Below are positions 1 to 64,000 of a DNA stretch of 64,000 nucleotides, one piece after another; position 1 is the first letter of the stretch, and every line of letters starts with the position of its first letter. The notes below the pieces were generated by a model. That model ran no database searches. It was given only the letters and a program-made list of their open reading frames with translations, and was not told the DNA's origin. The DNA lies in NCBI GenBank assembly GCA_001603805.1, contig LUZY01000003.1:186001-250000 (forward strand). Reading direction: 5' to 3'. A program made the position numbers and the translations under genes. The stretch is from Deferribacterales bacterium Deferri_01. GTDB lineage: Bacteria; Chrysiogenota; Deferribacteres; Deferribacterales; Geovibrionaceae.

Positions 1-3000
1 GCAAGCGGAACAGGTACATCCAAAGCTGTAACATACACTCCCACCGGAAACTACTTTGGTTCTGATTCATTCAAAGTTAAGGTAACTAACACCAGTGGCG
101 GCACTGATGAAATAGCTGTTAATGTAACAATTGATTCTGTTGCAGACCCTGTTGCTATAACAAGTAACGGGGGCGGTTCTCTTGCAGCTGTTTCAGTTAA
201 TGAAAATTCTTCATCCGTAACGACTGTTTCCGTCTCCCCAGCATTCGGAGAAACATATACTTACTCTATTGACGGAGGAGCGGACAGTGCCAAGTTTTCT
301 ATAAACTCCTCAACAGGGGCTCTGACTTTTACTTCAGCTCCTGATTATGAAAATCCTTCAGATTCCGGTGCTGACAACTCATACGAAGTAATAGTCAAAG
401 TATCGAACGGAACCAATTTTGACAGTCAGATTATAACTGTCAATGTTCAGGATATTGATGACACTGCTCCTTCTTTTACAAGCTCCGCCTCTGTATCAGT
501 GACTGAAAACACCGAAGAGGTTGTCACCGTTACTGTCACCGATCCGGATACCGCTTCGGCGACCTTTTCAATAACAGGTGGAGCAGATTCTTCAAAGTTT
601 AATATAAACTCAACGACAGGGGAGTTGGTATTTATTAATGCTCCCGACTATGAAAATCCCGGTGATGCAGACACTAATAATATTTATGTGGTTCAGGTCA
701 GCGCAACAGATGGGACAAACTCTGCAAGCCAGACGCTGAATGTTACTGTCACCAATGTAGTAAATGAGAATCCTCCGGTTATTACAAGCGGAACGTCTTT
801 TGCTGTTGATGAGAATCAGACCAATGCCGGTGTGATATCAGCAACGGATGTTGACGGCGATACTCTGTCGTTCAGTATAACTGGTGGCGCTGATTCCGGA
901 AAATTCATTATAAACAGCTCCACCGGAGCTTTGTTTTTTAATTCCGCACCTGATTATGAAAATCCGGGAAGTGCCGGAGGAAGCAATTCCTACAGTGTGA
1001 CTGTTACCGTATCTGACGGTGTTCATACAGCAAACTCCACAGTTTCTGTCAATGTCAGTAATGTAAACGATAACCAGCCTGTCTTTTCAGGTTCAGGGTT
1101 GTATTCCATTGATGAAGGACAGACTGCAGTTGCTGTTCTTACGGCCACTGACACCGATGGCGACAATCTAACTTACTCTCTCGCCGGTGGTGTGGATTCG
1201 GGAAAATTTTCACTGAATCCATTCACAGGGGCTTTGACTTTTGCTTCTGCACCGGATTATGAAAACCCTCTGGATAACGATGGGAATAATGTATACAGCC
1301 TTGTTGTTATGGTTAACGACGGCTCTCACAGTGCGAATTTAAATGTTGCTGTTACAGTAAATAACCTTAATGATAACACTCCTGTTTTTACCAGCGAAGC
1401 AATAACAAGTGTTCAGGAAAACAGTACGGGTGTCATGACAATTACCGCAGATGATGCGGATGGCAACACCCTGATATTTACAATAGCAGGCGGGGCTGAT
1501 GCGGCTAAGTTTTCACTCAACAGTGCCAACGGCGCTCTCTCGTTTGTCTCAGCTCCGGACTATGAAGAACCTGGGGATGCTGACAGCAACAATGTTTACC
1601 TTGTTGTCGTCAAAGCTTATGACGGTGTAAATCAGGCAACTCAAAACATAGCTGTGACCGTAACAGATGTTGACGAGCCTGTATTTGAGATAACAAGTGC
1701 CTCTTCCGCTTCTGTTGCGGAAAAACAAACTGCTGTACTTACTGTTGTTGCTGAAGATCCTCTTGCACGCAGTATTGTCTATTCAATAGCCGGAGGAGCT
1801 GATGCTTCGTCTTTCAGTATAAACTCAGCAAGCGGTGTACTTACATTTAACAGCGCTCCTGATTATGAAGATCCCTCAGATTCTGACAGTAACAACACAT
1901 ATGTGGTGCGTGTCAAAGCTGCTGTGGTTGTCGGAACGGACAATGATGAGCAGGATATTACTGTAACAGTCACTAATGTAAACGAAGCGCCTGTTGCTGA
2001 GGACACTTCTGTGACAACAGAGGAAAATACCGCTGTTGCTGATAGCGTAGATGCCGAAGATATTGACGGCGACAGCCTTACTTACAGCATAAATACTCAG
2101 CCTCTCCACGGTACTGCTTCGGTGAATGCTTCGACAGGAGCTTTTACCTACACACCTGCAAACGGGTACATAGGGGAAGACAGCTTCAAAATCAGAGTTT
2201 CTGACGGAGTTCTTTATGATGATGCGACGGTTTCTGTTAGCGTAACACTCTCATCAGATAAAACTGCTGATTCTGACGGAGATGGTATTCCCGATTACCT
2301 TGAAGGAACAAACGACTCTGACAATGATGGCAAAGCTGACTATCTGGATGATGATGCAAACGGTGATGGTAAAAAAGACTTCCCGTTTAATGTTACAAGT
2401 CAGGGTAGTGTGCTTAACTACACAAAAGTTCAGCTTAAAACAGGCAAATCTTTAAGCTTTACCCTTCCTGCGTCTGTAACTCCTTCTGTAAGTGTTTACA
2501 AAGAAGGGGGAACTGCTGTTTATGAAGTTGTTCGCAACGGCACCTCATTTGACCTGAAAATAACTCCGGAAGGAGCATTTGCAGGTAACTACATAGTTAA
2601 GATTATCGATACTTTGACAGGCGAAGTTTCCGTTTTTGAACTGCATGTTCCCATGAATATTTTTGTTCAGGAACAGCAGATATATGAAAAAGACTCCACT
2701 AAAAAAGTTGTGCTTAAGGGCGGCGAAGTAAGCTCTGCAGCCGTGTTTACCGTTCTCGACTCCGCCGGGATTGAAGATACTTCCGGAAAAATAGCCGAGG
2801 TAACTTCAGGAACATTTGCTGCTGCGGATTCCGGCGGTAATACTGCATACGGAACAATTATTCCTGCAGATACCGATGAGTTCCTTAATTTCAGCATCTC
2901 AGCATTAAGCGGAGAGGAAACCGCCAAAACCGGTTCAATCCTTATGGTTCCTTCTGTAGTATATGCAGGCACTGTGGTGGATTCGTCACAGAATCCTGTT

Positions 3001-4440
3001 TCAGGTGTGAATGTCTTTGCTGAACATGAAGTCAGGTACGATGGTGTGAATTATACCGCTTCCTCAGGTGCAGACGGTAGATTCTCAATGGAAATACCTT
3101 CAAGATTTGATAAAGCTCATACACTGACGTTTACAAAATCAGGATACGTGTTTACCAAAGTATCCGGCAGTACGCTCACCGGATACGGACAGACAGTTCC
3201 GCTTCAGTCCACTGTAAAGAGCCTTACAGCAAGGGTTAGCGGATTGCTTCAGGGCGATACTGTTAATGTAATTCTCTGGGTAAAAAATAACGGTGTGCAG
3301 ACCAAATATGCTTCCGTTACGATCACTGCAGGTGCAGGCGGGACTGCTGAAAATGTATTCTGGCTTGAAGCAGGGTCAGAATTCTCATATCTTACTTGCG
3401 AGTCTGCAGGGTATGTAACCGGGACAAAAATCATAGGCGTATCCGACACAGAAGTGATCGTCTCAATGACTCCCAAAACTGATACCGGGATAAAAGCTTC
3501 TGCGGCGGATGGAGACAATGAGACAATAATCAGTTTTACCGGAAGAAACTTCAACGGATTGACTCTGATTGTTAAGTCTGATAACGGTACTCTGCTGGAT
3601 ACTGAGTCTATGATTGGAACGGAATATGATTATACATACACAGGCAGCAGTAATCTTGTAATGAATGTATCAGACAGAGGCCGTGTGCTTTATTCATACA
3701 CTTATCTTGCAGCAAATAAGGCTGTTGATAACGATGTACAGCCCGTTTATCTTAATGAACAGATTAATGTGGAAGGCGGAAGTCAAGTCGGGCAGGGAAC
3801 TGCTGATGCTGAAAACGGAGACGGAATGACAGCAGATGAAAAAATAATTGTCGTTATTCCGCCCGCAGGTCTGAACACTGATAAGATTATGGAGGACACA
3901 GCTTCAGTATGCGGCAATACTGATTCTCTTACTGCAAATCTTGAGGTTCAACAGCTCTACAGCGGAAATGGAGAGCTTAACGGCTCATACACCAGCTTAT
4001 ATGATGTTTCGCTCTATATTTACGGATGCGAGGAGCTTAAATTCGCCACAAACGGGAAAGATAAGATCCTTGAGAGGATTGAAATTACTGTACCGTTTAA
4101 CACAGGGCTGATTGAACCGGGTGATATCGAAAGCGGAGAATACCGTCTTTTCAGTGCCAATTCTTACGAAGAGTTTCTTGCAGGAAAACTCACGGCAGTT
4201 CCGTTGAACAATATTATCGAAATTGACTACATTACCGGCACGGTTACTTTCTGGATCGATCACCTGACAAGCTTTGGAATAGTCAGTAAAGATTCATTAC
4301 CTGCTGATAATTCCGGAGGCGGAAGCGGTCATGGTCACGGCGGATGCTCCGCAGGTGACGGCGATATGCTCATGAGCTTTATCTTCCTTGTATCTGCAGC
4401 TGTTCTCATTATGAGGAGAAGAAAAAGAACTTCCATATAA
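1..4440 (+). CDS. Giant cadherin-repeat surface protein, 3' part only
   Basis: The frame is open from base 1 to the stop at 4440, so the gene begins upstream of the window; 1479 residues are visible. The first 45 residues are the end of a VCBS/Ig-like repeat. Six cadherin-type repeats of about 100 residues follow, each with the core GGADSxKFxxN and APDYENP. Another Ig-like domain (roughly 1984-2250) comes next, then Asp-rich calcium-binding repeats of thrombospondin type 3 style (about 2260-2385). Further beta-rich modules lead to a Gly/Ser/His linker, a Cys (GGCSAGDG), a hydrophobic helix and the basic end RRRKR. That tail has the layout of Cys-containing C-terminal sorting signals (Synergist-CTERM/MYXO-CTERM style). 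Likely a calcium-stiffened adhesin anchored at the cell surface. The family is clear from repeats; ligand and exact anchoring are unknown. Confidence 0.9.
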   Translation, partial: ASGTGTSKAVTYTPTGNYFGSDSFKVKVTNTSGGTDEIAVNVTIDSVADPVAITSNGGGSLAAVSVNENSSSVTTVSVSPAFGETYTYSIDGGADSAKFSINSSTGALTFTSAPDYENPSDSGADNSYEVIVKVSNGTNFDSQIITVNVQDIDDTAPSFTSSASVSVTENTEEVVTVTVTDPDTASATFSITGGADSSKFNINSTTGELVFINAPDYENPGDADTNNIYVVQVSATDGTNSASQTLNVTVTNVVNENPPVITSGTSFAVDENQTNAGVISATDVDGDTLSFSITGGADSGKFIINSSTGALFFNSAPDYENPGSAGGSNSYSVTVTVSDGVHTANSTVSVNVSNVNDNQPVFSGSGLYSIDEGQTAVAVLTATDTDGDNLTYSLAGGVDSGKFSLNPFTGALTFASAPDYENPLDNDGNNVYSLVVMVNDGSHSANLNVAVTVNNLNDNTPVFTSEAITSVQENSTGVMTITADDADGNTLIFTIAGGADAAKFSLNSANGALSFVSAPDYEEPGDADSNNVYLVVVKAYDGVNQATQNIAVTVTDVDEPVFEITSASSASVAEKQTAVLTVVAEDPLARSIVYSIAGGADASSFSINSASGVLTFNSAPDYEDPSDSDSNNTYVVRVKAAVVVGTDNDEQDITVTVTNVNEAPVAEDTSVTTEENTAVADSVDAEDIDGDSLTYSINTQPLHGTASVNASTGAFTYTPANGYIGEDSFKIRVSDGVLYDDATVSVSVTLSSDKTADSDGDGIPDYLEGTNDSDNDGKADYLDDDANGDGKKDFPFNVTSQGSVLNYTKVQLKTGKSLSFTLPASVTPSVSVYKEGGTAVYEVVRNGTSFDLKITPEGAFAGNYIVKIIDTLTGEVSVFELHVPMNIFVQEQQIYEKDSTKKVVLKGGEVSSAAVFTVLDSAGIEDTSGKIAEVTSGTFAAADSGGNTAYGTIIPADTDEFLNFSISALSGEETAKTGSILMVPSVVYAGTVVDSSQNPVSGVNVFAEHEVRYDGVNYTASSGADGRFSMEIPSRFDKAHTLTFTKSGYVFTKVSGSTLTGYGQTVPLQSTVKSLTARVSGLLQGDTVNVILWVKNNGVQTKYASVTITAGAGGTAENVFWLEAGSEFSYLTCESAGYVTGTKIIGVSDTEVIVSMTPKTDTGIKASAADGDNETIISFTGRNFNGLTLIVKSDNGTLLDTESMIGTEYDYTYTGSSNLVMNVSDRGRVLYSYTYLAANKAVDNDVQPVYLNEQINVEGGSQVGQGTADAENGDGMTADEKIIVVIPPAGLNTDKIMEDTASVCGNTDSLTANLEVQQLYSGNGELNGSYTSLYDVSLYIYGCEELKFATNGKDKILERIEITVPFNTGLIEPGDIESGEYRLFSANSYEEFLAGKLTAVPLNNIIEIDYITGTVTFWIDHLTSFGIVSKDSLPADNSGGGSGHGHGGCSAGDGDMLMSFIFLVSAAVLIMRRRKRTSI
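193..1986 (+). repeat. Six tandem ~300-bp cadherin-coding repeats
   Basis: Units begin near 193, 493, 800, 1108, 1411 and 1711, each opening with a segment like SVxENxTxV and containing the GGADS and APDYENP cores. They are in frame and diverged at the base level, so they are protein repeats rather than recent DNA duplications. Confidence 0.85.
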
Positions 4441-4466
4441 GATGCAGTAAAAAAATTATGTAATCT

Positions 4467-4501
4467 AAAGTGCCGTATCCTCTGGGGTGCGGCACTTTTT
4501 T
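4467..4501 (+). terminator. Rho-independent terminator of the adhesin gene
   Basis: AAAGTGCCG (4467-4475) pairs with CGGCACTTT (4490-4498) and runs into T residues. It rules out translation starts within the hairpin for the next gene. Confidence 0.85.
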
Positions 4502-4588
4502 CGTTTTAGACATTCTCAGCCCGCCCTTTTTTTATTGAGCAAAATGGATTATGTTATGTCAGAAGATAAAACAACGGGGAGTACATCT

Positions 4589-5686
4589 ATGAGTCTTGAA
4601 AAGAAATTAGCTAAACTTATATGCGAATACAGCCTTTCTTTAAGGAAAGGGGATATCCTTTTGATCCGTGCGGAAACAGTTAGTGAGCCTCTTATAAAGG
4701 AGATATATGCAAAAACGCTGGAGACCGGAGCTTATCCTGTTCTGCGTATGGCGTTTTCCGGTCAGCAGTCTGTATTTTATAAACACGCACAGAAGGACCA
4801 GCTTGAGTTTATCCCTCAGAGCGTCTGGGCGGACACCCATAACGTCACCGCATCTATTTACATAGACGCTACAGACAACACGAAACAGCTCACCGGTGCT
4901 GATAAATCAAAAATAGCTGTTTATGCCAAATCCTATGCAAAGGTTCGAGAAGTTCTCATGGACAGAGAGCAGAAAGGTGAGTTCCGCTGGTCTCTCTGCC
5001 CTTATCCCACAGCAGCTATGGCGCAGGACGCTGAAATGTCTCTGGATGAATATACTGAGTTTGTTTACCGTGCATGCAGACTGCATGAAGATGATCCCGT
5101 TGCCGCATGGAAAGCGGTTGATGAGTATCAGCAGAAAATTGCCGGACTTCTGAACGGAACAAAAGAACTCCGCATCGTGGGCAATAAAACCGACATAACC
5201 TTCAATGTTGACGGGCGCAAATGGATTAACTGCAACGGACACCACAACATGCCCGACGGTGAAGTGTTTACGAGCCCTGTTGAGGATGGTGTAAACGGAA
5301 CAATCCACTTTGATGTTCCCACATCATACATGGGTGTGGAAGCAGGCGGAATCACCCTTAAGATCGACAAGGGCAAAATAATGGAAGCTCATGCAGAGAA
5401 GGGGAATGATTTTCTCCAGTCTGTACTTGAGACAGACGAAGGCTCACGCTTCATAGGCGAGATAGCTTTCGGGCTGAACGAATCCATCACCAAGCCCACT
5501 AAGAATATTCTGTTCGATGAAAAAATCGGACGTACTATACACATGGCTGTGGGTGCATCATACCCTGAAGCCGGCGGGAAGAACAAATCCGGTATTCACT
5601 GGGATATGATAAAGGCTATGGAAGACGGCAAAGCTTACATTGACGGCAAGCTTGTTTTTGAAAACGGCAAATTCACAGGATTTTGA
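4589..5686 (+). CDS. M29-family metalloaminopeptidase (AmpS/PepS/AmpT type)
   Basis: A 365-residue cytosolic dinuclear-metal aminopeptidase that removes N-terminal amino acids from peptides. Family signatures are the PDGEVFTSP segment with its metal-binding Glu, the GxIHMAVGASYPEAGG region, and IHWD near the C-terminus (His and Asp ligands). The ATG at 4589 is chosen because GGGGAG lies 7 bases upstream. An upstream in-frame start would sit in the terminator hairpin of the preceding gene; a second in-frame ATG at 4544 has weaker spacing. The next gene starts 4 bases after the stop, so the two are probably co-transcribed. Substrate preference cannot be read from sequence. Confidence 0.9.
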   Translation: MSLEKKLAKLICEYSLSLRKGDILLIRAETVSEPLIKEIYAKTLETGAYPVLRMAFSGQQSVFYKHAQKDQLEFIPQSVWADTHNVTASIYIDATDNTKQLTGADKSKIAVYAKSYAKVREVLMDREQKGEFRWSLCPYPTAAMAQDAEMSLDEYTEFVYRACRLHEDDPVAAWKAVDEYQQKIAGLLNGTKELRIVGNKTDITFNVDGRKWINCNGHHNMPDGEVFTSPVEDGVNGTIHFDVPTSYMGVEAGGITLKIDKGKIMEAHAEKGNDFLQSVLETDEGSRFIGEIAFGLNESITKPTKNILFDEKIGRTIHMAVGASYPEAGGKNKSGIHWDMIKAMEDGKAYIDGKLVFENGKFTGF

Positions 5687-5690
5687 TGCC

Positions 5691-6779
5691 ATGAGCTTCA
5701 TGTTTTCGTTCCAGAGCCCTGTGGAGGCTTTTTTCGGCTTCGGCAGCATAGAGAAGATTAAGGAAATAATGCGCCCTTATAAATCAATTGGTGTGGTTTC
5801 CGGGCGCACATCCCTTGAAACTATGGGGATGAAGGCTTTTCTTGAGTCTGAGCTTGCTGATAAGTCACTCCATTTCTTTCAGGAAGTGGAGGAAAACCCG
5901 TCCATTAACACCATAATCAGGGGCGGAACTTTCATGCGTAAAGCGAGGTGTGAGGCAATAATCGCCGTGGGCGGAGGAAGCCCCCTTGATGCTGCAAAAT
6001 CCATAGCAGTGTTTGCCACTAATAACGACAGCTTTTACGAACTTCTCGCCAAAAAAGATATGCCCAATAAGCCTCTGCCTGTTCTCGCAGTTCCCACAAC
6101 CTGCGGCACAGGGAGTGAGATGAATGCTTACTCAATTATTACAGACGTGGAAAAAACAGATAAAATAAACTTTTCCAAGCCCTGCATGTTTCCTAAATGG
6201 GCGGTGCTTGATCCGGGGCTTCTTAAAACTCTGAACGAAAAGACTCTTCTTGCCACGGTGTTTGATGCGTTTACTCATTCGATGGAAGGGTTGGTTTCAC
6301 TACGTGCCAATCCTTTCAGCGATATGTGCGCAATGACCTCGCTTGAGCTTATACTTGCTACTTTGAGCGCTGCGGAAGACCTTAAGGACGACAGGGTACT
6401 GGCTAATTTTATGTATGCTTCATCGCTGGCGGGTGTTGTTATTCTGCATACAGGAACAACATTGCTTCACAGCCTTGGCTACTACCTGACAAATAACAAA
6501 AAAATTCACCACGGCACGGCAAATGCAATGCTGATACCCTGCTTTATGGAAATGCTTCAGGAAAATGATGTTGTTAAGTCCGGAGTTATTCCGTCCCTCT
6601 TTGAAAAACACGGATTTGATCTCTCTTTCTGGCTTGAAAGGCTTGGGGCTGATTCTCTGAGCAGTGTTCTTACTATGGATGAAAAGCGGATTATGGCTGA
6701 ATATGCCATAGCAAAGCCTAATATGAAATCCACACCATTTGAAGCGGATGCGGACTATGTGGTGAAAAAGCTTATCTAA
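5691..6779 (+). CDS. Iron-containing (group III) alcohol dehydrogenase
   Basis: A 362-residue NAD(P)H-dependent dehydrogenase of the Fe-ADH family. The nucleotide-binding GGGSPLDAAK and the signature TTCGTGSE are present. The metal ligands are conserved: Asp and His in FDAFTHSMEG, and two further His in LLHSLGYYL and IHHGTANAM. The ATG at 5691 was taken because AGGA precedes it and it follows the aminopeptidase stop; 5700 is an alternative. The substrate (short alcohol, butanol or a diol) cannot be assigned. The last 4 bases overlap the convergent transglycosylase gene, and no terminator is visible between them. Confidence 0.9.
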   Translation: MSFMFSFQSPVEAFFGFGSIEKIKEIMRPYKSIGVVSGRTSLETMGMKAFLESELADKSLHFFQEVEENPSINTIIRGGTFMRKARCEAIIAVGGGSPLDAAKSIAVFATNNDSFYELLAKKDMPNKPLPVLAVPTTCGTGSEMNAYSIITDVEKTDKINFSKPCMFPKWAVLDPGLLKTLNEKTLLATVFDAFTHSMEGLVSLRANPFSDMCAMTSLELILATLSAAEDLKDDRVLANFMYASSLAGVVILHTGTTLLHSLGYYLTNNKKIHHGTANAMLIPCFMEMLQENDVVKSGVIPSLFEKHGFDLSFWLERLGADSLSSVLTMDEKRIMAEYAIAKPNMKSTPFEADADYVVKKLI

Positions 6780-7369
6780 TCCGGATCGGCGACCTGACTG
6801 TAGCGGTACATAATCTTTTTAACGTACCGCTGTGTCTCGCCGAAGTCGGGTACTCTGTTACCTCTGGATGATACAGTGTAAGGTCCTGCGTTGTATGCGG
6901 AAAGGGCAAGTTCAGTATTGTTGAAGCGCCGTAGCTGAATGGAGAGATATCTTATCCCCGCTTCAAGGTTAGTATCAATGTCAAAGGGGTCTTTGCCCCC
7001 CATGTCCTTGAACGTAATGGGCATAAGCTGCATCAAACCCATTGCACCTGTCCGTGAGATGGCGAACTTGTTGTACTCTGATTCAACGTCTATAACAATT
7101 TTCACAAGTTTTGGGTCCACTCCGTATTTTGAAGAGTAGTTCTCAGCTTTTTCGTCAATAAGTTCATGGGGAATTGTTCTGAAAGCAACACCTGACACAA
7201 GTACGACATGACGCACAAGATGGTACACGCTGACCGTTCTTGTCTTTATATGAAAAGGGTTTATGAGCGCTTTTGGGTTCAGGGTGGTGAAAAATGTGCA
7301 AGTATTAAGCAAAAAAACGTAAACAACAAACGCTAAAAGTATTTTTTTATAAAGGGAAATAAGCTTCAT
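6776..7369 (-). CDS. Lytic transglycosylase with SLT domain
   Basis: A 197-residue protein with an N-terminal signal anchor (hydrophobic residues 5-25) and a Slt-type domain. The catalytic Glu lies in VESEYNKFAIS, followed by the family motif GAMGLMQLMP and later LALSAYNAGP. Such enzymes cleave the MurNAc-GlcNAc bond of peptidoglycan to a 1,6-anhydro product, acting in the periplasm. Single gene, convergent with the alcohol dehydrogenase (4-base overlap). The ATG at 7369 is the only start that retains the complete signal anchor. Confidence 0.9.
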   Translation of the reverse strand: MKLISLYKKILLAFVVYVFLLNTCTFFTTLNPKALINPFHIKTRTVSVYHLVRHVVLVSGVAFRTIPHELIDEKAENYSSKYGVDPKLVKIVIDVESEYNKFAISRTGAMGLMQLMPITFKDMGGKDPFDIDTNLEAGIRYLSIQLRRFNNTELALSAYNAGPYTVSSRGNRVPDFGETQRYVKKIMYRYSQVADPD

Positions 7370-7450
7370 CTGTAACGACTATTTCATAAATATTTCTTGC
7401 AGTCAACGCATTCTGCGGTTATTTTTCATTAAACCTCCGGAGATGTCCAC

Positions 7451-8299
7451 ATGAAAATTATTGATATAATAAATTCAAAACGCACAATATCTTTCGAGTT
7501 TTTCCCCCCTAAAAAGGAGGAAGCGGAATCTGTCCTTTTTGACACTATTTCTCAGTTAAAAAAGTTTGACCCGGATTTTGTCTCCGTTACGTACGGAGCA
7601 GGCGGAAGCACAACTGAAAAAACTGTTGAATGGATTCGCAGAACCCGCATTGACTACGGGCTCGAAGTGATGATGCACCTTACCTGCATAGCTGCGACTG
7701 GTGAGGTGATAGAGTCTGTCACTTCCGAGCTTGATTCCATTGGTGTGAAAAATATCCTGGCTCTTCGCGGGGACATTCCGCAGGATATGAACCCGGAAGA
7801 CATAAGCAGGGAGTTTGAATACGCATCTGATCTTGTGAAATTTCTGAAAAAGAACGGTGATTACAGCATTGGTGTCGCCTGCTATCCCGAAGGGCATATA
7901 CAGACAAGAAATATAGATAAAGAACTGGAACATCTTAAACTTAAACAGGATCTTGGTGCAGATTTTGCAATTACTCAGCTCTTTTTTGTGAATGACTACT
8001 ATTACAGGTTTCTGGAAAAGTGCGAAAAAGCAGGTATCACTATGCCTATAATAGCGGGTGTTATGCCTATTACTAATATATCTCAGGTGATTCGTTTTAC
8101 CCAGATGTGCGGTGTTGAAGTTCCTTCCGCAATTATCAGTGAAATGGAAGGGAAAGGCGAGGATGACATGTTTTCCTTAGGTGTCGATTATGCCGTAAAA
8201 CAGTGCGAATGCCTGTGGAAAAGTGGTGTAAGAGGTCTGCACTTCTATACTCTCAACCGCTCCGGAGCAACCGAAGAGGTGCTGAAAAGGTTGTTTTAA
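7451..8299 (+). CDS. metF: 5,10-methylenetetrahydrofolate reductase
   Basis: 282 residues, the usual bacterial MetF length. It opens with SFEFFPPKKEEAE and carries VTYGAGGST, followed by LALRGD and the C-terminal GVRGLHFYTLNRS, all hallmarks of this FAD barrel enzyme. It reduces methylene-THF to methyl-THF for methionine synthesis, or could run in reverse in a methyl-branch pathway. CCGGAG lies about 8 bases before the ATG. The stop overlaps the next start by one base (TAATG), so it heads a three-gene operon. No SAM riboswitch was seen in the short upstream gap. Confidence 0.95.
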   Translation: MKIIDIINSKRTISFEFFPPKKEEAESVLFDTISQLKKFDPDFVSVTYGAGGSTTEKTVEWIRRTRIDYGLEVMMHLTCIAATGEVIESVTSELDSIGVKNILALRGDIPQDMNPEDISREFEYASDLVKFLKKNGDYSIGVACYPEGHIQTRNIDKELEHLKLKQDLGADFAITQLFFVNDYYYRFLEKCEKAGITMPIIAGVMPITNISQVIRFTQMCGVEVPSAIISEMEGKGEDDMFSLGVDYAVKQCECLWKSGVRGLHFYTLNRSGATEEVLKRLF

Positions 8300-9180
8300 T
8301 GCCTATGCCCCGCCACACAGAACCCCTTTACAGACCGCCCAGCGAGGCGGATTCGCTGATTTTCCAGATAACGGAAGGATGTTCATATAATAAGTGCGCC
8401 TTCTGCGGAATGTATATTGATAAACCTTTCCGTATCAAACCCTTAAACGATATTCTTGTCGAAATTAACGGCATTCCCGAACAATATGCAATGCGTGTCC
8501 ACCGTGTTTTTCTTGCAGATGGAGACGGTGTCATCTATCCCACTGATGAACTGGCAGTTATTCTTGATGCTATCAGTGCGAAGTTTCCTGCTTTACGGAG
8601 AATAAGCAGTTATGCCGGACCGCAGGCGCTTATGAAAAAAAGTGCTGATGAATGGAAACTGCTGCATGAAAAGGGACTGAAGCTTCTTTACTTCGGGCTT
8701 GAAAGCGGGAATAACGAAGTGCTGGCTCTTATGAACAAAGGTATGAAAGCGGACAAAATTCTCCCGAAAGTTCAGGAGATTAGGGCGCAAGGCATAGATT
8801 TTTCGGTCATGGTGATTCTCGGCGGAGGCGGAAGAAAACTCAGCCATGCACATATGGAAGACAGCACGGCGTGGCTGAACGCTGCAAAGCCTAAGTATGT
8901 GTCACTCCTGACACTTTTCCTGCGTCGGAAACGTGATTATTTTAATAGTATAGAAAAACCCAGCATAGGCGATCTGACAGATGAAATCAGAAGATTTCTT
9001 ACCGGAATAAACGAAGGGAATATGATTTTCCGCTCCAACCATGTCTCAAATTTTGTGCCTCTTGAGGGAGTTTTGCCGAAGGATAAGGAAAAACTCCTGA
9101 AAAAGGTCAATGAAGCAGAGCAGATTCTCGCATCAAGGGGTATGCTTGAACAATATCCTGATTTTTACGAGGAGTTTTAA
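8299..9180 (+). CDS. Radical SAM protein of unassigned function
   Basis: 293 residues. The CSYNKCAFC segment supplies the CX3CX2C ligands of the SAM-cleaving [4Fe-4S] cluster. A glycine-rich stretch (LGGGGRK) and FGLESGNNEVLALMNKG are typical of the Elp3/MiaB/NifB-like radical SAM superfamily. The start at 8299 overlaps the metF stop; an earlier in-frame start would extend into metF and adds no family sequence. It is too short for, and does not resemble, MqnC or MqnE, despite the futalosine hydrolase gene next door. Substrate unknown. Both its neighbours touch folate or menaquinone precursors, which is only a hint. Confidence 0.8.
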   Translation: MPMPRHTEPLYRPPSEADSLIFQITEGCSYNKCAFCGMYIDKPFRIKPLNDILVEINGIPEQYAMRVHRVFLADGDGVIYPTDELAVILDAISAKFPALRRISSYAGPQALMKKSADEWKLLHEKGLKLLYFGLESGNNEVLALMNKGMKADKILPKVQEIRAQGIDFSVMVILGGGGRKLSHAHMEDSTAWLNAAKPKYVSLLTLFLRRKRDYFNSIEKPSIGDLTDEIRRFLTGINEGNMIFRSNHVSNFVPLEGVLPKDKEKLLKKVNEAEQILASRGMLEQYPDFYEEF

Positions 9181-9806
9181 TGCTTCTGCTGTTTCCGACT
9201 GTTAATGAGCTTCATGGCGCACTGGGGAAAATACCTTTAACCGAGTGGAAATATGGAATCGTATGCGGCGAATGGAAGGGAATGAAGGTTTTTGTAACCG
9301 GAGTCACGAAGACTAATGCGTCATTCGCTTCTGCCTTGATATTTTCAGAACTCCGCCCCGAACAGGCACTTCTGGCAGGAATATGCGGTGCTTACAGGCA
9401 GAGCGGGCTTAAAATCGGTGACACTGTGAGCATTGTTAAAGACTGGTTTGTGGATGAAGCTGTCTTTACGGGCTCTGAAATCAGGCTGTTGGGAGAAGAA
9501 GGTTTCCCCGTCTGCGAAAATAATTTTACTTATTTTGAAAAAATGCCCTCTCTGCCGTTTGTGGACTCTAACACTGTATCTCTGCTCAGTTCCTGCGATA
9601 TGCTCGCAAATATCTATTATAGCAAGACAAATGCCGCTGTTGAAAATATGGAAGGCGCACCGGTCGGGCTTTCTGCGCTGCGTTCAGGTGTTCGGGTCGT
9701 TCAGGTTCGTAGCGTTTCAAATTATTGCGGTGAAAGAACAAATCAGGAATGGAATATAAAGTCTGCGTTCCGCTCTTTGAGTTCCTTTTTTCAAAGCTCA
9801 TTCTAA
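9180..9806 (+). CDS. mqnB: Futalosine hydrolase-like nucleosidase
   Basis: 208 residues of the nucleoside phosphorylase/hydrolase fold. The catalytic region VENMEGAPV and the RSVSNYCGERTNQEWNIKSAF tail match futalosine hydrolases more closely than MTA/SAH nucleosidases. MqnB cleaves futalosine to dehypoxanthine futalosine in the alternative menaquinone pathway. That would supply quinone to the PsrC and Rnf electron chains in this window (inference). The ATG overlaps the preceding stop by one base, with GAGGAG upstream. No clear terminator follows. Confidence 0.8.
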   Translation: MLLLFPTVNELHGALGKIPLTEWKYGIVCGEWKGMKVFVTGVTKTNASFASALIFSELRPEQALLAGICGAYRQSGLKIGDTVSIVKDWFVDEAVFTGSEIRLLGEEGFPVCENNFTYFEKMPSLPFVDSNTVSLLSSCDMLANIYYSKTNAAVENMEGAPVGLSALRSGVRVVQVRSVSNYCGERTNQEWNIKSAFRSLSSFFQSSF

Positions 9807-10103
9807 AAGTTTCATCCGACACCTAAAGCCCTTAATTCAATAACTCCTGTGCTATTTTTCAAATCCTACAAATCATTTCCGATTATCATTATTCTCACTC
9901 TTTTCCTGTGTTAAAAACCATAATAACAATTTAACTAATCTCTTTTCATAATATTGTTATGAATATCTCTGTTCTATAAGTAACTAGTAAATAAGCAAAG
10001 AAAAAGTGTTCTGTTTTATTATAAAACATTATATTGCCAGTTGACACATATAATAAATTATGTTTTTATATTTGAGCCATATAAGAAAAAAATGGGGGAC
10101 TTT
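9807..10103. other. AT-rich intergenic region before the carboxylase operon
   Basis: 297 bases without a credible gene. It holds a dyad ATAACAAT/ATTGTTAT (9923-9930 and 9953-9960) and a promoter candidate near 10041. No mqnB terminator is evident. Confidence 0.6.
10041..10070 (+). promoter_or_regulatory. Candidate sigma-70 promoter of the carboxylase operon
   Basis: A perfect -35 TTGACA (10041-10046) lies 18 bases upstream of TTTATA (10065-10070). Transcription would begin about 25 bases before the ATG at 10104, leaving room for the GGGGGA ribosome binding site at 10094. Confidence 0.6.
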
Positions 10104-11648
10104 ATGAAAGAGAAAATCAAAAAGTTCCAGGAGCTTAACAGTATTGCAGAACTGGGAGGCGGACTGGAGAGAATCAAGAAACAGCACGAGCAAGGCAAGC
10201 TCAGCGCCCGCGAAAGGATCGACAAACTTCTTGATAAAGGCACTTTCGTTGAGCTTGATAAGTTCGTAGTTCACAGATGTACCAACTTCGGTATGGAAAA
10301 GAATAAAGTTTTCGGCGACGGTGTTGTCACAGGCTACGGAAAAATCAACGGAAGAACTGTTTTTGTTTTCTCTCAGGACTTTACTGTTTTGGGTGGTTCT
10401 CTTTCCGAAATGTTCGCCAAGAAAATCTGCAAAATCATGGACAAGGCAATAGAACTCGGCTGCCCCGTTATAGGTCTTAATGACTCAGGCGGAGCAAGAA
10501 TTCATGAAGGCGTTATGTCCCTTGCCGGATACGCCGATATTTTCCTCAGAAACACTCTCTCATCGGGTGTTGTTCCTCAGATAAGCGCAATCATGGGGCC
10601 ATGCGCCGGCGGTGCGGTGTATTCTCCCGCTCTTACGGACTTTACCTTCATGGTTAAAGACACCAGCTATATGTTTATCACAGGTCCTGAAGTTGTTAAA
10701 ACCGTTACAAGCGAGGATGTTACCAAAGAGCAGCTTGGCGGAGCGATGACTCATAACTCCAAAAGCGGCGTTGCTCACTTCGCCACGGAGAATGATGAGG
10801 ACTGCCTTCTTAAAATCAGAGAGCTTTTCAGCTTTATTCCGTCAAACAACATGGAGGAAGCTCCGGTTGTTGCATCAAAGGATGACCCCAACAGGGCGGA
10901 CATTTCAATACACGACATTATACCGGTTGACGCAAACAAACCTTACGACATGCACGATGTTATCACAAGGATTGTGGATGACGGCAACTTCTTTGAAATA
11001 CAGGAACATTTTGCAAAGAACATTATCATCGGCTTCTGCCGCCTCAACGGCAGGACAGTGGGTATAGTGGCAAACCAGCCGGCAATAATGGCAGGTGCCC
11101 TTGATATTGATTCTTCTGTAAAAGCTGCTAGGTTCGTACGCTTCTGCGATGCTTTCAATATCCCCCTTCTTACCCTTGTGGATGTTCCCGGCTTCATGCC
11201 CGGTGTGGCTCAGGAATACGGCGGAATCATCCGCCACGGTGCGAAGCTTCTTTATGCTTACTGCGAATCAACAGTACCTAAGGTAACTGTGATTACAAGA
11301 AAGGCATACGGCGGTGCTTATGATGTTCTCAGCTCCAAACATGTTAGAGGAGACATTAACTATGCCTTCCCCACTGCTGAAATTGCTGTTATGGGACCGG
11401 ATGGAGCCGCTCAGATTCTCTATAAAAAAGAGATCACAAGTGCCAGCGACCCTGCCGCCCTTCAGAAACAGAAGGTTGATGAGTACAGGGAAACCTTTGC
11501 CAATCCTTACAGAGCGGCAGAGCTTGGCTTCATAGATGAAATAATCCTGCCGGAATTAACCAGACCGAAAATAATTCAGGCTTTTGAGCTTCTTGCTAAC
11601 AAAAGGCAGTCTAACCCGCCCAAGAAGCATGACAACCTGCCGCTTTAA
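10104..11648 (+). CDS. pccB: Propionyl-CoA (acyl-CoA) carboxylase, carboxyltransferase subunit
   Basis: 514 residues, the normal length for PccB/MmdA carboxyltransferases. Crotonase-like N- and C-terminal halves are visible with [24 protein letters not shown] and, in the second half, [15 protein letters not shown] and [11 protein letters not shown]. It transfers carboxyl from biotin to propionyl-CoA to give methylmalonyl-CoA. The separate biotin carboxylase and carrier genes directly downstream, and the absence of membrane decarboxylase subunits, favour an ATP-dependent carboxylase over a sodium-pumping methylmalonyl-CoA decarboxylase. The start at 10104 follows GGGGGA; an upstream in-frame start at 10041 falls on the promoter. 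Confidence 0.88.
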
Positions 11649-11660
11649 GAGGAGGACAAA

Positions 11661-13184
11661 ATGCCTGATATTATTAAAAAGATACTTGTCGCCAACAGAG
11701 GCGAAATAGCTATAAGGGTTTTCAGAACCTGCCGCAGACTGGGCATTAAAACAGTCGCTATCTACACCCATGCGGACAGAACAGCTCCCCATGTGAGATA
11801 CGCTGATGAGGCTTACTGCATATCCGATACCGAAACGGATACGAGCTACCTGAAAGCCGATAAGATTATCGAAATTGCAAAAAAAGCAGGAGCCGCAATT
11901 CACCCCGGATACGGCTTCTATTCAGAAAACCCCACATTTGTTCAGCGTCTTGAGGAAGAGGATATAATCTTCATCGGACCGTCCGCAGAGCATATCAAGC
12001 TCATGGGCTCCAAAACAGGGGCGAGAAATGCAATGGTTGAGGCGGGCGTTCCTGTTGTTCCCGGAACAAAAAACGCCATCCGTGACGTTGACGATGCAAA
12101 GAAAACTGCAAGGGAAGTTGGCTATCCCATCATGCTTAAGGCTGTCCACGGCGGCGGCGGAAAGGGTATGAGGCTTGTTAACTCAGAAGAGGATTTCGAC
12201 TCCGCTTTCCGTATGGCTTCTTCCGAAGCGGCAAATGCCTTCGGCAACGGAGACATGTATATTGAGAAATTCATTGTTGGACCTCACCATGTTGAGATTC
12301 AGATTCTCGGTGATAAACATGGCAACGCTCTGCACCTGTTTGAGCGTGAATGCTCCATTCAGCGCCGCCACCAGAAAGTAATAGAAGAGGCTCCGTCACC
12401 CTTTATCAATGATGAAACAAGGGCTAAAATGTATGAGGTCGCTGTTAAGGCTGTTAAGGCAATAGGCTACCACAGTGCCGGAACACTTGAGTTTATTGTT
12501 GGTTCTGACCAGAACTTCTATTTCCTTGAAATGAACACAAGGCTTCAGGTTGAGCATCCCATAACAGAGATGATTACGGGCGTGGATATAGTTACTGAAA
12601 TGATCAGAGTGGCTGAAGGCAAAACCCTGACATATAAGCAGGAAGAGATTTTCAGAAACGGATTTGCCATAGAGTGCAGAATATACGCAGAAGACCCCAG
12701 CAACAACTTTGCTCCGTCACCCGGGCTGATCACTGTTTATGAAACTCCCGGCGGTCCGAACGTGAGGGTTGAAAGCGGAGCCTTCGCAGGGTATGAAGTT
12801 CCCCTTTACTATGACCCGATGATAGCGAAAGTGTGCTCCTTCGGTAAAACCAGAGAGGGCGCAATCATAGCAATGAAGAGGATTCTCACGGAGTATAAGG
12901 TATCAGGAATAAAAACATCCATACCATTCCACCAGAGGGTGCTTAAGAACGAAACCTTCCTTGCCGGAAACTATGACACAAGCTTCATAGACACCAAGTT
13001 CGACATGGAAGACCTTCAGCGTAAGGAGCAGAAAGATCCTTCCGTGGCTCTCATAGCCGCAGCGATCAAACAGCTCATAAGCGAGAAGATTTCGGCGCAG
13101 CGTTCCGTAACCAGAAGGGATGTGGGCGAAAGCAACTGGAAGCGTTTCGGCAGGCTGACAAGCCTCGGAAACAGGCTCGGATAA
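11661..13184 (+). CDS. pccA: Biotin carboxylase subunit of acyl-CoA carboxylase
   Basis: 507 residues of the AccC/PccA ATP-grasp family. The N-terminal LVANRGEIAIRVFRTCR, the ATP-binding HGGGGKGMR, ERECSIQRRHQKVIEEAPS and EMNTRLQVEHPITE motifs are intact. It carboxylates the biotin of the separate carrier protein using ATP and bicarbonate. Unlike fused PccA it stops after the biotin-carboxylase C-domain and a short tail, with no AMKM site of its own. AGGAGG precedes the ATG; 12 bases separate it from the carboxyltransferase gene and 7 from the carrier gene. It could also serve acetyl-CoA carboxylase, but the context points to propionyl-CoA. Confidence 0.88.
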   Translation: MPDIIKKILVANRGEIAIRVFRTCRRLGIKTVAIYTHADRTAPHVRYADEAYCISDTETDTSYLKADKIIEIAKKAGAAIHPGYGFYSENPTFVQRLEEEDIIFIGPSAEHIKLMGSKTGARNAMVEAGVPVVPGTKNAIRDVDDAKKTAREVGYPIMLKAVHGGGGKGMRLVNSEEDFDSAFRMASSEAANAFGNGDMYIEKFIVGPHHVEIQILGDKHGNALHLFERECSIQRRHQKVIEEAPSPFINDETRAKMYEVAVKAVKAIGYHSAGTLEFIVGSDQNFYFLEMNTRLQVEHPITEMITGVDIVTEMIRVAEGKTLTYKQEEIFRNGFAIECRIYAEDPSNNFAPSPGLITVYETPGGPNVRVESGAFAGYEVPLYYDPMIAKVCSFGKTREGAIIAMKRILTEYKVSGIKTSIPFHQRVLKNETFLAGNYDTSFIDTKFDMEDLQRKEQKDPSVALIAAAIKQLISEKISAQRSVTRRDVGESNWKRFGRLTSLGNRLG

Positions 13185-13191
13185 GGGGTGG

Positions 13192-13713
13192 ATGATGATA
13201 ACTAAAAGACAGTATTTCGCCACAGTTGATAAAGGCGAACAGGAATACACCATTGATATTGTTGAGGAAACATCCAATGTGTTTACAGTCAGCATCGACG
13301 GTAAATCGAGCACGGTTGACTTTGCCCGCATGGGTGACAACCTGTACTCAATCATCATTGACGGACGTTCCTATGATATTGATATAACAGAAAAAGGCGA
13401 TATTTTCTCAGTTCTCATGGGCGGAGACCATTTTGATGTGGAAGTTCTGGACGAGATGAAACGTCTGATGAAGCTCCGCACATCCGCCGGACTGGAAGGA
13501 CGTCAGGTTATTGAGGCACAAATGCCCGGAATGATCTGGAAAGTTCTTGTTGAACCGGGACAGGAAGTCGAGGCGGGGCAGCCGCTTATGATTCTTGTTG
13601 CCATGAAGATGGAAAACGAGATCAAGGCACCCAAAGCCGGAGTTGTTCAGGAGCTTTTTGTTAAGCCTGATCAGACAGTGGCTGCCGGAGATAAACTCGC
13701 AGTTGTGGAATAA
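13192..13713 (+). CDS. Biotin carboxyl carrier protein
   Basis: 173 residues. The C-terminal third is a biotinyl domain with the AMKM motif; Lys139 is the predicted biotinylation site. The N-terminal 100 residues form a beta-rich region rather than the Ala/Pro-rich linker of AccB, as in carriers of the decarboxylase/propionyl-CoA carboxylase type. It shuttles carboxyl-biotin between the two upstream subunits. Start at 13192 (or 13195) with GGGGTGG just upstream, partly overlapping the spacing. Two hairpins follow the stop, before the mutase gene. Confidence 0.88.
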   Translation: MMITKRQYFATVDKGEQEYTIDIVEETSNVFTVSIDGKSSTVDFARMGDNLYSIIIDGRSYDIDITEKGDIFSVLMGGDHFDVEVLDEMKRLMKLRTSAGLEGRQVIEAQMPGMIWKVLVEPGQEVEAGQPLMILVAMKMENEIKAPKAGVVQELFVKPDQTVAAGDKLAVVE

Positions 13714-13747
13714 TAGTCAGGCTGTTATATTTTTAAATAAATGTCTT

Positions 13748-13838
13748 CACCCCCGGTAACGGGGGTGTGCCGTTCATAGTGAAGCCTTGTTTATGACTGC
13801 GCTGATGATTTTGTCCGGATCTCAGGACGCAGATCCGG
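13748..13838 (+). promoter_or_regulatory. Two consecutive hairpins between carrier and mutase genes
   Basis: CACCCCCG (13748-13755) pairs with CGGGGGTG (13760-13767) around a GTAA loop, a GNRA tetraloop. CCGGATCT (13815-13822) pairs with AGATCCGG (13831-13838), ending 12 bases before the mutase ribosome binding site. Neither has a T-tract, so they look like RNA processing, stability or translational control elements rather than terminators. No B12-riboswitch core was recognised. Confidence 0.55.
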
Positions 13839-13861
13839 CGACAGCAAATCGGAGAATAATC

Positions 13862-16009
13862 ATGTCAGGTTTTGAAAAGAAAACCATTCAGGATTGGGAA
13901 AAACTCGCCGCAAAAGAGATAAAGAAGGATGACACTTCGTCACTTATGTGGGAAACCCCTGAGGGAATACGGGTTAAACCCCTTTATACGCTTGAAGATC
14001 TTGAAAAGTTAGAAAATATAAATACCATACCGGGCTTTGCCCCGTTTATGAGAGGACCGAAGGCAACAATGTATGCCGGACGCCCGTGGACAGTGCGCCA
14101 GTATGCAGGTTTTTCCACAGCGGAAGAATCCAACGCATTTTACCGCCGCAATCTCGCCGCAGGTCAGCAGGGGCTTTCTGTTGCGTTTGACCTTGCTACT
14201 CACAGAGGCTATGACTCAGACCATCCACGAGTTGTGGGAGATGTGGGCAAGGCGGGAGTTGCCATAGACTCAATCCTCGACATGGAGATCCTGTTCAAAG
14301 ACATCCCCCTTGCAGATGTTTCCGTGTCCATGACTATGAACGGCGCTGTTCTGCCGATTATGTCTCTTTACATAATAGCCGCTGAAGAGCAGGGCGTAAG
14401 TCAGGATAAGCTCTCCGGAACTATCCAGAACGACATTCTTAAAGAGTTCATGGTGCGTAACACTTATATTTATCCGCCTGAACCCTCTATGAATATCATT
14501 TCAGATATCATAGAATACACCAGTAAATACATGCCGAAGTTTAACTCCATCTCAATCAGCGGATACCACATTCAGGAAGCCGGAGCGAATAATGTTCAGG
14601 AGCTTGCCTTTACTCTTGCTGACGGTGTTGAATATGTTAAAGCGGCAATCGCCAAAGGGCTTGAGGTTGATCAGTTCGCCCCAAGGCTTTCCTTCTTCTT
14701 TGCCATAGGGATGAACTTCTTTATGGAGATTTCAAAGCTCCGTGCAGCAAGGTTCCTCTGGGCAGAGCTTATGAGCCAGTTTAACCCGCAGAAGCCTCTT
14801 TCATCAGCACTGCGTACTCACTGCCAGACATCCGGCTGGAGCCTTACAGAGCAGGATCCCTACAATAATGTTATCCGAACCACAATAGAGGCTATGGCGG
14901 CTGTTCTCGGCGGAACTCAGTCTCTCCATACAAATGCTCTGGATGAGGCGATAGCGCTTCCCACTGATCATTCGGCACGGATAGCCAGAAACACTCAGCT
15001 TGTTATTCAGGAAGAAACAGGCATTTGCAATGTTGTTGATCCTCTGGGCGGTTCGTACTATGTTGAGTCACTTACAGCCTCGCTCATAAACGAAGCCCGC
15101 AAGCTGATAAGAGAGATTGATTCTCTCGGCGGTATGACAAAAGCTATCGAATCAGGCATGCCCAAGCTGAAAATAGAGGAATCCGCCGCCAGAAAACAGG
15201 CTAAAATAGACATTGGCGAGGATGTGATTGTCGGTGTTAATAAGTACAAGCTGGCTAAAGAAAACCCCATTGAAGTTCTTGATATTGACAATACTGCGGT
15301 TCGTGAGGCACAGATAAAAAGGCTTCAGAAGCTCCGTGCCGAACGTAATGATGCTGAGTGCCGTGCGGCACTTGAAGAAATAACAAGAGTGGCTGAGACA
15401 GGGCAGGGCAACCTGCTTGAAGCTTGTGTGAATGCTGCCAGGAAGCGTGCTTCTGTCGGTGAAATGTCTGATGCTATGGAAAAAGTTTTTGGCAGGCATA
15501 AGGCTGAGATTAAGCTTGTATCCGGAGTTTACGGAAAAGTGTTTGAAGACAGCGAAGATTTCTCACAGATCAAAAAAGAGATAGATTCCTTCAGCGATGA
15601 GGAGGGGCGCAGACCCAGAATCCTTGTTGCGAAAATGGGTCAGGACGGACATGACAGGGGAGCTAAGGTTGTTGCTACTGCCTTTGCCGATGCCGGATTC
15701 GATGTGGATGTGGGACCCCTGTTCCAAACCCCCGCTGAAACGGCAAAAATGGCTGTGGAGAACGATGTCCACGCCATAGGTGTGTCGAGCCTCGCCGCAG
15801 GTCACAAAACCCTTGTGCCGCAGCTAGCTGAAGAACTTCGCAAGCTTGGTGCGGATGACATAATTATAGTCTGCGGCGGCGTAATTCCCCGTCAGGATTA
15901 TGATGCTTTGTACACAGCAGGAGCATCCTGTATCTTCGGTCCGGGTACGCCCATAACAAAATCAGCCAGAGAAACTCTGGAAGCCATAAGGAAAAAGAAA
16001 GTCTCATAA
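13862..16009 (+). CDS. mcmA: Methylmalonyl-CoA mutase, single-chain type
   Basis: 715 residues carrying both parts of the adenosylcobalamin mutase. The N-terminal TIM barrel includes [30 protein letters not shown] and [19 protein letters not shown]. The C-terminal cobalamin domain has DGHDRGAK, with His597 the expected lower axial ligand. It interconverts methylmalonyl-CoA and succinyl-CoA. Catalytic and B12-binding parts are in one chain, as in homodimeric enzymes, with no separate small subunit. The start at 13862 has GGAG 7 bases upstream; an in-frame start at 13787 would lie amid the hairpins. No methylmalonyl-CoA epimerase gene is visible nearby. Confidence 0.95.
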
Positions 16010-16980
16010 TGGATTTGGACTTACTCGTCAGTGACATTCTGAAAGGCGGGATCAGGGCTATGGGAAAAGGCATAACCCTGATCGAAAGCCGTAGACCGGA
16101 ACATGCGGAGAAGGCATCGAAGCTTCTTGACAAGCTTCTGCCCCACACGGGGAATTCTCTCCGCATAGGTATTACAGGTGTCCCCGGAGTAGGGAAAAGT
16201 ACATTTATCGAATCTTTCGGCAGGCATCTCACCTCTTTGGGACACAAAGTTGCGGTGCTTGCCGTTGACCCTTCCTCTCAAATCACAGGCGGAAGCATAC
16301 TTGGCGATAAAACACGCATGGAGGAGCTTTCCAGAGACTCTAACGCATTCATACGTCCTTCTCCGGCTGGTGACACCCTTGGCGGAGTTGCAAGGCGCAC
16401 TAGAGAGACTATGCTTCTCTGTGAGGCGGCAGGTTATGATATTATTATAGTCGAAACCGTTGGAGTGGGGCAGTCGGAGACTACAGTTGCTTCTATGGTT
16501 GATTTCTTTATGCTTTTGCAGCTTGCCACTGCTGGTGATGAGCTTCAGGGTATAAAAAAGGGGGTCATGGAGCTTGCTGACGCAGTTGTGATCAACAAGG
16601 CAGATATAGACCCGATTAAGACCGATCTAGCCAAATCACAGTATATTAATGCCCTGCACATCCTCCGGCCCAAAAGCCGTAACTGGTCAGTTCCGGTGCT
16701 TACAGTAAGTGCTTTGAAGAATCAAGGGATGGAGAACGTCCGTTCTATGCTTACCGGCTTTCATGAAGCTATGGTGAAATCCGGCGAGTTTGAGGGAAAA
16801 CGCCGCAGTCAGTCTGTTGACTGGATGTGGAGCCTGCTTATGGATGATCTCAAAGGACTTTTTCTTAATAATAAAAATGTCAAAGGTATATTCCCGCAGG
16901 TTCAGGAAGCGGTGGCAAAAGGAATCACAACACCTTCAGCCGCATCAAAACGGCTTCTTGATGCCTTCAGAAAGTATTAG
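16009..16980 (+). CDS. meaB: MeaB/ArgK-type GTPase, mutase chaperone
   Basis: 323 residues of the G3E GTPase family. The Walker A motif GVPGVGKS, the DPSSQITGGSILGDKTRM segment and the guanine-specificity motif NKAD are present. MeaB gates adenosylcobalamin loading onto methylmalonyl-CoA mutase and protects the active enzyme. The one-base overlap with the mutase stop (TAATG) supports obligate co-translation. Length is normal and all nucleotide-binding motifs look intact. Confidence 0.95.
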   Translation: MDLDLLVSDILKGGIRAMGKGITLIESRRPEHAEKASKLLDKLLPHTGNSLRIGITGVPGVGKSTFIESFGRHLTSLGHKVAVLAVDPSSQITGGSILGDKTRMEELSRDSNAFIRPSPAGDTLGGVARRTRETMLLCEAAGYDIIIVETVGVGQSETTVASMVDFFMLLQLATAGDELQGIKKGVMELADAVVINKADIDPIKTDLAKSQYINALHILRPKSRNWSVPVLTVSALKNQGMENVRSMLTGFHEAMVKSGEFEGKRRSQSVDWMWSLLMDDLKGLFLNNKNVKGIFPQVQEAVAKGITTPSAASKRLLDAFRKY

Positions 16981-17002
16981 TTACATCTCTTAACAGCTTC
17001 AT

Positions 17003-17031
17003 TTGTTAAATTTCCTTAAATCTGCTATATT
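17003..17031 (+). promoter_or_regulatory. Candidate promoter of ybaK
   Basis: TTGTTA (17003-17008), 17 bases, then TATATT (17026-17031), 32 bases before the ATG. A short dyad TTAACA/TGTTAA overlaps the -35. Confidence 0.5.
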
Positions 17032-17063
17032 TCTGATTATTTTAGAATAAAGAGGGTTAAGAC

Positions 17064-17543
17064 ATGTCAGATTTACCTGTTACTCCAGCGGTGCGTGTAT
17101 TAAGGGCAGCAAAGGTTGCCTTTGAGGGGCATCTTTATAAATATGTGGAGAAAGGCGGAACAGCACAGTCAGCAAAGGAACTTGGAGTTGATGAGCATAT
17201 AGTTGTTAAAACAATTATAGTCGAGGATGAAAACAGAAAACCGTATGTAGTCCTTATGCACGGAGACAGGGAAATATCTCTTAAAAACCTTGCGAGATTC
17301 ATCGGCGTAAAAAGTCTCACTCCCTGTGATCCTAATACTGCAAATAAGCATACAGGCTACATGGTCGGCGGAACATCACCGTTCGGAACAAAGAAACAGA
17401 TGACAGTTTATGCCGAGGAAACAATCTTTGAACTTGATAAGATATTGATAAATGGTGGGAAAAGAGGTTTTTTGGTTGTTCTTGACCCTAAAGATATGGA
17501 AAGAGTCCTGAAACCTGTTAAAGTAAACGTGGGAATAGAATAG
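17064..17543 (+). CDS. ybaK: Cys-tRNA(Pro)/Cys-tRNA(Cys) deacylase, YbaK/EbsC family
   Basis: 159 residues, typical of the YbaK editing domain. It starts with TPAVRVLRAAKVAFEGHLY, then KTIIVE, and contains the family segment GYMVGGTSPFGTKKQMTVY and INGGKRGFLVVLDP. It hydrolyses cysteine mischarged onto tRNA(Pro) in trans. Single-gene unit with its own promoter and terminator. AGAGGG precedes the ATG. Confidence 0.93.
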   Translation: MSDLPVTPAVRVLRAAKVAFEGHLYKYVEKGGTAQSAKELGVDEHIVVKTIIVEDENRKPYVVLMHGDREISLKNLARFIGVKSLTPCDPNTANKHTGYMVGGTSPFGTKKQMTVYAEETIFELDKILINGGKRGFLVVLDPKDMERVLKPVKVNVGIE

Positions 17544-17558
17544 GAAAGAATCAGACAA

Positions 17559-17586
17559 TAACCCCGACTCTAAAAGCCGGGGTTTA
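17559..17586. terminator. Terminator between convergent ybaK and rpsT
   Basis: AACCCCG (17560-17566) pairs with CGGGGTT (17578-17584), followed by TTATATTAT. It lies 16 bases after ybaK and 15 bases beyond the rpsT stop, so it may serve both directions. Confidence 0.75.
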
Positions 17587-17599
17587 TATTATCTGAAAC

Positions 17600-17863
17600 T
17601 TAACCCATTGCGTTAAGACGGACTGCGAGTCTGGAAACTCTTCTGGAAGCCTGATTTTTGTGAATCACGCCCTTAGTGGAGACTCTCCTGATGGTTACCT
17701 CTGCGTTTTTAAAAGCTGTTGCTGCCGCATCTTTGTCACCGCTTTCTACAGCTGTGAGGAATTTTTTAACGGCTGTTCTCATTTTTGATTTATTAGCTTT
17801 GTTTGCAAGAGCTTTCTTTTTGTCCTGTCTGATTCTTTTGTTAGCACAAAGTGTGTGGGCCAC
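17600..17863 (-). CDS. rpsT: 30S ribosomal protein S20
   Basis: 87 residues, very basic, with the S20 pattern KRIRQDKKKALANKANKS and the C-terminal ASRRVSRLAVRLNAMG. S20 binds 16S rRNA early in small-subunit assembly. The start is a GTG at 17863 preceded by AGAGGTG, on an mRNA whose leader can fold over this site (see the adjacent hairpin). Rare start codons in rpsT occur in other bacteria, where S20 synthesis is autoregulated. Monocistronic. Confidence 0.95.
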   Translation of the reverse strand: MAHTLCANKRIRQDKKKALANKANKSKMRTAVKKFLTAVESGDKDAAATAFKNAEVTIRRVSTKGVIHKNQASRRVSRLAVRLNAMG

Positions 17864-17867
17864 TTTT

Positions 17868-17893
17868 CACCTCTAGTATTTTTGTAAGAGGTG
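17868..17893 (-). promoter_or_regulatory. rpsT: rpsT leader hairpin masking the ribosome binding site
   Basis: On the minus strand CACCTCT (17893-17887) is a perfect complement of AGAGGTG (17874-17868), which is the rpsT Shine-Dalgarno sequence. The loop is 12 bases. Pairing would hide the ribosome binding site 4 bases upstream of the GTG start. Confidence 0.6.
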
Positions 17894-17983
17894 ATGTATA
17901 TCAAAAGAAACCTCTTTAGTCAAGGGGTTTAAACATGTTTCAGGGCTTAATTTTAAAATATTTTGATCACGGGGTGTCTTCTT

Positions 17984-18487
17984 ATGAACAGAATCAGTTA
18001 TCTTATTTGTGCATGTGTATTTTTAGGGGCTTGCGGTGCCAAGGAGCCTAAGGTCGAAACGGGGCAGGCTATCCTTGCGGGTTTTTCCTCCGCAGGAGAA
18101 ACTGAAAATTCAAAGCGTCTGGGAGAACTTGCCACAGACCTTAATGAAGTCAAACAGAACATAGAAATTATTAACCGCAGGAATGTGGCTATTGAAGATA
18201 AGTATAAGCAGATTATAGACCTTTTCGTTGCATACAGAGAAACTCTTACCGCTTTGAATTCTAAAGTAGATAATTTTACTCTGCAAAAAAATTTGGCTTA
18301 TTCAAATAAAGGTGTATCATTATATGGGAACCGAAACTTAACCGGCGAACCTGTGACGAACATTTCACAAAATTTTCTGGTTGAGGTTCTTGAAGGCGAA
18401 GCAGGGGTTCAGGGTGTTGTGGCTGTTCGTTCGGCTGATGTTTTCGGATATGCCAACGGAACATCTTTTACCAAACTTGCTAAGTAG
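17984..18487 (+). CDS. Small predicted lipoprotein with coiled coil and SH3-like end
   Basis: 167 residues. The signal peptide ends in a lipobox (FLGAC), predicting lipidation of the Cys after cleavage. Residues about 30-85 are charged and heptad-like (ELATDLNEVKQNIEIINRR), a likely coiled coil. The last 60 residues (GVSLYGNRNLTGEPV onward) are beta-rich and recall a bacterial SH3-like domain. ATG 17984 was chosen because it places the signal peptide correctly and has GGGGTG upstream; a TTG at 17963 is less likely. It is 48 bases upstream of the sulfide dehydrogenase cytochrome gene and may belong to that unit. I do not recognise the family. Confidence 0.7.
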   Translation: MNRISYLICACVFLGACGAKEPKVETGQAILAGFSSAGETENSKRLGELATDLNEVKQNIEIINRRNVAIEDKYKQIIDLFVAYRETLTALNSKVDNFTLQKNLAYSNKGVSLYGNRNLTGEPVTNISQNFLVEVLEGEAGVQGVVAVRSADVFGYANGTSFTKLAK

Positions 18488-18535
18488 TTCCAATAGGTTG
18501 CATTTTTCTCCCGCTGAGAGGGAATGGAGGTGTTA

Positions 18536-19120
18536 ATGAAAAGGTCAGCGTTTTACCTGTTATGTGTTTTTCTGTTTGCATCCATCGGCGCATGGGCAGC
18601 AGCAGGGGGCGATACTGCGGAAAGGACTGCTAAAACGTGCGCAGGCTGTCACGGAACTTACGGCGCTTCACCGGGTGAATTTATACCTGTTATCGGCGGT
18701 CAGCACGCAGAATATCTTAAAAAAGTTCTTCTTGAGCTTAAAGGCAAAAAACGACCCCACAGCATCGAAATGACGCTGATGGCATCCGGTTATACTGATG
18801 AACAGCTTGAGGCTATCTCTGAGTGGTATGCCGATAAGAAATGGGCTGATTCAAAAGTTAAGGTCAATGAATACAATATGAGCGCCACTGTTTCTCTTAT
18901 CGAAAATTACTCATGTTTCGGCTGCCATGTGGACAACGGCAAAGGGGAAGGTGAAACACCCGCAATAACCGGACAGGCGCCCGGATACCTTAAAAACGTG
19001 CTTATGAAATACAAGGCAGGACTTATCCCTTCAGACGAAATGGCTTTTCTTAAAGATGTCAGTGAGGTTGAGATTGATGCAATGGTATCTTATCTCACAG
19101 AGCTGGGGAGGAACAGATGA
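18536..19120 (+). CDS. fccA: Diheme cytochrome c4-like subunit, FccA type
   Basis: 194 residues with a Sec signal peptide (cleavage near AWAAA) and two heme c sites, CAGCH (35-39) and CFGCH (127-131). Met residues in HSIEMTLMASG and SDEMAFLKD are plausible axial ligands. Two similar cytochrome domains in tandem is the c4/FccA layout. It should accept electrons from the flavoprotein encoded next, whose start overlaps its stop (ATGA). TGGAGG sits 5 bases before the ATG at 18536. Periplasmic. Final electron acceptor unknown. Confidence 0.88.
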   Translation: MKRSAFYLLCVFLFASIGAWAAAGGDTAERTAKTCAGCHGTYGASPGEFIPVIGGQHAEYLKKVLLELKGKKRPHSIEMTLMASGYTDEQLEAISEWYADKKWADSKVKVNEYNMSATVSLIENYSCFGCHVDNGKGEGETPAITGQAPGYLKNVLMKYKAGLIPSDEMAFLKDVSEVEIDAMVSYLTELGRNR

Positions 19121-20424
19121 GCGGAATATCCAGAAGGAACTTTGTAAAAGCTTCAGCCGTTGTAGTTGCTGCGGCAGGAGTTTCAGGCTGTACCGGCAGT
19201 CTTGGTCTTAATCTGAATAAACAGCAGGATCAGGTTATTCTGCCGAAATCAGGTAAAAGAGTTGTCGTTCTCGGCGGAGGCTGGGGCGGAACCACGGCGG
19301 CTAAGTACGTTAAGCTTGGTGATCCATCCATAGAAGTAATTCTTGTGGAAAGACTCGAGAATTTTGTTTCATGCCCCGCAAGCAACTGGGTCATAGCCGG
19401 GTTCAAGTCTTTGCAGGAAATAACATTTACTTATGATGCCCTCGCAAAGAATTACGGTATTAAAATATTAAAAACCGAGGCAACAGGGCTTGATCCTGCT
19501 GCTAAACAGCTTATTACTGCCGCAGGGCGTATAGAATATGATAAACTCATAGTTTCTCCCGGCGTTGAGTTTATGTATGACAAAATTGAAGGCTGGTCAA
19601 AGTCTGCTGAAGATATCTTTCCCCACGCATACAAAGCCGGCAGGCAGACAGCAATTCTCCGTGAGCAGCTGGTAAATCTTAAAAACGGTGAAAATGTTAT
19701 TATGACTGTTCCCGCCGCTCCTTACAGATGCCCTCCCGGACCCTATGAAAGAGCGTGCCTTATAGCTTTTTACCTCAAAAATAATAAAAAAGGCTCAAAG
19801 CTTATCGTCCTTGATGCTAATGATGACATAGCTTCCAAGGGCAAACTTTTTCATGCTGCATGGGACGACTATTATAAGGATATAATAGAGTACGTGCCTG
19901 AAACTGTTGTGAAAGGCGTTGATGTTAAGAGCAGGGTAATTAAAACCGATAAAGGCGATTTTAAAGGCGGAGCGGCAAATATTATTCCGAATATGAAAGC
20001 AGGCTCGTTTGCTTATAAAGCCGGGCTTCTGCCCGAAAGCGAGCGCTGGGTGCGTGTAAACTCGTTTACTCTTGAGTCTCAGGCGTTGAAAAATGTATTT
20101 GTCCTTGGTGATTCAACCCATGCGGGTACAGTTGGTCCTGTGCCGAAGTCCGGTTTTGTTGCCAACTCTATGGGCAAGGTTGCTGCTGCGGCTGTTGTGA
20201 ATGAGCTTAATGGTAAAGAGCCCTTGAAACCGAACCTTGTCAACACTTGTTACAGCCTTGTAAATGACAAAGAAGCCATATTCATCTCCGGAGTTTATGA
20301 TTATGATGAAAACACGAAGATGATAACCAGCAGGGGAGGCGGGCTCTCGCCTGAGCGTTCAGAGCTTTATGGCAAACACGCAGTGGACTGGACTCTCAGT
20401 ATCTGGTCGGATATGCTTTCCTGA
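19117..20424 (+). CDS. fccB: Flavocytochrome c sulfide dehydrogenase, flavoprotein subunit
   Basis: 435 residues. A twin-arginine signal (SRRNFVKAS) precedes a possible lipobox VSGC (Cys25), so the protein may be a Tat-exported lipoprotein. The FAD-binding motif VVVLGGGWGGTTAAKY follows. Cys205 in YRCPPGPYERAC and Cys378 in NTCYS match the pair forming the redox-active disulfide of FCSD. The C-terminal FCSD domain is present. The enzyme oxidises sulfide to sulfur or polysulfide and passes electrons to the diheme cytochrome. A related role such as polysulfide or thiol oxidation cannot be excluded. Confidence 0.9.
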   Translation: MSGISRRNFVKASAVVVAAAGVSGCTGSLGLNLNKQQDQVILPKSGKRVVVLGGGWGGTTAAKYVKLGDPSIEVILVERLENFVSCPASNWVIAGFKSLQEITFTYDALAKNYGIKILKTEATGLDPAAKQLITAAGRIEYDKLIVSPGVEFMYDKIEGWSKSAEDIFPHAYKAGRQTAILREQLVNLKNGENVIMTVPAAPYRCPPGPYERACLIAFYLKNNKKGSKLIVLDANDDIASKGKLFHAAWDDYYKDIIEYVPETVVKGVDVKSRVIKTDKGDFKGGAANIIPNMKAGSFAYKAGLLPESERWVRVNSFTLESQALKNVFVLGDSTHAGTVGPVPKSGFVANSMGKVAAAAVVNELNGKEPLKPNLVNTCYSLVNDKEAIFISGVYDYDENTKMITSRGGGLSPERSELYGKHAVDWTLSIWSDMLS

Positions 20425-20448
20425 AGCTATTTTCCAATGTTAAACTTT

Positions 20449-20482
20449 AAAAGCCGCTGTATTTTTGCAGCGGCTTTTTTTT
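20449..20482 (+). terminator. Terminator after fccB
   Basis: AAAGCCGCTG and CAGCGGCTTT form a stem (20449-20459 with 20468-20477), followed by eight T residues. Confidence 0.9.
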
Positions 20483-20722
20483 GAACTTTGTTTTCATGAG
20501 AACCTTTATTCAAAAAACATAATATTTTGATTATTAGACTTTACTATCTATTGAATTAAATAGCAGTGATCATATTTTTTCCTGTGTTTTATTTCTGGAT
20601 CATTGCTATGCTAAATGCTATTGTGACAAATAAGTTACGTAACCAAAAGGTGACATTTCGTCAAATAGATATTTTCAATTATATGGAAACAGATTATTTG
20701 ACTATGATTTATAAGACGATGC

Positions 20723-20742
20723 TAAATGTATATTGTATACAA
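20723..20742 (+). promoter_or_regulatory. Operator-like element, copy 1 (TTGTATACAA core)
   Basis: TAAATGTATATTGTATACAA, with the palindromic core TTGTATACAA at 20733-20742. The same 20 bases recur at 24281-24300. The core resembles sites of FCD-type GntR regulators; the regulator is not identified. Confidence 0.6.
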
Positions 20743-20781
20743 AAAACTCTTTACATTTTTTTATAGGAAGGTATAGTAGCT

Positions 20782-20801
20782 ATATTCCAATCTTGGAATA
20801 T
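20782..20801 (+). promoter_or_regulatory. 20-base perfect dyad before the TorD-type gene
   Basis: ATATTCCAA (20782-20790) and TTGGAATAT (20793-20801) are exact complements separated by TC. The length and near-zero spacer fit a dimeric regulator site better than an RNA hairpin. It lies 60 bases before the start codon. Confidence 0.55.
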
Positions 20802-20860
20802 GGTGAATAACAGATAGATAAAGTAGATTAATAAGCGCTCGGTCATGGAGTTTTTTTATT

Positions 20861-21550
20861 ATGAGTTTAATGACGGGTCTCAAAAGTGCCCTTGCCGAAA
20901 ACAATTACGAAAGCGCAAAAAACGCGCTTGCTGATGCAACACCTGATAGAGACGGATTAGTCAGTCTTTCAGCCGCTTTTATGTTTCTTTCACTTGTGTA
21001 CAGGTATCCTGATAAGCCTGTTTACGACACCCTTGAAAAATACATACCCGAATTTCAGTCATTTGTTGATGAGTACACAGCAGAACCTCTTTTGCTTACT
21101 GAAAGACGTGAAATGGAATATGACTATGTGCGCCTCTTTATTAATGCGCCCGGCGGAATGAAAGCTAATCCTTACGCTTCATGCTGGATGAGTGATGAAA
21201 AGCTTCTCTGGGGTGAACAGATGATACGCCTGAAAGAACTTATGGCTTCTGAAGGATTTGAAATGAGTTCTTCTGTAACAGAACTTGAGGATCATATAGG
21301 TGTTGTTCTTGAGTTCTGCTCGGTACTTACGGAAAAACTTGCTTCGGATTCCCAGTCCTGCGGGGTTGGAAGTGTTTTCGCTCTGCTTGAGATAATGCGT
21401 GATTTCTTTCCTGTATTTGCCGGCAGCTTTGCTTCCAAAGTTATCGAAAATGCAGAGCTGGGATTCTATAAAACCTCAGGAATACTTGTTCAGGGGTTTC
21501 TTGCTGATGCTGAACATATTTTCGAGGAGCTGATCTTCGAAGGTCAATAA
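20861..21550 (+). CDS. TorD/DmsD-family molybdoenzyme chaperone
   Basis: 229 residues, all-helical. The family segment EMEYDYVRLFINAPGG, then NPYASCW, is clear, with a later LEDHIGVVLEF. Such cytosolic proteins bind the twin-arginine leader of a specific molybdoenzyme and hold it until the bis-MGD cofactor is inserted. The natural client here is the Tat-dependent PsrA-type protein at 24366, which shares an operator-like element with this gene. GGAG lies 10 bases before the ATG. The small cytochrome gene follows after 43 bases. Confidence 0.85.
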   Translation: MSLMTGLKSALAENNYESAKNALADATPDRDGLVSLSAAFMFLSLVYRYPDKPVYDTLEKYIPEFQSFVDEYTAEPLLLTERREMEYDYVRLFINAPGGMKANPYASCWMSDEKLLWGEQMIRLKELMASEGFEMSSSVTELEDHIGVVLEFCSVLTEKLASDSQSCGVGSVFALLEIMRDFFPVFAGSFASKVIENAELGFYKTSGILVQGFLADAEHIFEELIFEGQ

Positions 21551-21593
21551 AAAATAAGGGGGCACATGCCCTGTTAATTTATGGAGGTTAACA

Positions 21594-21935
21594 ATGAAAA
21601 GAAAAGCTGTTATGGCTCTCACCGTGGTTCTTATCCTCGCTTTTGCGGTTGCTACTGCATTTGCAGCAGGAAATGAAAGAAAAGGTAAAAGAACATGGAA
21701 AAAAAGCTGCCGCACTGCATGTCATGACGGAAGCCAGGCTTCCAACCTTTCACCCGTTTCAAAAACTCAGGCTCAGTGGAAAGCTCTTTTCGATGCTGAA
21801 CACGCCAAAATCGATGCAGCTCACAAAGCTAAAAACGTTGCAATCGACGGTCTTCAGGCAAGCGACTGGGAAGATATGTTTGAATATCTGAAAGGTCACG
21901 CTCTTGACAGCGACCAGCCCGAAACCTGCGGTTAA
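21594..21935 (+). CDS. Small periplasmic cytochrome-like protein with CX3CH motif
   Basis: 113 residues with a clean signal peptide ending near TAFAAG. The only candidate heme site reads KKSCRTACHDG: three residues, not two, lie between the Cys residues before His. The rest resembles small monoheme cytochromes (LSPVSKTQAQWKALFD, then a helical tail ending DQPETCG with a third Cys). GGAGG is 6 bases upstream of the ATG. It lies between the chaperone and porin genes, followed by a strong terminator. Either heme is attached through a CX3CH site or this is a heme-less relative. Confidence 0.75.
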   Translation: MKRKAVMALTVVLILAFAVATAFAAGNERKGKRTWKKSCRTACHDGSQASNLSPVSKTQAQWKALFDAEHAKIDAAHKAKNVAIDGLQASDWEDMFEYLKGHALDSDQPETCG

Positions 21936-21946
21936 TAAATTTTTGT

Positions 21947-21986
21947 AAGGCAGATGCTCCCTTCGGCATCTGCCTTAAGTTTTTTA
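21947..21986 (+). terminator. Terminator after the small cytochrome gene
   Basis: AAGGCAGATGC (21947-21957) pairs perfectly with GCATCTGCCTT (21966-21976), followed by a T-run at 21980-21985. Confidence 0.9.
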
Positions 21987-21999
21987 AATTCGGTATAAA

Positions 22000-22021
22000 C
22001 GGCTGTTCCCTTCAACAGCCG
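22000..22021 (+). other. Second hairpin, upstream of the porin gene
   Basis: CGGCTGTT (22000-22007) pairs with AACAGCCG (22014-22021) around CCCTTC. There is no T-tract. It ends 38 bases before the porin ATG and may be a 5' mRNA stabiliser. Confidence 0.5.
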
Positions 22022-22059
22022 CTTATATAAAAAGTTTCATTCTTTATGGGGGCAGTTTT

Positions 22060-24066
22060 ATGAATAAACTTCTCGTTGCGCTTTTAACACTTCTCGTGTC
22101 TGCTTCCCTTGCCTTTGCGGCTGATCCTTCCCTTGAGGATCTCAAGAGCCAGATAACCGCACTGCAAGGAGAGATAGACTCCATCAGCAAACGCGTTGAC
22201 GTCAATGAACGTCACACTGCGCTTGACAAAACAACTCTCGGCGTTGAGCTGAGAACAAGACTCGACTCTATCAGTTATGACGATGTAAGGGCACTTCCTG
22301 CATACGCTAATGACATGATGAGCCTCTGGCTTCAGGGAACACTGGTTTCCGGAGCAGGCGGTTCAGCATGGGACGCTGACGGAGATATGTGGAACGATGC
22401 TTTTATGCAGAACTATGGTCAGGATTTTGGCGTCCTCTATAATGACCTTATGGGAACATCCGCGGTTGCGCAGGAATTTCAGATGAATTTCGGCGCTCTT
22501 GTGGGCATGGACGGCATGGGAGGGTTTGTTAACACTGAATGGCTTGACGGTATGATCGACTATGCCGGAATGACCGGAGTGGTTGCTGACGGCAACATGA
22601 ACGGCGTCACGGACTATCAGGACGTTGTGATTACCGTGGCAACTTCAAACGGGCTTGACCTCAACGACCCGACTCAGGCTGCACAGGCTCAGATGATGGC
22701 AAACATGATGGCGTTTGCTTATCTTATGAATGACGGCACTCTCTCTTCTGCTGAAGCCGCTGTGGTTAAATCTATGTTTAAAGGCGTTAAGCCCAGAAAG
22801 TACAGCACAGAAAACAGCTCAATGTTCACAAACAAACTTCGCCTTCGCCTTAACAGCAAGGTTAACAGCAACCTCAGCTTCGCAGGCCGACTTGTTATGT
22901 ATAAATCATGGGGCGATTCCAACAACATCAGGTTCTTCGACGGAACATTCAAGAGCATGTATCTTGACGGCAACTCCGCCGCTGTTCCCACAGATGACTC
23001 TATTCATGTTGAAAGAGCATATTTTGTTTACAAAAACAACATAGGCGATATGGGATACCACTTCTCATTCGGACGCCGTCCCTCAACCTATGGTCCCGGT
23101 TATGAAAACCATGAGAACTCTGTTCTTGGCGGTTCTCCCGTGGCTTCCATTATTCAGTGGAACTTTGACGGTGCTTCTCTCCAGTTTGACTTTGACGCAT
23201 GGGTTCCCGGCTCCTTCATTAAATTCTGCTACGGTAAGGGTTTTGAAGGTCAGTGGGGTACTTCCAACGCTCTTTCAGCAAACAACGGGCTTGTTTCCAA
23301 CCCCAATGTTGACGATGTTGAATTCGGCGGAATCATCCTTAAGTTCTATGACGATGAACAGTATAAAGTTTGGTACAACTACGCCAGAGGATTCGGTGTA
23401 ACTGACGGCTTTACCGGTATGGTGGCTATGCCCTTCTATATAAGCGGCAAAGACTACAATATGGACGGTGAGTATGATGAATACTCATTTAATCCCAACT
23501 ATGGCGGTTATGCTTCAAGGTTTGAACCCACAGCGGAAATCGGCGACATTGAAATGCACGCTTTTCTTGTTCAGGGTGAGAACTACGGCTTTAACTGGTT
23601 CGCTTCATACAACCTCAGCAAAACTCATCCGGACGGAAGATCCAACAACCCTATGTTTCAGTTCATGGATCAGGACAAGCTTCTCGGCTCTGACAGCAGC
23701 AAAAACGGTAATATGATATGGGTGGGCGTAACAACTCCCGAACTTCCTTTTACCGGCGGTAAGCTTGGCTTTGAATACAATCAGGGAAGCAAAAACTGGA
23801 TAAACTTCACCGCAGCAGAAGATGATATCGTAGGCAGCAAGCTTGCGGTAAGAGGTAAGGTTTATGAAGTCTACTACCATCAGCCCATCGTAGGCAACAG
23901 GCTGTTCGCCACTCTCGGTTATCAGTACTTTGACTATGAATATACAGGCAGCGGCAACCCCATGGGTGCGCCCACTAAAATTGATGACGTAAATGGTCTT
24001 CATGCAATGATGCCTGTGGTTGATAAGGTAGAAAAATTCTACGGTTCTTTCACCTACAGTTTCTAA
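22060..24066 (+). CDS. Large outer-membrane porin-like protein, DUF3373 type
   Basis: 668 residues. A signal peptide (cleavage near LAFAA) precedes a short coiled coil (SLEDLKSQITALQGEIDSIS), then a long beta-strand-rich region ending KFYGSFTYSF. The final Phe with alternating aromatic residues is the usual outer-membrane barrel signature. The overall pattern (NKLRLRLNSKVNSNLSFAG, then FGRRPSTYGPGYENH) recalls DUF3373 proteins of Deferribacteres and Campylobacterota. Three Asp/Asn-rich loops (near residues 105-113, 177-188 and 466-475) look like EF-hand calcium loops. GGGGG precedes the ATG. Probably a pore or channel serving the flanking periplasmic redox proteins; no substrate can be named. 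Confidence 0.78.
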   Translation: MNKLLVALLTLLVSASLAFAADPSLEDLKSQITALQGEIDSISKRVDVNERHTALDKTTLGVELRTRLDSISYDDVRALPAYANDMMSLWLQGTLVSGAGGSAWDADGDMWNDAFMQNYGQDFGVLYNDLMGTSAVAQEFQMNFGALVGMDGMGGFVNTEWLDGMIDYAGMTGVVADGNMNGVTDYQDVVITVATSNGLDLNDPTQAAQAQMMANMMAFAYLMNDGTLSSAEAAVVKSMFKGVKPRKYSTENSSMFTNKLRLRLNSKVNSNLSFAGRLVMYKSWGDSNNIRFFDGTFKSMYLDGNSAAVPTDDSIHVERAYFVYKNNIGDMGYHFSFGRRPSTYGPGYENHENSVLGGSPVASIIQWNFDGASLQFDFDAWVPGSFIKFCYGKGFEGQWGTSNALSANNGLVSNPNVDDVEFGGIILKFYDDEQYKVWYNYARGFGVTDGFTGMVAMPFYISGKDYNMDGEYDEYSFNPNYGGYASRFEPTAEIGDIEMHAFLVQGENYGFNWFASYNLSKTHPDGRSNNPMFQFMDQDKLLGSDSSKNGNMIWVGVTTPELPFTGGKLGFEYNQGSKNWINFTAAEDDIVGSKLAVRGKVYEVYYHQPIVGNRLFATLGYQYFDYEYTGSGNPMGAPTKIDDVNGLHAMMPVVDKVEKFYGSFTYSF

Positions 24067-24075
24067 AAACTTAAT

Positions 24076-24106
24076 GCGGGGGTTCGCACAGAACCCCTGC
24101 CTTTTT
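24076..24106 (+). terminator. Terminator after the porin gene
   Basis: GCGGGGGTTC (24076-24085) pairs with GAACCCCTGC (24091-24100), one wobble, followed by CTTTTT. Confidence 0.85.
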
Positions 24107-24280
24107 ACAGGCTTAATATGACCTTTTGCGATTGTAAATACTACACATTTCCCGCACGCACAGATAAATCAGGTCATGAACTCAGAAACTTTTTTCCCAG
24201 TAAACAGATAGTAATTATAACACGATGTTATAAGGATAAATATTTATACTTGCATATATTATGAAAGATGGATATATGTA

Positions 24281-24303
24281 TAAATGTATATTGTATACAA
24301 TAT
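24281..24303 (+). promoter_or_regulatory. Operator-like element, copy 2, before psrA
   Basis: Bases 24281-24300 are identical to 20723-20742. Here the palindrome extends to 16 bases, ATATTGTATACAATAT (24288-24303). It ends 62 bases before the psrA start, where it could cover a promoter. The rest of the 24107-24365 gap is AT-rich without a gene. Confidence 0.65.
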
Positions 24304-24365
24304 GCAGTCTTTTAGTAAACGAACATTGTCGGAAGAATTAGTGATATAACAGGAGGTCCATTCAT

Positions 24366-26681
24366 ATGAAGCTCAGTCGCAGGAAGTTTCTTGCAGCTTC
24401 CGGAGGGGCATTTGCAGCAGCGGTAGCGGCAGCAAATCTCACATCCCTTAAGGCAGTTGCAGAAAGCGGACACGGTGATGCACAGACAGGCGAAAAAGGC
24501 GAAAAACACATCGCCTCATCCTGTGAAATGTGTGTTAATAAATGCGGTTTTTATGCCCATGTAGTTAACGGACGCATCAAAAAGCTTAACCCGAACCCCC
24601 GCTTTTTTAAGAGCCGCGCTATGCTTTGCGCAAGAGGCAACGCAGGTGCGGAAGAACCCTATAACCCCGAAAGGCTTAAAACTCCCCTCGTAAGAGACGG
24701 CGAGAGAGGCAGCAATAAATGGAGAAAAATTTCCTATGAGGAAGCTTTCCAGATAGTTGCTCAGAAGCTCGCAGAAGCCAAAACAAAATATGAAAACCGC
24801 TCTTCAGTAGCCTTTTTCTCATCAGAAGGTCTTCAGGAAGGCAGCTTCCAGATGCTCGCTCAGACTTACGGATCTTTGAATACAGTGCGCCACCCTTCGC
24901 TCTGTCTTTCATCCACAATACAGGGCTGGTCATCCGTTTACGGAGTATATCCCGATGCGGATCTGGCTAACGCTATGTTTGTGGTTATGCCCGGCGCTAA
25001 CAGGGCAGAAGCTCTGGTAACTCCCGATTCAATGGATTTTCTGCGTTACAGACCCAAGGGTCAGCAGCTTGTGGTTCTTGACCCCAGATTCACAAACACG
25101 GCAGCAAAAGCCGACAAGTGGTATCCTGTGAAGCCTGCAACCGACATGGCGTTTATGCTTGCCATGATCAACGTGATAATAAACGAAGAACTCTATAACA
25201 AAGATTTTGTTGCGAACATGACAGAAGGTTTTGATGAACTTAAGGCTCATGTTCAGCAGTACACTCCTGAATGGGCTGAAAAAGAGTGTGAAATCCCTGC
25301 TGATGAAATCAAATGGTGTGCCCGTGAGTTCGCAAAATACGCTCCCCGTTCCGTTATTTATCCGGGCAGAAGGACATCATGGTACGTGGATGATGTTGCC
25401 TTCCGCAGGGCGTGTGCGATTATACCCGCTCTTTGCGGATGCTGGGATGTTCCCGGCGGTATAGTTCCCAAGTCCGGCGTTCCGCTGAAAAACCCTGACA
25501 TTATGTATCCTTTCTACGACATGGTTGAGGAAAGGCTTGATGTTGAGTCATTCGGTGAGTTCGACAACAATCTTCCTGATGATGCAAGAAAAGAGGCGGG
25601 GCTTCCCACTGATTCTGTTGCATACCTCGGTGAAAAAGACGGAAGCTGGATAAGATTCAGAGAGGCTGTTTTAAGAGGCGAACCTTACCCTGTTAAAATG
25701 ATGATGGTTTACAAGCAGAACTTCGTGGAAGCAGCTCCCAACAGGGCAAAGACTCTGAAAATGATGGAGATGATGGATTTCATCTGCATGATAGATATAC
25801 AGATGTCTGACACTGCTTTCTACGCTGATCTCGTAATACCTGAATCCACATACCTTGAAAGATGGGATGTTGTTCACAGCCTTGCGGGAATTTGGCCTAT
25901 AGCCACTTTCCGTCAGGCATGTATTGAACCTGTTTATCAGACTAAGTCAATGTTTGAAATAACAGGAGGCATAGTTGATGAAATGCTTAAGATTCCCGAA
26001 CTCTGGGATGACACAGACGAAGAGGAACTTGAATACTTCAAGGAAGACTTTGTTGAGGCTATTCTTCATGCGCCTATACAGGATTATATAAAATATCAGG
26101 TAAGCGGATTTGAAAACGGTTACGAAAAGCTCCTTAAAGACGGCGTGATCTATAAAACAGATCAGGGTGTTTACGGTCAGAGTGCTAAACCTGGTTACCG
26201 TTTCAAGACCCGAAGCGGCAAAATCGAGCTTACAAACGTTAAATACCCTGATAAGGGGCTGGATGCTCTCCCTGTTTACAGAAGAGCAAGACAGCCAAAA
26301 GACGGTCAGTTCCGTTTTATCCTCGGCAGACACGGCTGGAACACTCACACCGGAACACAGAACAACGAATTTCTCTGGGAGATACAGAAAGAAAACACTC
26401 TCTGGATCAACTCTAAAGAAGCTCTTAAACTCGGCATCAAAAACGGTGACAGAGTTGTTGTGAAAAGCTCCGTGGGCGAACAGACTGTAAAAGCGGAAGT
26501 TACAGAAAAAATACGCCCTGACTGCGTTTTCTATGCACATGGTTTCGGACGTGTTTCCAAAGGAATGAGCCTTGTATATCAGAAGGGTGCTTCTCAGGCG
26601 GCAATACTTGAAGACTACATAGAGCCCATTTCCGGCAATGCTGCTATGCACGAAACCTTTGTAACAGTAAGCAAGGCTTAA
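24366..26681 (+). CDS. psrA: Polysulfide/thiosulfate reductase-type molybdopterin subunit
   Basis: 771 residues, similar to PsrA/PhsA (about 760). A twin-arginine leader (SRRKFLAAS) directs export of the folded protein. Cys53, Cys56, Cys60 and Cys88 bind a [4Fe-4S] cluster. Cys180 in HPSLCLSST is the likely molybdenum ligand. The C-terminal MGD-binding domain contains GRHGWNTHTGTQNNEFLW. Family members reduce polysulfide, thiosulfate or related oxyanions in the periplasm using quinol electrons delivered by the next two subunits. AGGAGG lies 9 bases before the ATG. Arsenate, selenate or tetrathionate as substrate cannot be excluded by sequence alone. Sulfur genes on both sides favour polysulfide. 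Confidence 0.85.
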   Translation: MKLSRRKFLAASGGAFAAAVAAANLTSLKAVAESGHGDAQTGEKGEKHIASSCEMCVNKCGFYAHVVNGRIKKLNPNPRFFKSRAMLCARGNAGAEEPYNPERLKTPLVRDGERGSNKWRKISYEEAFQIVAQKLAEAKTKYENRSSVAFFSSEGLQEGSFQMLAQTYGSLNTVRHPSLCLSSTIQGWSSVYGVYPDADLANAMFVVMPGANRAEALVTPDSMDFLRYRPKGQQLVVLDPRFTNTAAKADKWYPVKPATDMAFMLAMINVIINEELYNKDFVANMTEGFDELKAHVQQYTPEWAEKECEIPADEIKWCAREFAKYAPRSVIYPGRRTSWYVDDVAFRRACAIIPALCGCWDVPGGIVPKSGVPLKNPDIMYPFYDMVEERLDVESFGEFDNNLPDDARKEAGLPTDSVAYLGEKDGSWIRFREAVLRGEPYPVKMMMVYKQNFVEAAPNRAKTLKMMEMMDFICMIDIQMSDTAFYADLVIPESTYLERWDVVHSLAGIWPIATFRQACIEPVYQTKSMFEITGGIVDEMLKIPELWDDTDEEELEYFKEDFVEAILHAPIQDYIKYQVSGFENGYEKLLKDGVIYKTDQGVYGQSAKPGYRFKTRSGKIELTNVKYPDKGLDALPVYRRARQPKDGQFRFILGRHGWNTHTGTQNNEFLWEIQKENTLWINSKEALKLGIKNGDRVVVKSSVGEQTVKAEVTEKIRPDCVFYAHGFGRVSKGMSLVYQKGASQAAILEDYIEPISGNAAMHETFVTVSKA

Positions 26682-26697
26682 TGGAGGTAATGGTATA

Positions 26698-27252
26698 ATG
26701 GCTACTAAAAAATTCGGCATCGTCCTTGATGCTAAAAAATGCCTCAACTGCAAGGCATGTACCGTTGCCTGCAAGTTTGAGAACACGATACACCCCGGCG
26801 AAGACGACTACAGAATATGGGTTACTGAACTTGAACTTAAGGGTACGTATCCAAATATTTCGCAGGAATATCAGCCTTCTCAGTGTCAGCACTGTGAAAA
26901 TACACCATGTGCCAGCGTGTGCCCCACAAAGGCGACATATAAATCGCCCGAAGGCGTGGTTCTGATCGATTACGACAAGTGCATACTCTGTAAGGCATGT
27001 ATGACAGCATGCCCCTATGACGCCAGATACGAAAATGTTCATCTGCACGCCATAGATAAATGCACATTCTGCTACCAGCGCCAGCCGGAAGGCAGAGAAC
27101 CCGCATGCGTTGAAACATGCCCCACAAGGGTCAGGGTTTTCGGTGATCTCAACGATCCCGAAAGTGAAGCAAGTAAACTTCTTGCTCGTAACCATACTTA
27201 TCAGCTTAAGCCGGAAAGAAACACCAGACCCCGGCTTCACTACATAAAATAA
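26698..27252 (+). CDS. psrB: Four-cluster ferredoxin subunit, PsrB type
   Basis: 184 residues with the DmsB/PsrB arrangement. Four Cys groups are visible: CLNCKACTVAC, CQHCENTPCASVC, CILCKACMTAC and CTFCYQRQPEGREPAC plus VETCP. They bind four [4Fe-4S] clusters carrying electrons from the membrane subunit to the molybdenum site. It has no own leader and would be co-exported with the Tat-dependent catalytic subunit. It starts 16 bases after psrA, with GGAGG upstream. Length is normal. Confidence 0.9.
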   Translation: MATKKFGIVLDAKKCLNCKACTVACKFENTIHPGEDDYRIWVTELELKGTYPNISQEYQPSQCQHCENTPCASVCPTKATYKSPEGVVLIDYDKCILCKACMTACPYDARYENVHLHAIDKCTFCYQRQPEGREPACVETCPTRVRVFGDLNDPESEASKLLARNHTYQLKPERNTRPRLHYIK

Positions 27253-27265
27253 GGGGGATATTCTG

Positions 27266-28477
27266 ATGGCAGCACATACGGAAAACCACGGAAAATCTTT
27301 TTTGAAGTCCCTTATCGTTAATAATAAGGACATTCCCGCAATGCCTTTTATCATCCTCGGCCTTATTTTATGTGCCGTGGGCGGCTTTGCGGTTATCAGC
27401 GTGTTCGTGAAAGGGCACCATGAAGCATATGGCGTTACAAGACAGGTTCCTTGGGGGCTTCTGATCTCCTCATACGCATATTTCGTGATTATATCCACGG
27501 GTATAGCGTTCATAGGCGGTCTGGGACATGCCTTCGGCTATGAGAAATATGCAAAAATCAGCAAGAGGATTGTGGTTCTCGCTACAATAGTTCTCCTTGC
27601 CGGCTTCACGCAGATCCTTATGGAGATAGGCAACCCTCTCAGAATGGTTTACATGATGATAAGCCCCAATTTTAAGGCGCCTATTTTCTGGATGGGTATG
27701 TTCTACGGCATAGAGCTTGTTATACTTGCCTTTGAACTCTACCTGATATTCAAACCCAATCAGACAGAGGCAGACCATAAACTTGCCGCTGTTGCCGGTT
27801 TCCTTGCTCTGCTTGTAGGTGTTCTTGCCACAAGCAACCTCGGTTATGTTTTTGGTTCGCTGAATGCAAGAGAATGGTATCACGGAATATACTTCTCCAC
27901 ATTCCTTGTTGTTTCAGGCGTAACAGCCGGAGCGGCACTGCTTATACTGGTTCATACAATAGTTTATAAAGGCTCGCTTCCTGCAGAGCTGAAACCTTCA
28001 ATGGTCTCCCTCGGCAAGCTTATGGGCGGCGGTATAGGCGTTATGATGTTCCTTTATCTCTGGAAAATGCTTTCATCAATTTTTACAGAGCCGGGCGATG
28101 CTTATATGTCTGTTATGTCACTGATAAACGGACCTTTAAGCTTTAACTTCTGGATAGGTGAAATGCTTCTGGCGGTTATTCTGCCCCTTGCGCTCATAGT
28201 GACTGCTAAGGGAAGCATAAAAAAACTCAGTATGGCAGGGTTCATTTTCCTCATAGGTCTGTTTTTCACAAGGTTTGACTTTGTGGTCGCAGGTCAGCTT
28301 CCTCCTATGAGAAAAGGGCTCGCCGGATCCGGTGTTATTACAGATGTAGCAGGATTTGCATTTTACAGTCCTTCTATGCTTGAGTGGCTTGTTTATATGT
28401 TTGGTTTCGGAGTTTTCTTCCTGCTGTATTTTTCAGCAGAAAAGTTTCTGAACCTTGAAACAGAGAGCCACCATTAA
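27266..28477 (+). CDS. psrC: NrfD/PsrC-type membrane quinol oxidase subunit
   Basis: 403 residues with nine to ten hydrophobic segments spread along the chain. The opening region (PAMPFIILGLILCAVGG, then TRQVPWGLLISSYAYFV) is typical of NrfD-family proteins, which oxidise menaquinol and anchor the PsrB subunit. At about 400 residues it is longer than the 8-helix PsrC proteins and nearer the larger NrfD members. GGGGGA precedes the ATG; 13 bases separate it from psrB. Menaquinone made by the futalosine route (mqnB in this window) would be its donor (inference). Confidence 0.88.
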   Translation: MAAHTENHGKSFLKSLIVNNKDIPAMPFIILGLILCAVGGFAVISVFVKGHHEAYGVTRQVPWGLLISSYAYFVIISTGIAFIGGLGHAFGYEKYAKISKRIVVLATIVLLAGFTQILMEIGNPLRMVYMMISPNFKAPIFWMGMFYGIELVILAFELYLIFKPNQTEADHKLAAVAGFLALLVGVLATSNLGYVFGSLNAREWYHGIYFSTFLVVSGVTAGAALLILVHTIVYKGSLPAELKPSMVSLGKLMGGGIGVMMFLYLWKMLSSIFTEPGDAYMSVMSLINGPLSFNFWIGEMLLAVILPLALIVTAKGSIKKLSMAGFIFLIGLFFTRFDFVVAGQLPPMRKGLAGSGVITDVAGFAFYSPSMLEWLVYMFGFGVFFLLYFSAEKFLNLETESHH

Positions 28478-28904
28478 TGAAACTTTCTTCCTGACATAAA
28501 TATCTTTTCGGCAGTCTTTTTATAGAGGCTGCCGGAGGGTATTTTTACAGTGAAGACGCGATATTGTTTTATTTATATATACTGGCTTAACGATAAGTAC
28601 CTGTTAGTATTATAGAAAATAGTAATACATAAAATCATAGTTAATTGCTTGGTAATTTGCTTTTTTAATATTTAATAATTAGGAAGATAATAAGTATTTT
28701 ATATTTATTATTGAATTTTAAAATTGTAAATTTCGTAAAAAAATGTATAATAGAATAGTTGTTTGTTGATAATTTATTAAGTTAATTTTTGCGAAAATAC
28801 ATAGCAAAGACGAGGATAACGAATGCATCTTTCCCTCTGGAGAGTCCATAGCGGAAAGACAGCAGAGTTATAAATTTTAATTAACCCCGATGGAGGTATA
28901 TTTA
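28478..28904 (+). promoter_or_regulatory. Long AT-rich leader region before the rhodanese gene
   Basis: 427 bases without a gene. A 9-bp hairpin (28509-28517 with 28526-28534) follows psrC, with T residues 6 bases beyond the stem; it is a weak terminator. The middle is extremely AT-rich. A nested fold lies at 28828-28859: TCTTTCC pairs with GGAAAGA around CTCTGGAGAG. It ends about 45 bases before the start codon and could act in the mRNA leader. It does not match a riboswitch class I know. Confidence 0.5.
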
Positions 28905-30098
28905 ATGCGTATGGTAAGCAGAATTCTTATGGCTGCCGTGTTCAGCATGGCTCTTTTTGTTGCAGGCTGCGGAACGGCGAAGAAGGAGGTTGCCGCCCCC
29001 GCCGAGGCTGCGAAGGCTAAATCTGTTGCAGAGCAGATAGTCGAATCCGGTTTTGAAATGGTAAAAATTGACGAAGTTAAAAAGGTTGTCGGTAACGGCA
29101 TGTTTAATGCGTCAAATGGCGTGATGGTCGACGCCAGACCCGAACGTGTTTTCGATCAGGGTCATATACCCGGTTCTGTAAACATCCCCGACAACAAATT
29201 CGAGGAGTTTTATCCTGTTCTTACTGAAAAGAAAGTAACAAAAGACACTTATATAATCACTTACTGCGGCGGCGTTGACTGCATTAAGAGTCTTCATAAC
29301 GCAAAGTTCCTCAAAGATAAAGGCTACACTAATGTAAAAATCTACCTTGACGGTATGCCCGACTGGACAAAACAGGGAAATGCTGTTGAGATAGGTTTCA
29401 GCACTGCTCAGAAGCTTCATGCCGAAGGCAAAACCCTTTTTGTTGACGCACGTCCCGAAAGAGTATTTGCAAAAAGCACAATCCCCGGTTCTGTAAACGT
29501 TCCCGACAATAAGTTTGAGCAGTTCAAACAGTTTCTTCCTGCTGATAAAAGCGAAACTTTCGTTGTTTACTGCGGCGGCTATGAGTGCGTGAAATCTCAT
29601 GTTGTTGCTGAACTTGCAATGAAACTCGGCTATAAAAAGCCCCTTATATATGCAGGCGGACTTCCCGAATGGCAGAAAATGGGCGGAACAATGGAAGCTG
29701 CTGCACCTAAGGCTGCTGCTGCCTCCGCTGCACCCGCAAGCGGAATCAAACAGGGCGGAGAACCCGGTTCTGTTGATAAGGACTACTTCAAAACGCTTAT
29801 AGCCTCAAGACCTGCAAATATTGTTATCGTCGATGTCAGAACTCCCGCTGAGTTCCAGAACGGTCATATTGAAGGCGCTATAAACATAGACGTTGATAAA
29901 ATCTACAAAGAAGGATGCGAGGCTGTTACTGCTCTTCTTCCTAAAGAAGGGGATATTATATTCCATTGTGCTTCCGGCGGCAGAGCAGGAGAAATGTATT
30001 TCGGACTCGTTGAAGACTGCAACTTTCAGCCGAAAGAAAGACTTCACTTCCTTGATGCACATGTGAAATTCAGCGATGCTCAGTGCATAGTTGAATAA
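28905..30098 (+). CDS. Triple-rhodanese periplasmic lipoprotein
   Basis: 397 residues. A signal peptide ends in the lipobox VAGC (Cys22). Three rhodanese domains follow: about 45-160 with Cys121 in YCGGVDC, 165-262 with Cys223 in YCGGYEC, and, after an Ala/Pro linker, 285-395 with Cys355 in HCASGGR. Each holds a candidate persulfide-forming Cys; the first two have an unusual second Cys in the active loop. It could carry sulfane sulfur to the neighbouring polysulfide-type reductase, much as the unrelated-in-layout Sud protein does in Wolinella (inference). GGAGG lies 8 bases upstream of the chosen ATG. It is followed by a bidirectional terminator. Confidence 0.88.
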   Translation: MRMVSRILMAAVFSMALFVAGCGTAKKEVAAPAEAAKAKSVAEQIVESGFEMVKIDEVKKVVGNGMFNASNGVMVDARPERVFDQGHIPGSVNIPDNKFEEFYPVLTEKKVTKDTYIITYCGGVDCIKSLHNAKFLKDKGYTNVKIYLDGMPDWTKQGNAVEIGFSTAQKLHAEGKTLFVDARPERVFAKSTIPGSVNVPDNKFEQFKQFLPADKSETFVVYCGGYECVKSHVVAELAMKLGYKKPLIYAGGLPEWQKMGGTMEAAAPKAAAASAAPASGIKQGGEPGSVDKDYFKTLIASRPANIVIVDVRTPAEFQNGHIEGAINIDVDKIYKEGCEAVTALLPKEGDIIFHCASGGRAGEMYFGLVEDCNFQPKERLHFLDAHVKFSDAQCIVE

Positions 30099-30142
30099 CA
30101 GAAGCAATTACACTTTTTCATAATCTTCTTTAATCAAAAAGG

Positions 30143-30176
30143 CAGTCCGGGGTCTTGCTCCGGACTGTTTTTTTTA
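30143..30176. terminator. Bidirectional terminator, rhodanese and mocR genes
   Basis: CAGTCCGG (30143-30150) pairs with CCGGACTG (30160-30167), with T8 on the plus side and an A-run at 30136-30140 giving T on the minus side. The plus T-run overlaps the mocR stop codon. Confidence 0.85.
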
Positions 30177-31604
30177 TTCCTTAAGCGCCTTGTGGCAAAG
30201 TTCGCCCAGCCTTTTTAAATACATTTCCGTCTCATCATTCCAAACCACGGCGCAGTTTATTCGCATGCAGTTATTGTATTTATCCTGCGATGAAAATACT
30301 GTGCCGGGTGCAAATCCTATTCCCTCGTGTGATGCACGCTGATAGATCGCCAGTGTGTCCGCTGTTTCGGGGAGTTCCAGCCAGAGGATGAAGCCGCCTT
30401 TAGGGCGGGTGATCCTTGTGCCTTCTGGGAAATATTTTGATATTGCGTTAGTAAAAGACGCAACCAGAGAGGCGCATGTGCCTCTGAATTTTTTCAGGTG
30501 ACGTGTGTATTTACCTGAAGCGAGAAACTCCGCCAGAGCAAGCTGTGTGGGGCGCACGGTGTCTACTGTTGTTGATGTCTTGTATTTAAAAATAGGAGTC
30601 AGGTACTTTTCAGAACACATCCATGCAACTCTGTATCCGGGAGCAATAGTTTTGGAAAACGAGGACACGTATATAACAGTTTCTCTGTCATACTGATACA
30701 GTGTGGAGGGGCGTTCCCCTTCGTGAGGCAGGTCGCCGTAGATGTCATCTTCTATAATGACAGCCCCGCTCTTGCGGAACATTTCTGTTATCTCTTTTCT
30801 GTCTTCATCAGGTATTACACACCCCAGAGGGTTATTAAAGTTGGGCTGAATGATTGCAGCTTTCACATCATCACGCATAAGCGCACGACGCAGAGCCTCC
30901 TTATCTATCCCTGTTACAGGGTGTGTGGGGAGTTCAAGGGCGTATATGCCAAGAGCATGGAGTATATTCGTATAGCCGAAATAGCATGGTGATTCCACAA
31001 TCACACTGTCTCCCGGTTTTGTAAGAATTTTCAGGGACAGATAAATTGCCTCTGAACCGCCGGAAGTTATTATCATTTTATCAGTGGGCATAGTGATACC
31101 GCTTGAAAGCATATGGTAGGCGATCTGGTTTTTCAGCTCCGGCAGTCCGCCTATTGTTTCATAGGATGAATGGTTAGGAGTCTGCGCCATTGCTTTCTTC
31201 ATCATCTTCGCAAGTTCATCAGTAGGTAGAAGTTTTGAGGACGGTTCAGCAACTGCGAATGATATTTTACTGGTTTTGCCCATTGTATAATAAAGCTGCA
31301 TAACAAGATCGAACTTGCTGACAGGGTTAGGGATAGGGGAGGGGGTTGTTGCTTCAGGCTGCGGGAGTCTCCTCATCTGTGTGTTTACAAGAAAATAACC
31401 GGATTTAGGGCGTGATTCAATGAAGCCTTTGCGTTCAAGCTCCATATAAGCCTTCATAACTGTGGTTACGCTGGTTTTCAGCTTTTGGGATGTCTCGCGG
31501 AGAGATGGTATCTTTCCTCCGGGTTGGAGCTTCCCTGTTTTAACCATTTCAAGGATCAGCTCCTGTATCTCTTCATAAAGGAATTTTCCGCTTTCCGCTG
31601 TCAT
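30174..31604 (-). CDS. MocR-family (GntR/aminotransferase) transcription regulator
   Basis: 476 residues. Residues 1-75 form a GntR winged helix (SLRETSQKLKTSVTTVMKAYMELERKGF). The rest is a fold-type I aminotransferase domain with the PLP-lysine region SSFSKTIAPGYRVAW. These regulators sense pyridoxal phosphate or amine ligands and often control the gene transcribed divergently from them. Here that is the 36-codon membrane gene at 31714, with three CTGTTAT repeats between. Members regulate PLP synthesis, taurine or GABA use; which applies is not readable. The ATG at 31604 gives the full HTH. Confidence 0.9.
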   Translation of the reverse strand: MTAESGKFLYEEIQELILEMVKTGKLQPGGKIPSLRETSQKLKTSVTTVMKAYMELERKGFIESRPKSGYFLVNTQMRRLPQPEATTPSPIPNPVSKFDLVMQLYYTMGKTSKISFAVAEPSSKLLPTDELAKMMKKAMAQTPNHSSYETIGGLPELKNQIAYHMLSSGITMPTDKMIITSGGSEAIYLSLKILTKPGDSVIVESPCYFGYTNILHALGIYALELPTHPVTGIDKEALRRALMRDDVKAAIIQPNFNNPLGCVIPDEDRKEITEMFRKSGAVIIEDDIYGDLPHEGERPSTLYQYDRETVIYVSSFSKTIAPGYRVAWMCSEKYLTPIFKYKTSTTVDTVRPTQLALAEFLASGKYTRHLKKFRGTCASLVASFTNAISKYFPEGTRITRPKGGFILWLELPETADTLAIYQRASHEGIGFAPGTVFSSQDKYNNCMRINCAVVWNDETEMYLKRLGELCHKALKE

Positions 31605-31615
31605 TTATCACCTAT

Positions 31616-31678
31616 CTGTTATACCTGATATTTCTGTTATCTGCATCTGTTATTGTTTATGGAAATTAGTATTATAAT
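31616..31678 (+). promoter_or_regulatory. Three CTGTTAT repeats and a TATAAT box in the divergent gap
   Basis: CTGTTAT occurs at 31616-31622, 31634-31640 and 31647-31653, all in the same direction. A perfect TATAAT (31673-31678) follows on the plus strand, and its weak -35 position overlaps the third repeat. That geometry suits an activator binding direct repeats, as MocR proteins do. Confidence 0.6.
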
Positions 31679-31713
31679 AAGCATAAAGAGTCAATGATTT
31701 TCGGAGGACTGAC

Positions 31714-31824
31714 ATGACAGGTAATTACAAAGTACGCAACGAACATAATGAAGTAAGGCTCGGTATATTCGCTTTCAGCCTCACAGTGCTTGGAATACTC
31801 TGCCTTATGAGTCTTTTCCAGTAG
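31714..31824 (+). CDS. 36-residue predicted membrane micropeptide
   Basis: An ATG at 31714 has GGAGG at 31703-31707, ideal spacing, and a TATAAT box upstream. The product has a polar N-terminal half (MTGNYKVRNEHNEVRL) and one hydrophobic helix (GIFAFSLTVLGILCLMSLF), ending with Gln. A perfect hairpin follows 16 bases after the stop. Together these are strong signs of a real gene. I do not recognise the family. It sits divergent to the MocR gene and convergent with the two-component operon. Candidate roles, such as partner of a membrane enzyme or sensor, are speculation. Confidence 0.65.
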   Translation: MTGNYKVRNEHNEVRLGIFAFSLTVLGILCLMSLFQ

Positions 31825-31840
31825 AAATAAACTGATGAAG

Positions 31841-31867
31841 CTGTTACACCCAAAACGGGTGTAACAG
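31841..31867. terminator. Perfect 11-bp hairpin between convergent genes
   Basis: CTGTTACACCC (31841-31851) pairs with GGGTGTAACAG (31857-31867) around AAAAC. There is no immediate T-run on either strand, so termination is probable but not classical. Confidence 0.6.
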
Positions 31868-31874
31868 ATACGGG

Positions 31875-33182
31875 CTATTTTATGCCAAATTCATTTATTT
31901 TGCTGTGAAGAGTTCTGCGGGATATTCCCAATACTTCTGCGGCTTTTGTCTTGTTGCCGCCTGTTTTTTCTAGTGCCTTTATTATCAGGTCTTTTTCGTT
32001 ATCTTTCATATCCAGTGAACCGCAGCCGTTTTTGATATCCAAAGGTGGAAGTGTATCGGGCATAAGCCTATCTGTTTTTGCGAGAATTACGCTCCTCTCA
32101 ACAATATTTTCAAGCTCTCTTATATTACCCGGAAACGGGTATTTCTTTAGTTTGTCAATGTAGTTTTTCTCGGCTCCTTTAATCAACTTTCCAAACCTTT
32201 CGGCATATTTTGATATAAAATAATTAACAAGAGGCTCAATCTCCTGCGTTCTTTCACGCAAGGGTGGCAGGCTTACGGGGAAAACAGAAAGTCTGAAATA
32301 CAGATCTTCTCTGAATTCTCCTTTTTCCGAAAGTGTTTTCAGGTCTTTATTGGTGGCAGTAACAATTCGGGCGTCTGTTGTCAGGGTTCTCACGCCTCCG
32401 ACACGCTCATAAGTTCTGTCCTGAAGCACCCGCAGCAGCTTTGCCTGAACCTGATGAGGGAGTTCGCCTATTTCGTCCAGAAAAATAGTTCCGCCTTCCG
32501 CAAGTTCAAAACGCCCCTCTTTATTGGCTGAAGCTCCTGTGAAAGATCCCTTCATATGACCGAAAAGCTCGCTTTCTATCAGGTTTTCATTCAGTGCGGC
32601 GCAGTTCACAGCTATAAACGGCTTGTTCTTACGAGGAGAATTTGCATGTATGGATCTTGCGATAAGCTCCTTCCCTGTTCCTGATTCCCCAAGGATAAGA
32701 ACAGTTGCGTTGAGCGGAGCAACCATCTTAAGCTGTTCTATAATTTTCCCCAGTCCGTCAGCGGAATAAACTCCTTCAAAGCTGTATTCCTCAGCATATT
32801 CGAGAGGAGGTATAACAGTTTTTTCAACAAGTGTCTTTGCCACAGTTTCAAGCATGTGTTCTATGTCAACCGGCTTGGTGAGATAGTCTGCCGCTCCGAG
32901 CTTCATCGCCTCAACTGCTGTCTTAACGCTTGAAAAAGCTGTTATAACTATAACAGGTACACTTACTCCTCTTCTGCTGAGATGACCAAGAAAGGTGAGT
33001 CCGTCCATTATATCCATCTTCATATCAAGAAGAATTACATCCGGTTCAAAATCATCAAGTTTTATAAGAGCTTCTGCTCCATTAGACGCTTCCTCCGTCT
33101 TGTATCCGTTATCTTCAAGATGAAGCTTCATCATGAGTCTGTGGTTAGATTCATCATCAACAATAAGTATTCTGCCTGCCAT
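31875..33182 (-). CDS. Sigma-54-dependent response regulator, NtrC family
   Basis: 435 residues in three domains. The receiver (1-120) has phospho-acceptor Asp53 in ILLDMKMD and Lys103. The AAA+ ATPase has Walker A GESGTGKE (165-172); its sigma-54 contact loop reads GSFTGA (212-217) instead of the common GAFTGA. A Fis-type helix-turn-helix ends the protein (GNKTKAAEVLGISRRTLHSKI). It activates RNA polymerase-sigma-54 after phosphorylation by the histidine kinase encoded 6 bases upstream in the same operon. Target genes are unknown; no clear -24/-12 promoter was recognised nearby. Confidence 0.93.
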   Translation of the reverse strand: MAGRILIVDDESNHRLMMKLHLEDNGYKTEEASNGAEALIKLDDFEPDVILLDMKMDIMDGLTFLGHLSRRGVSVPVIVITAFSSVKTAVEAMKLGAADYLTKPVDIEHMLETVAKTLVEKTVIPPLEYAEEYSFEGVYSADGLGKIIEQLKMVAPLNATVLILGESGTGKELIARSIHANSPRKNKPFIAVNCAALNENLIESELFGHMKGSFTGASANKEGRFELAEGGTIFLDEIGELPHQVQAKLLRVLQDRTYERVGGVRTLTTDARIVTATNKDLKTLSEKGEFREDLYFRLSVFPVSLPPLRERTQEIEPLVNYFISKYAERFGKLIKGAEKNYIDKLKKYPFPGNIRELENIVERSVILAKTDRLMPDTLPPLDIKNGCGSLDMKDNEKDLIIKALEKTGGNKTKAAEVLGISRRTLHSKINEFGIK

Positions 33183-33188
33183 TTTCTG

Positions 33189-34472
33189 CTACCTGCCGAA
33201 TTTTATTTCTATAATAAATGGATTAATATTTTTTATTTCCGCCTGAAAGCCGTGCAGTGCACATATCCTTTTCACTACTGCCAGTCCGAGTCCGGAACCC
33301 TTTGATTTTGTGGTATAGAAGGGTTTAAAAAGTTTATTTTTTTCAGGTACTTCTCCGGCAACATCGTTTTTGACTGTTATCCCCTTTTCACTGTAGCTTA
33401 TTTCGACCCTGCCGTGTTCCGGTGATGCCTGCAAAGCATTTAGCAGAAGGTTAAAAAGCACCTGAAGCATTTTATCCGCATCTGCGTTTATAAGCACATC
33501 ATCACCAGTTATTACAGGTGTGATTGATTTGCTTTTGAAATCTGCTGATAGGAGGTTAACAGTTTTGTCCACCAAAGCGCCTATGGAGATTCTTCGCAGA
33601 TCTGCTTTCAGCTCCTTTCCAAAGGTGAGAAAGTCGTTAACTATAGTGTTCAGCCTGCTTATTTCATCTGTAGTGTGAGATAGAATATCTTTTATATCAG
33701 GACTCTGTTCTTTTTTTGCGGCGAAGCTTATAAGTCCCGAAATTGAACTTAACGGGTTTCGTATCTCGTGGGCGAGGATATGGGACATTTTGCCCATTTC
33801 AGCTTCCTGCTCTGCTTTTTTAAGTTTTTCTATCTGAAGAAGATGCAGTCTTATAAATCTGATTACCAGAATATAAGCAACGATCAGAAATATCAGTATA
33901 ACCCCTATTTGTATAAGTCCTGTGTACATCTGTCTTTTTGCAAGTGCAACAGCAGAGGAGTCCATGACAAGTGCAACAGTTATATCCTGAAGGTTTTCTG
34001 GCGGTATCATTTCATTGAATTGTCTCTGCCCGGACTGACGCCCCATCATGTGATTGTGATTTTTGAATGTTTTGAGTGATGTGTATATTGTGATTGTTTC
34101 TTTTCCCTCAACAGTGGAATACCCGCTCACTTCCCCCATGTAGGCCGGAGTGTGTTCAGGGGATGGGTTGACGAGGATTTTACCGTTCTCATCAAAAACA
34201 ACCATATTAAGAACGGAATTCTGGGTGCTGAGTTCCTCCACAAATCTTTTCAGTCTGTCGGAACCTGCAAATCTGTTGACCATAAAAGCCCGCCGTCCCC
34301 CCTCAAGTGATTTCAGCGAGTTCATCCCCATGTCTACAATATGATGTCTGTATATTTCAATGTTGCGTGTATATGATTTAATGTGGATTACCGCATGGAT
34401 GAGATTCAGAAGAATCACAGCAATAAGTACAAGTTTAAGCTTTTCGGCGAATCCGTTTTTATTTTGTCCCAT
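33189..34472 (-). CDS. Membrane sensor histidine kinase
   Basis: 427 residues. Two transmembrane helices (about 12-32 and 184-206) bracket a periplasmic sensor of roughly 150 residues. That sensor contains a His/Met cluster (KNHNHMMGRQ, residues 138-146). The kinase core has His235 in LAHEIRNPLSS, the N-box NLLLNALQASP and the G-box KGSGLGLAVVKR. No HAMP domain is obvious. It should phosphorylate the sigma-54 regulator encoded directly downstream. The His/Met cluster hints at a metal or redox ligand, but the signal is unknown. The divergent mobA start lies 72 bases away. Confidence 0.92.
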   Translation of the reverse strand: MGQNKNGFAEKLKLVLIAVILLNLIHAVIHIKSYTRNIEIYRHHIVDMGMNSLKSLEGGRRAFMVNRFAGSDRLKRFVEELSTQNSVLNMVVFDENGKILVNPSPEHTPAYMGEVSGYSTVEGKETITIYTSLKTFKNHNHMMGRQSGQRQFNEMIPPENLQDITVALVMDSSAVALAKRQMYTGLIQIGVILIFLIVAYILVIRFIRLHLLQIEKLKKAEQEAEMGKMSHILAHEIRNPLSSISGLISFAAKKEQSPDIKDILSHTTDEISRLNTIVNDFLTFGKELKADLRRISIGALVDKTVNLLSADFKSKSITPVITGDDVLINADADKMLQVLFNLLLNALQASPEHGRVEISYSEKGITVKNDVAGEVPEKNKLFKPFYTTKSKGSGLGLAVVKRICALHGFQAEIKNINPFIIEIKFGR

Positions 34473-34544
34473 TTACCACCATTAATGTTAAATAATGTTA
34501 ATATATCAGTTGCCTTGTTTAAAGAGAAGTGGTATCTCTTTTCG

Positions 34545-35138
34545 ATGCTTTTGAATGTAGCTCTTCTTGCGGGAGGGCAGAGCAGAAGGTTCGGTTCCGA
34601 CAAGGCTCTGGCTAATTTCCGCGGAAAACCTCTTATTGAGTATATCTCTGAAAAGTTTATCCGTGAAGGGTTCAATGTTTCTGTCATATCAAAGGATGTG
34701 ACAAAATATCTTAACGTTCTCAGCGGCTCAGTGGAACATGTTGAAGATATTTTTGAGCAGCAGTGTCCTCTTGCGGGCATAATAACCGCACTCCGCCATT
34801 TCCGTTCTCCTGTTTTTGTTATTTCAACAGATGCGCCTGCTGTTCCTTCTGAGGCAGTAAAAGCTGTGCTGAATGCATTGGATGGCTATGATGCTGCCGT
34901 TCCTGATGCTGATGGAAAAATCCATCCCCTTATTGCTGCTTATGCACCAAGCTGTCTGGATATTTTCATGAAGCAGTTTGAATCAGGCAACTTCCGTCTG
35001 AGAGACGCTCTGGCGTCACTCAACACCATCTATCTGGACGACTCATTTTTTTCTTCATTAGGTTTTGACTCTTCAATATTTTCCAATATTAACCGCCGTG
35101 AGGACATGGAGCTGTTCAGGAAAAACATTTCTCTTTAA
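34545..35138 (+). CDS. mobA: Molybdenum cofactor guanylyltransferase
   Basis: 197 residues with the MobA opening LLNVALLAGGQSRRFGSDKA (GTP-binding loop), followed by GKPLIEYI and VISTDAPAVPSE with its metal-binding Asp. MobA adds GMP to molybdopterin to make the MGD forms used by DMSO-reductase-family enzymes such as the PsrA-type protein in this window. ATG 34545 puts the glycine-rich loop at the N-terminus as in the family; longer in-frame starts run back through the divergent kinase gene. The ribosome binding site is weak (AAGAGAAG). Confidence 0.9.
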   Translation: MLLNVALLAGGQSRRFGSDKALANFRGKPLIEYISEKFIREGFNVSVISKDVTKYLNVLSGSVEHVEDIFEQQCPLAGIITALRHFRSPVFVISTDAPAVPSEAVKAVLNALDGYDAAVPDADGKIHPLIAAYAPSCLDIFMKQFESGNFRLRDALASLNTIYLDDSFFSSLGFDSSIFSNINRREDMELFRKNISL

Positions 35139-35206
35139 AGTTTTCATTTTTTTGAATTTTTACCTTGCAAAACATGTAAAAATTTATTAAATATATCTTC
35201 CTTGCT

Positions 35207-35280
35207 GCGCCCGTAGCTCAATTGGATAGAGTGGCAGACTACGAATCTGTAGGTTAGGGGTTCGACTCCCTTCGGGCGCA
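35207..35280 (+). tRNA. tRNA-Arg (anticodon ACG)
   Basis: 74 bases forming a full cloverleaf. The acceptor stem is GCGCCCG (35207-35213) with CGGGCGC (35273-35279) and discriminator A. The D-arm GCTC..GAGT is present, the anticodon loop reads CTACGAA, and the T-arm contains GGTTCGACTC. ACG is the usual Arg wobble anticodon, edited to ICG by TadA. No encoded CCA. Confidence 0.95.
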
Positions 35281-35282
35281 TT

Positions 35283-35315
35283 AAAAAAAGGCTTCCCTTA
35301 CGGAAGCCTTTTTTT
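35283..35315 (+). terminator. Terminator after tRNA-Arg
   Basis: A7GGCTTCC (35283-35296) pairs with GGAAGCCT7 (35302-35315). It is symmetric and could also serve the minus-strand EAL/HDOD gene. Confidence 0.9.
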
Positions 35316-35350
35316 GTTATATACATGCGGACTGCTTATTAATTTCGGGT

Positions 35351-36583
35351 CTACTTCAGTTCTCTGTCTTTCAGAATGAAACTGTTCATACGTATTTCTG
35401 CTGCGTCTGCAAGGGTGAGATGAAATTCTTTTAAAAGAGGCATGGCTTCGTCCAGCTCATACCGTTCAAGCATTGCTGTCAGCTTTAAGAGCCTGCCGAG
35501 CTTGTTGTCTGCACCCAGCACGGCTTCCTTTATGTCACCGCTTACATTAAACTGATCTATAAAGGCTTCAAACGGAGCTTCCAGAATTACATCCAGAAGA
35601 GACAGCAGCCCTGTGAGAAAAGCCTGCTCCTTCAGTTCCCTGCATGATTTTTCGGCGATTTTTTCCATTGTGGACGCTCTTTCGTGAGCTGTCTGCATCA
35701 ATGGATTTTCGCAAGGATCCATGCTCCCCTTGGAAGCGTAAAGCAGCAGTGTGAGCCATTTGGAAAGATTGTTCCTGCCCAGAAGAGCTGCTGCATGTTT
35801 GATTGATGTTATGTCCGACTTAAGAAAGAATGCTGATGAATTTATAAATTTCAGGAGATTAAGGTTGATTGCCGGATAGTTTTTCATTTCTCTTGCTATG
35901 AACTCCATGGTGCTGTCTTCATCACGCAGAATATTTATAAGGTTTATAACTCCTGCCATGGAGGGGTCTATGCTTTTTTTTGCGGAAACAACAAGAGGCT
36001 TGGCGAAGTAATACCCTTGAAAATATTCAAACCCCAGTTTTTTGCAGAATTCAAATTCTTCTCTGTTTTCAACCTTTTCAGCAAGAAGGCGCACATTCAT
36101 TGCCTTGAGTGAATCCATGTTCCGCACAATCTGCATTTTTGATGTGGCGCGTATGTCAACCTTAATGAATCTTACATCTTCAAACAGAGGGCGGAAGTTT
36201 TTGGCATGGCTTTCTGTAAAAATAAAGTCATCAAGGGCAAAAGAATAGTTCTGCTTGCCGTAGTTTTTTACTTTTTCAACCAGAATATCTGTGACTCTAG
36301 TGGTTTCGAGTATTTCCAGAACAGTTTTTTCCGCAGGGAGGAGGGCTATTATATCCTCATCGATCACAGATTCATCAATGTTTATAAAGCCTTTTTTAGA
36401 TCCGAGAAGGGTCTCTATGCCGAAGTTCTGCAAAAGATGCAGGAGTACCGATGAGGTGGCGGAAAGGTTATCATCAATTTTTGCCGCATTGGTTTCAGTA
36501 TTGCGGAATAATATCTCATAGGCGAAAATATTTCCGTTTATATCCAGTATCGGCTGTCTTCCCACAAAGATTCTGTCGCTCAT
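35351..36583 (-). CDS. EAL/HDOD domain signalling protein, YuxH-like
   Basis: 410 residues. The N-terminal half is a degenerate EAL domain: IFVGRQPILDINGNIFAYEILFR, with EILE in place of the catalytic EAL-type motif, then ALDDF and YFQGYYFAKP. The C-terminal half is an HDOD domain (INLNLLKFINSSAFF). Such proteins usually bind signals or partners rather than hydrolyse c-di-GMP. ATG 36583 is preferred over 36604, since only it has GGGG at proper spacing upstream. Role may be in motility or surface control; targets unknown. Confidence 0.88.
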   Translation of the reverse strand: MSDRIFVGRQPILDINGNIFAYEILFRNTETNAAKIDDNLSATSSVLLHLLQNFGIETLLGSKKGFINIDESVIDEDIIALLPAEKTVLEILETTRVTDILVEKVKNYGKQNYSFALDDFIFTESHAKNFRPLFEDVRFIKVDIRATSKMQIVRNMDSLKAMNVRLLAEKVENREEFEFCKKLGFEYFQGYYFAKPLVVSAKKSIDPSMAGVINLINILRDEDSTMEFIAREMKNYPAINLNLLKFINSSAFFLKSDITSIKHAAALLGRNNLSKWLTLLLYASKGSMDPCENPLMQTAHERASTMEKIAEKSCRELKEQAFLTGLLSLLDVILEAPFEAFIDQFNVSGDIKEAVLGADNKLGRLLKLTAMLERYELDEAMPLLKEFHLTLADAAEIRMNSFILKDRELK

Positions 36584-36837
36584 AATCCCCTTTTCCGTTT
36601 TCATACATAACTTAGCAACTATCTTAACGGATAATAAATATCAAGTGAAAAATACCGATGTAAGTGATTATTAAATAATATATCATACAAAGTAACTATA
36701 TTCAGTCTAAAGATATGCCCGGTTGACGAATAAACAGGAAATGTTCATAATCAAAGAAAGACGCAGACGGCTATACATGGCTTAAAAGAGCAAAATTGAA
36801 AACAGTTTGCGTATATTCTCCATGATTCTCTTGAGGA

Positions 36838-36866
36838 TTGACAAAGAGGCTCTTCTCTGACATAAT
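36838..36866 (+). promoter_or_regulatory. Strong sigma-70 promoter giving a leaderless start
   Basis: TTGACA (36838-36843), 17 bases, CATAAT (36861-36866). Initiation about 7 bases downstream would fall on or next to the ATG at 36873. The rest of the 36584-36872 gap is AT-rich and shows no gene. Confidence 0.65.
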
Positions 36867-36872
36867 TTTGAT

Positions 36873-37067
36873 ATGGAATTACTTGAGAAACTGAATATTT
36901 TAAGCAGTAAGATAGAACGTCTCATAGATGACAGAGAAAACCTGAAGAACGAGAACGAAGCTCTTAAAGCACGGGCTTCGGAACTGGAAGCGGAAATATC
37001 CGCTCTGATTGAGGAAAGAAAAACAGTCAGGGAAAAAGTGGAGAACCTTCTGTCCAGAATAGGGTAA
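36873..37067 (+). CDS. Small coiled-coil protein upstream of zapA
   Basis: 64 residues, entirely heptad-like and charged (LEKLNILSSKIERLIDDREN onward), predicted to be one continuous coiled coil. Size and position directly before zapA recall ZapB-type FtsZ-ring factors, but similarity is not enough to name it. There is no ribosome binding site, and the promoter places transcription start at about the ATG, so the message may be leaderless. Seven bases separate it from zapA. Confidence 0.75.
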   Translation: MELLEKLNILSSKIERLIDDRENLKNENEALKARASELEAEISALIEERKTVREKVENLLSRIG

Positions 37068-37074
37068 AAGGCTT

Positions 37075-37350
37075 ATGAGTCCTGATAGTAAGGAAGTTCA
37101 GATCACCGTTGCAGGTGTTCACTATTCCCTCAGAACAGAAAACGGAGAAGTGCTGGAAAAAGCGGCAGGGCTTCTTGAGGAGAAAGTTCAGGAATCGAAC
37201 GACTCCTCCAAGATTGTCAATACTCACCGCGCTGTTGTTATGGCGGGTTTAAAAGTTGCTGTTGAAAGGGTCGAGCTTGCGGAAGCGGCTAAGATAGCCG
37301 AAGCCGAAGTTGACAGACTAAATGAACGGCTTAATGAGATAGATATATAA
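37075..37350 (+). CDS. zapA: Cell division protein ZapA
   Basis: 91 residues. The N-terminal EVQITVAGVHYSLRT and a C-terminal coiled coil (VERVELAEAAKIAEAEVDRL) match ZapA, which crosslinks FtsZ filaments at mid-cell. Its position just upstream of a 6S RNA-like sequence is the classic zapA-ssrS arrangement. The gene follows the coiled-coil gene closely, so both are probably co-transcribed. Confidence 0.85.
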   Translation: MSPDSKEVQITVAGVHYSLRTENGEVLEKAAGLLEEKVQESNDSSKIVNTHRAVVMAGLKVAVERVELAEAAKIAEAEVDRLNERLNEIDI

Positions 37351-37351
37351 G

Positions 37352-37528
37352 ATCCCCTGCGGCGTTCGTAAGATGGAAGAAAACTGCAGCCAACAATTTT
37401 AACCTGGGTGTTGATACTGGACGCAGTGTGCATGCCTGTTCGCAGGAAGCCTGAAGCGTTCGTGATACTCCCGCCCTTATTGTAAGGGCTACTAGGTTTC
37501 TTCCACAAACGGCGCATGCGGGGGTTGG
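37352..37528 (+). ncRNA. ssrS: 6S RNA candidate
   Basis: The 182-base gap folds into a long rod. CCCCTGCG near 37355 pairs with CGCATGCGGGG near 37512. TGGAAGAAA (near 37374) pairs perfectly with TTTCTTCCA (near 37497). An apical CCTG-TTCG-CAGG hairpin closes the middle, with an internal open region between. A rod of this length directly after zapA, with 5-formyl-THF cyclo-ligase two genes on, is the usual 6S RNA setting. 6S RNA mimics an open promoter and binds RNA polymerase. Ends are approximate. Confidence 0.8.
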
Positions 37529-37532
37529 TTTT

Positions 37533-38750
37533 ATGAGGATACTGGAAGCACTCCGCCCGAAAGGGTTTGAAGATATAGCAGGGCAGGATCACCTTTTTAA
37601 AGAGGATGCGCTCTTTTTGAAGCTGGTGAAGTCAGGAAATTTTGACTCGCTGATCCTGATAGGTCCGCCGGGTTGCGGTAAAACCACTGCCGCAGAGCTG
37701 GTGGGAGAACATCTTGCCATACCTTTTTTCAGGCTGCACGCCTCAACTTCCGGTTCCTCGGACATAAAAAACATAATCGAATCCACGAAGCATTACGGCA
37801 GAGAAGCTATTGTCTTCATCGATGAACTTCACAGGTTTAACAAAACCCAGCAGGATCTGCTGCTGAAGGTCATCGATGGAAGACATGCGAAGCTTATAGG
37901 AGCCTCCACGGAGAATCCTTACTTCAATCTTACTCAGCCTCTCCGCTCAAGGAGTTTTGTGTTTGAGTTTCATTCCCTTGGTGATGAAGCTCTGGACCAG
38001 CTTTATGAAAAAGCTGTTTCCTACATAAAAGAAAGCTACGGGGTTGATGAGGTTATAGCCGACGAAGAGGGGATGACACGCCTTAAACGTGTGAGCCTCG
38101 GTGACGGCAGACGTTTTCTGAATATGCTTGAATTGTCTGTTGTAAAAGGCACTTTCAGCGGACAGAGCGTTACTCTCGGTCTTCAGGGCATAGAAGACTA
38201 TGTAACCGGCGGCAGTTATGACACTGATGAGCATTATGACCTGCTCTCCGCCATGATAAAAAGCATCAGGGGAAGCGACCCCGATGCGGCTCTCCTTTGG
38301 GGCATGAAGCTTATGGAAAGCGGTGTTGCACCTGAAACTGTTTTCAGAAGGCTGCTTATTTCGGCCAGTGAGGACATAGGCAACGCCTATCCTGATGCCC
38401 TTGAGTTTGCAAACGCTGCTTATCAGGCGTTTACCAACGTGGGCAGACCCGAAGGGGACATTATCTTCGCTCAGGTGGTGACATATCTTGCCTCCTGCCC
38501 GAAGAGCAACAGGAGCTATATGGCTCTGCACAAAGTAAAAAATTACCTTCAGTCACACAACCCCAAGGTGCCTGAGCATTTGAGAAGCGGGGGAAGCGGA
38601 TATGTTTATCCGTTTGACCACGGAAGCTTTGTAAAACAGGACTACACAGAAGAACCACTTAGTTTTTACAATCCTTCCGAACAAGGTTTTGAGGCAAAAT
38701 TTGCCGAACGCCTGAAAAGGCTTTGGAACGGCGTGAAAAAGTATGAATAA
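37533..38750 (+). CDS. rarA: Replication-associated AAA+ ATPase RarA (MgsA)
   Basis: 405 residues. It opens with LRPKGFEDIAGQDHL, then Walker A GPPGCGKTT, Walker B VFIDELHRFNKTQQD and sensor GASTENPYFN, followed by the C-terminal tetramerisation region. RarA acts at stalled replication forks and gaps. The ATG follows the 6S RNA candidate at once, without a good ribosome binding site other than GGGGG at 37519. It overlaps the next gene by 8 bases. Confidence 0.93.
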   Translation: MRILEALRPKGFEDIAGQDHLFKEDALFLKLVKSGNFDSLILIGPPGCGKTTAAELVGEHLAIPFFRLHASTSGSSDIKNIIESTKHYGREAIVFIDELHRFNKTQQDLLLKVIDGRHAKLIGASTENPYFNLTQPLRSRSFVFEFHSLGDEALDQLYEKAVSYIKESYGVDEVIADEEGMTRLKRVSLGDGRRFLNMLELSVVKGTFSGQSVTLGLQGIEDYVTGGSYDTDEHYDLLSAMIKSIRGSDPDAALLWGMKLMESGVAPETVFRRLLISASEDIGNAYPDALEFANAAYQAFTNVGRPEGDIIFAQVVTYLASCPKSNRSYMALHKVKNYLQSHNPKVPEHLRSGGSGYVYPFDHGSFVKQDYTEEPLSFYNPSEQGFEAKFAERLKRLWNGVKKYE

Positions 38751-39282
38751 AGCCGTTCTGAGGAAGCAGATGAAAGAAAGGAGGGACAGTCTGTCCGATA
38801 CCTTTGTGGATGAAGCTTCAGCGGAAATATGCCTGAAATTCCTCGCCGAATATAATTCGGCAAAACGGGTACTCTTGTACTCAGATATAAATAATGAGGT
38901 GAAAACGGAGAATCTTGCGCTACAATTAATGAATAGCGGAACGGAAGTCTATCTGCCAAAAATAGAAAATGGCAGACTGGTGACCGGACCATATATCGGA
39001 GGATTACAGACGGGGTCTTACGGAGTTAAGGAACCGGTTGTGATAGATAACAGAACAGACTTTGACGTGGTTGCCGTGCCGGGACTGGCTTTTGACAGCG
39101 GGTTATACAGACTGGGCTACGGAGGCGGCTACTACGACAGACTACTGCCCGGACTGAAGCTTTCGGTCAAAGCCGGTCTGGGTTACGGATTTCAGATTGT
39201 CAGTACGGTTTACAGGGAAGAACATGATTTCCCATTGGATGCGCTGATAACTGAAAATTACATATACAGGAGGAGCAGATGA
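38743..39282 (+). CDS. fau: 5-formyltetrahydrofolate cyclo-ligase
   Basis: 179 residues of the YgfA/MTHFS family. The N-terminal [14 protein letters not shown] and the C-terminal ATP/substrate loop [16 protein letters not shown] are intact. It converts 5-formyl-THF to 5,10-methenyl-THF with ATP. Overlaps rarA by 8 bases and rny by 4, so it is translationally coupled to both. In many bacteria this gene directly follows zapA and ssrS; here rarA is inserted. Confidence 0.93.
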
Positions 39283-40838
39283 CCAGTCTGCATGCGTTAC
39301 TTGTTCTCGCCAGCCTTTTAGTAGGCGTATTTGCGGGACTTTTATATCAGAAAAGAAAAAACGATAATGAGAATATCAAAAACAGCAAAACAGCAGAAGA
39401 CATAATAAGCAGAGCAAGAAAAGAAGCCGATGAGATAATCAAAGAAGGCAAACTTGAAGCGAAAGATTATGTTTACAAGGGTAAGCAGGAAGTTGAAAGA
39501 GATTCCAGAGAAAAGAAGAAAGAGATAGCTGCTCTTGAGAAAAGGCTTATCACCAAAGAGGAATCTATAGACAACAAGCTTGATCAACTTACCAAAAAAG
39601 AAGACGCTCTTCTTAAAAAGTATGAGGAAGCGGAAGAAAAACAGAAAGACCTCGACAAACTCCGTGAGGAAGCTGAGGACATACGCAACAGGATGTTAGC
39701 TGAAATCGAAAAGATAGCTGCCATGACAAGGGAAGAAGCAAAACAGATGCTCATAGCCGAGCTTGTTGAAGACGCCAAGATTGACGCCGCCCGTGAACTC
39801 AGGGAAATCGAAGAGCAGACAAAAACAGACGCCGAGAAAAAGGCGCAGAGCATTATTGCTACTGCTATCCAGAGATGTGCGCCTGAATATGTGGGCGAGA
39901 TTTCTGTATCCGTTGTCAGTCTTCCCAGTGATGAAATGAAGGGAAGAATCATCGGACGTGAAGGAAGAAACATCCGTACGTTTGAAAGCGTTACCGGAGT
40001 TGACATTATAGTTGATGATACCCCCGAAGCGGTTATCCTCTCCTCTTATGACCCGTTCAGAAGAGAAATAGCGAAAATGACCCTTGAGCGCCTTGTGACC
40101 GACGGGCGTATACATCCGGCAAGAATTGAAGAACTTCACGACAAATGCCGTGAAGAGCTTGAAAAACATGTTCTCGAAGTGGGCGAGCAGACTCTTTTTG
40201 ATCTCGGAGTCCACGGTGTTCACAAAGATATATCAAGGCTTATCGGCAGGCTTAAATACAGAACAAGCTACGGTCAGAACGTGCTTGGACACTCTATAGA
40301 AGTTGCTAAGATATGCGGAACAATGGCTGCGGAACTTGGGCTTAACGAAAAAATCGCAAAACGTGCCGGTCTTCTCCATGACATCGGAAAGGCGATTGAC
40401 TACGAAAGTGAAGGCTCACATACCGAAATCGGTGTGGAAGTTGCCAAAAAATACAAGGAAGACTGGCGTGTCCTCAACGCCATAGCCTCTCACCACGGAG
40501 AGGAGGAGTTCAAATGCGTTGAATCTGTTCTTGTGCAGGCTGCGGACGCAATGAGCGCATCCAGACCCGGAGCAAGAAGAGAGGTTCTTGAATCATACCT
40601 TAAAAGGCTCGAAAACCTTGAGACTATCGCCTCCTCGTTTGAAGGTGTCAGCAAATGCTATGCTATTCAGGCAGGAAGAGAAGTCCGCATAATAGTTGAG
40701 CCTGACAAGGTTACTGATGAAAGGCTTGTAACATTGTCGAAAGACATTTCCAAGAAGATAGAGGAAGAACTCACATACCCCGGACAGATCAGAGTTACCG
40801 TAATCAGGGAAGCCCGCTCTGTGGGATATGCGAAATAA
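39279..40838 (+). CDS. rny: Ribonuclease Y
   Basis: 519 residues in the standard order. An N-terminal membrane anchor ([16 protein letters not shown]) is followed by a long charged coiled coil (about 25-190), a KH domain with [15 protein letters not shown] and an HD domain with [10 protein letters not shown]. It is the membrane-bound endonuclease that starts mRNA decay in bacteria lacking or supplementing RNase E. The ymdB gene follows after 7 bases, a pairing also seen in Firmicutes. Confidence 0.96.
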
Positions 40839-40845
40839 AGAGTAA

Positions 40846-41622
40846 ATGAAGATACTTCATATAGGCGATATTATGGGCAAAGCAGGCAGAAGCCTGCTTC
40901 GCTCCGCCGTACCTCAGCTCCGTGAAGAGCTTGGGCTTGACATTGTGATAGCAAACGTTGAGAACTCTGCAAACGGCTTCGGAATAACCGAAGCCCTCTA
41001 TAAGGACATTCTGTCCTATGGCGTGGATCTCATGAGTTCAGGCAACCATGTTTTTGACGTTAAAGAATCCGAAAAATTCATCAATCATCTGGACAAGCTT
41101 GTCCGCCCCGCAAACTATCCTGACGGCACACCCGGAAAAGGTTATATAACCATAGAAAAAAACGGCAGTAAGTTTACGCTGATGAACCTTATGGGCAGAG
41201 TTTTCATGCCTCTTTCCGACTGCCCTTTCAGGAAATTTGACACAATCTATCCTGAAATAAGCGACAGCTTCATCCTTGTTGACTTCCATGCGGAAGCCAC
41301 AAGCGAAAAAAATGCCTTCGGCCTTTATGTTGACGGCAGGGCGGGAGCAGTTCTCGGAACTCACACTCACGTACAGACAAATGATGACAGACTGCTCCCT
41401 AACGGAACACTGTATCTGACAGATGTCGGAATGTGCGGAGGGCTTGACTCTGTAATCGGAATGAGTGCAGATGCGCCGATAGAGCGCTTTCTGGGCGGTG
41501 TTCCGAGGAAATATGAGGTTGAAAAAGCGGGTAAAATGGTGTTTAATGCCCTGTTTTTCGAGTATGATGATCTCGGAAAAATCGTCCGTTATTCAAAAAT
41601 ATCACAAACATCGGGGGAGTAA
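40846..41622 (+). CDS. ymdB: YmdB-family metallophosphoesterase
   Basis: 258 residues. GDIMGKAGR, ENSANGFG, SGNHVFD and LGTHTHVQT supply the metal ligands of the calcineurin-like fold; DFHAEATSEK is also typical. The Bacillus protein is a 2',3'-cyclic nucleotide phosphodiesterase affecting biofilm decisions. A role near RNA turnover fits its position behind rny. The stop abuts the nadA start directly. Confidence 0.92.
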   Translation: MKILHIGDIMGKAGRSLLRSAVPQLREELGLDIVIANVENSANGFGITEALYKDILSYGVDLMSSGNHVFDVKESEKFINHLDKLVRPANYPDGTPGKGYITIEKNGSKFTLMNLMGRVFMPLSDCPFRKFDTIYPEISDSFILVDFHAEATSEKNAFGLYVDGRAGAVLGTHTHVQTNDDRLLPNGTLYLTDVGMCGGLDSVIGMSADAPIERFLGGVPRKYEVEKAGKMVFNALFFEYDDLGKIVRYSKISQTSGE

Positions 41623-42531
41623 ATGGACTACCGTAAAGAAATTAAACGTCTTGCCGCAGAGATGGACGCAGTTATCCTTGCTCACAACTACCAGCCTGAT
41701 GAAATTCAGGAAATTGCAGATATTACCGGCGATTCGCTCGGTTTAAGCATACAGGCGGCAGAAACAGATAAAAGCACAATAGTTTTCTGCGGAGTTCATT
41801 TCATGGCGGAGACAGCTTACATGCTTTCGCCCCATAAAACTGTTCTCCTGCCCGAAATAAACGCCGGATGTCCCATGGCGGACATGATTACGGCGGATAA
41901 GCTCCGTGAGTTTAAAAAACAGCACCCCAATGCAGCAGTTGTCTGTTATGTGAATACCACCGCCGAGGTCAAGGCGGAGAGCGACATATGCTGCACATCT
42001 GCTAATGCTGTAAATGTCATAAAACATGTTGACGCTGATGAGATAATTTTCGTGCCTGACCGTAACCTCGGTCACTATGTGTCACGCTTTACTGATAAAA
42101 AGATGATTCTCTGGCAGGGCTGGTGTCCCATTCATAACAGAACCACCGAGCTTGAAGTCAGACAGCTTAAAGAAAAATACCCCGATGCTCTCGTTGTGGC
42201 GCATCCTGAAAATCCGCCTTCAGTTGTTGATCTTGCGGATCACGTATGCTCCACTTCAGGCATATACACCTACTGCCGTGAAAGCAGTAATAAACGCTTT
42301 ATAATCGCCACTGAAGAAGGCGTACGTTATCTCCTTGAAAAGCAGAACCCTGACAAGGAGTTTATCTTTGCTTATGACGGGTTTATCTGTAAAAATATGA
42401 AGAAGACCACCCTTAAAAGTCTTTATGAGGCGCTGCTTTATAAACAGCATGTTATAACAGTGCCGGAGGATATAAGGGAGAAGGGCGTCCGCTGTATTCA
42501 GAAGATGCTTGATATACCCAGAAACTATTAG
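41623..42531 (+). CDS. nadA: Quinolinate synthase A
   Basis: 302 residues, the compact NadA form. LAHNYQPDEIQEIAD, GDSLGLS, PDRNLG and the conserved Cys regions (CGVHFMAET, CSTSGIYTYC and CIQKML) provide the three [4Fe-4S] ligands. It condenses iminoaspartate with dihydroxyacetone phosphate to quinolinate for NAD synthesis. It needs an aspartate oxidase or dehydrogenase (NadB), which is not in the window. GGGGGAG lies 4 bases before the ATG. Confidence 0.96.
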   Translation: MDYRKEIKRLAAEMDAVILAHNYQPDEIQEIADITGDSLGLSIQAAETDKSTIVFCGVHFMAETAYMLSPHKTVLLPEINAGCPMADMITADKLREFKKQHPNAAVVCYVNTTAEVKAESDICCTSANAVNVIKHVDADEIIFVPDRNLGHYVSRFTDKKMILWQGWCPIHNRTTELEVRQLKEKYPDALVVAHPENPPSVVDLADHVCSTSGIYTYCRESSNKRFIIATEEGVRYLLEKQNPDKEFIFAYDGFICKNMKKTTLKSLYEALLYKQHVITVPEDIREKGVRCIQKMLDIPRNY

Positions 42532-42579
42532 TGTACAGTAAATAATTCCGGATATTTTTAAGAAATATTCCGAAAAATG

Positions 42580-42607
42580 TTGAATTTTAGAACATAAGTG
42601 CTAGTAT
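42580..42607 (+). promoter_or_regulatory. Candidate promoter of the rpiB-rnf unit
   Basis: TTGAAT (42580-42585), 16 bases, TAGTAT (42602-42607). A small hairpin CGAAC-CTTT-GTTCG follows just before the ribosome binding site. Confidence 0.45.
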
Positions 42608-42632
42608 AGCGAACCTTTGTTCGGGAGATAAT

Positions 42633-43127
42633 ATGTGCAGCCGTATTTCAGTCTTTAAGAAAATCGCAATAGCCAGTGACCACGGCGGGTTTGAACTTAA
42701 GGAACAGTTAAAAAATTACATATTAAAATACGGGGTAGATGTTTTAGATTTGGGAACAGATAACGAAAGCTCCGTGGACTATCCTGATTTCGGCGCTGCG
42801 GCCGGTATAGCCGTTGCTGACGGCGAAGCTGACGGGGCCATAGTAATATGCGGTTCCGGCATAGGTATTTCCATTTCTGCTAATAAGATCCCCGGCATCA
42901 GGGCTGCCCTCTGCTGGGATACATATACCGCTAAAATGTCCAGAATGCACAATGACTCAAATGTTCTCGCCCTCGGCGGCAGAGTTATCACATTTGACCG
43001 TGCAGTGGATATGGTTGATTTGTGGCTTACAACACCCTTTGACGGCGGAAGACACCAGAAACGTATCGACAAGCTGGACAGACTTGCCGCAGAAAGATGG
43101 CGGAAGTATTTGTCAGAGGAAAAATAA
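42633..43127 (+). CDS. rpiB: Ribose 5-phosphate isomerase B
   Basis: 164 residues. IAIASDHGGFELKE, CGSGIGISISANKIPGIRAA and SRMHNDSNVLALGGR are diagnostic of RpiB/LacAB isomerases; the Cys in CGSGIG is the catalytic base. It interconverts ribose and ribulose 5-phosphates. The start at 42633 with GGGAGA gives an N-terminus about 8 residues longer than usual. First gene of a likely operon running into rnf. Confidence 0.95.
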   Translation: MCSRISVFKKIAIASDHGGFELKEQLKNYILKYGVDVLDLGTDNESSVDYPDFGAAAGIAVADGEADGAIVICGSGIGISISANKIPGIRAALCWDTYTAKMSRMHNDSNVLALGGRVITFDRAVDMVDLWLTTPFDGGRHQKRIDKLDRLAAERWRKYLSEEK

Positions 43128-43190
43128 CATGCTCAATAATATGGGAAAAAGCTCATGCAAAGGGCTTTTCCTTTATGCGGGGGTACTGTA

Positions 43191-43637
43191 TTGAGACCAA
43201 GCTGGGATCAGTACTTTATTGAAATAACTAATATCGCAAAACAGCGCTCCACCTGTTTAAGAAGGCAGGTCGGAGCATTGCTTGTTAAAGACAATCATAT
43301 ACTCGCCACAGGCTATAACGGTGTGCCTGCCGGAGTGACTCACTGCGAAGTCACCGGATGCCTGCGGCAGAAACTTAACGTCCCCTCAGGACAGAGGCAT
43401 GAGCTTTGCAGAGGGCTTCATGCCGAACAGAATGCTATACTTCAGGCTGCTTATCACGGCGTACCGATCAAGGGCGCCACTCTCTACTGCAACACCAAAC
43501 CCTGCTCCATCTGCACCAAAATGATCATTAATGCCGGAATCGTACGCATAGTTTACGAACTCTACTACGAGGACGCCCTTGCTGACGAAATTCTGGCGGA
43601 AACTAATATAATAGTTGAACAATTTAATAAAGGGTAG
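43191..43637 (+). CDS. dCMP deaminase family protein
   Basis: 148 residues from a TTG start at 43191, which gives the family N-terminus xRPSWDQYF and has GGGGG 7 bases upstream; an upstream in-frame start at 43155 adds unrelated residues. Zinc motifs are HAEQNAIL and PCSICTKM, with the extra Cys/His (CEVTGC) usual in ComEB-like deaminases. It turns dCMP into dUMP for dTTP supply. It sits 4 bases before rnfC, probably for operon economy rather than function. Confidence 0.9.
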
Positions 43638-43641
43638 GCTC

Positions 43642-44952
43642 ATGCCGTTTTTTGGATTCAGAGGAGGCGTTCACCCTGACTACAATAAGGGTGCGACGTC
43701 GGGCAAGCCAATTGAGGTTATGCCCGTTAAAGAGGGTGCGCTGTACGGGGTTCCGCTCGCACAGCACATAGGGGCTCCGGCGAAACCGCTGGTGGCAAAA
43801 AATCAGGAAGTAAAAGCAGGGGAACTGATAGGGCAGGCAGCAGGCTTCATCAGCGCTAATATACATGCTCCTGTTTCCGGCAGAGTGGTTGCTTTACAGA
43901 GCCTGCCTCATCCCGTTTCAGGTAAAACTGCTGGAATAATAATTGAAGCATCCGGTGAGCAGGACGAAATTCTCCCTGTAAATGTATCTGAAAAATTTCA
44001 GGAAACAGTTCTGAACGCAGGAATAGTCGGTCTCGGCGGAGCGACTTTTCCTTCAAATGTTAAACTCAGTCCACCTAAAAAGGTCGATACTCTCCTGCTT
44101 AACGGAGCAGAATGCGAACCCTATCTCACCTGTGACCACAGGCTTATGCTTGAGAAAACAGAAGAGATTATCAAGGGCGCTGATCTGATCCGCAGGGCTC
44201 TCAACATCGAAAATCTAATAATAGGAATAGAGGAAAACAAGGCTGATGCTCTGGAAGCATTCGGAAAGTTTGCTTCATCATATAAGTTTGAACTTGTTCC
44301 CCTTGAGGTAAAGTACCCGCAGGGCGGTGAAAAGCAGCTTATTAAGGCGTGTCTCAACAGGACAGTTCCCGAAGGCATGCTCCCCCTTGAGGTGGGCGTG
44401 ATAGTGCATAATGTGGGAACATGTCTTGCTGTTTATGATGCTGTGGAAAATAAAAAACCGCTCATAGAAAGAGTAGTTACAGTTACCGGAGCAGTTAAAG
44501 AGCCTAAAAACCTTCTGGTGCGTGTCGGCACTCCGGTTCAGGATATCATAGATTACTGCGGAGGCTTCCTCGGTGAACCCCGTAAGGTTGTTATGGGCGG
44601 ACCTATGATGGGCTTTGCTCTGTCAAACCTTGATGTGCCTATGATGAAAGGCACAAGCGGGATTCTGGTTTTCAGAGAGGAAGACCTGCCCGATCTCAAA
44701 CAGTGTAACTGCATACGCTGCGGTCGCTGTGTTGATGTCTGTCCTATGGGGCTTATCCCCTCTGTAATGGACAGGTTCGTAGTCAGAGAGATGTATGAAT
44801 CACTTGCCGACTGGCATGTGATGAACTGTATAGAATGCGGATGCTGTTCCTATGACTGTCCGTCACGACGCAACCTCGCAGGCGGTTTCAAAACATCCAA
44901 ACGTGAGGTTATGAAGGTTCTTAAAGCTAGGGAGGCGGAGAAAAATGGCTGA
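43642..44952 (+). CDS. rnfC: Rnf complex subunit C, NADH/iron-sulfur
   Basis: 436 residues. The N-terminal HPDYNKGATS and GVPLAQHIG segment, the NAD/FMN-binding LLLNGAECEPYLT region and two ferredoxin clusters (CIRCGRCVDVCP and CIECGCCSYDCP) are as in RnfC. It is the NAD-interacting soluble subunit of the ferredoxin:NAD oxidoreductase that pumps Na+ or H+. The ATG at 43642 is preferred over 43615, which lies inside the preceding gene. Overlaps rnfD by 8 bases. The operon order is CDGEAB. Confidence 0.95.
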   Translation: MPFFGFRGGVHPDYNKGATSGKPIEVMPVKEGALYGVPLAQHIGAPAKPLVAKNQEVKAGELIGQAAGFISANIHAPVSGRVVALQSLPHPVSGKTAGIIIEASGEQDEILPVNVSEKFQETVLNAGIVGLGGATFPSNVKLSPPKKVDTLLLNGAECEPYLTCDHRLMLEKTEEIIKGADLIRRALNIENLIIGIEENKADALEAFGKFASSYKFELVPLEVKYPQGGEKQLIKACLNRTVPEGMLPLEVGVIVHNVGTCLAVYDAVENKKPLIERVVTVTGAVKEPKNLLVRVGTPVQDIIDYCGGFLGEPRKVVMGGPMMGFALSNLDVPMMKGTSGILVFREEDLPDLKQCNCIRCGRCVDVCPMGLIPSVMDRFVVREMYESLADWHVMNCIECGCCSYDCPSRRNLAGGFKTSKREVMKVLKAREAEKNG

Positions 44953-45937
44953 TAATAAATTTCTGGTTTCCTTTTCTCCCCACACCAGAGACCCTCTTAC
45001 CACTGATAAAGTGATGATGTTTGTGGTGCTGGCACTTGTTCCCAGCATTCTGGTTTCTGTTTATGTGTACGGCTTTTATGCAGTAAAAACCTACGCTCTT
45101 GCGGTTATATTCTGTCTCGGGCTTGAGGCTTTGTTCCTTAAAATACGCAAACTCCCTGTAACAGTGAGAGACAACAGCGCACTTGTAACCGCTGTTCTCC
45201 TCGCCATGAACATGCCCCCTTCGCCGCCCTGGTGGCTGGTTCTTGCGGGCAGCTTTGTGGCTATTATAATATCAAAACAGGTTTTCGGCGGTCTGGGGCA
45301 GAACCCGTTTAACCCCGCTCTGGTGGGCAGGGTGTTTCTGCTTATCGCATGGCCTGCGGAAATGACCTCATGGATAGAACCCTCAACGCTGAAAAGCGGC
45401 TTCATGTTTGATGCAGTAAGTACAGCAACACCTTTAGGGCAGATAAAGTCTGAGATAATCAGCAGCGGACACATTGTCTCCACCGGAATGGCAGATATAA
45501 GCGACCTGTTCATCGGAACAGTGAGCGGATGCCTCGGCGGGGATTCTGCCATAGCAGTGCTGATAGGCGGTCTCTTCCTTATATGGAAGCGTATAATAAA
45601 ATGGCACATTCCTTTTACATATCTTGCTACAGTCTTTGTTCTCACAGGGCTTTACTGGCTTATATCCCCTGAAAAAACTCTCAACCCCCTTCAGCATATT
45701 TTTGCAGGCGGGCTTATGCTTGGTGCATTCTTCATGGCGACTGATTACGTAACCTGTCCCATGACAATCAGGGGACAGATACTCTTCGGCTTCGGATGCG
45801 GACTTCTTACGGTTGTAATCAGGCTCTTCGGCGGTTATCCCGAAGGAGTGGCATTCTCCATTCTTATCATGAACGCAGTTACTCCTCTTATTGATAACTA
45901 CATGCGCCCCGCAAGCTTCGGTGAGGTGAAATCATGA
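44945..45937 (+). CDS. rnfD: Rnf complex subunit D
   Basis: 330 residues, about ten membrane segments. FNPALVGRVF, ATPLGQ and TDYVTCPMT are RnfD/NqrB features; the Thr in STATPLG is the expected covalent FMN site. It forms part of the ion channel with RnfE and RnfA. Overlaps rnfC by 8 and rnfG by 4 bases. Confidence 0.94.
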   Translation: MADNKFLVSFSPHTRDPLTTDKVMMFVVLALVPSILVSVYVYGFYAVKTYALAVIFCLGLEALFLKIRKLPVTVRDNSALVTAVLLAMNMPPSPPWWLVLAGSFVAIIISKQVFGGLGQNPFNPALVGRVFLLIAWPAEMTSWIEPSTLKSGFMFDAVSTATPLGQIKSEIISSGHIVSTGMADISDLFIGTVSGCLGGDSAIAVLIGGLFLIWKRIIKWHIPFTYLATVFVLTGLYWLISPEKTLNPLQHIFAGGLMLGAFFMATDYVTCPMTIRGQILFGFGCGLLTVVIRLFGGYPEGVAFSILIMNAVTPLIDNYMRPASFGEVKS

Positions 45938-46491
45938 ACAGAAACTCTGTGATGATGGTTGTCGTACTCACTGTGATAGCGGGCATAGCCTCGCTTATTC
46001 TCGCATTTGTGTATGACTTCACTAAAGACCGCATAGCGGAGGAATACAGAAAGGATTTCCTCAAAGGCCTTAACGTGGTTCTGCCGGAATTTGATAACGA
46101 GCCTGATAAGGAAGCAGTTGAGGTGGAAGGCAGAATGCTTTATCCCGCAAAGAAGGAAGGGAAACTTCTGGCTTATGCGGTGCAGAGTGTATCACCCAAG
46201 GGCTACAGCGGTGACATTGTGGTGCTTATGGGGGTTGACCTCGAAGGAAAGGTTACGGGGATTGAGATACTTAAGCACGCTGAAACACCCGGTCTGGGAA
46301 ACAAGATAGAAACACCCCACTTCAGGGACAGTTTCAAAGGGCTTACAAAAGACGATAACATAGCCGTTAAAAAAGACGGCGGTAACATAGAGCAGTTCAG
46401 CGGGGCGACTATTTCACCCCGTGCTGTCTGCGAAGCGGTAACTTCAGGGCTCGCCTTTATGGATAAAGCCCTGGCGGAGGTGGAGAAATGA
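45934..46491 (+). CDS. rnfG: Rnf complex subunit G
   Basis: 185 residues with one N-terminal membrane helix and a periplasmic FMN domain. FSGATISPRAVC contains the Thr that receives FMN by the ApbE-type flavin transferase (not in the window). KHAETPGLGNKI is also typical. Overlaps both neighbours by 4 bases. Confidence 0.94.
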   Translation: MNRNSVMMVVVLTVIAGIASLILAFVYDFTKDRIAEEYRKDFLKGLNVVLPEFDNEPDKEAVEVEGRMLYPAKKEGKLLAYAVQSVSPKGYSGDIVVLMGVDLEGKVTGIEILKHAETPGLGNKIETPHFRDSFKGLTKDDNIAVKKDGGNIEQFSGATISPRAVCEAVTSGLAFMDKALAEVEK

Positions 46492-47108
46492 AACTCGCAA
46501 GCCTTACTGACGGTATATTTAAAAATAATGCCGTGCTTAAGCAGGTTCTGGGGCTCTGTCCCGCTCTGGCCGTTACAACCTCTGCTGTAAACGGTATAGC
46601 CATGGGGCTTGCTACTACAGCGGTTCTCATTGGCTCAAACTCTGTTGTATCGCTCATAAAAAGCGTTATCCCCGCAAAGGTGCGCATTCCTGCCTTCATC
46701 GTCATCATCGCCAGTTTCGTTACTGTTGTGGATTTGATGATGAACGCATTTGTCCATGATCTCCATAAAGTTCTGGGGCTTTTCATACCTCTTATAGTTG
46801 TAAACTGTGTTGTTCTCGGCAGAGCGGAAAGCTTCGCCTCCAAGAACGGTGTCGGCGATTCGTTCCTTGATGCTGTAGGCACAGGGCTCGGTTTTACCTT
46901 TGCTCTGTTTCTCCTTGGGGGAATAAGGGAAATCCTCGGAAACGGTTCATTCTTCGGCTTAAGCCTGTTTCCCGAAGGTTTCAGCCCTGCGATACTTATG
47001 ATTCTCCCCCCGGGTGCATTCATTGTTCTCGGTTTCATACTGGCTGCGAATAACTGGATAGAGGAAAGAAAGCGTGCGAAAGCGGGCAGGGCGGTGACAC
47101 ATGGCTGA
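46488..47108 (+). CDS. rnfE: Rnf complex subunit E
   Basis: 206 residues, six membrane segments. LGLCPALAVTTSAVNGIAMG and IPLIVVNCVVLGRAE are the RnfE/NqrD pattern, including the conserved Cys pair that binds a [2Fe-2S] cluster with RnfA inside the membrane. Overlaps rnfA by 8 bases. Confidence 0.95.
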   Translation: MKLASLTDGIFKNNAVLKQVLGLCPALAVTTSAVNGIAMGLATTAVLIGSNSVVSLIKSVIPAKVRIPAFIVIIASFVTVVDLMMNAFVHDLHKVLGLFIPLIVVNCVVLGRAESFASKNGVGDSFLDAVGTGLGFTFALFLLGGIREILGNGSFFGLSLFPEGFSPAILMILPPGAFIVLGFILAANNWIEERKRAKAGRAVTHG

Positions 47109-47679
47109 ACTTGCGCTGATATTTGTGGGAGCGGTACTGGTAAATAACTTTGTACTAAGCCGCTTTCTGGGTATATGCCCATTTTTCGGTGTTTCCAGAC
47201 AGGTTGATACAGCCATAGGCATGAGCCTTGCGGTAACATTCGTCATGGCTGTTGCAGGTGTAATAACATGGATAATCCAGTACACAGTGCTTAATAAATT
47301 CGGTATCGGATATCTCCAGACAATAGTTTTCATACTCGTAATCGCTTCACTTGTGCAGTTTGTTGAAATGGTTATTGAGAAGACATCGCCGGATCTTTAC
47401 AAGAGCCTCGGTATCTTCCTCCCGCTGATCACCACAAACTGCGCCATACTCGGTGCGGCGATAATCAACATACAGTCCGGTTTCGGATTTGTCACAATGC
47501 TTGTTTTCACAATAGGCTCGGCTCTGGGCTTCGGACTTGCCCTTGTGCTTTTTGCCGGACTGAGGGAGAGAACAGAGCTTTCCGACATTCCGTACCTTTT
47601 CAGAGGTGTTCCCATAGCTTTCATAACCGCAGGAATCCTTGCTCTTGCCTTCATGGGCTTCAGCGGACTGGTTAAGTAG
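47101..47679 (+). CDS. rnfA: Rnf complex subunit A
   Basis: 192 residues, six membrane segments. VNNFVLSRFLGICPFFGVS and LPLITTNCAILGAA are the RnfA/NqrE counterparts of RnfE, inserted in opposite orientation. The two Cys form the other half of the intramembrane cluster. Eight bases precede rnfB. Confidence 0.95.
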   Translation: MAELALIFVGAVLVNNFVLSRFLGICPFFGVSRQVDTAIGMSLAVTFVMAVAGVITWIIQYTVLNKFGIGYLQTIVFILVIASLVQFVEMVIEKTSPDLYKSLGIFLPLITTNCAILGAAIINIQSGFGFVTMLVFTIGSALGFGLALVLFAGLRERTELSDIPYLFRGVPIAFITAGILALAFMGFSGLVK

Positions 47680-47687
47680 GTGAAAAT

Positions 47688-48470
47688 ATGACAGCAGCGA
47701 TACTTACAATGCTTTCAACCGGATTTGTAGCCGGTTTAGGGCTGATGATAGCTTCAAAGAAGTTCCATGTGGAGAAAGACCCCCGCATAGAGCAGGTCGG
47801 CAATCTTCTGCCTGCTGCCAACTGCGGCGGATGCGGGTTTCCGGGGTGTGCGGCATTGGCGGAGTCTATTGTTCAGGGCAAATCCGCTCCGAACGCATGT
47901 CCTGTTCTGGGAGCCGAAAGCGCAAAAGAGATAGCGGCTCTTCTGGGGCTTGAGCTTGGCTCAAACGTAAAAAAAGTTGCCAGAGTCCGCTGTAAAGGCG
48001 GGAGAACGGAAGCCCCTGAAAAATATGATTATTACGGACCGAAGGACTGCCACAGTGTAAATATGCTGGCTGGCGGAAACAAGCTCTGCTCATACGGCTG
48101 TCTGGGTGAGGGAAGCTGCGTTAAGGCATGCGGGTTTGATGCCATGTATATGGATGAAAACAGACTGCCTGTTATTATAGAGGAAAAGTGTACCTCATGC
48201 GGTATGTGTGTTAAGGCATGCCCCAGAAGCATTATCACTATAATAGAGCAGGATAAACCATTTGTTGTAGCCTGTATGTCTAAAGACAAGGGCGGGGATG
48301 TGAAGAAAGCATGTTCAGTTGGCTGCATAGGCTGTAAGCTTTGTGCTAAAAACTGTCCGGTCACGGCAATTCAGGTGGATAACTTCCTTGCGGTCATTGA
48401 TCCTGACATCTGCATAAACTGCGGAAAGTGTGAGGAAGTCTGCCCCACAAAGGCTATAAAGAAGTTTTAA
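47688..48470 (+). CDS. rnfB: Rnf complex subunit B, polyferredoxin
   Basis: 260 residues. An N-terminal membrane helix is followed by the NCGGCGFPGC cluster domain and several ferredoxin motifs (CTSCGMCVKAC, CIGCKLCAKNC and CINCGKCEEVC). It is the entry point for electrons from reduced ferredoxin. Length is near the usual Rnf size. It ends the operon before a strong terminator. Confidence 0.95.
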   Translation: MTAAILTMLSTGFVAGLGLMIASKKFHVEKDPRIEQVGNLLPAANCGGCGFPGCAALAESIVQGKSAPNACPVLGAESAKEIAALLGLELGSNVKKVARVRCKGGRTEAPEKYDYYGPKDCHSVNMLAGGNKLCSYGCLGEGSCVKACGFDAMYMDENRLPVIIEEKCTSCGMCVKACPRSIITIIEQDKPFVVACMSKDKGGDVKKACSVGCIGCKLCAKNCPVTAIQVDNFLAVIDPDICINCGKCEEVCPTKAIKKF

Positions 48471-48479
48471 CAGCATTTT

Positions 48480-48504
48480 AAGCCGCCTTCGGGCGGCTTT
48501 TTTA
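48480..48504 (+). terminator. Terminator of the rnf operon
   Basis: AAGCCGCC (48480-48487) pairs with GGCGGCTT (48492-48499) around TTCG, then T-rich sequence. Confidence 0.93.
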
Positions 48505-48575
48505 ATTTTTAGCTCAAGTATCGGCTGATTTTTTCGATGATCTGTAAGGAGATTCCCGGAGGCGAGCGATCGGCT

Positions 48576-48893
48576 ATGACTGAGTTTTTTGATCAGGATC
48601 TTATACTGGAAAACAAAATTGCACTGTTAAACAGACTAAGCAATTTTTATAAAGTCAGCAGTCTGTTTTTCAGCCTGAAGACTGATCTTATAATCACTGC
48701 AAATGATCAATACGCAGAGGAAACTACCGCAGAAATAGGCGGAACAATGGGCAGGATCCTCGCTGAAAGGATTAAGCGCATAATAGAAAATACTAACCTT
48801 CTTGAAAACTCCACAGGTGACAGCCCCGAAAGCTTCCGGAAAAAGAATGAGTTAAAAAAGAAGCTTATTCGTCTTACACAGGAAACTGATTAA
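48576..48893 (+). CDS. Small hypothetical protein
   Basis: 105 residues from ATG 48576, or 118 from 48537. GGAGG at 48558 is 13 bases before 48576, which is long, so the start is uncertain. The sequence is helical and charged (LLNRLSNFYKVSSLFFSL, then RILAERIKRIIENTN), with Lys/Arg-rich end and no signal peptide or known motif. It lies between the rnf terminator and the pyrF promoter, alone. I do not recognise it. Confidence 0.6.
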   Translation: MTEFFDQDLILENKIALLNRLSNFYKVSSLFFSLKTDLIITANDQYAEETTAEIGGTMGRILAERIKRIIENTNLLENSTGDSPESFRKKNELKKKLIRLTQETD

Positions 48894-48901
48894 AAAGTAC
48901 C

Positions 48902-48931
48902 TTGACGTAACCCTTTTCACTGACCTATCAT
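48902..48931 (+). promoter_or_regulatory. Candidate promoter of pyrFE
   Basis: TTGACG (48902-48907), 18 bases, TATCAT (48926-48931), about 90 bases before pyrF. Confidence 0.55.
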
Positions 48932-49019
48932 AGATCGTTTTATCTGTCGCCGAATGGAGCATCTGTTTGCCATTCCGGCAGTAAAACCGACTCAGACTAA
49001 TTCTTAAGCGGGTGATTGT

Positions 49020-49730
49020 GTGAAACCGGAAATTATTGTTGCGCTGGATTACAGCGATATTAAACCAGTAAAAGACATAGTAACTAAAATCGGCAATTCG
49101 GTAAGCTGGTACAAGGTCGGGCTTGAACTGTTTGTATCCTGCGGGCAGGAGGCTCTGGAATTTCTGAAGTCGGAAAACAAAAACATTTTTCTTGATCTCA
49201 AGTTTCATGATATTCCAAATACTGTGGCAGGGGCTCTGCACTCATCACTGAAATATGGCGTGGATATGGTTAATGTTCACGCCCAGGGCGGTGTGGAAAT
49301 GATGAAAACCGCCGCTGATTCCATGAGAGAGGAATGTACAAAGCGCAATGTTAAAGCTCCTCTTATGATAGCGGTTACTCTTCTCACCAGTCTGGATGAA
49401 AAATACCTTCAGAAATATAATATAGGTTTCAACACCACGGCGGACTATGTTCTGCATCTTGCAAAAACAGTGCAGGAAGCAGGGCTGGACGGAGTAGTCT
49501 CCTCCGCCAAGGAAACCGGAATAATAAAATCAGCCCTCGGAACGGATTTCATAACCGTTACTCCGGGCATCAGACCTCTTGATTCTTCTGTGGACGATCA
49601 GAAACGGGTTGTAACTCCGGCTGACGCAAAAAGACTCGGTACAGATTATATTGTGGTCGGCAGACCAATAACCAAGGCGGAAGATCCGTATCTTGCCGCA
49701 TGCAGAATAAGTGAGGAAATGGGAAAATGA
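49020..49730 (+). CDS. pyrF: Orotidine 5'-phosphate decarboxylase
   Basis: 236 residues. IVALDYSDI and the catalytic FLDLKFHDIPNTV (Lys/Asp/Lys charge network) and ITVTPGIRP are present. It makes UMP from OMP. The start is GTG at 49020; GCGGGTG upstream is a modest ribosome binding site. Overlaps pyrE by 4 bases. Confidence 0.95.
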   Translation: MKPEIIVALDYSDIKPVKDIVTKIGNSVSWYKVGLELFVSCGQEALEFLKSENKNIFLDLKFHDIPNTVAGALHSSLKYGVDMVNVHAQGGVEMMKTAADSMREECTKRNVKAPLMIAVTLLTSLDEKYLQKYNIGFNTTADYVLHLAKTVQEAGLDGVVSSAKETGIIKSALGTDFITVTPGIRPLDSSVDDQKRVVTPADAKRLGTDYIVVGRPITKAEDPYLAACRISEEMGK

Positions 49731-50305
49731 CAAACGAACAGATTCTGGAAGTATTCAACAAACACAACGCACTCCTTGAGGGGCATTTTTTGCTCTCGTC
49801 CGGTCTCCACAGTGACAAGTATCTTCAGTGTGCGCTGATTATGCAGTATCCGGCTATTGCGGAAAGGCTGATCAACGACCTTGTTCTTCAGACTTACCAT
49901 CTGGATTTCACAACAGTAGTGAGCCCTGCCGTGGGCGGCATACGTTTCGGTTATGAGTTTGCCAGACAGCTCAGAAAGCGTTCTCTCTTTACTGAAAGAG
50001 TTGACAATGTTGTTCAGTTCCGCAGAGGCTTTATTGTAAAACCTAATGAAAAGATCGTAATCGCAGAGGACGTTGTTACCACAGGTAAATCAACAAAAGA
50101 GTGTATGCAGGCTGTGCGTGATGCCGGCGGAGATATTCAGGCTGTTGTCAGCCTTGTGGACAGAAGCAGCGGAGAGGCGCAGTTTGATGTTCCTTTTATC
50201 TCTCTTCTTCAGATAGATGTTCATACCTATGATCCTTCGGACTGTCCCCTCTGTAAACAGGGTCTTCCCGCTATAAAACCCGGCAGCAGAAATTTCAAGG
50301 CTTAG
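49727..50305 (+). CDS. pyrE: Orotate phosphoribosyltransferase
   Basis: 192 residues. The PRPP loop VIAEDVVTTGKSTKE and the upstream VSPAVGGIRFGYEFA and VQFRRGF match PyrE of the short cysteine-tailed type (SDCPLCKQG). It makes OMP from orotate, directly feeding PyrF. ATGA overlap with pyrF suggests translational coupling. Confidence 0.93.
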   Translation: MTNEQILEVFNKHNALLEGHFLLSSGLHSDKYLQCALIMQYPAIAERLINDLVLQTYHLDFTTVVSPAVGGIRFGYEFARQLRKRSLFTERVDNVVQFRRGFIVKPNEKIVIAEDVVTTGKSTKECMQAVRDAGGDIQAVVSLVDRSSGEAQFDVPFISLLQIDVHTYDPSDCPLCKQGLPAIKPGSRNFKA

Positions 50306-50326
50306 ATTTTTTTCATACAGACCGAT

Positions 50327-50363
50327 ATGTTAAGGAGGAGAAGGCTTCTCCTTAACATTTTTA
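50327..50363 (+). terminator. Terminator after pyrE
   Basis: ATGTTAAGGAG (50327-50337) pairs with CTCCTTAACAT (50348-50358), followed by TTTTT. Confidence 0.88.
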
Positions 50364-50433
50364 ATTTACAAATAAATCATATAGATTAATATAAATCATA
50401 CCGGTTTTGTTTTAAATTGACGGTGACGCATCA

Positions 50434-51099
50434 GTGGAAAAATACACAAACGTTGACAAGTTTCTGATAATAAATCAGAAAATTATTCTTGATGTAAAGT
50501 TTGGTGAATATCCGGGAGTTTTTGACTCCCGCATTGAGGATATCACCCCTAAAACTATACGCATAACTATGCCCAGTGAGAAAGGATTTCCCGTTCCTCT
50601 GGCTTTGGGGATCAGTATTAATGTCTCATATGTGGGCGACGGAGGACGTTTCAGCTTCCAGTCCAAGGTTCTCTCCCGCCTGAAAGAGCAGATACCCATG
50701 CTTGAGATAGAAAAGCCATCAGTAGTTTTCAGAAAGGAACTGCGAGAATTTTTCAGAATCAATACAAGGGCAAGGGTAAAAATCCTTGCTTCTTATGAGG
50801 ACGAAAAGGGGAGTCCTGTTGATGATGTCTTTGAAGCGTATGTTCAGGATATTTCCGGCGGCGGTATGAGAGTCACCGGCGGATACAGGCTTGAACACGG
50901 ACAGGAAGTTGATATATACTTCGGAGACATGGTTCCTGAACTCAAGTCGACACGAGCCGTTGTTATGCGGAGTGTCGCCCATGAGGACCAGCGTTATGAA
51001 GCCGGGCTGAAATTCCTGGGTATGAACACTGTTGACAGGGACAAAGTAATTAAATATGTTTTTAAAAGACAGCTCGAACTGAGAAAACTCATAGGCTAG
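50434..51099 (+). CDS. PilZ-domain c-di-GMP-binding protein, YcgR-like
   Basis: 221 residues. An N-terminal YcgR-like beta domain (1-95) is followed by a PilZ domain (about 100-215). The two c-di-GMP signatures are FRKELREFFRINTR (RxxxR) and DISGGGMRV (D/NxSxxG). Start is a GTG at 50434 with little ribosome binding site. It likely transmits c-di-GMP levels to flagella or surface behaviour. The STAS gene follows after 9 bases. Confidence 0.88.
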   Translation: MEKYTNVDKFLIINQKIILDVKFGEYPGVFDSRIEDITPKTIRITMPSEKGFPVPLALGISINVSYVGDGGRFSFQSKVLSRLKEQIPMLEIEKPSVVFRKELREFFRINTRARVKILASYEDEKGSPVDDVFEAYVQDISGGGMRVTGGYRLEHGQEVDIYFGDMVPELKSTRAVVMRSVAHEDQRYEAGLKFLGMNTVDRDKVIKYVFKRQLELRKLIG

Positions 51100-51108
51100 G
51101 TGCTACGA

Positions 51109-51453
51109 ATGGCGTTCAGCAGAGAAGTAAAGGACTTTAAAGGAAAAACTGTGGAAGTGCTTTATCCGCTTCATGAAATAGACTCTTACAACGGCGAGGA
51201 GATGAAAACCTTCATCATTGAGCATGATTTCTATGACGCAGTTATAGTCAACTTCTCAAGAGTAAACTACCTCAACAGTTCGGGTCTCCGTGAGCTTATT
51301 CAGATTCTGAAGTTTCTGAAAGAAAGGGGAAAAATGCTTTTCCTCACCAACCTTAACGAAGAGATTAACAAAATTTTCGACAGTACAAACCTGCACAGAC
51401 TTTTCAGCATCCATCCCACGGACGAAACAGCAGGTAATATTCTGGAAGGCTGA
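51109..51453 (+). CDS. STAS-domain anti-sigma factor antagonist
   Basis: 114 residues, the size of SpoIIAA-like proteins. RVNYLNSSGLRELIQIL contains the Ser that partner kinases phosphorylate; LTNLNEEINKIFDSTNL is the typical C-terminal helix. ATG 51109 has AGGTG 8 bases upstream; the GTG at 51100 is less likely. No cognate kinase or phosphatase is in the window. Its stop overlaps the rlmN start (TGATG). Confidence 0.85.
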   Translation: MAFSREVKDFKGKTVEVLYPLHEIDSYNGEEMKTFIIEHDFYDAVIVNFSRVNYLNSSGLRELIQILKFLKERGKMLFLTNLNEEINKIFDSTNLHRLFSIHPTDETAGNILEG

Positions 51454-52520
51454 TGCCGCAAATCAATACTGACTTAATAATGCTGGACTCCATGTCCAAA
51501 GAGCAGATGCGTGAATATTTCACGCAGATCGGCTTTGAAAAATTCCGTGCTGATCAGATTTTCGACTGGATACACAATAAACGTGTACTGGATTTCGATC
51601 AGATGACAAACCTCTCAAAGAAGCTGCGTGAAAAGCTTACGGCTGAGTGCGGGTTTACCCCTTTTGAGGTTATAAAGCAGCAGCGCTCCATGCAGGACGA
51701 CTCCATGAAGCTCCTTTTCCGTCTCGGTGACGGAAACATGATTGAAGCTGTCACTCTGAGAGACTTTGACCGTGCAACAGGCTGTATATCCACTCAGGTC
51801 GGATGCCGTATGGGCTGCGCTTTCTGTTCCACAGCGAAGATGGGCTTTGTCCGTAACCTAACTGTGGGTGAGATACTGCTTCAGGTTCGCACAATGGACG
51901 ATATGCTCCGTGCGGAGGGGCGCAGGCTCACAAACCTCGTGTTTATGGGTATGGGAGAGCCTCTGGATAATCTTGAGAACCTTCTTCCCGCTATCACTGT
52001 TCTGCTTGACGACAACGGCTACGGTTTTTCCTACAGAAGGATCACCGTTTCCACATCAGGACTCACGGACAAGCTTCCGAAGCTGTTTGAGCTTGATAAG
52101 CCTGTTAATCTTGCTGTTTCGATCAACGCTCCCACACAGGAAAAGAGAGAGAAAATAATGCCCATATCCAGAAAATATCCTCTGGATGAGCTTATCCGCA
52201 CCGTGAAAGCACTTCCTGTCAGCAAACATAAAATGATTATGATTGAGTATGTTCTCCTGAAAGGCTTCAACGACACCGAAGAAGACGCCAAGGCATTTGC
52301 AAAGCTGTTCAAGGGAATGCCTGTAAAGGTGAATCTCATTGCCTATAACAACTCTGTTGACGGGCAGTTCAGAAACGCAGGGGAAAAAGAAACTTTAAAA
52401 TTTCAGAATTATCTGATACAAGAGAGGATTGGTACATTTATCAGAAAGAGCCTCGGAAGCGACATTGACGGCGCCTGCGGGCAGCTTTACGCCAAAACGG
52501 CAAAGGAAAAAGGTGATTGA
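51453..52520 (+). CDS. rlmN: Dual-specificity RNA methyltransferase RlmN
   Basis: 355 residues. CRMGCAFCSTAKMGF binds the radical SAM cluster. VFMGMGEPLDN and STSGLTDKLP are diagnostic, and the C-terminal ACGQLYAK supplies the methyl-shuttling Cys. It makes 2-methyladenosine at 23S A2503 and tRNA A37. ATG 51453 overlaps the previous stop; an internal Met at 51480 is possible. Confidence 0.96.
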   Translation: MPQINTDLIMLDSMSKEQMREYFTQIGFEKFRADQIFDWIHNKRVLDFDQMTNLSKKLREKLTAECGFTPFEVIKQQRSMQDDSMKLLFRLGDGNMIEAVTLRDFDRATGCISTQVGCRMGCAFCSTAKMGFVRNLTVGEILLQVRTMDDMLRAEGRRLTNLVFMGMGEPLDNLENLLPAITVLLDDNGYGFSYRRITVSTSGLTDKLPKLFELDKPVNLAVSINAPTQEKREKIMPISRKYPLDELIRTVKALPVSKHKMIMIEYVLLKGFNDTEEDAKAFAKLFKGMPVKVNLIAYNNSVDGQFRNAGEKETLKFQNYLIQERIGTFIRKSLGSDIDGACGQLYAKTAKEKGD

Positions 52521-52522
52521 TA

Positions 52523-52984
52523 ATGGCTGAACTCAAAACGGGTGATCCTGCCCCGTGTTTCTCTTTGGAAGGGGATGACGGCGAAACTCATTCTCTTCAC
52601 GATTTCAGCGGAAAAAAGCTGATTCTTTACTTCTATCCCAAAGACAATACCCCCGGATGCACAACTGAAGCTATTGAGTTTAATAAACTTGCGAAGGAAT
52701 ATGCAGGTGAAGGCTGTGTTATCGTCGGTGTCAGCCCGGACAGCGCTGAAAGTCATAGAAAATTTAAACAGAAACATAATCTGGACATTCTTCTTCTCGC
52801 AGATCCTGATAAGATTTGTGCTGCCGTCTACGGCGCATACGGAGAAAAGAAGAATTACGGCAAAACATACATGGGTATCATCCGCTCCACATTTATCATT
52901 GATGTTGACGGAACTGTACTGAAAGCGTTTAAAAACGTGAAAGCAAAAGGGCACGCTGAAAAAGTGCTGTGTGAGTTGAGATGA
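52523..52984 (+). CDS. bcp: Peroxiredoxin, Bcp/PrxQ family
   Basis: 153 residues. LYFYPKDNTPGCTTEA holds the peroxidatic Cys; the Cys five residues on seen in many PrxQ proteins is absent (the segment reads CTTEAIEF), so resolution must use another Cys or an external thiol. It reduces peroxides with thioredoxin. ATG 52523 has AAGGTG 7 bases upstream. First gene of a tightly packed operon. Confidence 0.92.
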   Translation: MAELKTGDPAPCFSLEGDDGETHSLHDFSGKKLILYFYPKDNTPGCTTEAIEFNKLAKEYAGEGCVIVGVSPDSAESHRKFKQKHNLDILLLADPDKICAAVYGAYGEKKNYGKTYMGIIRSTFIIDVDGTVLKAFKNVKAKGHAEKVLCELR

Positions 52985-53208
52985 AAGAGACTGGTGCTTT
53001 TGAAACCAAGCTGAAGAGGCTTGAGGAAATAGTGGAAAAACTGGAAAACTCTGAGCTTGATATAGAAACGACCCTCGCTCTTTTTCAGGAAGGGATGCAG
53101 CTTGGCAGAGAATCACGCAAAATGCTTGATGAAATAGAAATAAAAGTTAACAAGGTTCTCAGCGCTGACAGCGAAGGGAACATACAGACGGAGTCTGCTG
53201 ATGAATGA
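52981..53208 (+). CDS. xseB: Exodeoxyribonuclease VII small subunit
   Basis: 75 residues with FETKLKRLEEIVEKLEN and LALFQEGMQLGRE, the XseB pattern. It partners XseA in single-strand DNA degradation; xseA is not in the window. Overlaps bcp by 4 and ispA by 8 bases. Confidence 0.93.
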   Translation: MKETGAFETKLKRLEEIVEKLENSELDIETTLALFQEGMQLGRESRKMLDEIEIKVNKVLSADSEGNIQTESADE

Positions 53209-54100
53209 TTTTAATCTGAAAGGTTACGTTGAGTTCTGGGCGGACAGAGTAAATAAATTTTTTGAAAATCATATAGTTCCGGCTGATATTCATGCCGCAG
53301 GGCTTGTAAAGGCTATGAACTACAGCCTCAATGCAGGCGGAAAGCGCATGCGCCCCGCTGTTATCTTCTCATCATTCGGCATATTTGACAGCTACTTTGA
53401 CAAGGTTACCCCTTATGCGGCTGCGGTTGAGATACTGCACACTTATTCTCTTGTTCATGATGATCTTCCTGCTATGGATAATGACGACTACCGCAGGGGT
53501 AAACCTACAAACCATAAGGTATTCGGCGAAGCGACAGCTATTCTCGCCGGAGATGCACTTTTAACCAAGGCATTTGAAATTATGCTCAACAAGGAAATCA
53601 ATCCGGATATAGAAGCACCTCTCATGGCGGAAGCGGCTTTCAAGCTTGCTGCTGCGGCAGGGGACAAAGGCATGGTGGGCGGTCAGTTTGCTGATATGCA
53701 GGCCGAAAAGTCTGAACCGGAAGAGGAAACTGTGGACTACATTCACATGCACAAGACAGCCAGCCTCATATCATACAGCGCCGAGCTTGGAGCAATACTT
53801 GGCTACGGTGAGGATATTGACAAAGCAAACATGAAGTCCTACGGTAAAAAGATAGGGCTGGCATTTCAGGTTGTGGATGATGTCCTCGATGTTACCTCCA
53901 CAGCAGAGGAACTGGGCAAAAGCATAGGTAAGGATGCAGCGGAGGGTAAAGCCACTTATGCGGCTCTCTATGGTGTTGAGAAGTCCATGAAGATTGCATC
54001 TGAACTCACTGCGGAGGCTATTGCCATAGTTGAACCATACGGCAAAGCGGCGAGACCATGTATTGAGATTGCCAAATACGTACTGGAGCGTAAAAACTAG
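53201..54100 (+). CDS. ispA: Polyprenyl diphosphate synthase, farnesyl/geranylgeranyl type
   Basis: 299 residues. First Asp-rich motif DDLPAMDND and second DDVLDV, with GGKRMRPA and GDALL between or before. It condenses IPP with allylic diphosphates to C15 or C20 products. Its place between xseB and dxs is the widespread xseB-ispA-dxs order, which supports the short-chain assignment. Confidence 0.93.
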   Translation: MNDFNLKGYVEFWADRVNKFFENHIVPADIHAAGLVKAMNYSLNAGGKRMRPAVIFSSFGIFDSYFDKVTPYAAAVEILHTYSLVHDDLPAMDNDDYRRGKPTNHKVFGEATAILAGDALLTKAFEIMLNKEINPDIEAPLMAEAAFKLAAAAGDKGMVGGQFADMQAEKSEPEEETVDYIHMHKTASLISYSAELGAILGYGEDIDKANMKSYGKKIGLAFQVVDDVLDVTSTAEELGKSIGKDAAEGKATYAALYGVEKSMKIASELTAEAIAIVEPYGKAARPCIEIAKYVLERKN

Positions 54101-55966
54101 ATGGGAACAATCGATAAACTGAAGCTTCCCGACGATATAAAAAAGCTTGATTATCAGCAGACAGATGTTCTTGCCGCTGAAACAAGAGGAATTATAATCG
54201 ACACTGTTTCCAAAAACGGCGGACATCTTGCTCCCAGTCTCGGTGTAGTGGAGCTTACCATAAGTCTGCTGAGAAACTTCTCACCTCTTTATGACCGCAT
54301 AGTGTGGGATGTGGGGCATCAGTCATATGCTTACAAAATCCTGACAGACAGGAAGGACAGATTCCACACATTACGGACTTATAAAGGTATATCAGGCTTT
54401 ATAAAACCCTCGGAAAGCTCTTTTGACGCTTTCGGTGTGGGGCATACAAGCACATCCATATCCGCAGGTCTTGGTATGGCTGCTGCTGATTCCATACTGG
54501 AGCGTGACAGAAAAGTCGTTGCTGTGATAGGTGACGGCGCAATGACTGCCGGAATGGCTTTTGAGGCTCTCAACAACCTCGGACATCTGGACAAACGCAT
54601 GATAGTTGTGCTGAATGACAATGAAATGTCGATCAGCAGCAACGTGGGCGCCTTTTCACACTACCTTTCAAACCTTATGACTGGTAAAATGTACACCCGT
54701 TTCAGGAAAGATGTTCAGAACCTCCTGGAAAAACGTCCTCTCGGTCCGAGGCTTCTTAAAATAGCTAAAAAAGTTGAAGAAGGTATAGTCGGGCTTTTTA
54801 CTCCTGGCATCCTTTTTGAAGAACTTGGGCTAAGATATATCGGGCCTGTGAACGGTCATAAGATATCCGATCTTGATAAGGCTTTCCAGAATGCCATGCT
54901 TCAGGACGGACCTGTAATCATACATGTTTCCACCAAAAAGGGGCACGGTTACGAATTTGCGGAGAATGATCCTTCCCGCTTCCACGGCGTTTCATCATTT
55001 AATATAAGCACAGGCTGTTCCGCAAAGTTGGGCAGTGCAGAATCATATACAGACGTTTTCGGTAAGGTTATTGCCGAAATGGGCGCTCAGAATAAAGAAA
55101 TAGCCGCCATAAGCGCCGCCATGAAGGATGGTACAGGACTTTGCGAGTTTGAGCAGAAGTTTCCTGAACGCTTTTTTGATGTAGGCATAGCTGAACAGCA
55201 TGCGGTTACATTCGCCGCAGGTCTTGCCATAAGCGGCATACGCCCTTATGTCGCCATTTACTCCACATTTTTTCAGCGTGCGTTTGACCAGATTATACAT
55301 GATGTTGCAATCCAGAACCTTCCAGTTGTCTTCTGTATAGACAGAGGCGGGCTCGTGGGGGCAGACGGACCCACTCACCACGGTGTTTTCGATATTTCTT
55401 ATTTCCGTATGATACCGAACATCTCCATAATGCTTCCGAAAGATGCCTATGAGCTTGAAACCATGCTTAAAATGACCATGGCGCTCAAAGGACCGTCCGC
55501 TGTGAGGTACGCAAGGGGCGAGGCACACCACTATACCGAACTGCCTGTTTCCTCTGTGGAGTACGGCAAGCCGGAAGTTATTGAAGCCGAAGGCAGCATA
55601 GCTGTGGTTTCTGTGGGGCATATTTTTGAGGAGTCCTATAAACTATGGAAGATGCTTAAAGAGGAATACGGCAGTGTTTCTCTTATAAATCTTCGTTTCC
55701 TTAAACCCCTTGATCAGGATTATCTCTGTAATGTCATAGGTTCCAAAAAACTTGTTGTTACAGTGGAAGAGGGATCGGTTAAAGGCGGTGCCGGAGAAGA
55801 GGTTCAGTCTATACTTATGGACGGCGGCAGCAGTGCAAAGGTTGTGCGCTGCGGAATACCCGATAAATTTATAGAGCATGGCTCAGTTAAGGAACTCAGA
55901 CAGATTTGCGGGCTCACCGCAGAGCAGATGTTTGAAAGAGTAAAATCCGTTTACGGCGGATTATGA
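54101..55966 (+). CDS. dxs: 1-deoxy-D-xylulose-5-phosphate synthase
   Basis: 621 residues. The thiamine diphosphate motif GDGAMTAGMAFEALNN, the transketolase middle domain (DVGIAEQHAVTFAAGLA) and the PTHHGVFDISY segment are present. It makes DXP from pyruvate and glyceraldehyde 3-phosphate, the first step of the MEP isoprenoid pathway. It abuts ispA with no spacer, and the tlyA start overlaps by 4 bases. Confidence 0.97.
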   Translation: MGTIDKLKLPDDIKKLDYQQTDVLAAETRGIIIDTVSKNGGHLAPSLGVVELTISLLRNFSPLYDRIVWDVGHQSYAYKILTDRKDRFHTLRTYKGISGFIKPSESSFDAFGVGHTSTSISAGLGMAAADSILERDRKVVAVIGDGAMTAGMAFEALNNLGHLDKRMIVVLNDNEMSISSNVGAFSHYLSNLMTGKMYTRFRKDVQNLLEKRPLGPRLLKIAKKVEEGIVGLFTPGILFEELGLRYIGPVNGHKISDLDKAFQNAMLQDGPVIIHVSTKKGHGYEFAENDPSRFHGVSSFNISTGCSAKLGSAESYTDVFGKVIAEMGAQNKEIAAISAAMKDGTGLCEFEQKFPERFFDVGIAEQHAVTFAAGLAISGIRPYVAIYSTFFQRAFDQIIHDVAIQNLPVVFCIDRGGLVGADGPTHHGVFDISYFRMIPNISIMLPKDAYELETMLKMTMALKGPSAVRYARGEAHHYTELPVSSVEYGKPEVIEAEGSIAVVSVGHIFEESYKLWKMLKEEYGSVSLINLRFLKPLDQDYLCNVIGSKKLVVTVEEGSVKGGAGEEVQSILMDGGSSAKVVRCGIPDKFIEHGSVKELRQICGLTAEQMFERVKSVYGGL

Positions 55967-56799
55967 AAAAAGAACGCCTTGATCTGCTTTTAGTGGAATA
56001 CGGGCTGGCAGAGTCTCAGGAGCATGCTAAACGCCTGATAATGGCGGGGCTGGCTGTTGCGGATGATCACCGGGTGGACAAACCCGGTCAGCTCATAAGC
56101 CGTGAGGCTGTTCTGAGGCTAAAGGAAACACTGCCGTATGTAAGCCGGGGCGGACTGAAGCTTGAAAAGGCTGTCAGTGCTTTTGGTCTGGACTTCACAG
56201 GCAAAACAGTTCTCGATATAGGCTCATCAACCGGCGGATTTACTGACCTTGCTCTTCAGAAAGGTGCGCTGAAAGTCTTTGCCGTTGATGTGGGCACAAA
56301 CCAGCTTCATGAAAAGCTGAAAAAAGACAGCCGTGTCATCAGCCTTGAACAAACCAACTTCCGTACTATCCCTTTTGAGACCATCGGTGAGAAGATTGAT
56401 ATAATTGTCTCCGATGTTTCGTTCATTTCACTTTCCATGATTATCCCCTCATGTGTTCAGTTCTGTAAGGAAGGAACGGAAGCTGTGTTTCTTATAAAAC
56501 CGCAGTTTGAAGCAGAAAGGGGCGAGATCGGCAAAAACGGTATAGTTACCGACACCTCTGTACATAAGCGGGTGATACAATATATCGCCGGATGTGCCGG
56601 GGAATCATCCTTCTTTTTCCACGGTCTGACCCAGTCGCCGATACGCGGTGCAAAAGGAAATCTTGAATATCCTGCGTATTTTGTATACAATCAGCCGTCA
56701 GACTCCGGTGATTCAGCGGAGATAATCAGACGGGTTGTGAATGAAAACTATATCTATAGTAGCAAAACCTCACGGAGAACAAGTCAGGCAGACACTTGA
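55963..56799 (+). CDS. tlyA: TlyA-family rRNA 2'-O-methyltransferase
   Basis: 278 residues: an N-terminal S4 RNA-binding domain (RLDLLLVEYGLAESQEHAKR) and an FtsJ-like domain with SAM motif LDIGSSTGGFTDLALQKGA and the KPQFE region. It methylates ribosomal RNA and was long called hemolysin. The final 59 bases also encode the start of nadK in another frame. A TTGTATACAA string at 56691 lies within its coding part. Confidence 0.92.
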   Translation: MKKERLDLLLVEYGLAESQEHAKRLIMAGLAVADDHRVDKPGQLISREAVLRLKETLPYVSRGGLKLEKAVSAFGLDFTGKTVLDIGSSTGGFTDLALQKGALKVFAVDVGTNQLHEKLKKDSRVISLEQTNFRTIPFETIGEKIDIIVSDVSFISLSMIIPSCVQFCKEGTEAVFLIKPQFEAERGEIGKNGIVTDTSVHKRVIQYIAGCAGESSFFFHGLTQSPIRGAKGNLEYPAYFVYNQPSDSGDSAEIIRRVVNENYIYSSKTSRRTSQADT

Positions 56800-57592
56800 A
56801 AAGGTGTGCTATTTTCTCTCCGGAAAAGATGTGGATATCCTCTTTGAGGAAAAAGCGGCAAATGTTATGGGTGTCGCTCCTACCGACCATGAAGAAATCA
56901 GAGAAAAATCAGATCTTGTTATCGTACTTGGCGGTGACGGGACTCTGATTTCCGCTGCACGTCTCCTCGGCAGCAAAGAAACGCCGGTTCTCGGTGTGAA
57001 CCTCGGCAGGCTTGGTTTTCTTACCGAAACGAGAGTCGATGAGGTTATCAACTCCCTTGATGATTTTCTTAATGATGACTACAAGCTTGAAAAACGAATG
57101 AAGCTTCATTGTCATATTGAGGAAGAAGGACTGAAGACTCTTGAAATTGAAGTTCTTAACGATGTTGTTATCAATAAATCCGACCTTGCGAGAATCATCG
57201 AGATGGATGTCTATATCGACGGTGATTTTGTGAACCGCTACAGGGCGGACGGGCTCATAATTTCCACCCCCACAGGTTCAACCGCATATAATCTCGCAGC
57301 AGGAGGACCCATAGTCCATCCTGAGACGGAAACAATAATCATCTCGCCCATATGCCCTCATGCTCTCACAAACAGACCAATTGTTGTCAATGACAGCAGC
57401 CATATTGAAATAAAGCTCAGGAGCAGGGATGAAAATGTTTCGATAACCTATGACGGTCAGGTATGGCGGTCCATTGACCCCGCAATGACCATATCGGTTA
57501 AAAAGGCAAAGTCGCCCACTGTGCTTGTTGTGCCTAAAAATAAAAACTATTACTCCCTTCTCAGGGAAAAACTCGGCTGGGGCGATTCCTGA
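56741..57592 (+). CDS. nadK: NAD kinase
   Basis: 283 residues. GGDGTLISAAR, GVNLGRLGFLTE and STPTGSTAYNLAAGGP are the ATP-NAD kinase signatures. It makes NADP from NAD and ATP. The ATG at 56741 gives the family N-terminus ISIVAKPHGEQV; the gene thus overlaps tlyA by 59 bases in a different frame. No strong ribosome binding site is visible before it, so coupling to tlyA translation is likely. TGATG links it to recN. Confidence 0.95.
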   Translation: MKTISIVAKPHGEQVRQTLEKVCYFLSGKDVDILFEEKAANVMGVAPTDHEEIREKSDLVIVLGGDGTLISAARLLGSKETPVLGVNLGRLGFLTETRVDEVINSLDDFLNDDYKLEKRMKLHCHIEEEGLKTLEIEVLNDVVINKSDLARIIEMDVYIDGDFVNRYRADGLIISTPTGSTAYNLAAGGPIVHPETETIIISPICPHALTNRPIVVNDSSHIEIKLRSRDENVSITYDGQVWRSIDPAMTISVKKAKSPTVLVVPKNKNYYSLLREKLGWGDS

Positions 57593-59250
57593 TGCTTAAT
57601 ATGCTTCGTGTTGAAAATCTTTCTGTTATTGAGTCCGCAACTGTCGAATTCGGTGAAGGTCTGAATATAATCACCGGAGAAACCGGAGCGGGTAAGTCCG
57701 TATTCATAGGAGCGCTCAAGCTTTTGCTTGGTGAACGCTTTACCAGAACACTTCTTCGTGATGAGGAGAAAAAGCTTGTGGTGGAAGGGCTTTTCAGCGG
57801 AGATTTCTCCCACCTTTCAGATGAAACCAAAGAACAGTTCGGGATAGAGGATGAAGTTATAATCCGCAGAGAGATAGACAACGCAGGGAAAAACCGTGTT
57901 TATCTCAATAACAAGCTTGCAACAGTAGTTCAGCTTAAGGAAGTTGCTGATGGATTTGCCGATATACATGGTCAGCATGAGCATCAGCGCCTGCTTAATC
58001 CCGCCTGCCATATCGAATTTCTGGATGCAGCAGTGGAGCAGCGCTTCAAGTCGGACTATGCGGAGAGTTACGGCAGGTATCAGGAAAAGAAAAAAAAGTT
58101 TGAGAACATCAAGTCAGACATATCAAAAACACTCAAAGAAAAAGACATTCTGGAATTTCAGCTTAACGAAATTGAATCAATGAACATAGACCCGGCCGAA
58201 GATGAAGGGCTTGAGGAAAAGATAAAAATGCTGTCACACATGGAGAAAATCCGTGAGGCTGCGGCAACTTCCCTTAATTATCTTAAAGACGGCGAGGTGA
58301 ATGCCTCTGAACTTATCGGAAGTGCATCATCTCTTATGTCATCTGTTTCTGATTACGGAACGGAGCTTGCCTCCGCCGCAGACAGTCTGTCAGAAATAGG
58401 CTATAAAATTACTGATTTAACAGCTTTTCTGGAGAAAATGCTGGATATGCAGGAACTTGACCCCGAAGAGCTTAACAGGCTGATGGACAGGAAGTTCCGC
58501 CTTGCTAATCTAATGAAGAAATACGGCGGAACCCTGGAAGAGGTTATCCGCCACGGTCAGGAGATTAAGGAGCGTCTTGATAATCTTTTTCTGGATGAGG
58601 ATGCCCTCACCAAAATGGAAAAAGAGGTTGCATCGTTTCACAGCGATGCTGTTAAAAAAGCCGATGCCTTAAACTCTGCCAGAAGAAAAGCAGCGGACAC
58701 ACTTTCTTCAGAAATTATTAAGAATTTAAGTGAACTGGAGCTTAAGAATTCTGTCTTTAAACTTGAGTTTTTTCAGCAGGATGAACTTGACGAACTGGGC
58801 GGCGTACGCACAGAGTTTTATATATCCACCAACCCGGGTTTTCCGCCTGCTCCTCTGGCACGAGTTGCTTCCGGCGGGGAAATTTCAAGGGTTATGCTTT
58901 CGCTTAAAGATGTTTTTGCCGAGTCTGATCGTGTGGACACTCTTGTGTTTGACGAGATAGATACAGGCATAAGCGGAAAAACTGCAAAGCAGGTGGCAAA
59001 AAAACTGAGCAGCATCGCACGGGGTAAGCAGGTTATTGTTATCACCCACCTTCCTGTTGTTGCCGCTGAAGGAAGCAAGCACTTTCACATTCTAAAAGGT
59101 ACCGCCGGAGATAAGGCGAAAACCGATGTGAAAGAACTGAATCCTGATGAAAGGGAAGAAGTTATCGCCTTTATGATAGCGGGAGAGAAGACTCCCTCGT
59201 CAATTGAGCAGGCACGAGAACTTTTAACAGGCAGGGGGGATAATGCTTAG
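57592..59250 (+). CDS. recN: DNA repair protein RecN
   Basis: 552 residues of the SMC-like family. Walker A ITGETGAGKSVFI, a central coiled coil (about 155-370), the signature ASGGEISRVMLSLK and Walker B LVFDEIDTGISG are intact. It promotes double-strand break repair. In many bacteria it follows nadK, as here. Overlaps dedA by 8 bases. Confidence 0.96.
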   Translation: MLNMLRVENLSVIESATVEFGEGLNIITGETGAGKSVFIGALKLLLGERFTRTLLRDEEKKLVVEGLFSGDFSHLSDETKEQFGIEDEVIIRREIDNAGKNRVYLNNKLATVVQLKEVADGFADIHGQHEHQRLLNPACHIEFLDAAVEQRFKSDYAESYGRYQEKKKKFENIKSDISKTLKEKDILEFQLNEIESMNIDPAEDEGLEEKIKMLSHMEKIREAAATSLNYLKDGEVNASELIGSASSLMSSVSDYGTELASAADSLSEIGYKITDLTAFLEKMLDMQELDPEELNRLMDRKFRLANLMKKYGGTLEEVIRHGQEIKERLDNLFLDEDALTKMEKEVASFHSDAVKKADALNSARRKAADTLSSEIIKNLSELELKNSVFKLEFFQQDELDELGGVRTEFYISTNPGFPPAPLARVASGGEISRVMLSLKDVFAESDRVDTLVFDEIDTGISGKTAKQVAKKLSSIARGKQVIVITHLPVVAAEGSKHFHILKGTAGDKAKTDVKELNPDEREEVIAFMIAGEKTPSSIEQARELLTGRGDNA

Positions 59251-59851
59251 TGCATTTGTTAATCTAGTTCTGGACGCCGTTCAGGGTATGGGTTATGCGG
59301 GGATAGTTCTCCTCATGGCTCTGGAAAGCTCATTTGTTCCTTTTCCCAGCGAAGTGATTGTTCCGCCGGCGGGATACCTTGCGGCGCAGGGGAAGATGAA
59401 TATATACCTCGTTGTTCTTTCCGGTATAGCCGGTAGTTTAATTGGGGCACTGGTAAACTACTTTATTGCTGTTTATATGGGCAGAGGGCTTCTTAAAAAG
59501 TACAGCAGATACTTCTTTCTCAATGAGGAAAAATTCGGAAAGGTTGAAAAATTTTTCCTTAAACACGGAGAAGTTACCACATTTACCGGGCGTCTTATCC
59601 CTGTGATAAGGCAGTATATTTCATTTCCGGCGGGTTTAGCAGGAATGAATATTCCCAAGTTCTGCTTCTATACAGGGCTCGGAGCCGGTATATGGGTTGT
59701 TGTGCTTGCATGGGTAGGTTTTTTCATCGGAAACAATCCGGAGCTAATGCACAGTAAATTAAAGACGATAAGTATTTTACTGCTTGTTTTTGTAGCCGTT
59801 ATCCTTGTGGGCTACTTTTATTATCAAAAAAAGAAAAAGAAGGCTGTGTGA
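59243..59851 (+). CDS. DedA-family membrane protein
   Basis: 202 residues with four to five membrane segments. ESSFVPFPSEVIVPPAGYLA, the GxLxGxxxNY segment (GSLIGALVNY) and TFTGRLIPVIRQYISFPAG are the DedA/SNARE-associated signatures with the functional Arg residues. The family takes part in lipid-carrier recycling and membrane homeostasis. Basic Lys-rich tail. Confidence 0.93.
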   Translation: MLSAFVNLVLDAVQGMGYAGIVLLMALESSFVPFPSEVIVPPAGYLAAQGKMNIYLVVLSGIAGSLIGALVNYFIAVYMGRGLLKKYSRYFFLNEEKFGKVEKFFLKHGEVTTFTGRLIPVIRQYISFPAGLAGMNIPKFCFYTGLGAGIWVVVLAWVGFFIGNNPELMHSKLKTISILLLVFVAVILVGYFYYQKKKKKAV

Positions 59852-61008
59852 TGTTAAAAAAACTTTTCTATTCTTTGCTTACCGCCGTGCTTATTTTTAC
59901 GGCATCAGTTTCCCACGCCTCTCCGTACATGGAAAGGACTGTCAAATTCGGTGAAACTCTCTATTCTATTCTCGGTGACATCTTCGACTCAGCTCAGATA
60001 CTTGAGATCGCAAAGGAGATTAAAAACCAGATTCCCGATTTTACCCTGAAAGCGGGCGCAACTCTGCTTACAGATGAGAACTCCGTACTTTTCAAGCTCA
60101 GTCTTGATAAGGAGCTTCTTATTGAGAAAAACGGCGACAGTTTCAGGGTTGAAGCGGTGGAATACCCCGTTGAAACAGTTACAACCTATGTTACAGGCAA
60201 CATTGATTACAGCCTTTATGAAGCAATAACATCTGTCGGCGAAGATTTTTCCCTGGCTATGAAGCTGGCGGACATATTTGAGTGGGAAATAGACTTTTTT
60301 AAAGATATACGCACGGGTGACAGCTTTACCCTCCTTGTTGACAAGCGCTTCATTAAGGGTGAATTTGCTGGTTACGGTAAGGTGCATGCTGCTGATTTTT
60401 TCAACAACGGCAGGCATATCCGTGCCTTGTACTATGAAAACGGTAAGACAAGAGGCTATTTTACCCCCGAAGGAAATTCTCTTAAGAAAGGTTTCCTTAA
60501 GGCACCTCTGAAATTCAGCAGGATTTCATCAAAATTCAGCTATAAAAGGCTCCATCCTGTTCTTAACAAAGTAAGACCTCATCTCGGTGTAGACTATGCT
60601 GCTCCTGTCGGAACGCCTATCTATGCAACCGCTGACGGCTATATAAGCAAGAAAGGTTACGGCAAATACAACGGAAACTACATAGGTATTCGCCACACCA
60701 ATGACTACCACACCCTTTTCCTTCACCTGTCCCGCTTTGCAAAAGGTGTCGGTTTGGGTAAATTTGTAAGGCAGGGTGAGGTGATAGGATATGTGGGCAG
60801 CACAGGTATCTCCACCGGTCCGCATGTTGACTACCGCATAAGAAAAGGGAACACGTATATAAACCCGCTCACTTTCAAAGCTCCGGCGCCGAAGCTTCCT
60901 TCCGCCGAAGTTGCTGAATTCCGTGTTAAAACAGCCTACTATTCCACAAAGCTGGATGACGCACTTGTGCGGATGGCATACGCTTCAAAAACTGTTCCGG
61001 TAATGTAA
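59851..61008 (+). CDS. M23-family peptidase with LysM-like N-terminus
   Basis: 385 residues. A signal peptide (cleavage near SHASPY) precedes a LysM-like segment (VKFGETLYSILGDI), an intermediate domain and a LytM barrel. Metal ligands His244 and Asp248 lie in HLGVDYA. The second motif reads GPHVDY (His325, Asp327), where active enzymes usually have His-x-His, so the third ligand is Asp if the metal is bound. It may cleave peptide crosslinks of peptidoglycan or act as an amidase activator. Start is ATG 59851, overlapping the dedA stop. Confidence 0.9.
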   Translation: MLKKLFYSLLTAVLIFTASVSHASPYMERTVKFGETLYSILGDIFDSAQILEIAKEIKNQIPDFTLKAGATLLTDENSVLFKLSLDKELLIEKNGDSFRVEAVEYPVETVTTYVTGNIDYSLYEAITSVGEDFSLAMKLADIFEWEIDFFKDIRTGDSFTLLVDKRFIKGEFAGYGKVHAADFFNNGRHIRALYYENGKTRGYFTPEGNSLKKGFLKAPLKFSRISSKFSYKRLHPVLNKVRPHLGVDYAAPVGTPIYATADGYISKKGYGKYNGNYIGIRHTNDYHTLFLHLSRFAKGVGLGKFVRQGEVIGYVGSTGISTGPHVDYRIRKGNTYINPLTFKAPAPKLPSAEVAEFRVKTAYYSTKLDDALVRMAYASKTVPVM

Positions 61009-61013
61009 ATAGC

Positions 61014-61039
61014 AAACCCTCCGAAAGGAGGGTTTTTTT
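61014..61039. terminator. Bidirectional terminator at the end of the operon
   Basis: AAACCCTCC (61014-61022) pairs with GGAGGGTTT (61027-61035) around GAAA, with T on the plus side. It also lies just beyond the minus-strand deacetylase stop. Confidence 0.88.
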
Positions 61040-61041
61040 AT

Positions 61042-62004
61042 CTAAATCTTCAGCTTGAACTTTCTTCCGAAAAGGCTCGCAGATATTGAATTGGAATACA
61101 TGGAAAGTCTTCTTTTAAGCCATGATATCGGCTTGTCTCCTTTTACCCTGATTCTTTTTATTATCCGAACATCTGTGTGCTTTGCATTTGCGCCTCTGTC
61201 AAATGTGAATGCTCCTTTGTATCCGGATTCCTCCAGAATACTCACTGAAAGCCTGTCATACTGACCGCACGGCCAGCTCAGGAATCCGCAGGGGCGGGCG
61301 AGAATGTACTCAAGCTCTTTTTTGCTCTCTTCAAGCTCATAGCGGCAAAGTTTGGCACGCTCGTCCATTCCTCTTAATACGGGCTTGCCGTCTTTTATGG
61401 TGTACCCGTTGTAAGCAAGTGCCGAACCTACGTCATAAACTTTATCGCCTTCCTGTATAACGTTGCATACGCTTTTGAAACACCAGTGCTTCTTATTCGG
61501 ATATGTTCCGGTGGCAGAGGACGAGCGGAATATCATCGGGTAGGTCACAGATGCGCTGTATACTTCGTGTCCGAATTCATGGACAGTTTCATAAATTTCC
61601 TGCCTGCTCATAAAACCGGAGAAGTCTCCTCCGCAGAGGGCTTTTTCAAAGTTCTGCTCTCTTGTTAAACATTCAATTGCAGATCTTTTTGACCTTTTCG
61701 GAGTATCATGCAGAAAACCGGTTACACAGAAAAAAACTGCCTTGAAGCCGAATTCATCAAGGGTTGGTATAACATTAATCCAATTGTCGAAAAAACATGC
61801 GTCAAAGGTGATTACCAGCGGTTTCTCAGGGATTACGCTGCTGTCTCCGCACATGAAGTCATGCAGGGTAACGGCGGTCACTGGTGTGTAGCCTTCCTGC
61901 GCAATCAACCTCATATGGTTTCTGAAGTCTTCCTTAGTTATGTCGCTTTTATCTGATATGCTTGTATAACTTATTACAGGTACTGATTTAAAGGTGGAGA
62001 ACAT
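61042..62004 (-). CDS. Polysaccharide deacetylase-fold protein, metal ligands lost
   Basis: 320 residues of the NodB homology fold: VPVISYTSISD at the N-terminus, ITFDACFFDNW at the first motif (D68 kept, the expected metal-binding second Asp is Ala69) and GHEVYSASVTYP at the second motif (the metal-binding His residues are replaced by Ala151 and Tyr155). All three usual metal ligands are thus missing. It is probably catalytically inactive in the standard way, perhaps a binding or structural protein. It overlaps the glycosyltransferase gene by 17 bases, in one operon. No signal peptide. Confidence 0.75.
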   Translation of the reverse strand: MFSTFKSVPVISYTSISDKSDITKEDFRNHMRLIAQEGYTPVTAVTLHDFMCGDSSVIPEKPLVITFDACFFDNWINVIPTLDEFGFKAVFFCVTGFLHDTPKRSKRSAIECLTREQNFEKALCGGDFSGFMSRQEIYETVHEFGHEVYSASVTYPMIFRSSSATGTYPNKKHWCFKSVCNVIQEGDKVYDVGSALAYNGYTIKDGKPVLRGMDERAKLCRYELEESKKELEYILARPCGFLSWPCGQYDRLSVSILEESGYKGAFTFDRGANAKHTDVRIIKRIRVKGDKPISWLKRRLSMYSNSISASLFGRKFKLKI

Positions 62005-63004
62005 TATTTATAAACCTCTTCAAAGCGGGCTTAACATAGTCCGCAGTCAGATCTTCCATGCAGGGTATATCCCCGCTGATTGAGCATACTGATTTTCCGC
62101 AGGGCTGACACTCCATTCCTTTGGTAATAAAGGTATGCTCAGGCGAATTGAATACCCAGTTAGTGTGAGATGAACCGATTATTATGAAAGTGGGTATCCT
62201 GAATGACGTAGCTATGTGATGAGGGGCTGAATCATTTCCGATATGAAGCTTTGCCCTTTTTATAAGAGACGTAAACTCGGACAGTGAGAGCTGCGGCATC
62301 AGAAAAACATTTTCAGGCATAACCGGTACGTTGTTTACTATATACTCCTTTTCACCCGGGCCATAGGTAAGAATCACCTTTGCACCATATTCCTCAGTCA
62401 TGAAGCGTGTTATCTCAATGAAGTGTTTAAGCTTCCATCTTCTTGTGTCCCGCTTATGAGTGGGTGAAACTGTTACTAAAAAGTCGTCATCATTTATTCC
62501 GAAGCTTTTCAGAACTTCAGCCGCTTTATTGTCTGCTGCCTCTGATGTGAACAGTTCCGGTCTTGTATTATGATTTTCAAGCTTAAAGCCTTTTATGAAA
62601 GGGACAGCCAGAGAGAGCTTTGTTTCCCCCGGGCTTCCTTCAATTCTGTCTGCAAGGGTGTTGTAAAAAATTTTCCTGCGGCTTGTGGCGTAGCCAACTG
62701 TTTGTTTTGCACCGCTGAAAAAGCATATAAGCGCTGTCCGGGGGTTATTCATAAAGTCCAGCACTGCGTCATACTTATTTTTACGCACTTCATATACGGT
62801 CTTAAGAAAGCCTTTGAAGCCGTCTTTCCTGTTAATAGTGAGTATATTCCGCAGATACGGGCTATTTTCCAGAACAGGTTTGTTCGCAGGAAAAGTGAGA
62901 AAATCTATCTCTGCATCAGGATAAATCTTTTTTATTTCTCTGGGGATATGTGTGGTGAGAACAACATCTCCGGTCTGATATAATTGTATGAGAAGAAATT
63001 TCAT
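61988..63004 (-). CDS. Glycosyltransferase family 9 (heptosyltransferase-like)
   Basis: 338 residues. LLIQLYQTGDVVLTTHIP at the N-terminus, VTVSPTHKRDTRRWKLKHF and IGNDSAPHHIATSFRIP are GT9 motifs. A Cys-rich C-terminal segment (CQPCGKSVCSISGDIPCMED) is common in this family. It likely adds heptose to the lipopolysaccharide core or a related glycan; the acceptor is not readable. First gene of a two-gene minus-strand operon with the deacetylase-fold protein. Confidence 0.9.
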   Translation of the reverse strand: MKFLLIQLYQTGDVVLTTHIPREIKKIYPDAEIDFLTFPANKPVLENSPYLRNILTINRKDGFKGFLKTVYEVRKNKYDAVLDFMNNPRTALICFFSGAKQTVGYATSRRKIFYNTLADRIEGSPGETKLSLAVPFIKGFKLENHNTRPELFTSEAADNKAAEVLKSFGINDDDFLVTVSPTHKRDTRRWKLKHFIEITRFMTEEYGAKVILTYGPGEKEYIVNNVPVMPENVFLMPQLSLSEFTSLIKRAKLHIGNDSAPHHIATSFRIPTFIIIGSSHTNWVFNSPEHTFITKGMECQPCGKSVCSISGDIPCMEDLTADYVKPALKRFINNVLHL

Positions 63005-63240
63005 TTTACACCGTATCTTAAAGATTTTGAAAGATAACAGACTAACAAGTTCCGGTCAATTTTTTAATAATCACAATAAACTATGACTGTGTGCAGTTTT
63101 TGCGCAGGTGTGCAGGAAGTTAGCTTGCTTCTGAATCATGTTAAGTCTGTTAGTCTTTGATATTAAAACAAAAATATTATTGGCACAAAAGGAACGGACT
63201 TTGCTTAATAATTTGTAAAGCTCATCTAAGGAGGCATGAA

Positions 63241-63702
63241 ATGAGAAAAACAGTTATAGCTGCAGCAATGATACTTACAGTTGCAATGGCAGGTTCTGCA
63301 TACGCACGCATGGGCGGCGGAATGTATGGCGGTATGGGATACGCTCAGTGTGCCCTGAACGGCGGTCAGTATTATCAGGGTGCAAATTTCCAGCGCGGTC
63401 AGTTTAATGGCAGAAACATGATGGCTCAGGCGAATGTACAGAGGGGACCAAGAACTATTACCCAGTACACAGAAGCTGAAGCTGAAAAAATGATAAAAGA
63501 TTATGCCGCTGCCAACCTGAAAGGTTATGAAGTGGGCAAGCTTGAAGCGTTTACCTCTCCCAGAGGATTTATAATATGGTCTGCTCCTGTTACTGATAAT
63601 GCAGGCAACAAACTAAGCATTACTGTAACTCCCAACGGAATAAGAACCGGTCAGTATCCTTTTCAGCCTATGCAGGGCAGGGGCGGCGTTCCCGTCAAAT
63701 AA
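63241..63702 (+). CDS. Small secreted Gly/Met-rich protein
   Basis: 153 residues from ATG 63241, with AAGGAGG 5 bases upstream; a longer in-frame start at 63157 breaks the signal peptide. After cleavage near SAYAR the protein opens with a Gly/Met/Tyr/Gln-rich segment (MGGGMYGGMGYAQ). The C-terminal half (TEAEAEKMIKDYAAANLKG onward) resembles a PepSY-like fold. No function assigned. It has its own promoter gap (63005-63240, 236 bases, AT-rich with no other gene) and terminator. Confidence 0.82.
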   Translation: MRKTVIAAAMILTVAMAGSAYARMGGGMYGGMGYAQCALNGGQYYQGANFQRGQFNGRNMMAQANVQRGPRTITQYTEAEAEKMIKDYAAANLKGYEVGKLEAFTSPRGFIIWSAPVTDNAGNKLSITVTPNGIRTGQYPFQPMQGRGGVPVK

Positions 63703-63716
63703 ACAGGCGATAAAAA

Positions 63717-63742
63717 AGGCGGACACAGTGTCCGCCCTTTTT
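63717..63742 (+). terminator. Terminator after the secreted protein gene
   Basis: GGCGGAC (63718-63724) pairs with GTCCGCC (63730-63736), followed by T-run. A second hairpin ATCGCC/GGCGGT with T6 lies at 63779-63801. Confidence 0.88.
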
Positions 63743-63787
63743 TATGGAACTTAAGCGATATAAATAATTATTTAGAGAATCGCCTTT

Positions 63788-63994
63788 TCAGGCGGTTTTT
63801 TGTTGTTTTGTGTGATTTTTAAGTTGTTCAGGGGTGAGCCCCAGCCCGTCACCCAGTCCGAAAACATACCATTTAAGCTGTTCTTCGGTGAGATCAGAAG
63901 CCATTACAAATACGTCGCCTTCTTTTTCACCTTTGAGGATTACATTGAAGTGAGATGATTTTCCCTCGACTTTCTTTTCAAGGAGAATGGACAC
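63788..63994 (-). CDS. Small hypothetical protein at the window edge
   Basis: 68 residues from a GTG at 63994; the frame stays open to the window end, so the true start may lie outside. The sequence is polar, beginning SILLEKKVEGKSSHFNVIL and ending LTPEQLKNHTKQQKTA. No motif is recognised. A plus-strand terminator-like hairpin overlaps its last codons. Confidence 0.55.
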   Translation of the reverse strand: MSILLEKKVEGKSSHFNVILKGEKEGDVFVMASDLTEEQLKWYVFGLGDGLGLTPEQLKNHTKQQKTA

Positions 63995-64000
63995 ATTACG

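Follow-up and report, generated by a model that had tools for sequence, protein, structure and literature searches.

We identified, at positions 17984-30098 of a 64,000-nucleotide window (the whole stretch of DNA analysed), a gene cluster that we read, with somewhat better than even confidence, as a polysulfide or zero-valent-sulfur reductase module with periplasmic handling of sulfane sulfur, plus a separable sulfide oxidase. The core comprises a TorD-type chaperone, a small exported protein with two conserved cysteines, a DUF3373 outer-membrane porin, the reductase PsrABC and a lipoprotein with three rhodanese domains; the add-on is the flavocytochrome c sulfide dehydrogenase (FCSD) FccAB. 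Operons of the same kind as the core have been reported before, and the version with FccAB and porin is a family-level variant. The gene content, conservation and cysteine patterns of the cluster are established here, and a role in sulfur reduction is supported by published work on its relatives.

Organization of the cluster

All features lie on the plus strand. The genes that the original prediction named in the block are all intact open reading frames with Pfam support. Preceding them is an open reading frame for a small lipoprotein (17984-18487; LGAC lipobox), for which no Pfam or NCBIfam match was found; because its tblastn homologues do not extend past its own genus and a single sister genus, it probably lies outside the conserved module. 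Between fccAB and the gene for the TorD/NarJ-type molybdoenzyme chaperone (20861-21550; Nitrate_red_del, 75.3 bits) lie 436 bp that include a promoter-like site. Terminator-like hairpins follow the small protein gene (hairpin at 21946-21977, after the gene end at 21935), the porin gene (24076-24100, after 24066), psrC (28504-28539, after 28477) and the rhodanese gene at the 3' end of the cluster (30136-30174, after 30098), which suggests that the block is transcribed as several units and not as one operon. An Rfam search of the block found no riboswitch; apart from tRNAs, the only RNA family matched in the window is 6S RNA (RF00013, 86 bits) at 37351-37528, outside the block.

A molybdoenzyme of the polysulfide reductase type

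The catalytic subunit PsrA (24366-26681; Pfam Molybdopterin, Molydop_binding and Fe4S4) has the features by which the PsrA/PhsA/SrrA family is recognized, namely, a Tat signal (SRRKFL), a single N-terminal [4Fe-4S] motif and a cysteine as the Mo ligand, and it is encoded alongside a PsrB-type four-cluster ferredoxin subunit (26698-27252; Fer4_11, 91.6 bits) and a PsrC/NrfD-type quinol-interacting membrane subunit (27266-28477; NrfD, 92.4 bits) of 403 amino acids with about 10 hydrophobic segments by hydropathy. PsrA could be aligned from the Fe-S motif to the C-terminus (726 residues, 1.8e-112) with the catalytic subunit of the same type from Thermus thermophilus PsrABC (2VPW); C53, C56, C60, C88 and C180 are conserved and align with 2VPW, Cys180 with its Mo-ligand region. 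The Thermus PsrC is presumably shorter than that of the window.

The curated PhsA model scored 507 bits against the window PsrA, below its cut-off of 694. In a tree of 118 sequences, obtained by a quick search and containing some long branches, the window PsrA grouped with its own family and Deferribacterota, and E. coli PhsA, to which the window PsrA is 30% identical, grouped with a different paralogue of the source genome. We therefore rejected the label of thiosulfate reductase for the window PsrA. The source genome (2.85 Mb, 14 contigs), which to judge by its sister taxa, Denitrovibrio and Seleniivibrio, probably belongs to Geovibrio, yielded 21 Molybdopterin-family matches and encodes two more PsrA/PhsA-family paralogues, G000:C5:94009-96261 (L171), the one that groups with E. 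coli PhsA, and G000:C11:65083-67266 (L170).

Conservation within and beyond the phylum

The block is not a chance assembly, since its gene order is shared by two more congeneric species, whose PsrA is 93-94% identical to that of the window, by a sister genus with 77% PsrA identity and, at 70-72%, by Denitrovibrio and one Seleniivibrio-type genome. The fccAB-torD-porin-psrABC-rhodanese arrangement is retained in 8 of the 12 family genomes, and DUF3373 and the rhodanese gene lie beside psr in 11; Denitrovibrio acetiphilus (G018) carries the whole cluster and the Seleniivibrio genomes the core. Conserved co-occurrence of all the genes, the check originally suggested, holds for fccAB, porin and rhodanese with psr in eight family genomes, but outside the family only the core recurs. 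Among 51 genomes of the phylum, PsrA relatives at E ≤ 1e-60 were detected in 24, the triple rhodanese in 27 and DUF3373 in 26 (single-copy in all of these but one), nearly the same genomes and families of Deferribacterota, a co-occurrence that stems in part from shared ancestry and so does not test the association independently. Other families of the order possess psrABC, often paired, with none of the cluster partners nearby save a small-protein homologue in two genomes, and in Deferribacter the porin and rhodanese genes are unlinked from psr.

Beyond the phylum, one genome scan limited to the best-scoring relatives (79 loci, hence a biased sample) recovered the core, that is, the small protein, the porin and/or the rhodanese beside PsrAB(C), in Desulfobacterota, Acidobacteriota, Chrysiogenes-type genomes and Campylobacterota. 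In this best-scoring sample, the small protein and porin are encoded upstream of PsrA at all nine Acidobacteriota-type loci (Acidobacteriota and one desulfuromonad); AMeS2-type loci include the rhodanese in 7/7 and the small protein in 6/7 cases, and Desulfohalobiaceae-type loci the chaperone in 4/4 and the porin in 3/4. In Campylobacterota and others, a rhodanese is encoded near 21 of 61 PsrA genes, with several loci ending at contig ends. Homologues of the TorD-type chaperone also adjoin PsrA in other phyla. The import-carry-reduce scheme originally proposed gains from this recurrence of porin, small protein and rhodanese beside the PsrA clade in several phyla and from the closely matching distribution of single-copy porin, triple rhodanese and PsrA across Deferribacterota genomes, but its substrate and direction are what we infer, and to call the module complete is to claim more than a sequence can show.

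The operon of Desulfurivibrio dismutans AMeS2 (RS06465-06490, locus L091) and its D. alkaliphilus counterpart share with the window a chaperone-like gene, a small two-cysteine protein, PsrABC and a three-rhodanese sulfurtransferase, but have neither FccAB nor a DUF3373 porin beside them. The window PsrA is 45.3% identical to the AMeS2 Psr. This operon, in which the sulfurtransferase is secreted, is strongly upregulated during sulfur disproportionation, and proteomics placed its Psr in the reductive branch (PMC12142623).

A separable sulfide dehydrogenase

The 3' end of fccA (18524-19120), an open reading frame for a dihaem cytochrome c (Pfam Cytochrom_C; motifs CAGCH and CFGCH), overlaps the start of fccB (19117-20424; ATG at 19117), the product of which has a Tat signal. 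In FCSDs, one cysteine binds FAD covalently and one pair of cysteines is redox-active. FccB matches 1FCD (phmmer, 1.2e-89), with the FAD-linking cysteine and both redox-active positions kept, and aligns also with 5N1T and 3VRD, in which the same positions are conserved. These cysteines, the FCSD-specific domains (FCSD_central, FCSD-flav_bind) and the adjacent dihaem cytochrome identify FccAB as an FCSD, which resembles the 1FCD and 5N1T enzymes in the key FccB cysteines and the dihaem FccA, and differs from them in its psr neighbourhood.

The original notion of an oxidise-store-reduce unit is less well supported: fccAB adjoins psr in eight family genomes, which represent four genera, but in the other four it is located elsewhere, and in other families it occurs without psr beside it. 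Three Seleniivibrio-type genomes have FccAB at a separate locus with the small protein as divergent neighbour, and in another genome (G027) torD, porin, rhodanese, FccAB and the small protein are encoded together, about 450 kb from psr. FccB was found in 30 of the 51 phylum genomes; in other families, FccAB is encoded among unrelated genes, in some cases in genomes with no PsrA match, and among the loci sampled from other phyla none has FccAB beside psr. Judged by this distribution, FccAB is a family-level extra that is separable from the core and also occurs alone.

That FccAB and the psr core have unrelated functions and are chance neighbours in the family, with the core alone as the functional unit, appears unlikely. 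Such a view could draw on the promoter-like site that parts fccAB from torD and on the solitary FccAB genes of other families, but would have to account for a neighbourhood kept across four genera and for relocated FccAB that retains the small protein, joined in G027 by torD, porin and rhodanese.

In Campylobacterota, the stronger matches to the FccB model (≤86 bits) were rejected as FCSDs, because sequence inspection identified them as Tat-exported SQR-like proteins. At six loci of this phylum (L113, L114, L125, L132, L145 and L147), such flavoproteins are encoded 2-5 kb upstream of psrABC. This constitutes a parallel pairing of a putative sulfide oxidase with a sulfur reductase.

The porin, the small protein and the triple rhodanese

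The original label of small cytochrome suits the small protein (21594-21935) only in so far as it is cytochrome-c-like: its motif is CRTACH (CX3CH) and not CXXCH, its score against the Pfam cytochrome model is 19.4 bits, below the cut-off of 27, and two cysteines are conserved in place of the haem motif. That motif is missing from most homologues and takes its canonical form only in a subset of those from Desulfobacterota and Acidobacteriota. Across 33 aligned sequences, G31, C43, W62, A103, D105 and S106 are invariant and C112 nearly so. A fold search with the AlphaFold model (mean pLDDT 81) gave no significant match, only weak matches to cytochrome c (E 1.7 or worse). The CX3CH motif might still bind haem.

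The DUF3373 outer-membrane beta-barrel (22060-24066; Pfam, 477.7 bits, 4.2e-143) has a cysteine, Cys390, that all 22 aligned sequences share, as they do a Lys or Arg at position 388; the cysteine is also retained in 6 of 7 unlinked DUF3373 copies. Residues 387, 389 and 391 are hydrophobic, and strand alternation suggests that Cys390 faces the lumen. The model of the barrel (mean pLDDT 74) is closest to general porins, with modest TM-scores, and given this resemblance to ordinary porins we rejected an MtrB-like electron conduit.

The rhodanese lipoprotein (28890-30098) carries CGGxxC motifs in domains 1 (CGGVDC, 126-131) and 2 (CGGYEC, 228-233) and HCASGGR (359-365) in domain 3. A search of viral contigs with this protein yielded no matches. 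In four homologues, an in-frame TGA occupies the second cysteine codon of the first CGGxxC motif (L091, 14542-14544; L090, 5131-5133; L094, 13172-13174; L100, 14483-14485), so that AMeS2 (L091) has a probable selenocysteine where the window has Cys131. A hairpin with a GGUC loop is possible downstream of each of the four TGA codons and not in L092, the one cysteine homologue with the same motif; it is clearly more stable than shuffled sequences in only one of the four and is not the predicted minimum-energy fold in L091. Models for rhodanese-related selenoproteins exist, and our literature search found no paper joining selenoprotein, rhodanese and polysulfide reductase. The TGA in these four loci likely encodes selenocysteine and, if so, marks Cys131 of the window as redox-active. 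One Seleniivibrio-type genome also has a TGA in its triple-rhodanese gene (G027:C4:692934-694142, L157), at a conserved Trp outside the active site; we took it as a nonsense change or sequencing error and did not count it as selenocysteine in Deferribacterota.

The conserved cysteines of these three proteins prompt a bolder proposal, which we consider speculative and unlikely as it stands, that they work as a persulfide relay dedicated to moving zero-valent sulfur (or selenium) from the outer membrane to PsrABC, with FccAB refilling the pool in the family. The pore-facing cysteine beside the invariant Lys/Arg would catch the chain, the small protein, derived from a cytochrome and repurposed as a thiol carrier, would hand it on, and the redox-active CGGxxC/U rhodanese would deliver it to the Mo site.

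Substrate and direction

In the reading we favour, that of a polysulfide or zero-valent-sulfur reductase with a separable sulfide oxidase, electrons from quinol would travel via PsrC and PsrB to PsrA, and this periplasmic Mo enzyme would cleave sulfane sulfur to sulfide. The porin would admit polysulfide anions, possibly engaging its pore-facing cysteine, and the two-cysteine small protein and the lipoprotein may accept sulfane sulfur in persulfide form before passing it to PsrA. FccAB would turn sulfide back into polysulfide or S0, with electrons going to cytochrome c when nitrate or another oxidant is available. This reading is supported by the alignment of PsrA with 2VPW, the AMeS2 operon, the Deferribacter orthologues, the grouping of PhsA elsewhere, the cross-phylum linkage and the FCSD cysteines of FccB. 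Published accounts hold that the substrate is not readable from sequence in the PsrA family (PMC13047784, PMC13186404).

S0-respiring Deferribacter species have two psr-like clusters, and D. thermophilus, in which there is no S0 respiration, has none (PMC13186404). The paired psrABC of D. desulfuricans and D. autotrophicus are linked to S0 respiration and encode PsrA orthologues 59-66% identical to that of the window (66% and 59% in D. desulfuricans, G011), but their psr loci, unlike the window, are without chaperone, rhodanese, porin and FccAB. The reading as a linked module is weakened because these S0 reducers keep porin and rhodanese away from psr and because hairpins split the block. Reduction of S0 is likewise made less certain by D. 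acetiphilus and Seleniivibrio, which carry the cluster or its core, since D. acetiphilus and S. woodruffii, or their genera, are recorded as not reducing S0 despite psrABC (PMC6896113).

Polysulfide or S0 remains the most likely substrate, with selenite as the main rival. The cluster would then encode a respiratory reductase of selenite (or another chalcogen oxyanion) of the Srr kind (SrrA, SrrB, 43-kDa SrrC, chaperone SrrD and 45-kDa rhodanese SrrF), and its rhodanese and porin would act on selenite or elemental selenium, an explanation we regard as rather unlikely. The family of the window includes Seleniivibrio, and a related genome (G003) is presumably that of Desulfurispirillum indicum. 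The latter species, to which G003 probably belongs, is a known selenite reducer (PMC5877670), and the PsrA/PhsA/SrrA lineage to which the window PsrA belongs includes SrrA (PMC7331816). The selenite-respiration operon srr comprises parts of 80, 17, 43, 24, 38 and 45 kDa, with rhodanese domains (PMC12481199), and the window matches it closely in sizes and in parts (chaperone, rhodanese proteins, 43-kDa anchor), a comparison of Bacillus selenitireducens srrABCDEF made by published description; that parts list, unlike the window, is without FccAB and an outer-membrane porin. In Geobacter, the ext cluster likewise has a rhodanese-like protein adjoining an outer-membrane porin (extHI), and ExtI, the porin, affects selenite reduction, but their partners are multihaem cytochromes and not PsrABC, and the ExtH model matches the window rhodanese protein weakly (26.3 bits against a cut-off of 200). 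Against the selenite reading, too, the close relatives of PsrA track S0 respiration in Deferribacter and growth on sulfur in AMeS2.

The cluster might instead be mainly oxidative, with FccAB and possibly a reversed PsrABC oxidizing sulfide to polysulfide or S0, nitrate as the final acceptor, and porin and rhodanese exporting or storing sulfur. When D. alkaliphilus oxidizes sulfide with nitrate, its homologous operon is expressed at a high level, and a role in producing elemental sulfur and not in reducing it was proposed (PMC5516251). The genuine FCSD features of FccAB, the full cluster in D. acetiphilus, a nitrate reducer with no known S0 reduction, and the SQR-like flavoproteins upstream of psr in several Campylobacterota point the same way. 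We nevertheless judge this direction distinctly unlikely, given that four of the 12 family genomes lack FccAB at the psr locus, that it was not seen there in the sample from other phyla, that proteomics puts the Psr of AMeS2 in the reductive branch (PMC12142623), and that D. autotrophicus has psr copies and cannot oxidize sulfide (PMC6896113). Disproportionation, also raised originally, found no support: in a search confined to dsrA and soxB, none of the 12 family genomes had a dsrA match and all SoxB matches fell below the cut-off, so neither oxidative branch (Dsr or Sox) was detected.

To conclude, the reductase reading bears on how poorly soluble sulfur is transported across the outer membrane and fed to periplasmic reductases. 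The cluster offers candidates for these steps, the DUF3373 porin, the two-cysteine small protein and the triple rhodanese, with conserved residues that can be mutated. Because these helpers reappear in distant phyla and keep unusual cysteines there, insoluble-sulfur handling becomes easier to test. That a sulfide oxidase is paired here with a sulfur reductase, with a putative parallel in Campylobacterota, is relevant to cryptic sulfur cycling in nitrate-reducing anaerobes.
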